Shown here: one piece after another, positions 1-64,000 of the stretch
How positions within the stretch are numbered: position 1 is the stretch's first letter
Layout: each line of letters begins with the position of its first letter
Program-made: the position numbers and the translations under genes
From: Mesostigma viride
Taxonomy: Eukaryota; Streptophyta; Mesostigmatophyceae; Mesostigmatales; Mesostigmataceae
Direction: 5' to 3'
Assembly (NCBI GenBank): GCA_009746045.1
Contig: RPFO01000692.1
Location: forward strand, 529,640 to 593,639
Length of the DNA: 64,000 nucleotides
Notes under the pieces: generated by a model
Told to the model about the DNA's origin: nothing
Databases searched by the model: none
Seen by the model: only the letters and a program-made list of their open reading frames with translations

Positions 1-1097
1 ATGTCCGTCTCCGCGACGTCCATAGGCACCAACGACATTTACAATTACCTATAGAGGGTACAACGTATAACAAGAACCCCCTACGCGTGCGGTCCCAGAG
101 AGTAAGCGAGCTCGCCAGCTAGCCTTCAGCAGGCTTAGCTTGTAAAGAAAGAATTCTAACTAGGGGACGTACCATCGTCGATGACGTTAATCCCTCCTGA
201 GCTGGCCGCCACCCGGTGTCGTTGAAGGCAAGCCCTGGCCGCCACTAGGTGTCGTTGAAAACAGGAGAGCTGAACGCTATCGTTGACAGCACCTCACCAC
301 AGGACTATTGCTAGCCCCGCCGAGTATCCCAGACTGGCCGCTTGCTGCCTATAGGTCGTCGTTGAATCCCTTTACGGGCTGGCCGCCGACCTGTCAGCAA
401 TCGTTTAATTCCGGAACCTCTACCTACGCCAAGCTCCGCCTTGGTATCCTAATTGGCCTCACTAACCCTCTCCGCGAGAGTTAGCTAACCTTTCCAGCAC
501 ATTTCCTCCGATAACCAGTGTTACGTCCCAGCCCAGACACACCTAGCCTGAGCTACGTAGCGAAAGACCCTCCTTGCCGGAATTAGGAATAATTCAAGAT
601 GGCCTAATGTAGGTTGCGCTTCACGACGTGAGTCGTGAGATGTCTGGCATCACGGCTTGATGCCAAGCTAATTGTACACACTTATAATGGCTAGCAAGAC
701 CAATTACAAATGGATAATTGCCCCGGGCTCAATGTGTAGGCGTATTCGCACTTATCATTCATCAAACCAAGAGGACGAGACTCTCGTCCTCGGACTAATT
801 TAACCTAGGTTGGTTGCGGCGCAGATACAACACCAAACCCCATTGGACAATCCAAGTCACTCATTCCGCGTAGGATCCGGGCCGACATCGACCCCCAACT
901 ACAGGATCCACGCCTAGAACTATAGACAGACCCAGAACTGGCGCGGCGCCACGGCACCGGCCCCTAAAAGGTCAACCTAGGACCAAAATAACTAGTCCAA
1001 TTCACACAATAGTCAATATTCATAAAACCCAGTACAACGGCCACACGGCCTTAGTAATTTATTCCATTGTTACGTCCGACCAAAAGGGCCGGGACGT
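1..1097. other. No gene seen; degenerate repeat and one hairpin
   Basis: I see no convincing coding sequence here. A loose motif, CTGGCCGC followed some 10-20 bases later by GTCGTTGAA, recurs near 200, 235, 330 and 378, suggesting a decayed short tandem repeat. A 9-bp perfect hairpin with a 3-base loop (GAGGACGAG / CTCGTCCTC) lies at 771-791. Confidence 0.4.
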
Positions 1098-1101
1098 AAC
1101 A

Positions 1102-2394
1102 ATGCGCTCGCCTTTGACAATGCGGCAGCTGAGGCTGCCGCTTCGCCAGATCCGGCAGGCAGCGGTGACACTAGTCGTGCACTGGTGGTCGCCCAGAAAC
1201 CTCCCGGCCTCAATGCCTCGCCATCGGCATCGCCTGACCCTAAACGCGCCCGCTCAGCCGACAAAACAGGAGGGTGTTCACGCCCCTCGGAACCGCGCTT
1301 TCGGTTCACACCTTTCCAGGTCGATGATCACGACTGGACCAACATGTCTCCGACCGATGCTCTGGACTGCATCTTCTACGGGGACTACGCCTCGCTTTAC
1401 GACCTGTGCATCCATCTCCACGCCACCGGACGCCTCATATCGTCCCCGACGGCCGTCGCTGGCACAACGTCAGCATGGTTTTCGGCTCCCCCCGCCCCGT
1501 CCTCCAGCATACCGGCATCCTCAACTCCCTTCTCCAGCGCTCTGACGGCGAGATCTGGGCTCCATCCATCTCCGCCCCCACCCTCCGTTCCATCCTCACG
1601 GAAGCCTTTCAACAGCACGTGACCCCCCTTGCTGCTGACGTCGCAGCAATGGGTGGTCCGCTGGCTGCTGAACTTCCTCACCTCACTGCCACCTCCGCTG
1701 CCATTTCCGCCTGCTCTGCCGACATCAAAGCCCAGCTCCTCGACCTCGACCAACGCCTTCACCACCGCCAACGCCCTTGAGAGCTTGCATGACACCGCCG
1801 GCCTCACCGCCCAGGCGGTGAAGGACATCGCCGCCCAGCCGGCGCCTGCTGGCCCGGCCGGCGATGCTCCCTCCACCTGGGCGGACTTGCTTAAGCAGCA
1901 CACCACCTCCACCACCTCCACCATCTCTGCACAACTCAAGCAACAAGCCCTCGACCTCCGCGAGGAAGCCGACATCGCCCGGCGCAGCCACAATGTCATC
2001 GTCAAGCACTTCGACCAGCCGGCAGGTGAGACCTCCACGAGCCTTCTTGAGGCATTTAACGCGCCATTTTTGCCCCCATGTTACTCACTGGTGAGCTGGA
2101 CATGTCGGCTGTCCGCCTCCCCCGCGCGCGAGGGAAGGCTGGCCCGGCACCCGTGCTCCTCACCTTTAAGTACATGGCGGACGAGCTGGCGTTCCTTAAA
2201 TGCCGCAAGAAGCTCTCGGAGACTCGCTTCACGCTGGACGACGACTTGACCCTGGCCCAGCAACAGCGGCGACGCGAGCTATGGCCGACCTACCTCCAGC
2301 TCCGGCAGAGCGCCCGGGGGAAGCCGGTATACTGGAGGGGGGCGGTCATCCATGTTGACCACAAGCCCTGGCAGCCCCTCCTGCCACCTCAGAC
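1102..2394 (+). pseudogene. LINE ORF1-like relic (copy 1), frameshifted
   Basis: This is a broken relative of the uninterrupted ORF1-like gene at 8621-10012. The matching segments lie in different frames. A proline/serine-rich N-terminal stretch (SPSASPDPKR) is near 1210. The block QHVTPLAADVAAMGG is near 1614-1660. The block TAGLTAQAVKDIAAQP is near 1795-1845. The C-terminal domain (LDDDLTLAQQQRRRELWPTY, then YWRG) is near 2235-2340. At least three frame changes separate them, so it is not translatable as one protein. The C-terminal block resembles the last domain of L1-type ORF1 RNA-binding proteins. The reading ends near 2394, about 150 bp from the end of a LINE ORF2 relic on the opposite strand. 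Confidence 0.7.
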
Positions 2395-2542
2395 TAGGAA
2401 TATATATATTAAAAATATAATTACTTACAGCAGAGTGAAATCACTCAAACCAAAGCAAACGCCCAGCTATAAACCTATATACAGAGCCATGTCAAAGCTC
2501 TATACTACGATAAGACCAATGGAAACGCCTAACGGGAGGAAC

Positions 2543-4318
2543 CTAATAGCCCTGCTGCACCGCAAAATCAGCCCGCGTACGGCGGAGCATGATGTCAGCC
2601 ATGGCCCGAGTCAGCGCCACCGACAAGCGCTGACGCCAATATGACGTCCAGGTCCGCGCCGACCATGGGGCCCGCTGGCCCTCCAGGTCCAGCCGATCCT
2701 CCCGGAGCCGGCAACACTCCTTGAAGAAGGCGGAGGTCAGGGGCCCCATGGCCCCAAACTCCTCCAGGACAAAGGGCACCACACGATGGTGCCCGACGTC
2801 GCCGTAGGCCAGGAGCTTGGCCCGCTCCGCCCGGTCCGCCGTGTAACCTGCCGTGAGGGAGGCCCCAGCCACGTGGCTAAGAGCCAAGGGCCGCGCCACC
2901 GAAACGTCAATAAGCAGATGCCGGCCACCCCCCTCAAAGTCCAGCACCACGATGTCAGGCCGGTGGTTGGGGAATAGAAGGCAGCGCCATCCGCATCCTC
3001 GGACCGGATGTTCGCGTGGGGGAAAACCGACCGAATCATGGCGAGCACCACCGTCAGGAGGACAGTGTGCAAATACAAATACCAATTCTGATTCTGTTGG
3101 CCCCCATGCAGGCAAGGTAGTGAGTCCCCGTGGGATCCAGCGGCTGCCCACAGCTACCACAAGGCCGCCCGGCCGGAACAAGAGGCTGCGGGGCAAATAG
3201 CTGGTGCCGGAGCGCCACCGAGTAGTGGCTGGGAGCCAAGGCGAATGGGGGGGCCATGGGAAGAGCACGAAGGTACGCCGAGCCCACACTCCGCAAGGAA
3301 AGCGAGAACAGCCACGCACGTCCCTGGGCGTTGAGGTCCGCGAAAAGAGCAATCCAATCAGCCGTGTGCAGAATACCCGCGTAGGTTTTCTGGTGTTTAT
3401 CGATGACGCGAGCAGGGAATGCGGCGGGAGATTGAACGGAGGCGACCGAGGGAGTGCCGCGAGGGAGGTGGCGCTGTACCGCCTGAGCGGCACGGACGGG
3501 AGAACAGGCCTGCTGGATCTCAGCATAGGCCTCCTGGATGGCGGTGACGAAGGGCAAAGGGCTGCTGGGGTCCAGGAGGTCAGGCGCTGCCGTTGCCAAA
3601 AGGGGCAGGAGCCGGCAGCTTTCCGCCCACGACTGAGCGACGGAGCCCAAAAATGCTGCTGGGGCCAGCCGGGCGGCACGAGTCAGACCGCAGCCACCCA
3701 TCCGTGCAGGCAGGGAGGCAATGCGAATAGCATGTGGCGGGAGGTCGGGGCCCGGGACCAGCTGCGCCAAGGCCGACTGGATGCGTTCGTCGTGGCCCTC
3801 GGCGGCCAGCCGGACCTGAGACGGAAGAGCGCCCCTGAGCCAGTGAACGACGCGAGGGTGAGCGCAAAACCACAGAAGCAGACCCTTGGTCTGCGAGTCA
3901 TGAAGGCGCGCAATCAAGGGCAGTACCTCAGTGCGTGCCTCGAGGGCGGCCCGCAGAGCATCGATGACAAACGCGGGGTCGCCAACCGGAACGCCGAGGA
4001 CATCCAACCCATGGAGGCGCTCGTCCCGGCCCAAGAGCTGGGGCGGAAAGCCGGAGCAATCACCTTGGGGCGAGTACACCGCGCACTTGGCAAGGGTCAA
4101 CTGGAGGTTGATGTCGGCCACCGCGGTCTGCAGTGCCAGCAGAGCCGCGGTGGTGTCCGGCACAGGGCCCAGAAGGTAGATATCATCCAAGTAGGCCTGA
4201 ATAGCGACCGCCGGGTGGGCAGCATGGACCGCTTGGAGGCAACCCTGGAGGGGGGCGGCAAAGTACAGGGGTCCCAGGGGGTCCCCTTGTTCACTACATT
4301 TCGCCACCGCGGAAACCC
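2543..4318 (-). pseudogene. LINE ORF2 relic: reverse transcriptase, CCHC finger, REL-type endonuclease
   Basis: Reading leftwards on the minus strand from about 4318, the frame enters a reverse transcriptase at QGDPLGPLYF, followed by the catalytic AYLDDI (YxDD) motif. About 300 residues on is a CCHC finger (CGSCGQPLDPTGTHYLAC, C-x2-C-x9-H-x3-C). The frame breaks near 3070-3090 and again near 2980. It then continues as RPDIVVLDFEGGGRHLLIDV, which fits the PD...D core of a restriction-like endonuclease, and ends at a stop at 2543. The order RT, CCHC, PD...D is that of LINEs with a C-terminal restriction-like endonuclease. The 5' half of the RT is absent, as in ordinary 5' truncation during reverse transcription. 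The two frameshifts mean it is dead. Confidence 0.82.
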
Positions 4319-4319
4319 A

Positions 4320-4994
4320 ATTTATGCGAGAATGTGGTTCCGTCAATACGGCGGGGGTTACAAATTCAATTTCGAAGTTCGGCACCGTCGGATACCAGTA
4401 AAGCAACACTTGTTATCTAGAATCGCGCCATTTGGCATCAATTGGCCAGTTCTGAAAATTCGATGAAATCTCTAGTCCTTGGTCGAATATTTCCCTCCGA
4501 TTTGGATGACGAAAATTGAGTACGAATTTCTTAGTACAGTCCACCGTTTAGTTCAGTTCAGTTTATTCCCACGCCGCTTGCTGACCTGACGGAGGCCAAA
4601 TTCGTACTGAACACTATCGCAAGTCCGGTCGATACTAAAAATTGCTACTTCCGAGATGTCTGACGGAATTCCTGCTAGGTCCATGCTTTGGTACTGGACG
4701 GATGCTGAAATTCACTGCGATTCTGTCCGAATGAGGAAAATTGTCAGAAATCTACTCTCGATACGAACGTAACGAGAATTTCAAGTATCTGACGCTCGGA
4801 GAGCTGCCACCGTTTTCCCCTACTTGACCGAACCACATTCCCCGCTAAAAAAGGTGTCCTAGGCGGCGAAATGTAGTGTTGGGTGCCCGACCGCGACAGC
4901 AGGCCGCCGCGAGTGCCGTCCTCCATGATGTGAACCAGTTGGCCGGGCTGGAATATATATACCAGTAGTGTAGATTAGTAAGGCTTAGCCTAGC
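4320..4994. other. No gene seen
   Basis: AT-leaning sequence upstream (on the minus strand) of the truncated LINE. I find no coding signal or repeat structure. Confidence 0.35.
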
Positions 4995-4996
4995 AT

Positions 4997-5354
4997 GTGG
5001 CCCACGCGCATGTGCGCCCACAATGGCCCCCATGGATGTTGCCTTCAGCATTTAGCCAAGCCATGCCTATAATGGGACCCCCATGGATGTTGAATTAAGA
5101 ATTTAGCCATGCTATGTCATGCAGAGAGATGCTCTCTGCCGAGACGCCATGTCCTAGCTCGTGTATAGCCATGATGATCTTCCCCCACATAACATACTCC
5201 CCCTTAGCTGGGCATAGTGTGAAGATTATTGAGGGTGCAGGTGCCCTGGTGCACCTAGAGCAAGGGTCGCTTACATTCCCACCCTTGCAGGAAGTAGCCC
5301 AGAATGTATTAAAAGCCATATGCCCCTTCTCAGGGATAAGTAAGTAAGTAAGTA
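4997..5354 (+). mobile_element. Dispersed SINE-like element, copy 1, with (AAGT)n tail
   Basis: This segment begins GTGGCCCACGCGCATGTGCG and aligns by eye over its whole length with 26752-27196. Shared blocks include AATGGCCCCCATGGATG, GAATTTAGCCATGC, CTCTCTGC-GAGA-GCCATGT, a GGTGCAGGTGC core and a closing CTCAGGG. Copy 1 ends in a short tetranucleotide tail (AAGT repeated); copy 2 ends in (TTAA)n. A body of about 340-440 bp with no coding capacity and a simple-sequence tail is what a non-autonomous retroposon moved by a LINE looks like. No A/B-box promoter is obvious in it. Confidence 0.6.
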
Positions 5355-5466
5355 CTTGCGTGTCATGCGCAAAGGCATGCCACGGAGTACTATGCTAATC
5401 TCATTAGAAAAATAATTACACAAAAGTTTAGACAAATATCGTCTGCATCATCCCCCAACCGTTAAC

Positions 5467-7184
5467 TCGTCGTCTGTCCCTGGTCCTCTACGGAGGACTG
5501 AGTTGAACTCAGTCCTCTCTAGAGGACCGAGTTTTTGGGTTTCGTAGAAAATTCGCCCCGGTCAGAATGTTTGACAAAAAAATTCTCTCAAAATTTATTC
5601 AAATACTACGTGAAAAGATCTTTCTTGGACATATTTTTGGGATTTTTTTGGATTTGGTATGAGCGGCTAAATGTACGGTCAAAGTACAGGTGGTAAGGGT
5701 ACTTTTCCACGTGAAACGCGAGTTCCGGAAATGCACGACCTAGCCATGGCGGCTCGCGCCCATGCATGCAGTTTACGTTTGCGGACGAGTTAGCTGTCCA
5801 AACTCAGGAAATAGATTTAACATGCCCTAAAGATGATATAAATCAATTTTTAGCTTGCGGGGATGCGATATACCCGGTGTCGGCACTGTTCTTGCTGGAA
5901 AAAACTGCGATAAGGCAGGTCGACGGAATTGATGACTGCGCTTGCTTTCCGGCGCAATTTCAATGGCTGATAGGTTTCTTTCTACATTGTAACATGCATT
6001 GTATTAGAATAAATTGAGTGACAGTATAGATTTGATGATTTCGACCATTCTGTCACGTCATGGCCTATGTGCCGCAAAATGCCACTTTTTCGGGCACCGC
6101 CTGGGCCAAGGTAACGCCAGCCGTGCCAGGTAAAGCCGGATAATCGTCGCCTCTTCGTTTCTTGATGTTCGTACATGAGTTTAAGCTTGCGAGGCGTTGT
6201 CAGGTTCAAGTCTTGATGCTCTTTCTTGACCGTTGCCTGCCCCTCTCTAAAACCCCCTTTTCAGATGATGTTATCAGGCATTTGCCTTAACCCAGTGTAG
6301 TTGTGCAGGGTTATAGGAGCTGTGCAGGTTTAAACACCTTCATAGATGTTAGTTATTCTTTTGCTACGTTCATACTGCATGATTGTGTGGCCACGGGCTG
6401 CGTCAAGGGTGCATTCAAGCTTTTACGGGTGAGTGAAAAGTCTTGGTGACAAACCACTGCCATCATGTGCCAGCAACTATGTTGGCCACATCATGGCAAG
6501 GCAAAACAGTTATAGCCATATCTATTGTTGTTAGAAACAATGGAAATATGCTTAACCTACCCATTATATTGGTGGTTGACACTTATAACATAACCCTTTG
6601 TTGGTAGGTATCCAAGCCCATTCCCTACATGCATGCATAGGCTCTCACTACATGCTAAGGTATGATATACCTGAAGTATGATGATGCAAGTGTGTTGTCC
6701 TGTAATGCTTGAAGGGAAATGAGTTGATTGGGATGGTTGGTGGCCACGGTGGTGTGTAGTATGACCGCACTTACATGCTAGCAAAGTTAGCAAAAGCCCC
6801 ATTCCTCTCCTGAGGACTGAGAGTTTTTTAATTGTACCAGGCAGTTGCAGTGGCCAAATCGAGCCCAGTTTTTTGCCACGTTTCAAGAACTATATTGTTT
6901 ACATGCCTATATTTTTTCTTCATGCACCAGGATTTGATTGAATTTTTCCCACTCGTTCTTATCCCGAAAAATGCAAATTCGTGAGGGGTGCCCAACGTCC
7001 GTGTAATTTTCAGGTGTTCGGGTCAAGTTTTCACATATGCAGTATTTTTGCCAACAAAATGACATCTAGTACACCCCTGATCCACATCAAAACATTTGGG
7101 ATGGACCCCCCACCTAGTCGCTACACGCGGTTGAAAGTTGTCAACTCAGTCCTCCTGTGAGGACTGAGTTGGGACAGACGACGA
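5467..7184. mobile_element. Candidate DNA element with 14-bp perfect TIRs and subterminal palindromes
   Basis: The left end 5467-5480 (TCGTCGTCTGTCCC) is repeated perfectly in inverted orientation at 7171-7184. Just inside each end is a palindrome of the same sequence: AGGACTGAGTT-G-AACTCAGTCCT at 5494-5516, and AACTCAGTCCTC-CTGT-GAGGACTGAGTT at 7143-7170. Paired inverted ends plus matching internal hairpins define a 1.72-kb unit, as in class II or foldback elements. The interior has no recognisable transposase; short ORFs (for example 5766-6017) match nothing I know. I see no convincing target-site duplication, so the outer border could be slightly off. It directly abuts the LINE fragment that starts at 7187. 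Confidence 0.6.
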
Positions 7185-7186
7185 CA

Positions 7187-8031
7187 CTAGATGGGGATGT
7201 AATCCTCATCCGAGCTGTCCTCTACTGTAATGGCAGACGAGGCGGTAGTATAGCGGCTATCCTCAGGACCAATAACCTCCACCTGCGGACTTCTACCCTG
7301 GCTAGCAACGGGCCGCGGGGCCCGTGGGGAGAAAACAGGAGCATACCCCTCGGGGAGGTGCTTATCGCAGATGGCAGCCCATTTCTCCTTGTCAATCATG
7401 CGGGCGCGGAGTACGGATAGTCCCAGAAGCCCTGCATCTTCAAGCAGTTGTGTCACATAGGTCCGGGTCGCGCCGCGCCGGTGCCCGCGGCGCGCGCAAG
7501 TTTGCCAGTGGGTTGCGATGGGACAAGGGGACCCTGCCATAGGAGGAGGTGTCTACCTGGTTGGCCCGTCTTAAGCCCCCCGGCAGGGCCCACATCGGTA
7601 TTCACCTGGTCTGTGCGGGCAAGATGGCCGGCAAAGAGGAGGCGGCGGTGTCGGATGGTATGGGTGACAAGAGGGAGCTCGCAGTAGAGCTCGGCCCGGG
7701 TGCGGCGTTCTTGGTAGCGGACGCCGAGGATATGACGGAGCATTCGAGTGACGGTGCCGTCAAGCTGCTGGCTCAGCGCCTGGTCCAGGGTCCACGCCTC
7801 GCAGCCATAAAGGAGGATGCTGAGGACAAGGGCCTTGAACAGAATGCGCTTGCGTCGCTCACTCAGGTAGCGACAGGTCCAGAACCTGTCGAGGCGGCGG
7901 AGGGCCGCCCAGGCCTGGCCAATGCGGGTGTTGATGTCGTCGGCCGTGGAGGGAAGCCAGCTGCCAAGGAGCTTGAAGCGAGTCGCCGGGGGGACGGGGC
8001 TGCCGTCTAGCTGAGAGGAGGGTGGGTGGGG
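7187..8031 (-). pseudogene. LINE ORF2 3' end (C-terminal part of endonuclease/RT polyprotein)
   Basis: On the minus strand the frame opens after a stop at 8032-8034 and reads RFKLLGSWLPSTADDINTRI, then RLDRFWTCRYLSERRKRILF, ILLYGCEAWTL, and RMLRHILGVRYQERRT followed by RRLLFAGHLARTD. These are the conserved post-RT blocks of APE-type LINE polyproteins (the KxLGS...RI..A, YGcEtW, ...iLg and RR.rfaGH.aR motifs). A frameshift near 7540 moves the reading to the last segment (GATRTYVTQLLEDAG..., then a DKEKWAAICD-like block), which stops at 7187. The RT catalytic core is missing, so this is a 5'-truncated, frameshifted copy. A related 3' end lies at 10622-10993. Confidence 0.85.
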
Positions 8032-8034
8032 CTA

Positions 8035-8250
8035 TCCCAGCAGGGAAGTGAGAACATATATCCCTGAGAACATATTCTCAGGGATATGTGCTACATGTAC
8101 TCCCAACGGAGTTATGTTTCTAATTAATTAATTAATTAATGACTCCGTTGGGAGATCATTAATTAATTAATTAATTAATTAATTAGACTCGTGCTCCCGT
8201 TGGGGAGTCACGGAGCATTAACCCCGATGGATGGATGGATGGGTGCAAAC
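8035..8250. repeat. (TTAA)n-tailed dispersed terminus block
   Basis: The segment has two TTAA/TAAT microsatellite runs (8120-8141, 8157-8184). Around them are the inverted motifs CTCCCAACGGAG and CTCCGTTGGGAG, then ACTCGTGCTCCCGTTGGGGA followed by GTCACGGAGCATTAACCCCG and a short (GGAT)n run. The same block recurs at 33440-33520 and, inverted, at 10545-10603 just 3' of another LINE fragment. Confidence 0.6.
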
Positions 8251-8620
8251 AGTCCTACCGGTCTAATCTATCTACATTGGCTACATACTACATCTATCTA
8301 ACAGCATTCTAACTACAACATCTATCTAGGCAGCCGCACGCCGTGGGAGATCATGTAGCACATATTCCCGTGGATGGATGGAGGGGGGGCAAAGCCGCGA
8401 AACCGAACTAATCTAACTCTAAGCTAATCTAATCTAGAAAATGAGAATAACGAAAATGGCTGACGGCGGTATGGCTGACGGCGGAGTTCAGATCTTTTGC
8501 GTCTGAGCCCCAAATTCGGTCAGGACACTTGCATTTGATGCGCCTTTCTAAGACGCACTTGCCAGTATAAACGGTTACGGCTGCCACGCAGTATAGACAA
8601 AGTTACGCACGTGACCAGCT
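8251..8620. other. Leader of the ORF1-like gene; no gene seen
   Basis: Contains a short (GGAT)n stretch, TCTAATCTA-type direct repeats near 8400-8440 and a duplicated ATGGCTGACGGCGG at about 8457-8485. This may be the LINE 5' UTR, but no promoter can be named. Confidence 0.3.
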
Positions 8621-10012
8621 ATGACGACTACCAAAGCAAAACGAGGGCTGGAAAAGGAGCTGGCACAGCTTCCCAGCGCCCAGCCCAACCCTCTCGCCCT
8701 CGCCATTGTTCAGCCGCCAGGCTTACCCGCCAACCAGCCGTCTGGGCCTGCCAACCCACCGCCAGCAAACCCATCGCCCAGCGCCTCGCCCGAGCCCAAG
8801 AAACCCTGCCACGAACCCAAATGGCGAAAGTACCTACCAGATTACGAAAGCTTTTCTTTCACCCACTGGCTGGAACTGACCAAAGACGAATGCGCCGAAA
8901 TAGTGCGTTTCTTATCACAGGAACGCAAGCTCCATGGGGCCGTAGGGCCCATCCCCGCCGACGACCTGGAGAGGTTCCTTGCCAGGCCAGAGCTCAACCA
9001 CCGCATCGCCATCATGTGCAGCTACTTCCAGCTACCTATGAGCAGAATTGTCGCCAGGATCCGCACCCCAGCCCAGCCTGCGCGGCCGACAGCCACATCG
9101 GCTTCCTCCCTCTGCAAGGATGACATCCGAGCAGTGCTGGAGGAGCACGTGACCTGGCCGTTGGCCGAGAAGCTGACCTCGCTGAACACGACGCTCAACA
9201 CGGTGGAAGCCCGGGTCTCCAACGTGGAAACCAAGGTCGTCCACAAGCTACAACCCCAGTTCACGGCGCTACACACCGCGGCGCAGGCTTCGGAAACGCA
9301 TGCTGCACTTGTCTCTCGCCTTAACCAGGTGGAGGGCAAGTGTGGCGTGCTCCTGAAGAAGCTTGAGGCCATCACCGCCCACACCGAGGCCCTGGCCACA
9401 CAGGTCCCCAAGATAGCGGAGCAGACGGCCACCATTGCATCCCAGCCACCCCGGCAGGATGCTGGCGACCTCCCGCCGCTCTCCTACGCGGACCTGCTGC
9501 GGTCAGCGACCGCCTCCACCACCGACGCCATCGCCACAAAGCTCCAGGAGCTGGAGGACCACCGCCAGGCCCAGCAACGGGAGGTCACCGACCGCGCTCG
9601 CCGCGAGTGCCGAGTGGTGCTACGTCGCTTCCCCCAGAAGCCAGGTGAGACGTCAACCTCTCTTGCTGACGAGCTCAAGAACCAGCTTCTTACCCTCATG
9701 GGCCTGGTAGGTGAGGTAGAACTGCGTGGGTGCCACCGCCTTCCCCACTCACGGGACAAGGCGGCTCCCCCACCAGTCCTACTCACCTTCCCCTCCCCTG
9801 AGGATAAGCAGCGGTTCCTCTCTCGTCGCAAGCGGTTGCACGACCTCACCTGGACGCTGGATGACGACCTCACCCCCGCTCAGCAACAGCAGCGACGCGA
9901 CCTGTGGCCGGAATACCTCCGCCATAAGCAGGACCCCCAGAGGCCCAAGGTGTACTGGAGGGGCGGGGACCTGATGATCAACCACAAGATGTGGACGCCC
10001 CCAGCGGGCTAG
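8621..10012 (+). CDS. LINE ORF1-like RNA-binding protein (463 aa, uninterrupted)
   Basis: An ORF1-like protein of a LINE retrotransposon, expected to coat element RNA as a chaperone. Residues 1-60 are a low-complexity Pro/Ala/Ser leader. Residues 65-150 form a folded-looking N-terminal region. Residues about 165-290 are rich in heptad-like Leu/Val/Ala spacing and look like a coiled coil for oligomerisation. Residues about 325-400 (RRECRVVLRRFPQ... GCHRLPHSR... PPPVLLTF) fit the RRM-like domain of L1 ORF1. Residues 405-455 (WTLDDDLTPAQQQQRRDLWP ... PKVYWRG) fit the C-terminal domain. The first ATG after a long stop-rich leader was chosen. Unlike its relatives at 1102-2394 and 31480-32317 it has no frameshift, yet no ORF2 follows. 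The clade is uncertain. Confidence 0.65.
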   Translation: MTTTKAKRGLEKELAQLPSAQPNPLALAIVQPPGLPANQPSGPANPPPANPSPSASPEPKKPCHEPKWRKYLPDYESFSFTHWLELTKDECAEIVRFLSQERKLHGAVGPIPADDLERFLARPELNHRIAIMCSYFQLPMSRIVARIRTPAQPARPTATSASSLCKDDIRAVLEEHVTWPLAEKLTSLNTTLNTVEARVSNVETKVVHKLQPQFTALHTAAQASETHAALVSRLNQVEGKCGVLLKKLEAITAHTEALATQVPKIAEQTATIASQPPRQDAGDLPPLSYADLLRSATASTTDAIATKLQELEDHRQAQQREVTDRARRECRVVLRRFPQKPGETSTSLADELKNQLLTLMGLVGEVELRGCHRLPHSRDKAAPPPVLLTFPSPEDKQRFLSRRKRLHDLTWTLDDDLTPAQQQQRRDLWPEYLRHKQDPQRPKVYWRGGDLMINHKMWTPPAG

Positions 10013-10184
10013 AATAGCAATAGCCCTAGCTTGTAACCACTGGCGTCACTGCCGCTAAGGCAGCCATGCCTAGAATGTTGCCTAGCTGTGCCAACACACC
10101 TAGTCACGTGCCGCCAACGCACGGTACACAACCAGCCATAGCCTTAGCCTAGTCCTAGTACAGCCATGCTACGCCCTGGCTATT

Positions 10185-10332
10185 CTGATCAGACACTCCG
10201 CAAAGGTGAAAACCTTTGCGTTCAGTGCCGGGCCGCGGAAAACGCGGAAAACGCGATCTGCAAATGAATCCGACCGGAATCGAACTGGGGACCTCTCGCA
10301 CCAATTTTGCTGACTATAGGACGGACGTCTCC
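10185..10332 (-). mobile_element. tRNA-like SINE, copy 1
   Basis: Read on the minus strand, this matches 30795-30943 almost base for base (one difference seen in the GC-rich stretch). It carries a tRNA-type B box, GTTCGATTCC, after GAGAGGTCCCCA, and upstream TAGTCAGCAAAATTGG resembles an A box. After the tRNA-like part come two GCGTTTTCC direct repeats. A perfect 9-bp hairpin (CGCAAAGGT / ACCTTTGCG) at 10199-10220 closes the 3' side. It cannot fold as a full cloverleaf, so it is a tRNA-derived retroposon rather than a tRNA gene. Confidence 0.65.
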
Positions 10333-10544
10333 TGGCTATGTTCAGATTACTTGCCCACGCTCCTTGCTATGATATTTGATGCTATGATATGCTCACATGG
10401 GTCTTATTGCACCCACAGTTTGCCGGATCGTTAGCCTGTCCTTAGCTAGCCGCGCCCGATTGCAGCTGTGGCATGCCTTTGGCATGAAGGAGACTGGGGG
10501 TCTCTGCCCTTTCTCCTGTAGTGCACACACAGGGATTAAAAGCA

Positions 10545-10603
10545 CTTCGGTGCTCCGTGACTCCCCAACGGGAGCACGAGTTTAATTAATTAATTAATTA
10601 ATC
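10545..10603 (-). repeat. (TTAA)n-tailed terminus block, inverted copy
   Basis: The inverted form of the 8160-8220 block: GTGCTCCGTGACTCCCCAAC, then GGGAGCACGAGTTTAATTAA and further TTAA units. It lies about 20 bp beyond the stop codon of the LINE fragment at 10622, so it may be part of that LINE's 3' UTR. Confidence 0.55.
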
Positions 10604-10621
10604 TAGAAAACCCTACTTGTT

Positions 10622-10993
10622 CTACTCAGCAAAGCGCCCCTTCCGCTTGGGGGGAGGGGGCTTGCCCACAGGGGCGGGCGTATGAGCCTGGACAATGGTC
10701 TTCCACCTCCTCTTGTCCTGCATAGCAGTCCAAGCAAGAGAGAGGGAGTGAATGCGATGTGCAAACTGCGCTGGGACCACTAGGTCAGCCATCAACTGCT
10801 GTGGGTAGGTCATGACATGTTTGCCTACCTTCTTAGGAATGTCCTTAGGGCCAGGCCAGGTCAGGATATGCCGTCCTGGCTGGCCAAGCCGCTGTGGGCC
10901 GGCCAGACCGAGGGCGGTGTCTAGAGTCTCACTGCAATTCAAGCCTGATGTCTGTACGCACAAGGCGACTGGCATCGATGCCAGGCATCCATG
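10622..10993 (-). pseudogene. LINE ORF2 extreme 3' end, second copy
   Basis: The minus-strand frame contains GQPGRHILTWPGPKD, YPQQLMADLVVPAQFAHRIH and WTAMQDKRRWKTIVQAHTPA before a stop at 10622. GQPGRHILTWPGP aligns with GQPGRHLLLWQGP of the fragment at 7187-8031, and the following D.RRW-type block matches its DKEKWAAICD. Only about the last 110-120 codons survive. The upstream residues to 11044 are unrelated. A (TTAA)n block follows its stop. Confidence 0.7.
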
Positions 10994-11044
10994 ACTATTG
11001 AAAAAAAGATATTTCAAGGGAAATGGATTCATATTCAGCATCAA

Positions 11045-11961
11045 AACTTATGAAGATTGCTCTCAAAAACATACTTCACATGCAGCCATTCAGATAGGAG
11101 TGACTTAGCATCATCGTTCATCAGAATGTCCAATCCTCCCCTCTTACCACAAGATCTGAACCCCCCCCAAAAAGCACACAGCTAACTGGGTCGAATGTCA
11201 GCCAATCAATCCCAAAATCCTTGTTGCTGGGGGCACGCATGTTTTTTTTTACTCTTGTTTTCACTTCCCATCTTCAGGAAAACCAAAAAGGCCTCCACTT
11301 TACGACAGCCATCCCTACAAATTCTAGGGGGCGGGGAGAGCGGCCAAGTACTCCCAACACCCCCCATGAGATGTTGCCTCATGCGCACATGCCACCGGCA
11401 TGTCACTCGTTTCCTACTCTAATCCACACCCCGTTTCACATGGCCAAGTTTGTTTGTCATCTGCCACCCTACCACTAGCAAATCATCTGCTTGCCTGCCA
11501 ACAGCGCCCACATTTGCAGGCTGCCTCCATGGCAAATCATCTGGGCTACGCCCTCAGGGTGCCTGCAGCACGCTCACATCGGCGTTGTTTTGCAAGCAGC
11601 ACACCCTTAAGACAATTTATCTGTTCTTGGTGGCGCACACACAGACCCCAATCCCTTTTCCTACCAAGGGGCACCTACACTTTCCGCCCAGTCTAATAGG
11701 ACACCTACACTTTCAGCTCCTACACTTTCCGCCCAGTCAGGTCACACTGTGACCTCAGCCACCCGTCTGTGGGGGAAAAAAAAAAAAGAGGGGTGGCCGC
11801 CCAACTGGATCTCATAGACGACTTGATTTCCCAAACCAAGACCACTCTCGTCGGCATGCCAAACAGGTGCTGCGCACACATGGTTCCGGCTGCCCTTTGA
11901 GGGCGCACAGATCTGTTTGCCTCTTGGCAAACAACAAAACTGTGATGGAAGTGAAATTTCC
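11045..11961. other. No gene seen; 3' flank of the DUF506 gene
   Basis: I find no domain. Short direct repeats (CACCTACACTTTC-CGCCCAGTC) occur at 11670-11745. A C-rich run and a 12-A run are present. Part of it is probably the 3' UTR of the minus-strand gene that ends at 11962. Confidence 0.35.
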
Positions 11962-13088
11962 TCATTTCACGTGGACATGCCCCCAATGCACCGGCCCTGT
12001 CCAGTTTGAAGGCGCGGTCCATTTCACCCCTGCCTGGGGCCACAGGTCGCCCCCAGCCGTGGTCGACTCGTTGCTGGGCATGGAGGACTTGGAACTCGAG
12101 CCGGACATCTCGCCCTCGTCCTGGCTGGTCTTGGTGATGCTCTTGATGGCCGTCTTGCTCTTGGGGCCGCCCTTGCAGGAGCACGCGCTGCGGAAGCCCC
12201 AGCGGGCGAGCAGGGCAGGCCGAGTCCGCCAGGGAGGGACCGCCATGCCGTGGGACTCAATGGATTCTCGCATCTGCAAGGAAGAGGAGCAGAAGATTTT
12301 TTTAAGAAAAAAGGTGAGCAAAAAGGCGCAGAACAACAAACCATGTCTTTAACTTCCGATTCGCAACAACCACAAAGACAAGCCATGGCCGATATATATT
12401 TGTAAGGCACATAATTCAGCTAGCGGAAAGCTCGGCTTTGAGATAGTGCTCGGTCACTTACCCTATCCACCATGAAGCCCACGAGAGACTTCAGCATCGA
12501 GGCGTCGCCAACAAACACGGGCGGAAGGCGTTCCAATAAAGCGGCGTACTCCGGCGTTGGCTTCGCGACCTCGAAGTTGTCGCGCAGGCCAGGGTCAACA
12601 AGAAAGCGCTGCCCGCTATCCGCGTCGCACTTGACTTCGAGGAACGTGTTTTGGTGATTCCCTAAACAAACGCAGGAGCCTGCCGTGCTGCAAACACGGA
12701 CGTTGTAGCCACCAGTTTTCCAGAGCTCATAGGCAAGTTTCTGAGGAATGTCCGTTTTCCCCCACGAAGCGCCAAGACTTTTCAAAATATGTTCGGCATC
12801 AGCTCGGAGCTTCTGCCCGAATAAGCCTCCATTCCTTGTAAATCTCTCTAACAAATGAAGCCGCAAGAGCGTGCGATGCTCGTGATCAATGTCAAGCTCG
12901 GCACTTGCGCCCTCGTCCCTGCGCGGCTGCTGCGCTTCCTGGATGTCACAAAACAAATCCTCAAAGTCCATTTCCGAGCTATCGGTGCAGTCCGAGCTCA
13001 GAGACATGCGCGCTTCACGAGCTACCTCAAATAAAGACGGGATAGTGGCGTACAAGGGAGAGACAGTAAATGATCTACCCATGGCCAA
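11962..13088 (-). CDS. DUF506 / PDDEXK-like family protein, two exons
   Basis: Minus-strand gene of 312 codons before the stop: exon 1 13088-12462 (209 aa) and exon 2 12273-11962 (103 aa). The 187-bp intron has a consensus donor (GGATAGG|GTAAGT) and acceptor (CTTGCAG|ATGCG), both in phase 0. Family hallmarks are the PD-(D/E)XK-like strand NTFLEVKCDADSGQRFLVD at about residues 147-165, then LRDNFEVAKPTPEYAALLER, LPPVFVGD, and LKSLVGFMVDR at the exon end. Exon 2 completes the C-terminal GMAVPPWR...W block, which supports the splice. The N-terminus has an acidic SSEMDFEDLFCD segment, as in plant members. The family's biochemical function is not established; catalytic activity is not implied. The tail after the PPWR block is unusually long and low-complexity. 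Confidence 0.88.
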
Positions 13089-14932
13089 TGCCAGGCGCGA
13101 GGAAATATTTACAAACGGAACGTGAATTTGGAGAGCAGGATGGGCCTGGATTTTTTATTCCTGGCCATGTATCGGTGCGTAGGCGGTGTTGAAGAATTGT
13201 TCACGCCAGGGTCATGCCAAAAGCGGGTGCGCATGGCGGAAGCTATGCCCACTTGCCGCTCTGCCACGCGCAGTTATAACGATCTCTTCCCGCTGAAGCC
13301 ACGTCAATCTGAAAAGGATTTTCTCGGGCTCAGCACGCAATTCGAGGAACGGCGCGATAGACCTCGGCGCTGAAAAATTGTCCCTGATCCCGATTTTTGA
13401 TAGATCTTTTGAGCTTTGAATTTGCAACCAGAGGGTTGTCGGATAAACGCGCCGCCAACGTGGCATGAGGGCTGCACTACAAAAAGTTGTGCAGGCGTGG
13501 GATACAACTGACTCACTGACTGACAAAAAGTTGCACATGCCCAGATTCTTTACCGCCAAGGCTGACCCTTGACATAGATACATCCAATGAAAACATCTAT
13601 TTTCAACTATCAAACGCCCTTCTGGCTACTTTTACCTAAATTGAATGCTACAAATATCTCTCTTTGATATCTCCATGATACGCCCCTGACACTCTGTTAT
13701 CTGCATGCTTTTGCAACGTGATTTGTCAACGATCTATTGGCGACGCTCCATTGGTCGTACCGGCATTAGCTAGGAAGAACAGATAAGTCGCCACTCAACG
13801 AAACGCTTTGTATGGCCCGTTGCTAACCCTGAACAGCAAGCTCCACGCGTCCAGCAGACCTTGGCGCGCGCTTGCCACGTTGACCCAGACGAGCCCGCGA
13901 AAAAGCACAAGTGTTTACCCAAGACTCAAGAGTGTCGACTGTCGAGTCACGACTCACGAGTCACGACTCACGCTCACGAGTGTCGAGGCGACTGGTCCAA
14001 GCTGGTTCAGGCGGGAAGAATCCACTTTTGCATTTAGCTCTTTGTCAGCCTTTGTCAGCTGCATTCTGACAGCGAAAAGGTCGCCAGTTTTCAGCCAGAT
14101 ATCCACGTGAAAGATAACTATCCTTCCAAATACTGCACAGGTTGTCCTTTCGCGGTGGATATGCCACGTGATTATTCCAGATTCCTAGTCGCTGTGGACG
14201 GCGCTTTTCCTGACTTGGCGCTCAGATATTTTTCCGGGTTGCGCTAGCCGTTGGGACTTTTCCATGTCCGCGGGGTTGCGTTTGCGACTTTAGCAGTTAC
14301 GTCTTGCCTTCAGTTTCGTCTTGTAAACATACAGTCATATCCGGCGGAGCCCATTTTCGGAAGAACCAAAGGTTCGAAGAAAGGGCGAAGACAATTTAGT
14401 TGGAGAGGTGCGTGAGAAGGGGGATGCACGATTAGCGTTACCATTGGACGAAACTCAGATGACGGTGGATCTTTGTTTAAAGTTTTTGTATCTGCGGCTG
14501 TAATGGTACGGTCAGTAGAAAAAGGTCCAGTTTTTTGGAAAACTTCAACCGGCGAGTAGACCATCAACCGAATTATGTGCAAACGGCTAGTTGAAGAGTT
14601 TTTGTAAACATCAGACACTGATTTCTTCAGACGATGCACAAGGCTGGGCGCGGCGCAGCGTGCGCAAGGCTGGCGTGCGCAAGGCTGGGGAGTGCGCGAG
14701 GCTGGGAGTGCGCAAGGCTGGGCGCGGCGCGACTTGACAGCTACCCACTGGTGCGGCGTAAAACTCCAACCGACGTAAAAGTGTGGCTTGCAAAAGGCGC
14801 CAAATTTTGAGCAAGCAGGACTTGGGTCAAATTCGCCGATGCGACCTCTGGTGATCATGGCCGCAACTAGCCGACTGCAATCCTCGTGAAGAACGTCGCG
14901 GCTTGCGATTTCATTTCATAGGCACTATCATC
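13089..14932. other. Intergenic region between two divergent genes
   Basis: No coding sequence recognised. It holds a cluster of short inverted and direct GAGTCACGACTCACGAG-type repeats at about 13930-13990 and one half of a dispersed inverted repeat at 14581-14740. It separates the 5' end of the minus-strand DUF506 gene from the first exon of the plus-strand exon chain, so it should contain both promoters. Confidence 0.4.
14581..14740. repeat. Dispersed repeat; inverted mate at 28040-28233
   Basis: The run from AAACGGCTAGTTGAAGAG through CAGACACTGATTTCTTCAGA to a GC-rich stretch of GTGCGCAAGGCTGG units is the reverse complement of 28040-28233, with only a few differences by eye. Internally, the GC-rich part is a short tandem repeat (GCGCAAGGCTGG-type). 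No coding capacity. Confidence 0.65.
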
Positions 14933-16653
14933 ATGGCTAGGGCCGTGATTCTAGCCGTTATTTATTTAGGACTCATGTTAACGGCATGCAGGGCCTTGTC
15001 ATATGTGAACATTACAAGCGATGAATGGGTACGTTTTCCCCTTTTGTTATACTTTGATAATTTACGTTCTAGGTATTGTTCTACGTTCTAGGTGTTGTCT
15101 AGATATTGTTTACAACTTGGAAAACGCTGCCATAAATCTGCTTATCACGCTCTTGGTTAAAAAAAAAAAATCAATTGAGCAAGATATCTGCAGCTTCGGT
15201 TGGCGCTCCTCATGCGTGCAGGATATTGACAGCGGCGCCAAGCCGGACACGATTATGACGCTCTGTATGCGCATAACGCCAGCCATGGCTGCCAAGTGCG
15301 TGTTGGAAAACAGCCCACACGCTACTCTTCATTGCAACGTGGCTACGATTGAAGTTTATGTTGAAGGGGGTACCATCCTGGCGGCGTATCAGGTGAGCGT
15401 TTGTCAGCTAGCCATATGATGTGTAGCCTGGCCTGCCGAAAAATTCACCGTAGGGCCTGGGTTTGAGGACTAGGATTTCTTTTATTTCATGGACTGTCAT
15501 ACGTACACACTTGTAAAGCATTACAAATGACGCTTGGCAGGGCACGCTCGGTAAAATAAATTGTCATTCCGACATCATGTTAGCGACAGCCCTGCCCAGC
15601 GTAATTTGTAAGGCTTTACAACTTGTACTGTACCCTGCTGAGGCCCTTGGACAGTTTTGATGAGCGGAAAGCTCAAGGCCATGGTTTAAAACAGAAAAGG
15701 GACCTCGAGCGCAATGCAGGCTTCGTGTATGTGCAGGCTTCGTGTAGTGAATGTATAGAATACTGAACACAAGAGTGGAAGGTAAGGTGCAGTCATGCGT
15801 GCGTGCATGAAGGTACAATATCCCTGGGTCCTTGCCCCTTGGCCCTTAACTCGGTATTTGTTGTCTGGTAGAGTATGCCATGTGATCTTTACCGGGTAAA
15901 CTCAGCATGGCTTCTTCAATGCCTAGCGGGGCTATACAACTGAAAGTGGTAAAATTGTTTATGTGCTTGCTGTACGGGGTCTTTGCCACCTGCATTGTGG
16001 TGACTGCGCGTCCTTATTGGTTTGTTTGTTGACTCACACCTTGTGTTATTATATTTCCGCCTAAATAAGACGTACAAAAGACGAGAGCAATAGCTCTGAC
16101 AAGCCATCAAAACTTTTTCTATCATTTTCCCCCCCTGAAATTCCCGTCCAGCCCATGCAATACGACATTACTCCAATACTCTGCATTATAGGTTTACTGA
16201 TTTCTTTTACTATTACAACCCACAAATTGCTTAACTTTCTGGTTCTAAATTTTTCTTCTATTGTTTGTCTCCCCCCCTCCCGCCCCTCCCCTCTGCTCCC
16301 CCCCGGCATCCTCCCTGTAATGAACCATAAAAAAGGTCGTCGGAACCGGCCAATGGGGTGGAGAGACGTTTGAAGCTTCAGGGGCATCACAGGTGCTCGC
16401 TCAGTTATGGGAGATTACTCGGGACACTGCCTTGCATTATGGCGCATGGGTTGGGCCCAAAGGGGCTCTGGTGCTACATGACAGAAGCCTTAAGGCGATG
16501 GTGATGGGCGGCATCCTGGCCCACTCAACAGTGCCATTCACGAGCAGTGTGCTTGAGGGCATGGCAAGACACGGCACGACTTATCACAGCGGGAAAGAAG
16601 GTTTTAAGGACATGAACGGAGCTGAGTTGTGTCCTCCTGGCCTTGGCGGTGAG
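14933..16653 (+). CDS. Three predicted 5' exons: signal-peptide-like start and two unrecognised exons
   Basis: Exon 1 (14933-15028) starts MARAVILAVIYLGLMLTACR, a good signal peptide or anchor, and ends at GAATGG|GTACGT. Exon 2 (15222-15392) follows GCGTGCAG, reads DIDSGAKPDTIMTLCMRITP and onward, and ends at TATCAG|GTGAGC. Exon 3 (16393, or 16405, to 16653) follows ATCACAG, contains WEITRDTALHYGAWVGPKGA, and ends at GGTGAG|GTGAGT. All junctions are phase 0 with good consensus sites, and the open frames end exactly at the donors. I do not recognise the protein. The next in-phase acceptor is at 17177, which would fuse it to the MULE-encoding exons, so this could be the host part of a fusion or a separate gene whose 3' end I misplaced. 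Confidence 0.5.
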
Positions 16654-17176
16654 GTGAGTGATACAGGGCTGAAATGGGGACGTCGTTTGTAAGAACATTA
16701 CGCCATCACTGATGTTTCTTTAACCAGGCGGGACGGTTGTTGGCCTGACAAAAGTGAGTGAATACAGTCTAGGGTTTAGAGCAGTAGTGCATAGGGTAAA
16801 TTAAAGTCCGTGTTATTTTTCCACCCACTAGACCTGTGTGGCATCACTACCACATCCAAGTTCTTCATTCATGCGGTCTCCTGAAAAGGTTACCAAATAT
16901 TTGCACCCTTGCTTGCATGCGAGCTTTGGTTGTTCTTAATAACAGGAGTGTGCATGGCAATAGATAAGTATCATTGGGTTGGGTAGACCAGCCGGGCCCC
17001 CCAATCCGCCAACACCATACTGGCTTCCACACACATGGTTGTTTGTTGGTAGTGCATTTGTTATGATTGTTTTTAGCTTGCAAGTTTTAAGGTGAGTATT
17101 TTTTGCTAGAGAAAAAGGATTTAAATGATGTTATGTTTCTTTTCTTTTTTTTTTTTTGCTACTTGTTCTGGTGCAG

Positions 17177-24275
<7,099 letters not shown>

Positions 24276-25924
24276 TTCATCCCCTTCAATTAGTCCATCC
24301 CAGCCTTGTCCATTGTACCACTCGGTCACGAGATAGCTGCCCTTGGGTGGTGCCATGTCCGGCGGATGAGTTAAAATGTTGTTATTGTATTAAAGCATGG
24401 ATAAAATAATTGCATTTTCATTTTAGCAACATCAAAGAGACAACATAACATGTTCATAATTCAATTGTGATTGATTTGGGTTTGATAAACAGTGCTCTCA
24501 ACGTTTTCCAATTCATCTACACCTTAGTCATGAATTTCAATACAAAATGCTGGTGGGATGGTGATGCATGGAGCATGAATTAATGGATTAAAATATTTAC
24601 TCATATAATTTTAACACCTAAAAAGTGATTTCAGTCGTCACATGCAATGTTGGGCTACCACCTCTTTTGTTTTGGAATTTTGGCACAGTATCGAGAAAGA
24701 GGTAATTCCAAAGTTTGCCAATGACTGCATGGTCTCGGAGCTAAACCAAGAGTTGTGTGTACGACCCTCATTTGTCGTGGCATGATCCACGTAGGGTCTG
24801 AGTACAAGGCTAACCAGGACAGTCATAATGCGTACACTCTATGCTCCTAGTACTTGTTGATATTGACATATTCTCCAGATTTCTGGCCTGCGCCGGTAGT
24901 CGCTTTGATATTGCATTCATTATGCTCACGTGATGCATGTCACGATAATATTATACTGTCTAACGTATTAGTTGCATTGAATTGAAGCGTTACTCCGTTG
25001 GGAGATCACGTAACACATGTCCGGTAGTCTGTAATATTAAGGCAGATGGTGCGCAAGGATAGATGGCAAGTAGTGATGAAGGAGACCACCCCCAAGTCTG
25101 TGGGGGCTCCGCGTGTGACCAAGTATGGCATTCATAGCGATTCGGGCCGCGGTGCCCACACCCCTGTAACTAGGACCTAGATAGCTTATACCATCCATTC
25201 CATCCCATGTTCCCCTCCCACTGAGGACTTATGCTCACGTGACGCAGTCACGTGTCTATTAATTAATTAATTAATGTCCGGTAGGGGCACCTCGGGTAAC
25301 CCGCTACGGTCGGCACAGTGCCACCGGCCGCGGGGCCCACAATCCTGCTACCCGTGCTTAGATAGTTTCTTTCGCATGTCATCCATTCCCTTCATGAGGA
25401 TACTGCTCACGCAGTCACGTGGTATTAATTAATTAATTAAATGTCCGTGAGAGGGGGTACATGGTCTATAAGCGTGCTAAGCAACAACCTGCAAATGATG
25501 TAAACTTAATAATGCTCACGTGATGTTTGTTAATTATAATATTGATAATTGTCTCTTGTTCACGTGGTGCAGTCACGTTCTTATCGCACGCAATTGATAG
25601 CACTGTTACGAGTTAACCCACCTCTATGTGAGAACCTGTACGTCTCCACCGTTGGCACTCGAATGGTACCTATCACCACTAAAGATGATTTAGAGGAATC
25701 GTTCGCGACAGCTAGATTGCAATGAAGCTTGATACATGTTCAGCTGCAATAAAACACATTTCCCAATTAACACAAGCAACAGCTATTGTGTGGGTCGACA
25801 ACAACCAACTAACTATGAGCCCAACTCGAACGTATCGACGTTGGCTAGACTGCCATTATTGTTCTCACGACAGACCATACATTGAGGTGCTCACAGAACG
25901 CTGGCACCAAGGGCAGAGGACATA
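24276..25924. other. Non-coding; repeat termini blocks
   Basis: No gene recognised. Relics of the TTAA-tailed family occur at about 24990-25020 (ACTCCGTTGGGAGATCACGT), 25195-25280 (GGACTTATGCTCACGTGACG, CAGTCACGTG, then TTAA units) and 25370-25442 (a similar block). A short frame at 25722-25931 ends at a donor-like ACATACAG|GTAAAA just before the 21-bp array. I do not recognise the encoded peptide and do not call it a gene. Confidence 0.4.
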
Positions 25925-26751
25925 CAGGTAAAAACCATGACATGAGTAGGAACGGGCATGGCATGACTAGGAACGTGTACAGCATGACTAGGAACGGGTA
26001 TGGCATGACTAGGAAGTAGGAACAGGTATGGCATGACTAGGAAAGAGCATGGCATGACTAGGAACGGGCATGGCATGACTAGGAACGGGTGTGGCATGAC
26101 TAGGAACGTGTACAACATGACTAGGAACGGGTATGGCATGACTAGGAATGAGTATGTCATGACTCGGAACGGGTATGGCATGACTCGGAACGACCATGGC
26201 ATGACTAGGAACGGGTACAGCATGACTAGGAACGGGTATGGCATGACTAGGAATGAGTATGTCATGACTCGGAACGGGTATGGCATGACTCGGAACGACC
26301 ATGGCATGACTAGGAACGGGTATGGCATGACTAGGAACGGGTGTGGCATGACTAGGAGCGTGTACAGCATGACTAGGAACGGGTATGGCATGACTAGGAA
26401 CGGGTATGGCATGACTAGGAACGGGTATGGCATGACTAGGAACGGGCATGGCATGACTAGGAACGGGTGTGGCATGACTAGGAACGGGCATGGCATGACT
26501 AGGAACGGCCATGGCATGACTAGGAACGGGCATGGCATGACTAGGAACGGGTATGGCATGACTAGGAACGGGTATGGCATGACTAGGAACGGGTATGGCA
26601 TGACTAGGAACGGGCATGGCATGACTAGTAACGAGTATGGCATGACTAGGAACGGGCATGGCATGACTAGGAACGGGTATGGCATGACTCGGAACGACCA
26701 TGGCATGACTAGGAACGGCCATGGCATGACTAGGAACGGGTATGGCATGAC
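25925..26751 (+). repeat. 21-bp minisatellite (GGCATGACTAGGAACGGGTAT)n, about 38 copies
   Basis: The unit is 21 bp with variants at a few positions (GGGTAT, GGGCAT, GACCAT, GTGTAC; CTAGG or CTCGG). Because 21 is divisible by 3 and the units lack stops in several frames, long artefactual ORFs appear on both strands. The array is cut by a SINE-like insertion at 26752 and resumes at 27197. Confidence 0.9.
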
Positions 26752-27196
26752 GTGGCCCACGCGCATGTGCGCCCATAATGGCCCCCATGGATGATGCTTT
26801 CAGTATTTAGCCGCGCCCAGCCTACAATGGGACCTCCCATGGATGATGCATTAAGAATTTAGCCATGCGATGCCTATGCAGGGAGTTACTCTCTGCTGAG
26901 ATGCCATGTGTACACCAGCTATAGCCTAGCCACATACCCTCCACCCCATATGTCATGCAGGCCTTCTAGGCCCTCTCCTCAAGCCCCCCCTGGGTGCCTG
27001 TGCTTGTTAAGGAGGCATGAACCATCATGGCGGTGCAGGTGCACCTTGTGCACCCAGAGCAGGTGACAGTTGTACATCCTCCACCTGCAGGTTGTAGCCC
27101 TGATTGTATTACAAACCCATAGATGCCCTTTTCTCAGGGCTATGTGTTACATATGCTCCCAACGGAGCTATCATTTTAATTAATTAATTAATTAAT
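26752..27196 (+). mobile_element. Dispersed SINE-like element, copy 2, with (TTAA)n tail, inserted in a minisatellite
   Basis: Homologous to 4997-5354 from GTGGCCCACGCGCATGTGCG to CTCAGGG. It then continues with ATATGCTCCCAACGGAGCTA and five TTAA units. ATGGCATGAC stands immediately before the element and again immediately after its tail, consistent with a target-site duplication, though in a tandem array this could also be simple phase continuity. Confidence 0.65.
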
Positions 27197-27305
27197 GGCA
27201 TGACTAGGAACGGGAGTGACATGACTAGGAACGACCATGGCATGACTCGGAACGACCATGGCATGACTAGGAAGGAGCATGGCATGACTAGGAACGGGTA
27301 TGGCG
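27197..27305 (+). repeat. Continuation of the 21-bp minisatellite
   Basis: Five further units of the 25925-26751 array (GGCATGACTAGGAACG...), one with a slightly altered tail (GGAGTGACATG). Best read as the right part of one array split by the element at 26752-27196. Confidence 0.8.
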
Positions 27306-30300
27306 GCCAAGCACGTGGGCGGGTTCGTGCTATTCGTACCGTTGATGCTGAAGAGTCACAGGTATCGTTGGAACGGAACGGTCCAGGGGTCGCAGGCGGT
27401 TCTTCCCGGGACTGATCTTCCAGCGCTGCAAGAAAATCACGAACATGTCCCTGGTTGGGTAAAGAAAGCAGGCAAACCCCGACCGGCCGACCGCGTCCCC
27501 ACCGTGCATGTACCTTGGTAAGACGTACGTAAGGTTCTGTGGGCTGAACTGACCGCGCTTCAAGAATATGACGATTTGAAGCCACTATGAAGGTATATGC
27601 AAACCATGTCGGCGTCATCCGCTCGACCCCTCTTACTCAGATATAGTTGGATATGCAGCATAAAAAGCAACGGGGAGAAATTGTCAATGACTATGATCCC
27701 CCAACTGTGGGTGTTAGGAAATAGAAAAAGCATGGCAGGCATAGCTTGCGTGCAACATTGGGGGTCGGAAATTCTAGTCGGGGGGGTCAGTGGACTCCAA
27801 CGTGGACTCGAGACTCAGATTGATTGATTATTGAGGGTAAACTGCACGACTACAGGCTCTTTGCGCGCGCCACATGTTAAGTAATCATGCCATCAGCTGC
27901 CATTTTGAACGCATCATAAGGAAACCCGTCGGGTTAAAAACTAAGATCTAAACGGCCATCACCACTCGCATCGACGACGAAATTCGGCTAAGTCCAAAGG
28001 CAGCCGATACGATTTACGTCGTTTGCAGTTTTACGCGCCAGCCTTGCGCACGCTGCCGCGCCGCGCCCAGCCACGATGCACTCCCAGCCTTGCGCACTCC
28101 CAGCCTCGCGCACTCCCCAGCCTTGCGCACGCCAGCCTTGCGCACGCTGCGCCGCGCCCAGCCTTGTGCATCGTCTGAAGAAATCAGTGTCTGATGTTTA
28201 CAAAAACTCCTAGTTGAATTAGGTGCAAACGGCTACAGTTCTGTAGTTGAATTTCCAGCAAACGGCTAGTTGAATTTCCAGCAAACGGCTGGTACCTATG
28301 CGCCAAAGCCCAGATTCGCTGTCAAGCCTGCGTCCAGGTCCGCACTCCGCGCTCCGGCTCGCCCGTCACGAATCAATAATAATGGTCGGGAGAGACGATT
28401 GACAATCAAGGAAATTCGCTGTCCTGAGACCATGATCAACCAGGTCAGGCCATGATCGGGGCCCGATCGCGTGGCCATTATTATGATGACGGCATTACAT
28501 TCCATGAAATAGTGCAGCTGTTTCCGAACGTAAGGCAGCCCTATGGTTCAGTTGTAAAGTGAGGCAGCCCTTTTTTAAGGGGCGTTCTATCATTACTCTG
28601 TTCTATCATTACTCGTGCCAGGGAGTGCATAGCATAGCGATAGAGGCTGTACGATGAAGACGTTGTTAAGACGCGGAAGGAAAGGTGAAATGCAAGTCTC
28701 ATGATAATATTATGATACTACCTCCGGGCCATTAAAATATCTACGAGGGTGGGCCTTTAAAATATCTACATATTGGACACTGTGTATGAGGCACTACCAC
28801 GGTAATTTATATGGGAATTTTTCAAAGCCCTTCCATGTCCTCATACCTAGAGATGTATAGCAAAGACCTATGAAAAAAAATCTGGGTTTGGACTCTGAAA
28901 TTAGAGGCACCACAAAAAGACACCTAGGGGGGTCACCTGGCCCTTGGCTGATTTTCGCACACATGCCCGCGTTAAATTAGTGCAAATGAGAGATAGGGAC
29001 GGCGTGTGAGATTTGACATCACACCCATGCTGGTGGCACACTTGGGTATGAGCCCACCAATTTGGGGCCCAATCGCAAAGCGTTTGGGCACATAAAACTG
29101 CCATGGCGCACATGGGTATTTTTCAGGGACATTTCAGTTACATTTTTTATTCACACTTTACATGCAGGCTTATAACTTTCTTAAATGAACAGGTCTTTGA
29201 GAGCCCCCTTATTGTAGCATCCCCAGACTTGTGTACAAGAGAGTGGCACCTCTAAAGCCACAGTTAGGGACCATTAACCCATGACTGGCGTAAATAATGC
29301 CTACAAAATCATCACAAAAAAGGACCTTCCCATGCCCTACAAACTTGAAAATCGGTGCAATACATGTCTTAATTATGGCAAGGGGAGAGGCTGCCACACT
29401 CAAAATTGGTGCAATACAATGTAGAGAGTATAAATCCCAGCACCCAGCATGTGGGCCTGCAGTTTACTAGGAGAAAAGATGCACGCATGGGCATGCCCAT
29501 TTCACGCCACCAAACATCAACCATACCACCTGCGACAAGCGTATGGTTCAAAAAACTGGGCAAAACCACTTCAAACTTAAAGTGGCGGCATATCATTACT
29601 AATGACAATTAAACCTGTGCTAAAGGCCGCAAAACCAGTGCTAAAGAAGCACGCTTGGCATGTAAATGAATGCAAACTGTCCTATTTCAAGGACTTTAGT
29701 CACCTTACTACGCTAGTGCCGCTTTCTTGCACCCCATTAGAACCTTGCATCTGCCTTTATAGTGGTGGTATAAACCAGTGGTGTTGCACACTATAGTTGC
29801 TTGTGTAAATGCTGGCTAGTCATTTGAATGCCAATCCTACTAAGAAACCCATCCATTGTTTTTACCTTCACATGCTGAGAATTTACCGGCTATGGGAAAG
29901 TGGGCAGAGGCAAGAGGAAAAGAGTACTACTTGCTTAAGCCCTGGGCTGCCTTGCTGGCATCTTTCCAACAGCATTCGTAAAAAGGGCTATCTGGTTGCT
30001 GAACTTGCATGCATTCTCACACGAACCAGAAAATACTGACGAATTTACTGCAGCATTTTTACAAAACACTTGCTCATTTTCTAACGTGATCCAGGACCCC
30101 GGCTATACTTCCAGCACCTGTTCATCCATCAGAACTCCACACCTTTTCCACTTTCTGCAGTCTTGTCAAATCTTAGTAAGATAACCGCATGTCATTCTCC
30201 CCTTTCTTGGCGCTGTCTACCATGTTTGAGAAGCGCGTACTTTTCAGCGATGTGCCGTTTAGGAAGCCGGCAAGTGCCCGCAGTTTCCGCTGCCATTTTC

Positions 30301-30794
30301 GCACGCAATATCTGCACTGTCGCGTTGAAAACCGTTTTATAGTTGCGAAATAACAAGAATACCAATCCCACGCACCGGCTGCTGCGTTTCTATCTCATGC
30401 AACCATGGCATCGTATGCCTGTCCGCTGCTCGGTCCCAGCAGCTCTCGGGCTCACAGCAGCGACCTTGCACTATCTGACCACCGACTTACTCCTCCGCAG
30501 GCGGCCATTTCCCGCCCAGTGAGTTTAAATGCATTGCTAAGGAAAACCCATATCGTAGAACATCTTATTACGCAACAAAAACTGCGGAATAAAATATGAC
30601 GCTCAGCAGGCCGCTGCTGCGAAAATCAAGCAAGTACTCAGGTCAGTACTCGCGTGCAGACACGTGTGTAGTACTCCTACACACAGATCTCGAGTGATTT
30701 ATCTAGTACCAAATCCGAAAGGCTTGCATCACTCCCCGGACAGGAGAACTTTTGCGGATGACTGTAGGTGTAAGTTGGCGATGCCATGGTATCC
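27306..30794. other. No gene seen
   Basis: Several kilobases without recognisable coding sequence. It holds the inverted mate (28040-28233) of the 14581-14740 repeat. Short direct repeats occur, such as TTCTATCATTACTC twice at about 28585-28614 and a twice-used AAAATATCTAC near 28735-28770. Small ORFs present (under 80 codons) look random. Confidence 0.4.
28040..28233. repeat. Dispersed repeat, inverted mate of 14581-14740
   Basis: Contains CCAGCCTTGCGCACGC-type GC-rich units, then TTGTGCATCGTCTGAAGAAA and CAGTGTCTGATGTTTACAAA, the reverse complement of the earlier copy. AAACGGCTAGTTGAATTTCC follows, repeated at 28228-28290. Confidence 0.65.
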
Positions 30795-30943
30795 GGAGAC
30801 GTCCGTCCTATAGTCAGCAAAATTGGTGCGAGAGGTCCCCAGTTCGATTCCGGTCGGATTCATTTGCAGATCGCGTTTTCCGCGTTTTCCGCGGCCTGGC
30901 ACTGAACGCAAAGGTTTTCACCTTTGCGGAGTGTCTGATCAGA
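30795..30943 (+). mobile_element. tRNA-like SINE, copy 2
   Basis: Plus-strand copy of the element at 10185-10332: an A-box-like TAGTCAGCAAAATTGG, the B box GTTCGATTCC, CGCGTTTTCCGCGTTTTCCG, and a terminal hairpin CGCAAAGGT-TTTC-ACCTTTGCG at 30907-30928. Both copies end at CTGATCAGA-type sequence. Confidence 0.65.
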
Positions 30944-31479
30944 AAGTACTCAGGTATAACCAACCATTAAAAAAAGAAACCCTGCGCCCTCCCAAACCAG
31001 ACCAGTTTTCAGGCGTGAACATGTTTAGTCATACACAAGTATTCTACTAACTCAGCATCTCGTTTAACGCAGGCAAGCATGAACTCCATCGCCAAATTCG
31101 CTTTTTTATCCAGAGTCTCAAGCAAAACCCAACTAAGGGGAGCCTGTCATGGGGGGGGAAGATCAGCATGGCGATACAAAAGCTAAGGCATGGCTTCTCA
31201 GCCGAGAGTGCATGGCTCTCTGCGTAGTCACAGCATAACTAAATAATAAAGCTAGGCATCATCTGGTGTGTGGCGCGTCATGGGCACACATGTACATGAC
31301 TGATACATAAATCAGCTGGTATAGTGCCTGTAGTAGGCGTGCATGTACAAGGCCACGGTCTAACTATTCTACACTACTGCTGTATTCCCCTAAGTTGGGG
31401 CGTCTGGTGTCGCTGGGGCCGCGGTGGTCGCTGGGGTGGCGTGCCAGGGCTTGTGGCCGACGTAGATGGCCGCCCCCTT
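30944..31479. other. No gene seen
   Basis: Non-coding; a short stretch near 31180-31260 (GGCATGGCTTCTCAGCCGAG, GCATGGCTCTCTGCG) weakly recalls the SINE-like element of 4997-5354. Confidence 0.3.
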
Positions 31480-32317
31480 CTAGTGCACCGGCTGTCCCGC
31501 CTTGGTCTGCCGGAGCTGGAGGTAGGTCGGCCATAGCTCCCGTCGCCGTTGTTGCTGCGCCGGGGTCAAGTCGTTGTCCACGGTGAAGGGAGTGTTCTCG
31601 AGCCGCTTGCGGCGTCTGAGAAACGAAGTCTTGTCCGCTGCATGGGCTCTAATTAAAGATGAGAAGAAGCGGGGGCGCCCCCGCCTTACCCCGCGCGCTG
31701 GGAAGGCGGTGGGCGACCAGCTTAATCTCACCAAGGAGGCCCATGCGAGCAAGGATTTTGCTCTCAATCACACGTGCAAGCTTAGTCAGAATTCTCGCCT
31801 TCTTCCATGTCGAAGTTCTTGAGTATGGCGTTAAGGCTGCACTTGGCGAGCTCGGCCTCCTCGCGGAGGTCGAGCTTCTGCTGCTGGAGCTAGCTGTGCT
31901 GCAATGGCAGAGGTGGTGGAGGTGGTGTGGTGCTTAAGCATGTCCGCCCAGGTCTGGGTGGGAGGCCGCATCGCCGCCCGGGCCAGTGAGGGCTGGCTTG
32001 GCGGCAATGTCCTTCACCGCCTGGGCGGTGAGGCCTGCGGTGTTTTGCAGGACCTCAAAGGCGATGGCATTGTCCTGGAGACGCTGGTCGATGTCGCGGA
32101 GCTGGGCGGTGCTGATGATGGCGGCGGAGGAGGGGGTGGCGGCGGTGGAGGAGGCGAGGAGGCTGGAGGTGGCGGTGGAGATGGTGGAGAGGAGGGGGAG
32201 CTCGGCACTCAGCGTGCCGCCCATGGCCGCCACATCTGCAGCGATGGGGGCCACGTGCTGCTCCATCATCCATTCCATCCCATGTTCCCCTCGATCCCAC
32301 AGAGGACTTATGCTCAC
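31480..32317 (-). pseudogene. LINE ORF1-like relic (copy 3)
   Basis: On the minus strand, EQHVAPIAADVAAMGGTLSA, QLRDIDQRLQDN and TAGLTAQAVKDIAAKPAL (about 32290-31950) match copy 1. After frame breaks the C-terminal block FLRRRKRLENTPFTVDNDLT followed by PAQQQRRRELWPTYLQLRQT (about 31620-31490) matches copies 1 and 2. The middle, including most of the RRM-like domain, is degraded, and the frame changes at least twice. The N-terminal third is absent. Confidence 0.7.
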
Positions 32318-32372
32318 GTGACGCAGTCATGTGTACATTACTACATTAATTAATATTAATTATTTATCCTTG
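32271..32372. repeat. TTAA-family terminus block
   Basis: CCATTCCATCCCATGTTCCC, GGACTTATGCTCACGTGACG, CAGTCATGTG and an imperfect TTAA run repeat the arrangement at 25190-25280. Confidence 0.5.
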
Positions 32373-33438
32373 TGGACCATCTGCCTCCAGATGATAGACA
32401 TGCCAGGGGGCTGCCCTGGCGTGAGCCCATTACATGGGTAACACAGTGAAAAAATAGATAGGAAGAACAAACATAACTGGTTGTCTCGATCAATGCAACA
32501 TCATTCCGGCTCGAATCATGATCCCTGATAACAGCGATAGCTAGTAATAGATAGGAGTAAAGGCTCAAAGAGAAAGTGGTAAAGACAAAGGAGAGAAAGA
32601 AAAAAATAAATATTGAAGAAAATATACTTTAAATTTTGTACTACCAAAATATAATATAATAATAATAATGAAATTCATATTCATCACCAATAATAATAAT
32701 AATAATAATAATAATGAAGTTCATATTCATCATCCTGAACGACTCGAAAACGCGGAAAAGATAACGGCAGGCTTGAGCTACCATGGTCCGGATTCTCCGG
32801 ATTCTCCTGATTTCCGGCCTACGCTGGTTGTCTCCTTGATAATGAAATGATCTATAAGAACAATAATAATATCGAGCATGTGCTTAATCAATTAGTTAAT
32901 GAACAGCACGCAAGCACGTTGGGGAGCTGCAGGGCATTAATGAAACCCTTTGATGTGAAGAAGCCTATACTAACTGATTCTAATTGCCTAGCATATCTAG
33001 GGGGCAGGGACCGTCGACTGGCAGAATTGCAGCAATTGAGGGTGAGACGTGCCTTCACAAGGCCTACCGGAGGATCAAGGCTTGTTGGCCTCCACTATCT
33101 GATGCCAAGCCAGCTTGCCCTGCATATTTCCCCCTAATAATCAGTGAGAGGCTTAGGCACCACATGTCTGCCACTTGTTGGTCCCGGAATGTGCGGGTCC
33201 CGTGCAGCGTTTGGCTGTGGGCCTGTGACTGGGCCGCCCCACGTAAGGAGGCGACGGCCAGGCAGCCAGACCACAGCATGAGTTTATCGATCCATATGGG
33301 GCATGCGCCAATCCTCCCCTCGATGGTTCTCCTGCCTAAGTCAACTTCAGGCGCGAATCACCGCGGAACCTGCTGAGCCGCAAGCGCTTGCTGGACCTGC
33401 AAATGCCCGCGATTGAACAGTAGGGGAACAGTGTGTGT
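32373..33438. other. No gene seen; (AAT)n microsatellite
   Basis: (AAT)n runs at 32655-32668 and 32690-32715 are bracketed by a direct repeat (ATGAA[AG]TTCATATTCATCA). The rest, including the stretch near 32990-33380 with open frames up to 130 codons, shows no domain I recognise. Confidence 0.35.
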
Positions 33439-33508
33439 GGATAATTAATTCATTAGTTAATTAAACTCGTGCTCTGGATGGGGAGTCACGGAGTATTAAC
33501 CCCGATCT
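33439..33508 (+). repeat. TTAA-family terminus block leading into (ATGG)n
   Basis: ATTAATTCATTAGTTAATTA, then AACTCGTGCTCTGGATGGGG and AGTCACGGAGTATTAACCCC. This is the same order as at 8160-8235, where it is also followed by GGAT units. Confidence 0.6.
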
Positions 33509-33797
33509 ATGGATGGATGGATGGATGGATGGATGGATGGATGGATGGATGGATGGATGGATGGATGGATGGATGGATGGATGGATGGATGGATGGATGG
33601 ATGGATGGATGGATGGATGGATGGATGGATGGATGGATGGATGGATGGATGGATGGATGGATGGATGGATGGTTGGTTGGTTGGTTGGTTGGTTGGTTGG
33701 TTGGTTGGTTGGTTGGTTGGTTGGTTGGTTGGTTGGTTGGTTGGTTGGTTGGTTGGTTGGTTGGTTGGTTGGTTGGTTGGTTGGGTGGGTGGATGGA
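33509..33797 (+). repeat. (ATGG)n followed by (TTGG)n tetranucleotide array
   Basis: About 160 bp of perfect ATGG repeats switch abruptly at about 33673 to about 112 bp of TTGG repeats. The ORFs that span it on both strands are artefacts of the repeat. Confidence 0.95.
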
Positions 33798-34217
33798 ACA
33801 CACATTCCTACTGGTCTATTCAATCTATTTCAAGTAGATGGGCCGGACCCTAGCGGTCACGCCCGGCATGCTTCCCTCGGGAGCAAGTACCCTTCTTCCC
33901 CACAGCAGGGTGTGTGTGGATAGTGTGTGTGTACAGCCGGCACAAACAAGGGGGCGGGGGGGGGGAACAGGGGTTGTCGCAAGTCGACGGGCGCAGCAGC
34001 GACAGTTAACCGATCGGTGATGCGCATACTGGTAGCGGAGCATGGCCCATTATTTTGCATAACCAGGAATCAGGACCGAGAGTACTACTGCAAGACAAGT
34101 AGTGCACTATGGGACATGGAGTGCACTGTACATGTTGGACCAGTAGTGCACAGAACAGGACTATCATGTCTATTGAACGTGACAATTACTTTTTAAGATT
34201 GGAACAACACACTATGG
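33798..34217. other. No gene seen
   Basis: Mixed-composition sequence with a G-run (33950-33965) and repeated AGTGCAC/TGCACA words near 34100-34155. No coding signal recognised. Confidence 0.3.
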
Positions 34218-34490
34218 GATGAGAGGGATCGAGTACACTGAGAGATAGAGGAGAGTATGAGCATAGGATAGGAGTACACTGAGAGATAGAGGAGAGTATG
34301 AGCATAGGATAGGAGTACACTGAGAGATAGAGGAGAGTATGAGCATAGGATAGGAGTACACTGAGAGATAGAGGAGAGTATGAGCATAGGATAGGAGTAC
34401 ACTGAGAGATAGAGGAGAGTATGAGCATAGGATAGGAGTACACTGAGAGATAGAGGAGAGGGTGAGCATAGGATAGGAGTACACTGAAGG
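34218..34490 (+). repeat. 41-bp tandem repeat, about 6-7 copies
   Basis: Unit GAGAGATAGAGGAGAGTATG + AGCATAGGATAGGAGTACACT, nearly perfect; the last copy differs by GGGTGAGC. Confidence 0.9.
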
Positions 34491-34860
34491 ACAGGACAAA
34501 ATGCAGTGCGGGTTAGGAAAGAGACACCTAGGATGCCCACATAGACAGCACGGGGAAAGCCCATGACTCATACTGGTACAGCATTGTGGCGGGAGAATGC
34601 CACGAAGACGAGAACGTGGAACGAGCACGTCTCCAGGCATCATTGGAGGGAAGCAAGGTGGAATATGTGCATGGTTCATTGATCATGTGACGGTCCATAG
34701 ATCACACAACTACAAGAGTGCTGAGGCCAATGGCATCAGAATTCGAATCGTGTGCACATGTTGTACATACGGCCAGCCGGATGAGCAGGCTGTGCCTAGG
34801 GACGTAACTCGCTCGATACCCGCATGCAGGGCGGTCACATTACTTCATACACACATGTAA
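34491..34860. other. No gene seen; possible 3' flank of the TrmJ-like gene
   Basis: If the minus-strand methyltransferase gene splices across the 53-bp array, its last exon should lie here or lower. I could not identify it. Confidence 0.3.
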
Positions 34861-37800
34861 GGGACAAACCGGGCTTGGAGAGCCGTGCAAGGAATAGGGC
34901 GAGAAGGATGGCGTAGACGCACCAGGCTGAAGAAGCCGTGCAAGGAATAGGACGAGAAGAATGGAGTGGACGCACCAGGCTGAAGAAGCCGTGCAAGGAA
35001 TAGGGCGAGAAGAATGGAGTGGACGCACCAGGCTGAAGAAGCCGTGCAAGGAATAGGACGAGAAGGATGGAGTGGACGCACCAGGCTGAAGAAGCCGTGC
35101 AAGGAATAGGACGAGAAGAATGGAGTGGACGCACCAGGCTGAAGAAGCCGTGCAAGGAATAGGACGAGAAGGATGGAGTGGACGCACCAGGCTGAAGAAG
35201 CCGTGCAAGGAATAGGACGAGAAGGATGGAGTGGACGCACCAGGCTAAAGAAGGGAGCCGTGCAAGGAATAGGGCGAGAAGGATGGAGTGGACGCACCAG
35301 GCTGAAGAAGCCGTGCAAGGAATAGGGCGAGAAGGATGGCGTGGACGCACCAGGCTGAAGAAGCCGTGCAAGGAATAGGGCGAGAAGGATGGAGTGGACG
35401 CACCAGGCTAAAGAAGGGAGCCGTGCAAGGAATAGGACGAGAAGGATGGAGTGGACGCACCAGGCTGAAGAAGCCGTGCAAGGAATAGGACGAGAAGGAT
35501 GGAGTGGACGCACCAGGCTGAAGAAGCCGTGCAAGGAATAGGACGAGAAGGAAGGAGTGGACGCACCAGGCTGAAGAAGCCGTGCAAGGAATAGGGCGAG
35601 AAGAATGGAGTGGACGCACCAGGCTGAAGAAGCCGTGCAAGGAATAGGGCGAGAAGGATGGAGTGGACGCACCAGGCTGAAGAAGCCGTGCAAGGAATAG
35701 GACGAGAAGAATGGAGTGGACGCACCAGGCTGAAGAAGCCGTGCAAGGAATAGGACGAGAAGGATGGAGTGGACGCACCAGGCTGAAGAAGCCGTGCAAG
35801 GAATAGGACGAGAAGAATGGAGTGGACGCACCAGGCTGAAGAAGGGAGCCGTGCAAGGAATAGGGCGAGAAGAATGGAGTGGATGCACCAGGCTGAAGAA
35901 GGAAGCCGTGCAAGGAATAGGACGAGAAGGATGGAGTGGACGCACCAGGCTGAAGAAGCCGTGCAAGGAATAGGACGAGAAGAATGGAGTGGACGCATCA
36001 GGCTGAAGAAGCCGTGCAAGGAATAGGGCGAGAAGGATGGAGTGGACGCACCAGGCTGAAGAAGCCGTGCAAGGAATAGGGCGAGAAGAATGGAGTGGAC
36101 GCATCAGGCTGAAGAAGCCGTGCAAGGAATAGGGCGAGAAGGATGGAGTGGACGCACCAGGCTGAAGAAGCCGTGCAAGGAATAGGACGAGAAGGATGGA
36201 GTGGACGCACCAGGCTGAAGAAGGGAGCCGTGCAAGGAATAGGGCGAGAAGGATGGAGTGGACGCACCAGGCTGAAGAAGGGAGCCGTGCAAGGAATAGG
36301 ACGAGAAGGATGGAGTGGACGCACCAGGCTGAAGAAGCCGTGCAAGGAATAGGACGAGAAGGATGGAGTGGACGCACCAGGCTGAAGAAGGGAGCCGTGC
36401 AAGGAATAGGACGAGAAGGATGGAGCGGACGCACCAGGCTGAAGAAGCCGTGCAAGGAATAGGGCGAGAAGAATGGAGTGGACGCACCAGGCTAAAGAAG
36501 CCGTGCAAGGAATAGGACGAGAAGGATGGAGTGGACGCACCAGGCTGAAGAAGCCGTGAAAGGAATAGGACGAGAAGAATGGAGTGGACGCATCAGGCTG
36601 AAGAAGCCGTGCAAGGAATAGGGCGAGAAGGATGGAGTGGACGCACCAGGCTGAAGAAGCCGTGCAAGGAATAGGACGAGAAGGATGGAGTGGACGCACC
36701 AGGCTGAAGAAGGGAGCCGTGCAAGGAATAGGGCGAGAAGGATGGCGTAGACGGACCAGGCTGAAGAAGGGAGCCGTGCAAGGAATAGGACGAGAAGGAT
36801 GGCGTGGACGCACCAGGCTGAAGAAGCCGTGCAAGGAATAGGACGAGAAGAATGGAGTGGACGCATCAGGCTGAAGAAGCCGTGCAAGGAATAGGACGAG
36901 AAGGATGGAGTGGACGCACCAGGCTAAAGAAGGGAGCCGTGCAAGGAATAGGACGAGAAGGAAGGAGTGGACGCACCAGGCTGAAGAAGCCGTGCAAGGA
37001 ATAGGGCGAGAAGGATGGAGTGGACGCACCAGGCTGAAGAAGCCGTGCAAGGAATAGGACGAGAAGGATGGAGTGGACGCACCAGGCTAAAGAAGGGAGC
37101 CGTGCAAGGAATAGGACGAGAAGGATGGAGTGGACGCATCAGGCTGAAGAAGCCGTGCAAGGAATAGGGCGAGAAGGAAGGAGTGGACGCATCAGGCTGA
37201 AGAAGCCGTGCAAGGAATAGGGCGAGAAGGATGGAGTGGACGCACCAGGCTGAAGAAGCCGTGCAAGGAATAGGACGAGAAGGAAGGAGTGGACGCACCA
37301 GGCTGAAGAAGCCGTGCAAGGAATAGGACGAGAAGGATGGAGTGGACGCACCAGGCTGAAGAAGGGAGCCGTGCAAGGAATAGGACGAGAAGGATGGAGT
37401 GGACGCACCAGGCTGAAGAAGCCGTGCAAGGAATAGGACGAGAAGGATGGAGTGGACGCACCAGGCTAAAGAAGGGAGCCGTGCAAGGAATAGGACGAGA
37501 AGGATGGAGTGGACGCACCAGGCTGAAGAAGCCGTGCAAGGAATAGGACGAGTAGGATGGAGTGGACGCACCAGGCTGAAGAAGCCGTGCAAGGAATAGG
37601 ACGAGAAGGATGGAGTGGACGCACCAGGCTGAAGAAGCCGTGCAAGGAATAGGACGAGAAGGATGGAGTGGACGCACCAGGCTAAAGAAGCCGTGCAAGG
37701 AATAGGACGAGAAGGATGGAGTGGACGCACCAGGCTGAAGAAGGGAGCCGTGCAAGGAATAGGACGAGAAGGATGGAGTGGACGCACCAGGCTAAAGAAG
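34861..37800 (-). repeat. 53/57-bp minisatellite, about 55 copies, continuous with the 3' end of a coding exon
   Basis: The plus-strand unit is GCCGTGCAAGGAATAGGACG + AGAAGGATGGAGTGGACGCA + CCAGGCTGAAGAA, 53 bp; a 4-bp GGGA insertion gives 57-bp variants, and A/G, ATGG/AAGG and C/T variants are scattered. On the minus strand each unit reads CACGGCTTCTTCAGCCTG|GTGCGTCC, matching the end of the methyltransferase exon at 37788 and its donor. The minus strand has no stop codon in any of the three frames of the unit, so apparent ORFs up to 536 codons run through it. Confidence 0.92.
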
Positions 37801-40800
37801 CCGTGCAAGAACTGGAGCTCCCTCTTGCTGGCGTTGGCGCGCAGAAGCAGCCGCCGCATCTGGGGCACAAAACGGTCGCTAAATGTGTCGTCACCCGCGT
37901 TACCGCCAGCAATTCTGGCGCCTCCCTGTCTAGCAGGATCTTTACCGCCGCCCGTTTTGACACCGCCACTTTCACTGCCAGCACGATGGCTGGTTGCGCC
38001 CATGTCGTTTCTGCTTCCAACCGCGGCATCCACCGTACCAGCAGCCCGCTGGTACCCCCTGCCCTCAAACTCCTCTGGCGGCACATCACCACCAACGGTG
38101 TCCACACCACTAGCGTCTGCAACAGGGCCAAGGCGGCCAGGGCCGGCTTGAGCACGTGACGCCGCAGGTGTTGTGCCAGACGGGTTGCCTGCCGGGGGGC
38201 TGCCTGATGACGGCGTGCTAGGCCTCCCTGGCGTTGCTGTGCCTGCAGCGCTGCTGGCATCATTACCCGCCCACTGGATGAGGTCAGCAGAGGCGCTGAC
38301 GAGCTGGTCCCATCGCCGGATGACGGCGTCCACCTCAGCAAGTGTGGCTGAGCCTGCAAGGGGGTGGGGTGGACAAATCCGTGAGGCGAATAGGCACGCC
38401 CATAACTATTACTGCAGGGGGGTGGGGTGGTCACATCTGTGAGGGGAGTAGGCACGCCCATTACTAGGACTGCAGGGGGGTGGGGTGGGCACATCCGTGA
38501 GGGGAATAGGCACGCCCATTACAACGCACACTCGGCCTTCTTAAATATTGGCATGGCCTTCTTAAATATTGGCATGGCCTTCTTAAATATCGACTTCCAC
38601 ACCACACAAATAACAATTTATCACCCAAAAACCAATGGCTATCTATAGATCCTTGTTATATAGATTCATGGCTATCTATAGATCCTTGTTATAAAGATCC
38701 ATGGCTATCTATAGACCCTTGTCATATAGATCCATGGCTATCGTGCACAGGCGCACATGCCCACATGGAGGTGAGCCCAAGTGACATGTGTGCACCAGGG
38801 TGCACGGTGGGACAAGGCAAACAGAAGAAGCCGTGGCTCTTTTGCCCACCTGTACGACACAGCCAAAAATTAAGTCGTGTTTCAGAAACCCACCTGAAGG
38901 ACAAAGCAAAAAATTAACCAAATTGAGTTTCACGTGCCTACCTGGAAGGGACCGGTACGCCGCAGAGCGCGGGTGAGGGGCCATGGACCCTGGCAAGGCG
39001 GGCGCATTAGTGGGTCGCCCCACCTCATCCGCGTCCTCTGGCAGTGTCGCTCTGGCACCGTTGGCAGTGCTGATGGAGTCATGCGTGGTGGATAATTGCC
39101 GCAATGGCGGTGGCGGTGGTGGTGGCGGGGGGGACGCCACCCCTTCGTAGAGGCGAGACAGCGCGACGGCGCACGCCTGGCTCAGATCTGCCAAAGGGAG
39201 GGAGCCAGGGGCAATGCAGGGCAGGCTGGTGGATTCAAAAAATGGTTGGGCAGGCCAGCAGGCCAGCAGGCCAGCAGGCCAGCAGGCCAGCAGGCCAGCA
39301 GGCCAGCAGGCCAGCAGGCCAGCAGGCCAGCAGGCCAGCAGGCCAGCAGGCCAGCAGGCCAGCAGGCCAGCAGGCCAGCAGGCCAGCAGGCCAGCAGGCC
39401 AGCAGGCCAGCAGGCCAGCAGGCCAGCAGGCCAGCAGGCCAGCAGGCCAGCAGGCCAGCAGGCCAGCAGGCCAGCAGGCCAGCAGGCCAGCAGGCCAGCA
39501 GGCCAGCAGGCCAGCAGGCCAGCAGGCCAGCAGGCCAGCAGGCCAGCAGGCCAGCAGGCCAGCAGGCCAGCAGGCCAGCAGGCCAGCAGGCAGGTAGGCG
39601 GGCGGGCAGGTAGGCGGGCGGGCGGGCAGGCAAGCCGGCCAGCAGGCAGGTAGGCGGGCGGGCGGGCAGGCAAGCCGGCGGATCCGAAGGTGGGCAGGCG
39701 GGTGGGTAGGCCGGCAGTGTGGTGAGCACACGGGCAGGTGGCACTTCGCAGGGCCATCGCTCACGGCCTTTATCTCCCTTTCCGTCCAAGTGCTGGTATC
39801 ACCATTTATGGGCGCAACGGATCAGGTGAGGGAGCGTGACCCGCCCAGCCCAGCCGTGTGCGATAATCCTACTGCCTATAAGCATGCGATAGTCCACTAT
39901 GTAACAGCCATCAGTCAACTACATTACAGTAACCGGTCAACTGTGTGATAGCAATCGGTCAACCATGTTATAGCAATCGGTCAACCATGTTATAGCAATC
40001 GGTCAACCATGTTATAGCAATCGGTCAACCATGTTATAGCAATCGGTCAACCATGTTATAGCAATCGGTCAACCATGTTATAGCAATCGGTCAACCATGT
40101 TATAGCAATCGGTCAACCATATTATAGCAATCGGTCAACCATGTTATAGCAATCGGTCAACCATGTTCTAGCAATCGGTCAACCATGTTATAGCAATCGG
40201 TCAACCATGTTATAGCAATCGGTCAACCATGTTATAGCAATCGGTCAACCATGTTATAGCAATTGGTCAACCATGTTATAGCAATCGGTCAACCATGTTA
40301 TAGCAATTGGTCAACCATGTTATAGCAATTGGCCAGCTATGTGATAGCAATCGGTCAACTTACTCAAGCTGGGCTGCCACCTGCCGGTCGCAAGCTCGCA
40401 CACGTGGCTGCACATGGCCAGCTCCTCGGTGAGTAGGCCGATATCCTCGCGTCCGAACACTAGCTGCGTGGGGGGAGGGGAGGGGGGGGACATTACGCTG
40501 GTCATGAGGAGATATGTAATCATACACTACAAGATATCATAGAGGGATAAGGGAAGGGGGGACATTACGCAGGTCATGAGGAGATATGTAATCATACACT
40601 TCTAGATATCATAGAGGGATAAGGGAAGGGGGGACATTACGCAGGTCTCGAGGAGATATGTAATCATACACTACAAGATATCATAGAGGGATAAGGGAAG
40701 GGGGGACATAAGGTACGCGAGGCACGGAGGTGCTGCATTACCCGTTGGGTTAATTGGTTGGAAGGCATGGATGTGCACGGTGGCGTGTTTATGTAATGAC

Positions 40801-43800
40801 CCCAGTCATGACTTCAAAAGGTTGCTGCACACCTGCACAGTGTGACTTAACCACTGCACACTGGCACGCACTTCACACTACAACATACATGCACCCACTG
40901 CGAGTAGATTGCGCATGGCACGGGTTAGCCTTGCTACGAACTACGGAAGTCACTGTACACTGTAGCCTATAGCCACCCATTGAAATCTAGTCCCTGTACA
41001 CTAAAGCACTCGATCACCCACCGCAAGCGTTTGTCGCTCTGCTGCGCCCAACAGCGATGCTCTTTCGCCCCCTTCCTCTCCTCGCCCCTCCTCTTGCCCT
41101 TCCCCACGACCCCCTCCTCGCCCCGCTCGTTCCCCTCCCCCCTCTTGCTCTGGCGTCCGCGCAAGCTCCGCCAGCTGACGCACGTGCAGCGAGGGGAGCC
41201 GCCGCTGACCCACGCGACGGCTGAAGCCGACCGCCTGCCAGGTGGCACAAGGGGGGTGGGAGAAGGGGGCAGGGCGAAGGGGGCGGTATGTGTATTGGGG
41301 GCGGATGGGAGGATTGTGCGCATATGACCTCCAACCATAGGGGGCATGCGTTAAGAATCTCATAATGGCCTCGTGTGCTTATAGTATCTTCCCTATCGTG
41401 CAACCATAGGGGGCATGCGTTAAGAATCTCATAATGGCCTCATGTGCTTATAGTATCTACCCTATAGTGCAACCATAGGGGGCATGCGGTAAGAATCTCA
41501 TAATGGCCTCGTGTGCTTATAGTATCTTCCCTATCGTGCAACCATAGGGGGCATGCGGTAAGAATCTCATAATGGCCTCGTGTGCTTATAGTATCTTCCC
41601 TATCGTGCAACCACAGGGGGCATGCGTTAAGAATCTCATAATGGCCTCATGTGCTTATAGTATCTTCCCTATCGTGCAACCACAGGGGGCATGCGTTAAG
41701 AATCTCATAATGGCCTCATGTGCTTATAGTATCTTCCCTATCGTGCAACCATAGGGGGCATGCGGTAAGAATCTCATAATGGCCTCGTGTGCTTATAGTA
41801 TCTTCCCTATTGTGCAACCATAGGGGGCATGCGTTAAGAATCTCATCATGGCCTCATGTGCTTATAGTATCTTCCCTATAGTGCAACCATAGGGGGCATG
41901 CGGTAAGAATCTCATCATGGCATCGTGTGCTTATAGTATCTTCCCTATCGTGCAACCATAGGGGGCATGCGTTAAGAATCTCATAATGGCCTCATGTGCT
42001 TATAGTATCTTCCCTATCGTGCAACCATAGGGGGCATGCGTTAAGAATCTCATAATGGCCTCGTGTGCTTATAGTATCTTCCCTATCGTGCAACCATAGG
42101 GGGCATGCGTTAAGAATCTCATCATGGCCTCATGTGCTTATAGTATCTTCCCATAGTGCAACCATAGGGGGCATGCGTTAAGAATCTCATAATGGCCTCA
42201 TGTGCTTATAGTATCTTCCCTATCGTGCAACCATAGGGGGCATGCGTTAAGAATCTCATAATGGCCTCATGTGCTTATAGTATCTTCCCTATCGTGCAAC
42301 CATAGGGGGCATGCGTTAAGAATCTCATAATGGCCTCATGTGCTTATAGTATCTTCCCTATCGTGCAACCATAGGGGGCATGCGTTAAGAATCTCATAAT
42401 GGCCTCATGTGCTTATAGTATCTTCCCTATCGTGCAACCATAGGGGGCATGCGTTAAGAATCTCATAATGGCCTCATGTGCTTATAGTATCTTCCCTATC
42501 GTGCAACCATAGGGGGCATGCGTTAAGAATCTCATAATGGCCTCATGTGCTTATAGTATCTTCCCTATCGTGCAACCATAGGGGGCATGCGTTAAGAATC
42601 TCATCATGGCCTCATGTGCTTATAGTATCTTCCCTATCGTGCAACCATAGGGGGCATGCGTTAAGAATCTCATAATGGCCTCGTGTGCTTATAGTATCTT
42701 CCCTATCGTGCAACCATAGGGGGCATGCGTTAAGAATCTCATAATGGCCTCGTGTGCTTATAGTATCTTCCCTATCGTGCAACCATAGGGGGCATGCGTT
42801 AAGAATCTCATAATGGCCTCATGTGCTTATAGTATCTTCCCCATAGTGCAACCATAGGGGGCATGCGGTAAGAATCTCATAATGGCCTCATGTGCTTATA
42901 GTATCTTCCCTATCGTGCAACCATAGGGGGCATGCGTTAAGAATCTCATAATGGCCTCATGTGCTTATAGTATCTTCCCTATCGTGCAACCATAGGGGGC
43001 ATGCGTTAAGAATCTCATAATGGCCTCGTGTGCTTATAGTATCTTCCCTATCGTGCAACCACAGGGGCATGCGTTAAGAATCTCATAATGGCCTCATGTG
43101 CTTATAGTATCTTCCCTATCGTGCAACCACAGGGGGCATGCGTTAAGAATCTCATAATGGCCTCATGTGCTTATAGTATCTTCCCTATCGTGCAACCACA
43201 GGGGGCATGCGTTAAGAATCTCATAATGGCCTCGTGTGCTTATAGTATCTTCCCTATCGTGCAACCACAGGGGGCATGCGTTAAGAATCTCATAATGGCC
43301 TCATGTGCTTATAGTATCTTCCCTATCGTGCAACCACAGGGGGCATGCGTTAAGAATCTCATAATGGCCTCGTGTGCTTATAGTATCTTCCCCATAGTGC
43401 AACCATAGGGGGCATGCGTTAAGAATCTCATAATGGCCTCGTGTGCTTATAGTATCTTCCCTATCGTGCAACCACAGGGGGCATGCGTTAAGAATCTCAT
43501 AATGGCCTCATGTGCTTATAGTATCTTCCCTATCGTGCAACCATAGGGGGCATGCGTTAAGAATCTCATAATGGCCTCATGTGCTTATAGTATCTTCCCT
43601 ATCGTGCAACCACAGGGGGCATGCGTTAAGAATCTCATCATGGCCTCATGTGCTTATAGTATCTTCCCTATCGTGCAACCGGATCCCTCATGTGCTTTTA
43701 CTGGCATATAGTACACGTCTACAAGTGACTCATGGCAGCCTCATGGCAAGCAGGAAACCAGGGCCGGGACGGCCGATGAAGCCCTCCCTGTGTTGCAGCC

Positions 43801-45667
43801 GCACAGTGCTTCTGCATGGTCTACAAAGTTCCTCCATTCGATCATATTACATTCACAGCTCACCGCGGTTCATAGATACCCACCGCGTTGCAGTCGCGCA
43901 AGCCTCCATATGTGTCCCAAAGCCAGTGTTTCCCTTCCTATCTATAATGGTAGTATATTACCTGCTTACCACCTTGCACGGTGTTTCCCTTCCTATCTAT
44001 AATGGTAGTATCTTACCTGCTCACCACCTTGCAGTCGCACAGCGCCTCTGATTGTGTCCCGTCTTAGTAAGGTCTAGCAAGGTTTTCCCATTCTATACGT
44101 CAATAAGTTGCTCACCGCATTGCAGTCGCACAGCGCCTCTGCCAGTGAGGGCACCACGCGCACGCCCCGCAGCAGCTGCCACCCGACAGATGTCGCTGCG
44201 AACATGAACGCCTCCTCCGCCAGCACATCGCACGAGGGGTTCACCTGGGGGCGGGGAGCAGAGCAGGTCGGAGTGGGTGAGAGAGAACGGAAGGGGCGGG
44301 GGTGGCGAGGTACATGAGGCTGGCAGGGCAGGCATTAGCCAAAGTACACATCTTAGCTGCAATAGCTAACCTCAAACAAAGTTCCCGTGCGCACCATGCA
44401 AGGCCAGAGCATCTATAAGCAGAACCGGTCTCAGGAGCCTTGGGATAGGGCAGACAAAGCATGGGCATCGCGCCGGGGAGCTGCCACCCCCGCACGCATG
44501 TACACTTCTAGGGTTCCGAGTGTTTCGAGACAAGCGCGGCGTGTGAAACCCAGCGCACATACGCTTCAAGTGTTCAAGTGTTTGGAGACCAGTGTGGCGT
44601 GTGCAACCCAGTACGACCACTCACCACCCACAGGTTGCGGCACTCTGTCTTGTCAAGGGACGGGGCCGCCCCCGGGTATGCCAGCAAACGCACAGGCACG
44701 GCCGATGGGGTGTGGTGCCGATGCATGCCGCGGTGTGGGATGTGGTGGCACAGAGACCGTGGCAAGGGTGTGGCAAAGCGTGGCAAAGGGTGGCAATGCG
44801 TGGCAATGCATGGCAAAGGGTGGCAATGGGTGGCAATGCGTGGCAATGCATGGCAAAGGGTGGCAATGGGTGGCAATGCATGGCAATGCATGGCAAAGGG
44901 TGGCAAAGGGCGGCAATGCGTGGCAAGGGATGACAGGGTGTGGCATACCAACCGCAGGGAACCAACGCGCATGTTAGAACTTGCCAGGAAAAACCACACA
45001 GACACGAGGGGGTCGTCAGGATCAAGGGGTCTTGCCGAAGTCCAGGCGTTGCCAGATGCAAGGGTTGAGCGCCGATGCATGCATGCGGCGAGATGGACGA
45101 GGCCAGCCGCAACTTGCACACCGAAATGGGTAAGACCGAGAAGGGAATGCCTGCGGGTAGGTTACCGTTGAGAAAGTTACCAGGGCATGCCTGCTGGCCG
45201 GTGCCTGTTTCCCGAGAAGTCACTCGCCCAACGAAGGGATCACATCGCGACCACAATTGCGAATCGCCAGCCAGCCACGTGGCCCCAGGCCGCGTGACAT
45301 CCTAGAGGCCTGCTCGACTCTTCATCCACCAAACTACGCCGCTACAATACCGTTGTGCGAACCCTTCGCCGCGGTTGCCCCGCGACAACGTACCATGGTT
45401 TGCACAAAGCCTGGCCACGGCGCCAACGTTGCCGGGGCGCTGAGGTGACACCAAAACCACCCTGCACATGCTTAGAGCTCCGTTCGACAAATCAATGTCG
45501 GCGTCATTGGCCTCCCTGTGCGTGGCAGCTTGGCAGACAGGTGATGGAATGCGATGACGTCGCTTACATGTCCAAGCTTGCCGGACGGCTTTCGCGCCCA
45601 GCCCATCGAAGCCTAATTTCCGGCAAAATATGTCCGCAGAAGCTACGGAGGCAATCACATAAGCCAT
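37788..45667 (-). CDS. trmJ-like: SpoU/TrmJ-type SPOUT RNA 2'-O-methyltransferase, seven exons
   Basis: SAM-dependent tRNA or rRNA ribose methyltransferase; substrate not deducible. Exons on minus: 45667-45394 (N-terminal extension, then RVVLVSPQRPGNVGAVARLC, motif 1 with PxN and Arg), 44979-44949 (NMRVGSLRL), 44244-44116 (VNPSCDVLAEEAFMFA ... SLAEALCDC), 41234 to about 41150 (AVGFSRRVGQRRLPSLHVRQ), 40463-40364 (motif 2, LVFGREDIGLLTEE), 39187-38942, 38353-37788 (C-terminal helix MRRLLLRANASKRELQFLHG). Joining 40364 to 39187 recreates Asn in motif 3, PSLNLSQACAVAL, strong proof of that splice. Most joins are GT-AG in phase. The exon 1-2 join is off by one base with canonical sites, and the exon 4 donor is unresolved. 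A long Pro/Gly/Ala-rich insert separates motif 3 from the C-terminal helix. The N-terminal extension may be an organelle transit peptide. Confidence 0.85.
38380..38522 (-). repeat. ~57-bp repeat (3 units) abutting a 3' splice site
   Basis: On the minus strand each unit has a C-rich tract ending CCCCTGCAG, the same layout as the true acceptor CCACCCCCTTGCAG|GC at 38354. The array therefore stacks acceptor-like sites just upstream of the last methyltransferase exon. Confidence 0.75.
38540..38740 (+). repeat. Two short tandem repeats
   Basis: TTCTTAAATATTGGCATGGC occurs about three times at 38538-38592. ATGGCTATCTATAGA(T/C)CCTTG occurs three times at 38634-38730, spaced 33-34 bp. Both lie in the intron between exons 6 and 7 of the methyltransferase gene. 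Confidence 0.8.
39249..39592 (+). repeat. (CCAGCAGG)n octamer array, about 43 copies
   Basis: A perfect 8-bp array followed to about 39690 by a degenerate (GGCGGGCAGGCAGGTA)-type tail. It lies about 60 bp upstream of the acceptor of methyltransferase exon 6. Open in all frames, so ORFs in it are artefacts. Confidence 0.95.
39900..40362 (-). repeat. 22-bp array starting at a 5' splice site
   Basis: On the minus strand the donor of exon 5 (CTTGA|GTAAGTTGACCGATTGC) leads directly into about 19 units of TTGACCGATTGCTATAACATGG. The donor's own TTGACCGATTGC is the first unit, so the array appears to have grown from the first bases of the intron. Confidence 0.88.
40486..40715 (-). repeat. ~72-bp repeat, 3 copies, next to a 3' splice site
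   Basis: Each unit contains GGGGACATTACGCAGGTC and ATGTAATCATACAC. It lies immediately upstream (minus strand) of the acceptor CACGCAG|CTAGTG of exon 5; the C-rich tract before that acceptor is part of the unit. Confidence 0.75.
41330..43680 (+). repeat. 69-bp satellite, about 34 copies
   Basis: Unit CAACCATAGGGGGCATGCGT + TAAGAATCTCATAATGGCCT + CATGTGCTTATAGTATCTTC + CCTATCGTG. Copies are over 90 percent alike, with recurrent variant sites (CGGTAAG/CGTTAAG, ATAATGG/ATCATGG, CATAGG/CACAGG). It fills the intron between methyltransferase exons 3 and 4. Period 69 is a multiple of 3, giving repeat ORFs. Not a CRISPR array: there are no unique spacers. Confidence 0.95.
43788..44052 (-). repeat. 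Degenerate copies of the exon 3 / donor junction
   Basis: Exon 3 ends (minus) GAGGCGCTGTGCGACTGCAA then TGCG|GTGAGC. Similar stretches recur inside the intron: 44022-44052 (AGGCGCTGTGCGACTGCAAG then GTGGTGAGC), 43876-43906 (GCTTGCGCGACTGCAACGCG then GTGGGT) and 43788-43818 (AAGCACTGTGCGGCTGCAAC). A second repeat, TTTCCCTTCCTATCTATAAT, occurs twice at 43930-44000. Confidence 0.75.
44745..44947 (-). repeat. ~11-bp GTGGCAA-type array at a 5' splice site
   Basis: Units such as GTGGCAATGCAT and GTGGCAAAGG alternate for about 200 bp. On the minus strand the array begins right after the donor TTG|GTATGCCACACCC of methyltransferase exon 2. Confidence 0.8.
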
Positions 45668-47900
45668 GTAAAGGTTGCGCTAGATATCTTGGTCAGCTCA
45701 TAAGGGAGCGTCAGTCTCTAAGTGGTCACGAGCAGCTGCAGCTATTCCGGCAAACATTTCACCTGTGAGCCGCTTTTTCCCTTCAATGCAACGAAACGTT
45801 CCACGACATTGCCCTAACAGCAGCTGCGTAGAAGCCACAATGCCGATCAGCTGCTACCGGTATTAGGAACCATCCTCATTCGCTTGACTTTGTGCCTTCG
45901 GAATGTGGCATCACTTCCACTGCTTCGTATAGAACACACTACGAAAGAACGACAAAGGAGGCAGTTATTGCCACGTGGCAGGATCGGGGAACGCAAATGA
46001 TAGCATTAGGTCTGTGTCGCGACAATTTGCAGGACCCCGGTACACGTGGAGCCTAGGGCAGCACTGAGCCACACAGATACGAGGCCCTGACCAGGACCTC
46101 GCAGTCGCATCTCCAATGTTGACACCAAATTACTACCTCGATGGTGTAGAAACGACGGCTTTGTCTGACCTTCTAATGGCTGTATGAAGTCGCCTTCGTG
46201 ATTCGGCTTCTCATACGTCGGCACCATGCATCGGGCGAGGTATTTCCTGGCAAACAGGTTGGTAATTGCGTCGAATTATGACTTGCTTGCGACCGCGGGC
46301 CAGGTGCTCGAGCGTTTTGCGATCCTGATTATTAGCACCTTGTTCCCAGCGTCTTTATTGGAATCTCACGCTTATTGGATTGATCTCGTCACGCTTGGTG
46401 TTTATGGCAGGCTTTCTGCCGTGACTTCAGCCGTTTTAGACACTGCTCCGGCCGTCGGTTTCCTCTCGTGGCGGAGTTCAGCGGAAGTATCTGCGCCCCC
46501 TTGGTCGCCCACGCCAGCCTTTGAACGGCGTTTCTCATATCCTGCAGCTGAACCGTTATCGTGAGTTTTTGGTCAAACTATCTACCCGTGTATTCTATCT
46601 ATGCAGCAACCCAGTCGGCGTGGTACTTGCAGGCGGCAGTCTAGCCATGGTAGTCCCTGTCAGATCTGTTGAGATCGGCACACGACAGATGGCAAGCATC
46701 TTATCCGGTAGCGGTTAGGCGGCCTGTTATCCATGCAGAGGAGTCTGCACTGACGAAAGCTTTGGCAATTGCACAAGTATTCCTCGGCATGCTCCAGCGG
46801 GTATTGCAGCCCGCATACTTCCATGCACATAGGACAGAAAGCCAGGAAGGGCTGGATGCTACACAGTGACCATTATTGGGATTGCTATTCATGACCATTA
46901 TTGGGATTGCTACACAGTGACCATTATTGGGATTGCTATTCATGACCATTATTGGGATTGCTATTCATGACCATTATTGGGATTGCTATTCATGACCATT
47001 ATTGGGATTGCTACACAGTGACCATTATTGGGATTGCTATTCAGGACCATAATTGGGATTGCTACACAGTGACCATTATTGGGATTGCTATTCAGGACCA
47101 TAATTGGGATTGCTACACAGTGACCATGATTGGGATTGCTATTCAGGACCATAATTGGGACAAGGCGCACAGGCATAGAAGGCTGACTTGGTGTGGCTTG
47201 TTCTTTGTGACAGATGTTGTATGTGTTGGTTCGTGGTGGCTGTTGTTCCTATTGGTTCGTGATGGGTGGGCCAATGTGCATTCCGTCGAGAGGCCCGCAC
47301 TTGATGAGGCAACTCGCTTGTTCCGCATGCCTAGGGTGCATGCACTGCCTAGGGTGCATGCCTTGCCTAGGGTGCATGCCTTGACTGGGGCGCATCTGCA
47401 TGTAGCTGCTCGCTCCTCTCGCGACATGCCTTTATTGAGCACAACATGCCTCTATTGAACATCTTATTCACCAGCGCAAGGTTGCCCCGTGCGGCATGAG
47501 CGTGCCACCCCTGATGACTCTAGGCAGGGGACGGTATTCATCTGGGGCTTCCGCCGACGCTGTCGCTGCCGCTGCTCCTTCCGTGCTGCGTTTCAGATGT
47601 CAAAGCTGCCTGCATGCCTGCTATACTCCTCACTGCATGCCTGCTTCCTCGACGGTCTTTAGTTGTTGATACTGTCATCGGCACTCAGGCCATTGGCATT
47701 GTGACGGCCCATTTCCTGTGGATTCTAAGTGAGAGTTCTCTTCTTGGATGCCAAGTTGATGCGTGTCGCGTCCTTGTTCCTCTGGCGTGCCTGCTGGATG
47801 GTCCACGGACATGCGGTCATGCGTGGTTGTACGGCAATTTTTTTGCGACTGCTTTGTGGGTCTGCTGCGGCTGCGTCCGCTGCGTCTGCATCCACACCAG
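45668..47900. promoter_or_regulatory. Intergenic/5' region between divergent methyltransferase and transaminase genes
   Basis: About 2.2 kb between the start codon chosen for the minus-strand methyltransferase and the first recognised plus-strand transaminase exon. It must contain the methyltransferase promoter and probably one or more undetected 5' exons (transit peptide) of the transaminase, because the first recognised exon enters in phase 2. An open frame at 46226-46564 starts MHRARYFLANR and could be such an exon, but nothing confirms it. No promoter motif is claimed. Confidence 0.4.
46866..47165 (+). repeat. ~25-bp array (CCATTATTGGGATTGCTA...)
   Basis: About 12 units of GACCATTATTGGGATTGCTA alternate between endings TTCAT, CACAGT and TTCAG. 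Immediately after it, GCATGCCTAGGGT is repeated three to four times at 47325-47390. Confidence 0.88.
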
Positions 47901-49063
47901 CGATGGCACACCCCAAGGTCCCCTCCCCAGCCTGCTGGCACCCTTCAGCAACCTCACGCTGGCCACCCGCAAGGAACCGCTCACCATCACGCGCGCCGAG
48001 GTAGGGGTTGTGGTAGGGGTTGTGGTAGGGGTTGTGGTAGGGGTTGTGGTAGGGGTTGTGGTAGGGGTTGTGGTAGGGGTTGTGGTAGGGGTTGTGGTAG
48101 GGGTTGTGGTAGGGGTTGTGGTAGGGGTTGTGGTAGGGGTTGTGGTAGGGGTTGTGGTAGGGGTTGTGGTAGGGGTTGTGGTAGGGGTTGTGGTAGGGGT
48201 TGTGGTAGGGGTTGTGGTAGGGGTTGTGGTAGGGGTTGTGGTAGGGGTTGTGGTAGGGGTTGTGGTAGGGGTTGTGGTAGGGGTTGTGGTAGGGGTTGTG
48301 GTAGGGGTTGTGGTAGGGGTTGTGGTAGGGGTTGTGGTAGGGGTTGTGGTAGGGATTGTGGTAGGGGTTGTGGTAGGGGTTGTGGTAGGGGTTGTGGTAG
48401 GGGTTGTGGTAGGGGTTGTGGTAGGGGTTGTGGTAGGGGTTGTGGTAGGGGTTGTGGTAGGGGTTGTGGTAGGGGTTGTGGTAGGGGTTGTGGTAGGGGT
48501 TGTGGTAGGGGTTGTGGTAGGGGTTGTGGTAGGGGTTGCCTGAGATGGGGGGAGGTTGGTGAGTAGAGGGATCGTTTTTGCGTGCACCGGCTGGAGCGGT
48601 CGCTTGTGGGGTTGGCGCCGCGGTGAAGCAGGCGCTCATGGTTGGGTGACGGGTAGGGTAGGGGCAGTGGTTGTGCGTGCAGGTAGGGGCATGGGTTGGA
48701 GCGGTCGCTTGTGTGGTTGGCGCCGCGGTGAAGCAGGCGCTGATGGTTGGGTGACGGGTAGGGTAGGGGCAGTGGTTGTGCGTGCAGGTAGGGGCATGGG
48801 ATGGAGCGGTCGCTTGTGTGGTTGGCGCTGCGGTGAAGTCGGCGCTGATGGTTGGGTGACGGGTAGGGTAGGGGCAGTGGTTGTGCGTGCAGGTAGGGGC
48901 ATGGGATGGAGCGGTCGCTTGTGTGGTTGGCGCTGCGGTGAAGTCGGCGCTGATGGTTGGGTGACGGGTAGGGTAGGGGCAGTGGTTGTGCGTGCAGGTA
49001 GGGGCAGTGGTTGGCTCTGTGCGTGGCTGCTTGCCGAGGTAGGGTACTGGGTAAAAGGTAATG

Positions 49064-49157
<94 letters not shown>

Positions 49158-52100
49158 TGTGTGTATGTGTGTGTGTGTGTTTGTTTGGTTTCATGCTTGC
49201 GTGCAACGTCTTTTCCTTGCAATGCCATGCTTGGCCTCCTTGCTCATGATGTATGTGCATGGCCCATTCTGTACGCCCACTGCCGTGCGCAAATAAGTAT
49301 TTGGAGCTGTAATTGGAAGATTAAATTGTAGTTGTGGACTATTCTTCACCTGCAACAAGGGGCGTGGCGCGGTCGCACGTATGACATACTACGTACGTAT
49401 GAGAGCGTACGTAGTCGCTTCTCACGCTGCCACGCCCCGGCACACACGTGTGCCCTTGTGCCATGTGCCCATGTGCCATGGTACCTGCTGCAGGGCGTCT
49501 ACGTGTATGACAAGCACGGCAACAAATATCTGGATGGCCTGGCCGGACTCTGGTGCAACGCGCTCGGTGGGTTGTCACGCATGTCCCCACACACGATCGC
49601 GCGCGCAAGGGAGGTCATCTTAGGGGGTCAAGAGTACCTGGATGTTCGTATCCTGCCTGTGCTACCATAGGTATAATCGCAGCGCTCTGGACTCTTGTGC
49701 AACATGCTGAGTTGGTGGTCGCAGTGTTTAGATAGGAATATTGGATATGAGCCCGTGATGTGTGTATGATATTCGCCCTCACAAAGTGCTTTCCATGCTT
49801 TCTTTATCGAGCATGTTTGCAGTTTGTCTGAACTGATTTGCCCTTGCACAGGCTGGTCCTCGGGCTCACTCACCTATGCACTTCATTCATGCAAGGGATG
49901 GACCTCCTCCTGTCATTGGTTGTGCACCTGCCTGATGCTGTCATCATCATCATCGCCTCCTACCAAACATCGCTACCTACCAGCCACCTTCATCATTATG
50001 AAGAGTACCTAATACCTGCCAGTCGCCCCCACCCCGACCCTAACCCTTACCCGCCAGGTGGCAGCTGCCAGCGGCTACGGGACGCCGCCGTTCGCCAAAT
50101 GGATGCCCTCCCGTTCTACCCGTCGTTTTGGAACCGGACGACCGACACCACGCTGGTGGGTTATGTTTGGGATAGTAGTATAGTAGTATAGTAGTATAGT
50201 AGTTTAGTCGTAGAGTAGTAGAGTAGTTTAGTAGTAGAGTAGTATAGTAGTAGAGTAGTAGAGTAGTAGAGTAGTAGAGTACAGTAGTACAGTAGTGTAG
50301 TAGTATAGTAGTATAGTAGTATAGTGGTATAGTAGTACAGTAGTAGAGTAGTAGAGTAGTAGAGTAGTAGAGTAGTAGAGTAGTAGAGTAGTAGAGTAGT
50401 AGAGTAGTAGAGTAGTAGAGTAGTAGAGTAGTAGAGTAGTAGAGCAGTAGCGTAGTAGACTAGTAGGCTAGTAGACTAGTAGAGTAGTAGAGTAGTAGAG
50501 TAGTAGAGCTGTAGAGTAGTATAGTAGTAATGATGAGATATTGAGCTTACAGAGGCAGGGTGACCGACACCACGCGGGTGGGTGGTGTTAGACATGTTGC
50601 TGTGAGGACACCATGATGTGCATGAGCGTGTTGACACCGCCGCCTCGCTGGTAGGCTCCAGCTGGTTTGTTATCGCTCAAAGTAGTTGAAGGAGGAAGCC
50701 TGTTTTGTATTTGATGTATATGACATCTGGAGAAGGCGCTGGTGCTTGCCGGCTGGTTGTTTCTTAATCCATTTAGTGATTGTTCATTGAGGGATTCTGT
50801 GGGTGTATATACTTTTTGTCGACTACTGCGTTTTTTTGATACTTTTAGTCGGTTACAGTACCATCTTAAAGTTGCGGGCACCGCCTGGTTGCGATCCCAT
50901 GTCGCTGCTTGGATGGGATATCTTGGATGGTAAAACCTTATCTAGGTTGGATGGGAAATCTTGGATGGTAAAACCTTATCTAGGTTGGATGGGAAATCTT
51001 CGATGGTAAAACCTTATCTAGGTTGGATGGGAAATCTCGGATGGTAAAACCTTATCTAGGTTGGATGGGAAATCTCGGATGGTAAAACCTTATCTAGGTT
51101 GGATGGGAAATCTCGGATGGTAAAACCTTATCTAGGTTGGATGGGATATCTTGGATGGTAAAACCTTATCTAGGTTGGATGGGAAATCTCGGATGGTAAA
51201 ACCTTATCTAGGTTGGATGGGAAATCTCGGATGGTGAAACCTTATCTAGGTTGGATGGGAAATCTCGGATGGTAAAACCTTATCTAGGTTGGATGGGATA
51301 TCTTGGATGGTAAAACCTTATCTAGGTTGGATGGGATATCTCGGATGGTAAAACCTTATCTAGGTTGGATGGGAAATCTCGGATGGTAAAACCTTATCTA
51401 GGTTGGATGGGATGTCTCGGATGGTAAAACCTTATCTAGGTTGGATGGGATATCTCGGATGGTAAAACCTTATCTAGGTTGGATGGGAAATCTCGGATGG
51501 TAAAACCTTATCTAGGTTGGATGGGAAGTCTCGGATGGTAAAACCTTATCTAGGTTGGATGGGAAATCTCGGATGGTAAAACCTTATCCAGGGTGGATTG
51601 GTTTTTACTTTCTAGCTCACTTGTCCATATCCTGTGCTGGCGCGTTTTGCCATGGCTGTGGGCAGTGATGTGTACTCCTGCCTGGACTTAAACGGGCAAG
51701 GATTTTGCCTGGCGTTTGGTGAAGGCGTTTCTGCGTGGGCCCAGTGATCAAAGCATCGAGGTCCAGCTGCTCCGCAGTCTCCACAAGTTTTGTGGATGCG
51801 CGCGCCATGGGATGCGCGCGGGCTCATCCTGTGCAAGGGATGTGGTGCCTTTGGGTTCAGCTGTTGTTTGAGGCGCACAGGGCGTGCCGCGTGCCCGCAC
51901 TATGCAGTGCCCGCGTGCCGGATGAACGAATCATAGCGTTGCCCCTGTGTTCTGTGAGGTACCCGAATACAGTCAATTGTTACTTTCTGTTTCTCTTACG
52001 TTTGTTTCAACTTTTTGTGTTCCGTTTCCCCCCTTTGCGTGGCCATGCGCGCGGCGTGCGCAGGCACTAGCGGACGAGCTTCTTGCTTCCTTTCGGCCTG

Positions 52101-55100
52101 TCGTGGAGAACGGGCAGGTCTTCTTCACGAGCGGGGGATCGGACGCCAATGACAGCATCGTGCGTGGCTGCTGGTGGTTGCATAGAGGATGGTATAGGGT
52201 ATCATCATGGTGCGATAGACGATACAATAAGGAATCTTCACAAGTGGTGGATCGGACGCCAACGACAGCATCGTGGGTGGTTGTTAGAAAAATAAATATT
52301 GAAATACTTGACCCCATACACAGCATCGTGCGTTACTGCTGATGTGATAAATAATGCGACCTTAAGGAATCATATGACCCATCCAGAACGGGCATGTCTT
52401 CTTCACCTGCGGCGGGTAACACACCAAACACGGCATTCCACCCTGATTATTAGAAATAATCACAACTCAATTAGACATAGATTGACGCACTAGGCGTCAC
52501 TATAAGAAACAGCACCGCCGTTTCTAATATGGTCACGCACGCATAGCTGCTGCTTTCATAATTGCTGAGCTGTGAAGACGATGTACGATGTGAGGCATTT
52601 GATCTGTAACGGCACAGGCAGCTGGCGGCTCCTTCCGCTGTTTTCTTCCGTTCTCCCGTTCCCCGCTCCCTGCTCCCCGCTCCACCCCTCCCTTTGAGGC
52701 CGCACGTCGATAAGGGGGGAATGTTTGCACGCGAATATGCTCCCTCTTACCGACTAGTGCCATTAGTGTGTATTTGCTTGAAATACCTATATTGTTATAT
52801 TATATTTGTTTGAGTCACCTATCCATACAACCCCCCCTACGGTTTACTCCTTGCTTCCACCTTCCTACGCCACTTACCATATCATGTTGTTTTTCCGTTG
52901 TTGTCTTTATTGTCGTGTATTTGGCTTTGTTTGACGCCACAGTATCTTGGTGTGCTGGCTGTTGCCGTGGGATGCCTTTGTGTTGGTCGTTTGCAGGTGA
53001 AGCTCGTGTGGTACTACCACAACGCCATCGGCCTACCCAGGAAGAAGAAGATCATTGTGCGCGACCGCGCGTACGTGACGTAGGGGCTAGCGTGATAGTA
53101 TAACACATATGATAGTGCATGGGGTAGTGCATGAGGTAGTGCAAAGGGTAATGCATGGCTAGCGCGACACCGCGCCGCATACCATCATGTTCTTTTCTTG
53201 TGCGACCGCGCGGATGTGACCGCGCCAGCTTTAGGGGTTGATGTGATGCTATGATTACGAAACTATGCAATAACGCACGGGGTGGTGTGCACGTATGCGG
53301 GAGCTCATATGCGTGTGGCAGCGCCAGCGTTATGGGGTGACTGTATGCGGGAGTGTGTGCTTATGCGATATGGACGTTAGGACACCAAAATAATACTAGC
53401 CGCAGGACACTATAGTGGCATACGATTGTTAGCGTGCAGGACACTATAGTGATAATATTCGGCGTTGGACACTAAAATAGCATGCAATTGTTAGTGTGGG
53501 GACGTAGTGTGGGGTGGGGTGCATGCGCGCAGGGGGGCGCATACGTGCTGCATGTACAGTTTTTATTTCTACGTGCCGCTGCATGATGGGGTGGTGGGGC
53601 ATACATTGACAGCTGGTGTCTGCATGCAGTATCGAATTGTATGGCTAATGGTATAGCTACCTGTTGTCTATCTGTGATACGTCAAGCATGCAAGGTCCTT
53701 GTACCCCGGTGTTCCATTTCGTGCTGTTTATCTGTAGCCTACGTCAACGTGTGCTTGTCCCAGGGATAACTGGATGGCATCTCGGTGATATGCTGGGGCG
53801 CAGGAGGGGTGAACCAGGAAGGCCTAGGCGGACCTACTTCTCGAGTAGCTAGCCTAAAGGCAAGCCATGCCAGACATTCCCGACCCCACGGTACCTTGAC
53901 AGGTTGTCATCCAGCTGCGTCGGGTGATGGTTCTTCTTTCTGTCTTGCAAGGCCCATGCTGACGTGTGGCCAATCGCCACAATCGGTCGCATCCCTGCCA
54001 TTAACAGTTGCCTGCAAGTAACATTTGCCCCCAATCAACGATTGCCTGCGACCAAAAACTGCCTGCTTTTGTCTGCTCCTCTTGTCTGTGTCCCTCCGGC
54101 ACTTGCCCTCGGCGCAGCTATCACGGCTCGAGCGTCCTCTCCGGCAGCCTTACTGGGTAAGCGCGATACGGGTGGGGAGGCAAGAAAAACGGGCATGGTG
54201 GCCTCCTGCTGTGTCGGCGTGCCCCTAAGAACTGCACATGACAACCTGTTTTTGGGTAGCGGGCAACCGTCTGGATGCACAAGTTTTTGTGCCAGGATAG
54301 CCCAACCAACTTGACCATGTTGTGTTGAAAAGGCTTGCGTCATCCCAGTGCTTTGCAAGGCAATTCCCTATTTAGGAATGGGGTTGGCTTTCAATGATGT
54401 TGTCCGAAACTCGATACCGTTTCTGGATTTGACGCCGCCGTAGTATTTAACGCTGTTTTTTCTTTACCCTGGTGAGCCTTTGACTCAGCCGACTCATCAG
54501 AGGGGGAAGGGTTGCGAGCTATTGGAGGGCTTGGCTGTCATGCAATCATTTGCGTGTCATGATTTGCATCCTTGCCCGCCTGTGTGCCATATTGCTTGCA
54601 TTCTGCACCCCCCTTTCCCTCACAGGCTGGCGCTGCTCCACAGCGGCTTTGATGCGCCCGTGACCGGCCTCATCTTGCGCACGAGCAGCCCCCACTACAA
54701 GCGGCATGCGCGGCCAGGTGGGGATGAGACAGCGGCTACCCAAGTGCGAGGTGGGGATAAGACAGCGGCTATTCTTGGTGCACTAAAGGCCATGCGTCTG
54801 CCCGTATGTTTGCAAGCCGCAGGGCCCCTACCAGCGCTTGCACATCCATGTGGGGAAGGTGCCTGTGCGGGCCGCTCATCGTTCCTCGGCTCTTGCTGCA
54901 CCTCTCTGGTGTGCCATGGGGCATGTGTGCGCAGGCGAGAGCGAGGAAGACTTTTCCACACGGATGGCGGACGAGCTGGATGCGCTGATACAGAGGGAAG
55001 GGGCAGACACGGTGGGTGCGCCAGTATACGTTTGGAATGGCCAGAGGGAAGGCGCGGACTCGGTGGATGCGCCCGTGTACGTTTGGAATGAGCATGCGTC

Positions 55101-58100
55101 TGTTTGGTGATGCAGAGTGAAGGGGCGCACTGCGTGGGTTCGCGAGTGTGGGAGGTGAGAGGGGAATGGCAGATGGCGTCCGTGCGCGCATGTTTCATGG
55201 GCAAGACGCGGCCTGCATCAGCTCTAGCTCCGCTGGGACTATGGAACCCCGCTTCTCTATTTGCGGGCATGTTTGACTTTGGGCCTTTGAAGGTTGTTCT
55301 CACAGCAAGCACCCGCGCTGACGCAGTGGTGGGGGATGCCATCGGTTGCCCTCACGGGGTTGGCTGCCACCCCTTGCGGTGCGCTCATGGTGGCTGCCAC
55401 CCCTTGCCCTCATCGTGTGAGGGTTGCCACCACTTGCACCACCCGCATGGTGTGCAATCACTTGATTATCTCGATCATCTGCTTGCACTTGCGTCCGCAG
55501 ATTGCTGCGTTTTTCGCGGAGCCTGTTCAAGGGGCGGGCGGCGTCATCCCGCCCCCCAAGACGTACTTCCCCAAAGTAAGCACTCTGTCCTCGTGTATTT
55601 TGTGGACGTAGTTATGGTGAATGAAAGCCATAACAAGTAAGCACCTGTGCTCCGGTATCAAAGTTGTTAACGAGTTACATGACATTAGGCCAGCAGGCTC
55701 CGCTCTCTTTTCTGTTGGTGCACCAAGGGCGAAAGCTGGGGAAATTCGTGTTGGATCTTTCACCATGGGAAGAAGCACACGCATGTAACCAAGGGACGGC
55801 AAGAGTAAGTTCCGGGAGATGATGTTTGTGGGGTGGGTACTCCATGTTGGGGAAGTCATGTGGAATTTCGGGCTTTGGAAAATAAGGAAAGCGCCTCAAG
55901 GCAATGACGTTTCTCGCAACAAATAAGTAATTATTGTTTTTCTAGGAAGGGCGGCGTCTGCTTGTTGTTCATACTGTGCTCTGGCGCCCCGTGCACCGTC
56001 ATGACAGCCCTGGTGAAATTGGTATAGGTGGGCTTCCCCAACGTGGGAAGCATGTCATTCTTTTTGCATCCTTCTTTTGAGTTTCGTTGATTTCAAGACA
56101 AGGCATTTTTTGTGGCCCATCAATCACATGCAGAAGCAAATGGTTTTACCATGAATTTCTCTGCCTGCACTGGCTGCCTTCTCCCCCCAACCCCCTCCAC
56201 TCACCTCCTCCACTCACCCCCTCCACGCCCCCCCTCCACTCACCCCCTCCACTCACCCCCTCCACTCACCCCCTCCACTCACCCCCTCCACTCACCCCCT
56301 CCACTCACCCCCTCCACTAACCCCCTCCACTCACCCCCTCCACTCACCCCCTCCTCTCACCCCCTCCACCCACCCCTCCTCTCACCCCCTCCACCACCAC
56401 CCTCCACTCACCCCTCCACTCACCCCTCCACCACCACCCTCCACTCACCCCCTCCACCCACCCCCTCCACTCACCCCCTCCACTCACCCCCTCCACCCAC
56501 CCCCTCCACTCACCCCCTCCACCCCCCCTCCACCCACACCCTCCACTCACCCCCCTCCACTCACCCCCTCCACTCACCCCCTCCACCCACCCCCTCCACC
56601 CCCCCCTCCACTCACCCCCTCCACCCACCCCCTCCACCCACCCCCTCCACTCACCCCCTCCACCCCCCCCTCCACTCACCCCTCCACTCACCCCTCCACC
56701 ACCACCCTCCACTCACCCCCTCCACTCACCTCCTCCACTCACCCCCTCCACGCCCCCCTCCACTCACCTCCTCCACTCACCCCCTCCACTCACCCCCTCC
56801 ACCCACCCCCTCCACTCACCCCCTCCACCCACCCCCTCCACTAACCCCCTCCACTCACCCCCTCCACACCCCCTCCACTCACCCCCTCCACCCACCCCCT
56901 CCACTCACCCCCTCCACTCACCCCTCCACTCACCCCCTCCACTCACCCCTCCACCACCACCCTCCACTCACCCCCTCCACCCACCCCCTCCACTCACCCC
57001 CTCCACTCACCCCTTCCACCCACCCCCTCCTCTCACCCCCTCCACCACCCTCCTCCACCCACACCCTCCAATCACCCCCCTCCACTCACCCCCTCCACTC
57101 ACCCTCTCCACCCACCCCCTCCACCACCCCCCTCCATCACCCCCTCCACCCACCCCCTCCACTCACCCCCTCCACCACCCCCCTCCACCCACCCCCTCCA
57201 CTCACCCCCTCCACTCACCCCCTCCACTCACCCCCTCCACTCACCCCCTACACCCACCCTCGTCACCCACACCCGCCACCAACCCTATACGCCTACTACC
57301 CCCCTCCACCTGACCCTTGCGCTGTCGGCCGCAGATCCAGCAAGTGCTCAAGAAGCACGACATCCTGTTCGTGGCGGACGAGGTATGCGACGTGTCTATT
57401 TTTAGCACTCTGCGTTCGGCTGCCGCCGTGGCCTCATTGGGACCCTGGGCATCGCCTTTGCGGGTTGCGAGAGCACCCAGGCATTTGCAAGGGGTCGGCT
57501 TCAACAGCTCTAGGCCGCCGCTGTTCACAGCGCAGTGTTATGCGTGCAATGGAGCGTGTGACGATGCCGTAGTCACATCGTTATACTACACCAGCATGTG
57601 TCCTGACACATATGAATAGGTGCCTGGGTGAATCCTCCAGCAGTTCCGAGAAAGACTGTTTTCAGCGTGGTCATTGTCAATCCCTCGTCAGTAATCCTGT
57701 CAACTGCAGTAGTTATCCTGTCGACTACAACAGTACTCCTGTCGACTACTGAAAACGGCACGTACAGGGAGTGGGACTATTTCTGCCTTGTCCTGCATTC
57801 ATGCACACTTACTAATGACATGCACTGGGATATGCGCTCATGCATGCAGAATTTTCACAATTCAACCCCCTCTTGAAGCCGTAGCGCGTCAGTGGGTATG
57901 TGCTGTCATAATCGATTGGAATGCTTGCTTTCATGTCCGTGCATGCTGTCGCGTTGTACTCTGCGAGCTAGCGCGTCTGACTTCATGCAGATACCCTTGG
58001 GGCTTCTGTGTTCAGTATAAAGACTCCAAAAGAAAATAAGAAGAAAAGAGACTCCAAAAGAAAACGAAAAGAGACTCCCAAAACCACAAAAAGAAAGTGG

Positions 58101-59993
58101 CGTGCGCTGCTCGCTGACTGGTCGCCACGTAGCTGCCACCGCGACACGGGGTTCATGTGCCGCCACCTGTCCCTCCCGCAGGTCGTCTCCGCGTTTGGCC
58201 GACTGGGCACCATGCTTGGCTCCCAAAAATTTGACATCAAGCCCGACTTTATCACGATCGCAAAGGTGAGGACGCATCGCGGTGGGTGAGGACGCATCGC
58301 GGTGGGTGGGTGAGGGCGCATCGCGGTGGGTGAGGACGCATCGCGGTGGGTGAGGGCGCATCGCGGTGGGTGAGGACGCATCGCGGTGGGTGAGGGCGCA
58401 TCGCGGTGGGTGAGGACGCATCGCGGTGGGTGAGGGCGCATCGCGGTGGGTGAGGTGAGCACAGCCTCACAGGGAAGTACTGGGTCTGTATTCTTTACTT
58501 CAGCAGTTTGCACAGGTGAGCAATGCTTCAGGAAGTGAGGAGAGGGACCCTTTGCAACTACACTGTGACCCTCTTAAAGCTGTGGGTTTGAGGTAGGTGA
58601 CCGTTTTCTTTAAAAGGGGCCAATCTGGATTTCACCTTAACGGCACGTCGTCAGGGTGGACAAGATGAGAATGTCACTGCTATGCGTACAGCCATGGCAA
58701 GTTGCCGATATGCGTACAGCCATGGCAAGTTGCCGAGGGGAGGAAAGTCGGGGAACCGTCGGCAGCACGCTGACATGTGGGAGCGGGGGGGGGATATCAC
58801 GCTCGTAGTCCTGCCTGCCGCTGTCCGGCTTGTGTGGGCATGGTAGGTGCAGGGATGCTGGGCACGTAATTTGGTGCACTGGCTTTTGAGCCCTTCGCAC
58901 TCCCTTGCGATTGACAACCCTTTCCTCGGTTGGTATCCATTCCTTGTTCGCTGCCTAGGTTGGCGCCCTCCTTTCTCGCTCCCCTTCAACATACTTGCCG
59001 CCTTAGCCACCCGCTCTGCCCCACCGTTGTCTTCCCCACCACTCCCTGCCCCACCCTCCCTGCCCACCCCCCTGCCAGGCCATCACCTCGGGCTACATCC
59101 CGCTGGGCGCCGCCATCATCAACAACGAACGCGTGGCGCGCGCCATCACCAACATGTCGGACAAAATGGGCGGTGGGTTAAGGGAGATTAGACAAGGTGG
59201 GAGGTGGGTGGATTAAATAGGCAAGTTGGGGGGTGGGTTGAGCAGGTTGGGGGGTGGGTTGAGCAGATAGCTAAGGTTGACGGTGGATGGGCGCACTGCG
59301 ACATGATCCCTCTGTCGTGCCAGTGCAAGGTAACATGTGTTTTGTCAAAGGCCTTCTTTATCCCAGCATCTGTCAACTGAGCAATGTTCTCAAAAGTGGA
59401 GGAGTTTTTTCCTCTGCCCAATCATTTTGTTATCAGGACTGTTGTCTCCTTCATTTTGTTATCAGGGCTGGGACCCGAGGATGACAATGACGTTGCAGAG
59501 ACCTCCCTTGACTTTGGTGAATCTGGACATGGGACTGGAGTTTTTTGACTTGTGTGAAATAATGAGAACTTTCATTAGCTGGGAAGCTCTTTACCCAGAA
59601 GGTTACCCAGTCACCTCGTTCAGCCAGTTGGCAGGGCAGAAGTAGAAAAGGGCAGCTACGCCTTGGGGCTTGGCTGTGAGCATGTTTCCAGCGACCTCGT
59701 GAGATTTGTAGTTTTTTAAGGACATGGGTATATATGTATATGTACTAGCTTGCATGTATTCCCCCAAGGGAACACAGGGATCATGGTTTGGGATATCTAT
59801 GCGGCCTGGATTCTGTCCAAAGCCTATACCACTCATCTTACTTCTTCCCTCTAAAGCGCTCATCTCACTCCTTCCCTCCGTTCTGCTTGTCCTGGCCCTG
59901 ACCGCACCCTGCAGGTTCCTTTGGCCACGGCTTCACATACACAGGGCACCCGGTGGCGTGCGCGGTCGCGAGGGAAGCGCTCTCGATCTACCG
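47901..59993 (+). CDS. GABA-T: Class III aminotransferase, GABA transaminase (POP2-like), 13 exons, 3' incomplete
   Basis: PLP enzyme transferring the amino group of 4-aminobutyrate to pyruvate or glyoxylate, usually mitochondrial. Exons: 47901-48000, 49494-49566, 50058-50155, 52064-52159, 52997-53070, 54118-54156, 54626-54717, 54935-55011, 55501-55575, 57335-57382, 58182-58265, 59079-59172, 59915-59993. All twelve joins are GT-AG and in phase. Landmarks: [31 protein letters not shown], cofactor-phosphate loop [14 protein letters not shown] over exons 5-6, [19 protein letters not shown] with the Asp that pairs with the cofactor ring nitrogen (57377), and the Schiff-base Lys as the last codon of exon 11 (TIAK, 58263), then [17 protein letters not shown]. 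About 343 codons are recovered; about 110 C-terminal residues and the N-terminus are missing. A GT donor closes the last exon, so the gene probably continues beyond the window or across a >4-kb intron. Confidence 0.93.
48001..48540 (+). repeat. 45 x 12-bp array (GTAGGGGTTGTG)n starting exactly at a 5' splice site
   Basis: The first base of the intron after transaminase exon 1 is the first base of the array: GCCGAG|GTAGGG. It runs in register to 48540 with one internal variant (GTAGGGATTGTG at about 48349). Every unit carries GTAGGG, identical to the donor hexamer, and a GGGG run. Confidence 0.95.
48575..49020 (+). repeat. 105-bp repeat, 4 copies
   Basis: GAGCGGTCGCTTGTG recurs at 48594, 48699, 48804 and 48909. 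Each unit also contains GTGACGGGTAGGGTAGGGGC and GTGCGTGCAGGTAGGGGC, again with GTAGGG and a CAG|GTAGGG word. In the same intron as the 12-bp array. Confidence 0.92.
49066..49180 (+). repeat. (GA)n then (TG)n microsatellite
   Basis: About 90 bp of GA dinucleotides followed by a short TG-rich run, in the intron between transaminase exons 1 and 2. Confidence 0.95.
50156..50590 (+). repeat. (TAG)n array bracketed by copies of the exon 3 end
   Basis: After the donor of exon 3 (CACGCTG|GTGGGTTATGTT) comes about 360 bp of GTAGTA/GTAGAG repeats. At 50561-50588 the exon end and donor reappear as ACCGACACCACGCG|GGTGGGTGGTGTT, a near copy of the true junction. The trinucleotide array has thus grown between two copies of the splice junction. 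Confidence 0.85.
50905..51600 (+). repeat. 38-bp array, about 18 copies
   Basis: Unit GGATGGTAAAACCTTATCTA + GGTTGGATGGGAAATCTC, with ATATCTT/AAATCTC variants, in the intron between transaminase exons 3 and 4. Contains GGTAAAAC words in each unit. Confidence 0.93.
52160..52340 (+). repeat. Two extra copies of the exon 4 / donor junction
   Basis: The true junction is GGATCGGACGCCAATGACAG then CATC|GTGCGT (52159/52160). GGATCGGACGCCAACGACAG then CATC|GTGGGT recurs at 52248-52280, and ACAGCATC|GTGCGT at about 52320-52333. TGTGATAAATAATGCG-type intron sequence follows. The copies preserve the exon sequence better than surrounding intron. Confidence 0.82.
54980..55150 (+). repeat. Triplicated exon 8 / donor junction
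   Basis: The exon end AGAGGGAAGGGGCAGACACG|GTGGGTGCGCC is followed by a second copy (AGAGGGAAGGCGCGGACTCG|GTGGATGCGCC at about 55033-55063) and a third, shorter copy (AGAGTGAAGGGGCGCACTGC, then GTGGGT, at about 55116-55142). Copies one and two share the downstream intron block GTATACGTTTGGAATG / GTGTACGTTTGGAATG. Period about 61 then 80 bp. Confidence 0.88.
56185..57265 (+). repeat. 13-bp pyrimidine-rich array upstream of an acceptor
   Basis: About 1.07 kb of CCACTCACCCCCT-type units (variants CCACCC, CCTCTC, CCACCACC). It ends about 70 bp before the acceptor GGCCGCAG|ATCCAG of transaminase exon 10. All C/T/A on this strand, so it forms a giant extension of the polypyrimidine tract. ORFs in it are artefacts. 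Confidence 0.93.
58266..58455 (+). repeat. 20-bp array, 9 copies, starting exactly at a 5' splice site
   Basis: The donor of exon 11 (GCAAAG|GTGAGG) is the first base of unit GTGAGGACGCATCGCGGTGG. Copies alternate GTGAGGAC and GTGAGGGC, so each unit contains a consensus donor GTGAGG. It ends in GTGAGGTGAGC. Confidence 0.95.
59173..59270 (+). repeat. Donor-derived GTGGGTT repeats
   Basis: The intron after exon 12 opens GGGCG|GTGGGTTAAGGGAGATTAG; then GGTGGGTGGATTAAATAG, GGGGTGGGTTGAGCAGGTTG and GGGGTGGGTTGAGCAGATAG follow. These are four degenerate units of about 26 bp carrying the donor hexamer GTGGGT. Confidence 0.8.
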
Positions 59994-60335
59994 GTAGGGC
60001 AGGGGGGGAGGGGTCGCGATCTACCGGTGTGTGTGTGGGGGGGGGGGAAGGGTCGCCATCTACCTGTCGGGGGGAGAGGAAGCACCTCGCAGTCTACCGG
60101 TAGCGGGGGGGGGGGAGGGTTGCAGTATACCGGTAGGGCGGGAGGGAAGCGCTCGCGATCTACCGGTAGGGGGGGGGGGAAGGGTCGCAGTCTACCGGTA
60201 GGGGAGGGAAGCGCTTGTGATCTACCGGTGGGGGGGGGGGAAGGTTTGCAGTCTACTGGAAGGGGGGGTGGAGGCGCGCGATCTACCGGAAGGGGGGGGG
60301 GGAAGGGTCGCCATTCACAGGTAAAGGGGGGGCGG
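59980..60335 (+). repeat. Repeats of the exon 13 / donor junction
   Basis: The exon end CGATCTACCG|GTAGGGC is followed by eight or more G-rich units in which CGATCTACCGG, CAGTCTACCGG or CAGTATACCGG, then GTAGGG or GTGGGG, recurs every 30-60 bp up to about 60290. Both the last codons and the donor are retained. Confidence 0.9.
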
Positions 60336-62474
60336 GGGAACTGCTTGCGCACGCCTTCACCATGACCAGGCAAATGTGTTGAGGCAAAACAGGTTGTGGT
60401 TAGTGAGGCAAAGGCACGTTGCGTATTGAGATCTGCAACGTGTGTGCACGCACCTGTCCAAGTGAGAATAGGGGGGTAATCATGTATAACTCTACAATAC
60501 CAGCTTCTAGTTTAATATTCTATAGGCTATACAGCTACTAGATGCCCTGCATGAGAAGCCTCAGTGACGCTCGGAAATGTGGCACACCTCGCAGCAATAT
60601 AGTAACGACACCTGGATGGAGGATGACAGCATAAAGCGAGAGGTTGGAGGTCGCAGGGTTTACCGAACAGATGGGTTGAGATGGGGATGGTTCTCTTGGG
60701 GGGGCGAATGTACCCTCTCAAGGAGACAGGACATACCTAAAGGGCACTTTTCTGGAACCATAAATTCGCATACCTATGCATGTGCAAAAAATCCAATGAT
60801 GATTGGGGACCATAAATACGTTTTATAAATTTTTTTTCCCAGCCACTTGGGGGAGGTACTAACCACCACCATACGCCGGTAACGCGCTAAAAATAAAAAA
60901 GACGCTATTTTAGTCACATTTTTCCTAGGGCAATGGGCAAACATACTGGGACCAAATCATATATTCCTGCATAGTTCCCCCACTTTTGAGAAATTCTACC
61001 TGATTGGGACCAAGAAATACGCATGTTTACTCAAGTTGATGGATTTCCCGCAAAACAGGTGCTTTTTGAAACAAAAAAAAAAATCATAAACACATTATAT
61101 CATGCTCCACCATATATTACCAAATATTAGAGGTGGGGGGACGTGCCGCCCAAATTTTCAAGGTCATTCTGCCAAGTGCAGCTCTAGTTGATGGATTTCC
61201 TAGGTGCCCACATGTGACAAAGCTAAGGTTGGTTTTATAGTGTATTTTACCACACTAACACCGCTGTATCCATCTAAACCACGCGAAAGCTGGCCAAACC
61301 ACATACTACCATCCTCTGCGCATATGGTACCTCCTATGTTCAAGGTTTGATGCCATTCCGAGAAAACTGCCCACGCTATGACCATTCCAAAATGGCCACC
61401 CATGAAGACGCTACAAGGAGCTTTTAGGTAGCGTTTGGCCACTTTCTGGCCTGCGCTGGTTGTCTCCTTGACATGAGCATCGCCTTCCTCATCAAAGACC
61501 TCTGCAAACTGACCAAAGCACATATGTTTAACTTTTTCACACTTGACGACAATGCATGCTCAAGGTTGGGGGTCATTGTGACAAGAACTGCTTAAGTTGA
61601 TGGGTTTCATATATGACCACCTGACAAGGCCCTAAGGACCACTCAGTAAGCTAGTAACCCCACAGTGCCACTTCATATGCCATCCAACATGCACCAAAAC
61701 CATGCTGAATATGTTTGGAAAGTACAAAGTGGTGGCCACGCGCCTCATACGCCTTCACCGCCCCTCGAGCATGGCCAGCCTTGCATCTCTATGTGAATAG
61801 CAATAACGACGGTAGCACCAACATGCCTAACCAGCATTTTCTTTGTTCCTCCCAGGTAAGAGTGTAAGGTTGATTCCAACCAAGCTAATCAACACTACAA
61901 CACCTCCTAAACTGCCGTACCCAGCATGGGCAACAAGCAGGGACTATGGAGGGCAAGAAACCAAGTAGGATCATGGCATTCAACGCTTGCATGCAGTCAA
62001 CCATGTCAACCATGGTTGGCTCAGCACATTTCAGTCTTGTCGCATCATCATAACAAGAGAAAGCTCAAACAAACCAATAGTGGCAGCTATCTACATGCAG
62101 TCACATGAATGCAATATCTCTAGAATGGTCATCAGCAAAAAACTTCCTTCCCTGCACGATAAAATGTAAAGAAACCGTTGGCGGCCGTTCATCTTCTGAG
62201 CGCTGTGATGCCGCTGCGAGGAAAGGGTGCGTCACTATCACACAACAAGAAGCGTCCATACGCACAACATCCTTGCCAAAGCACGTTTTATGAAATCCCT
62301 TGAACCTTCCCGAGAAGCCACAGGCTGCGACTGAAGCGTTCCTGACCACGACATCAACGAAAACAGTCTAAAGCTGCCAGGTATTCGACAACACAACGGC
62401 AAGAAACGGCGAACTAGCTGGCCAAAACTGCCCAAAAAGAACACAAAAACCTCGAACGGCGAGTTAATAGCTTA
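60336..62474. other. No exon seen; intron or intergenic
   Basis: AT-richer than the region before it. I searched both strands for the missing C-terminal part of the transaminase and found nothing. An open minus-strand frame of 107 codons at 61200-61523 matches no family I know. CTGGCCTGCGCTGGTTGTCT at about 61446 resembles 32813-32833, so part of it is dispersed repeat. Confidence 0.4.
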
Positions 62475-63645
62475 TAGCAGATAACGTTCACCACAGATCA
62501 ATACCCTACCCGATGAGCTCATAGAAGAATGCACTGATAGCAGGTAACGTTCACCACAGATCAATACCTTACCCGATGAGCTCATAGAAGAATGCACTGA
62601 TAGCAGGTAACGTTCACCACAGATCAATACCTTACCCGATGAGCTCATAGAAGAATGCACTGATAGCAGGTAACGTTCACCACAGATCAATACGCTACCC
62701 GATGAGCTCATAGAAGAATGCACTGATAGCAGGTAACGTTCACCACAGATCAATACCTTACCCGATGAGCTCATAGAAGAATGCACTGATAGCAGGTAAC
62801 GTTCACCACAGATCAATACGCTACCCGATGAGCTCATAGAAGAATGCACTGATAGCAGGTAACGTTCACCACAGATCAATACCTTACCCGATGAGCTCAT
62901 AGAAGAATGCACTGATAGCAGGTAACGTTCACCACAGATCAATACCTTACCCGATGAGCTCATAGAAGAATGCACTGATAGCAGGTAACGTTCACCACAG
63001 ATCAATACCTTACCCGATGAGCTCATAGAAGAATGCACTGATAGCAGGTAACGTTCACCACAGATCAATACCTTACCCGATGAGCTCATAGAAGAATGCA
63101 CTGATAGCAGGTAACGTTCACCACAGATCAATACGCTACCCGATGAGCTCATAGAAGAATGCACTGATAGCAGATAACGTTCACCACAAATCAATACGCT
63201 ACCCGATGAGCTCATAGAAGAATGCACTGATAGCAGGTAACGTTCACCACAAATCAATACGCTACCCGATGAGCTCATAGAAGAATGCACTGATAGCAGA
63301 TAACGTTCACCACAAATCAAACCCTACCCGATGAGCTCATAGAAGAATGCAATGATAGCAGATAACGTTCACCACAAATCAAACCCTACCCGATGAGCTC
63401 ATAGAAGAATGCAATGATAGCAGATAACGTTCACCACAAATCAAACCCTACCCGATGAGCTCATAGAAGAATGCAATGATAGCAGATAACGTTCACCACA
63501 AATCAAACCCTACCCGATGAGCTCATAGAAGAATGCACTGATAGCAGATAACGTTCACCACAAATCAAACCCTACCCGATGAGCTCATAGAAGAATGCAC
63601 TGATAGCAGATAACGTTCACCACAAATCAATACCTTACCCTCGTG
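62475..63645 (-). repeat. 63-bp (then 62-bp) array, about 18 copies
   Basis: Unit GATGAGCTCATAGAAGAATG + CACTGATAGCAGGTAACGTT + CACCACAGATCAATACCTTA + CCC. Copies towards the right end lose one base (AAACCCTACCC). The 63-bp copies keep a 282-codon minus-strand frame of 21-residue repeats open, which I regard as an artefact. On the minus strand each unit reads CATCGGGTAAGG or a variant, and the array adjoins ATTCACGAGGGTAAGG at 63633-63648. Confidence 0.93.
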
Positions 63646-63945
63646 AATCCCTCGCACAGGAGCGCAACAACGGCCGTTCTTCCATGGAAAGGTCAGACAC
63701 GCACTGCGCAGGCCTGAAGAATCACTTTCCAATAATGGCCGAAAAATTGGCAAAAAGCACTCGTTCGGTTTAAAGTTCGGTGCTTCCGAAATTAATGCCT
63801 CCTTCACGGTCAGAACCCCCCCCAAGAACTGCAAATTTACAGCCGCTATCATGAATTCTATTGCGATTCCCGCGGCCAAAAAGTTCAGTTTACCCCCCCT
63901 GCCGATGGCATAAAAAATCAAGAGGGATATCGCAAACCAGCTCAC
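63634..63945 (-). other. Possible minus-strand exon with donor at its end, unrecognised
   Basis: An open minus-strand frame starts MSWFAISLLIFYAIGRGG, has a second hydrophobic stretch (FLAAGIAIEFMIAAVNLQFL) and runs to GIHEG, where GAG|GGTAAGG gives a good donor just before the 63-bp array. The layout (exon end, donor, donor-bearing array) is like that of the two host genes. The protein is not recognised and only the context supports it. Confidence 0.3.
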
Positions 63946-64000
63946 TTCCGTGACAAGCCGACATCATAAACTTATCATCTTTAATATTTGAGCAAACTTT

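Follow-up and report, generated by a model that had tools for sequence, protein, structure and literature searches.

Same-strand copies of exon borders in adjoining introns of Mesostigma viride genes

Introduction

When polymerase theta mediates end joining, it can leave templated insertions, short local copies made near a break from a template that lies nearby. The copies of exon borders described here for Mesostigma viride may be akin to such insertions, and their sizes and spacing would fit a short insertion from a nearby template; they differ in that exon borders anchor the putative template and that the copy is on the same strand in 46 of 47 stretches. In short-range template switching (PMC7954356), a nearby stretch is likewise copied during synthesis, whereas here we find anchoring at exon borders and a preferred spacing near 100 bp.

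Two other groups of described systems share elements with these copies. Intron gain or new intron positions can follow when coding sequence that contains a proto-splice site is duplicated in tandem (PMC2891723). As in that case, exon sequence with a splice signal is duplicated and one copy turns intronic; there, however, the stretch between the copies is the new intron, while here no new intron is made, the listed copies sitting in a longer intron with its acceptor further on. Extra donors near the real one that look usable are also a feature of tandem alternative splice sites (PMC8055015) and of latent intronic 5' splice sites (PMC8890436), but here the predicted extra donor accompanies a copied exon edge and is mostly about 100 bp off. 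Minisatellites and other tandem arrays are a further likeness, several donors of the GABA transaminase gene bearing arrays, although the class in strong excess here is that of single spaced copies. We found no description of exon-edge copies in the partly consulted literature on junction repeats, splice donors and templated repair, and their novelty is only as good as that search, which included PMC8226300 and PMC2891723.

Materials and Methods

The window is a stretch of 64,000 nucleotides of contig RPFO01000692.1 (assembly GCA_009746045.1), and coordinates refer to it. For the donor copy test, each junction (-20 to +20) was compared with the next 400 bp, with 200 dinucleotide shuffles as the null. 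A further sample of 130 introns was modelled in chaperonin, kinesin, dynein and MCM genes of the same assembly; a filter on donor, acceptor and length removed 48 of 148 predicted introns from the first set, 1 of 18 from the MCM set and 3 of 16 from the last set. An exon-edge copy was counted when a 30-base piece recurred at a score of at least 12 within 400 bases of intron. Array density was obtained by arithmetic, from 132 other starts over 107.6 kb of intron. Loci L001-L008, L024 and L025-L028 are outside the counts, and the chaperonin match C1106 is outside the chaperonin set. Contig C1641 was excluded from the counts because it nearly duplicates C887, at 96.7% over about 4 kb. The two differ mainly by small indels, plus a large extra stretch in C1641, and these differences are uninformative on how edge copies arose.

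Results

The thirteen exons of the GABA transaminase gene merge into a single open frame, and all introns are GT-AG (Table 1). An independent protein-to-genome alignment, guided by PDB chain 21ft (POP2), returned 12 identical introns, exact to the base, and spliced alignment thus confirms the thirteen exons. Exons encoding the C-terminus were not found in the window using a plant sequence as the query.

Table 1. Exons, donor arrays and exon-edge copies of the GABA transaminase gene.
Feature	Position	Strand	Details	Basis
Coding exons 1-13	47906..59993	+	12 GT-AG introns; exon 1 start provisional, exons after 13 possible	spliced alignment
Exons 1-5	47906-48000, 49494-49566, 50058-50155, 52064-52159, 52997-53070	+
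Exons 6-9	54118-54156, 54626-54717, 54935-55011, 55501-55575	+
Exons 10-13	57335-57382, 58182-58265, 59079-59172, 59915-59993	+
12-bp array from exon 1 donor	48000..48538	+	GTAGGG x45, all in frame, stop-free	TRF
Exon 3 end + donor, original	50140..50161	+
Exon 3 end + donor, copy	50562..50583	+	21/22 identical; past 8-bp-period array (50173-50529)
Exon 4 end + donor, original	52122..52167	+	-38..+8
Exon 4 end + donor, spaced copy	52235..52280	+	distance 113 bp, 41/46 identical, spacer 67 bp
Exon 4 end + donor, third copy	52320..52333	+	short (14 bp)	by eye
Exon 4 piece -53..-31, copy	52385..52406	+	22 bp, identity 0.95
Exon 5 end + donor, copy	53202..53220	+	17/19 identical, without GT
Exon 7 donor region and copy	54716..54771	+	54716-54738 and 54749-54771 (33 bp on), 22/23 identical, mostly intronic
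51-bp tandem duplication spanning exon 8 donor	54991..55090	+		TRF
Exon 9 donor echo	55635..55652	+	score 11, mainly intronic (-2..+17)
20-bp array from exon 11 donor	58265..58455	+		TRF
21-bp repeat similar to exon 12 donor	59221..59266	+	marginal	TRF and shuffle test
Exon 13 end + donor array	59984..60332	+	period 61-62, sub-period 33 bp	TRF and shuffle test

At nine of the 13 donors (exons 1, 3, 4, 5, 7, 8, 9, 11 and 13), a nearby copy beats all 200 shuffles. The same dinucleotide shuffles leave exon 2 (0.03) and exon 12 (0.025) with marginal donor copies, and the donors of exons 6 and 10 are without a copy in the next 400 bp (0.955 and 0.96). Most of the eight donors previously listed as followed by repeats (exons 1, 3, 4, 5, 8, 11, 12 and 13) are therefore recovered, but exons 7 and 9 had been overlooked and exon 12 is weak. 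Array lengths had been given as 12, 20, 26 and about 61 bp; TRF finds periods of 12, 20 and 61-62 bp, but no 26-bp period at any donor, with 21 bp at exon 12 and 51 bp at exon 8. The echo reported after exon 5 at 53195-53225 is present, albeit at a narrower location and with its GT lost. In the mirrored acceptor test for this gene, a score of 11 is reached by 8 of 12 donors and by none of 12 acceptors. The intron interiors of the gene are likewise rich in repeats, 0.19 of interior windows reaching that score versus 6 of 12 donor windows.

Across all genes, the last 30 bp of an exon are found again in the intron downstream in 34 of 141 cases, compared with 1 of 141 for the first 30 bp and 1 of 85 for mid-exon pieces. 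Towards the upstream intron, exon starts recur in 10 of 140 cases, exon ends in 0 of 140 and mid-exon pieces in 0 of 86. The copies are restricted to exon edges and, in each direction, to the edge next to the receiving intron. The preference for the donor position noticed in the GABA transaminase gene recurs in other genes of the sample, although the MCM introns do not reach significance by themselves (donors 6/17, acceptors 3/17, p 0.44). As acceptor edges are also copied, the anchor is the exon border and not the first base of the intron. Exon-edge copies are in excess and share the strand of their exon, 46 of 47 matching stretches being same-strand (arrays supply several per intron).

The strong excess is made up of single same-strand copies of 19-58 bases across a spacer, not of tandem arrays. 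Donor edges have 21 such spaced copies, distributed over 21 introns and 13 gene labels, where 1.04 are expected from intron interiors; at an identity of at least 0.93, there are 9 versus 0.66 expected. The distance is 79-116 bases in 13 of the 21, and 94-134 bp in all six acceptor-edge cases. Sixteen spaced copies straddle the junction; 5000 pseudo-junction draws gave 0.53 on average and never more than 5. In a hand-compiled list, 13 of 28 copies start inside one 16-bp window (p 0.00095), while the right ends of the repeats are spread from -30 to +37, indicating that the run-off point is not sharp. The spacer and the following intron are alike in base composition, which does not polarise the inserted part. 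A mini-intron, with the spacer closing in an acceptor before the copy, was rejected by eye, no consistent AG or pyrimidine tract being present.

For tandem arrays, any concentration at donors is mild at most. TRF finds 142 arrays in 142 introns, 14 of them in contact with the donor and 9 with the acceptor; 1.6 donor-touching arrays are expected under a null that is, however, unable to place arrays in exons. Ten arrays start in the exon strip from -35 to -2 (about 6 expected) and 13 between +7 and +50 (about 8 expected), so the earlier proposal that tandem arrays are generally seeded at donors lacks support in that wording. Head-to-tail arrays with a repeat length close to the spacing follow exons 1, 8, 11 and 13; the 21 spaced copies at donor edges by definition lack this arrangement.

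Discussion

The explanation we favour, tentatively, is that exon-border pieces, most of them including a few intron bases, were copied in the same orientation into the intron next to them, as a rule 80-120 bp off and independently in many genes, by what would be templated break repair filtered by splicing. A break would occur about 60-75 bp inside the intron, and the broken end would be trimmed back to the exon border. Its 3' tail would pair with the exon-edge duplex and copy until the template ends near the splice site; rejoining of the tail would then amount to polymerase theta-type templated end joining. Splicing may act as the filter, an extra donor that follows the real one being mostly harmless and an extra acceptor that precedes the real one presumably being purged more often. 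The idea of tolerated spare donors, already put forward in the first-pass annotation, fits the asymmetry between donors and acceptors (34/141 versus 10/140). Some copies may later expand into arrays with a donor in each unit.

Ordinary tandem duplication occurring everywhere, with edge pairs recognisable for longer because one copy is under selection and with acceptor cases purged, would require no new process, but we consider it unlikely. Tandem repeats with a period of at least 20 do span five donors and never an acceptor, and young duplications pooled at an identity of at least 0.95 show no donor excess (7 of 100 donors versus 7.5% of interior positions), because arrays dominate that pool. 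Among 17 spaced cases, the four with clear similarity past the repeat (z 3.5-10.2) and the four equivocal ones (1.3-1.8) fit eroded tandems, but nine have no such similarity (z below 1). Simulated slower decay of a constrained copy gives a detection bias of just 1.4-1.6 fold, against an excess of about 14-fold at an identity of at least 0.93 and 20-fold overall.

Foreign DNA of about 60 bp, from a mobile element or as filler, might instead have been inserted at exon borders and have duplicated a long target, the survivors being those in which the duplicated target holds a splice site. This would directly yield the order exon piece, spacer, exon piece, and selection would account for the straddling of junctions. 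We regard it as improbable: the spacers are mutually unrelated (best pair score 12 among 136 pairs), and seven joined spacers match only themselves in the assembly by BLAST, a search that old decayed sources would escape. In these two comparisons the spacers form no repeated family of the introner or mobile-element kind. Target duplications of 19-58 bp would also be unusually long.

The proposal of the first-pass annotation that slippage in replication or repair is concentrated at donors, via R-loops or transcription-linked breaks, would agree with the 21 donor-edge versus six acceptor-edge cases and with a G-rich sense strand at intron starts. It appears rather improbable, as its expected product is the tandem array, which is at most mildly concentrated at donors, as acceptor edges are affected as well, and as the G excess at the intron start is lower with copies than without (0.28 versus 0.35 G).

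That a second donor is useful, for instance as a U1 site or backup donor, and copies are kept by selection, seems quite improbable, even if, of the 35 copies aligned across the GT, 34 have it intact. At a divergence of about 9% at codon positions 1 and 2, drift alone would spare most GTs, and local alignment favours intact ends; copies are also present at acceptor edges. In 28 copies, mismatches at codon positions 1, 2 and 3 number 24, 24 and 44, and the changes are 29 synonymous, 30 nonsynonymous and one stop, opposing coding constraint on the copies or a role as alternative in-frame exon ends; the copies, including their exon part, decay like neutral sequence. Chance or common low-complexity donor motifs are very improbable in spite of the mutual similarity of donors and the G-rich intron starts, since junctions compared with introns of other genes reach a score of 11 in 0.2-1.1% of the trials, which number about 3000 for each offset, and a score of 14 at the donor edge occurs in 0-0.7% of shuffles.

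Beyond templated repair of breaks near exon borders, the reading we tentatively favour, a wider statement is possible, with less assurance: exon borders may be a standing hot spot of short-range copying, at which break repair time and again places a copy of the edge, splice site included, in the introns on both sides of the exon, about 100 bp in. The order of splicing would select the survivors, and such echoes would make introns longer and give rise to donor-bearing arrays. Should a particular repair error be drawn to exon borders, the structure of genes would be coupled to DNA repair in a manner readable from sequence alone. Such copying would be a source of spare donors, intron lengthening and donor-bearing minisatellites, and the greater survival of donor than of acceptor copies would provide a natural test of the use of the first donor and first acceptor by cells.

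Repeats at the donors of the GABA transaminase gene

The exons of the GABA transaminase gene were identified by eye and then assembled as a single open frame; a protein-to-genome alignment program written for this analysis returned these exons again, to the base. The top sequence match in the PDB is plant POP2. Searching the window for C-terminal exons, with a plant C-terminus as the query, brought none to light (best E 2.7), and none was recognised after exon 13, at 60335-64000; the gene may extend past the window, or be truncated.

The first-pass annotation had described tandem arrays and junction duplicates seeded at eight of the 13 5' splice sites (donors). Repetition at donors stands: nine of the 13 junctions have a copy within the next 400 bp that was unequalled by 200 shuffles, with two more marginal. 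Besides arrays (see the table of features), there are single copies lying farther away, at the donors of exons 3, 4 and 5. The copy of the exon 4 edge spans positions -38 (exonic) to +8 (intronic), at a distance of 113 bp and with a spacer of 67 bp, and is identical at 41 of 46 positions. The intron 1 array repeats the donor 45 times; each copy keeps the frame and contains no stop codon, so that splicing at any of them would add only VGVV-like repeats. At a score of at least 11, eight of 12 donors are repeated versus none of 12 acceptors (3' splice sites), tested in mirror image.

Features in the window
Feature	Position	Strand	Remark
Period-12 array, intron 1	48000-48538		at or across the donor
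Period-51 array, exon 8			at or across the donor
Period-20 array, intron 11			at or across the donor
Period 61-62 array, 3' of exon 13			at or across the donor
Two long frames	19927-24275		match MULE transposase and SWIM zinc-finger
Frame	12420-13154	minus	matches PDDEXK_6, a family of unknown function
Tandem duplication	19001-19696		unit 363 bp, 97% match

Exon edges copied across gene families

The assembly comprises 440 Mb in 2243 contigs, the window being G000:C2089:529640-593639. In total, 142 introns from five conserved gene families were sampled, keeping 100 of 148 predicted introns for the chaperonin, kinesin and dynein set (near-duplicate contig C1641 dropped), 17 of 18 for the MCM set and 13 of 16 for a last kinesin and dynein batch. 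Gene models were based on family profiles partly derived from the same genome. For one of the axonemal-type dyneins, the nearest PDB sequence is a chain of 8glv, the Chlamydomonas axoneme, which makes a green alga of this type the likely source. Contig C2011, with long unbroken chaperonin, aminoacyl-tRNA synthetase and HSP70 frames, looks like bacterial DNA within the assembly.

When 208 exons of at least 30 bp were searched on both strands against their flanking introns, 47 matching stretches were obtained, some being repeats inside one array. All except one, which is inverted, are on the same strand; 41 place the exon 3' edge in the downstream intron and five the exon 5' edge in the upstream intron. 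The cleanest tabulation, at a score of at least 12, is given below. By eye, and outside these counts, two exon starts with their AG appear to be echoed upstream in an acetylornithine aminotransferase-like gene (locus L001, 660-920 and 2455-2800).

Exon pieces recovered in flanking introns (score at least 12)
Piece and intron	Found	Score at least 14	Gene labels
Exon 3' edge, downstream	34/141	23	15
Exon 5' edge, upstream	10/140	8	
Exon 5' edge, downstream	1/141		
Exon 3' edge, upstream	0/140		
Mid-exon pieces	1/85 and 0/86		

In the chaperonin, kinesin and dynein set, 40-bp queries scoring at least 11 were repeated at 37 of 100 donors and 15 of 100 acceptors, versus 15.5% (mean per intron) or 21.9% (pooled) of interiors. 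Profiles of 24-bp windows peak at -18 to +6 and -12 to +12 and are near the interior level from about +6 onward. For junction windows at score 11, donors exceed acceptors in this set (31/100 versus 10/100, p 0.0004) and in the GABA transaminase gene (6/12 versus 0/12, p 0.014), with 6/17 versus 3/17 in the MCM set (p 0.44). With the threshold raised to score 13, the chaperonin, kinesin and dynein set and the MCM set together show only a weak donor excess (22/117 versus 12.1% of interiors, p 0.03).

Spaced copies, that is, single same-strand repeats parted from the original by a spacer, were counted after masking the arrays and allowing a spacing of at most 300 bp. Donor edges hold 21 (16 across the junction, five exonic only) versus 1.04 expected from the interior density, acceptor edges six and intron interiors (82.6 kb unmasked) 11; at an identity of at least 0.93, donor edges hold nine versus 0.66 expected. 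Contigs C1407 and C1446 contribute four each of the 21. The unmasked count, over 129 introns, was 17 at donors, five at acceptors and 24 in interiors. For 13 of the 21 donor-edge cases the spacing falls between 79 and 116 bp, and for all six acceptor-edge cases between 94 and 134 bp; in interiors it ranges over 29-147 bp. Copy starts are clustered: on a hand-compiled list, 13 of 28 fall within one stretch of 16 bp (scan p 0.00095). Past the repeat, similarity in 17 spaced cases is absent in nine (z below 1), equivocal in four (1.3-1.8) and clear in four (3.5-10.2); on the upstream side, two cases reach 3.8 and 4.6. The spacers are unrelated to one another, and seven of them searched against the assembly gave self matches only.

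Exon-part mismatches in 28 copies number 24, 24 and 44 at codon positions 1, 2 and 3, with 29 synonymous and 30 nonsynonymous changes and one stop, about as expected if the copy drifts freely and the exon at silent sites. The GT is intact in 34 of the 35 copies whose alignment covers it.

Tandem arrays and decay bias

TRF located 142 arrays in 86 of the 142 introns. Fourteen of these arrays touch the donor and nine the acceptor; seven of the latter have C-rich units and only one extends into the exon. Under a null confining arrays to introns, 1.6 would be expected, a strong excess at both ends, and within 50 bp of the end there are 27 and 23 versus 11.4. Once arrays may also start inside exons, by arithmetic, array starts number 10 versus about 6 at -35 to -2 and 13 versus about 8 at +7 to +50. 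The concentration of array starts at donors proposed in the first-pass annotation is then only mild, and a strong one is not borne out. Tandem repeats with a period of at least 20 (129 introns, unmasked) span five donors, below the coverage estimate of 11, and no acceptor. On the sense strand, arrays of the intron 5' half are G-rich in 45 cases and C-rich in 19, and those of the 3' half G-rich in 14 and C-rich in 57 (142 introns, including window 48001-59914).

An edge pair should remain recognisable longer because its exonic copy is kept by selection. Simulated decay of random sequence, at ages up to 20% divergence and with an indel to substitution ratio taken from a pair of near-identical contigs (27 gap openings, 79 mismatches), raised detection at exon edges 1.4-1.6-fold, which falls short of explaining the observed excess. 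Chaperonin gene copies L009 (C887) and L010 (C1641) are 96.7% identical across about 4 kb, with many small indels and a large additional stretch in C1641.

Possible origin of the copies

The exon-edge copies may stem from trimmed-end copying. An end broken within an intron would be trimmed back until it reached the exon border; its single-stranded tail would then copy the exon-edge duplex up to the end of the template. This would account for border copies on the same strand, for a spacer of fairly even length and for right ends that often lie close to the splice site. Pooled duplications of every kind at an identity of at least 0.95, a pool made up mainly of arrays, count against templated copying, with no donor excess (7/100 versus 7.5% of interior positions).

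The excess of donors over acceptors is consistent with the general rule that in splicing the first donor is retained and an acceptor placed earlier misdirects the reaction. Homologous recombination is very low in C. reinhardtii, according to one paper, which suggests that this may help keep intron numbers high (PMC8226300). If the present genome resembles that of C. reinhardtii, such low homologous recombination would be in keeping with an end-joining origin of the copies.
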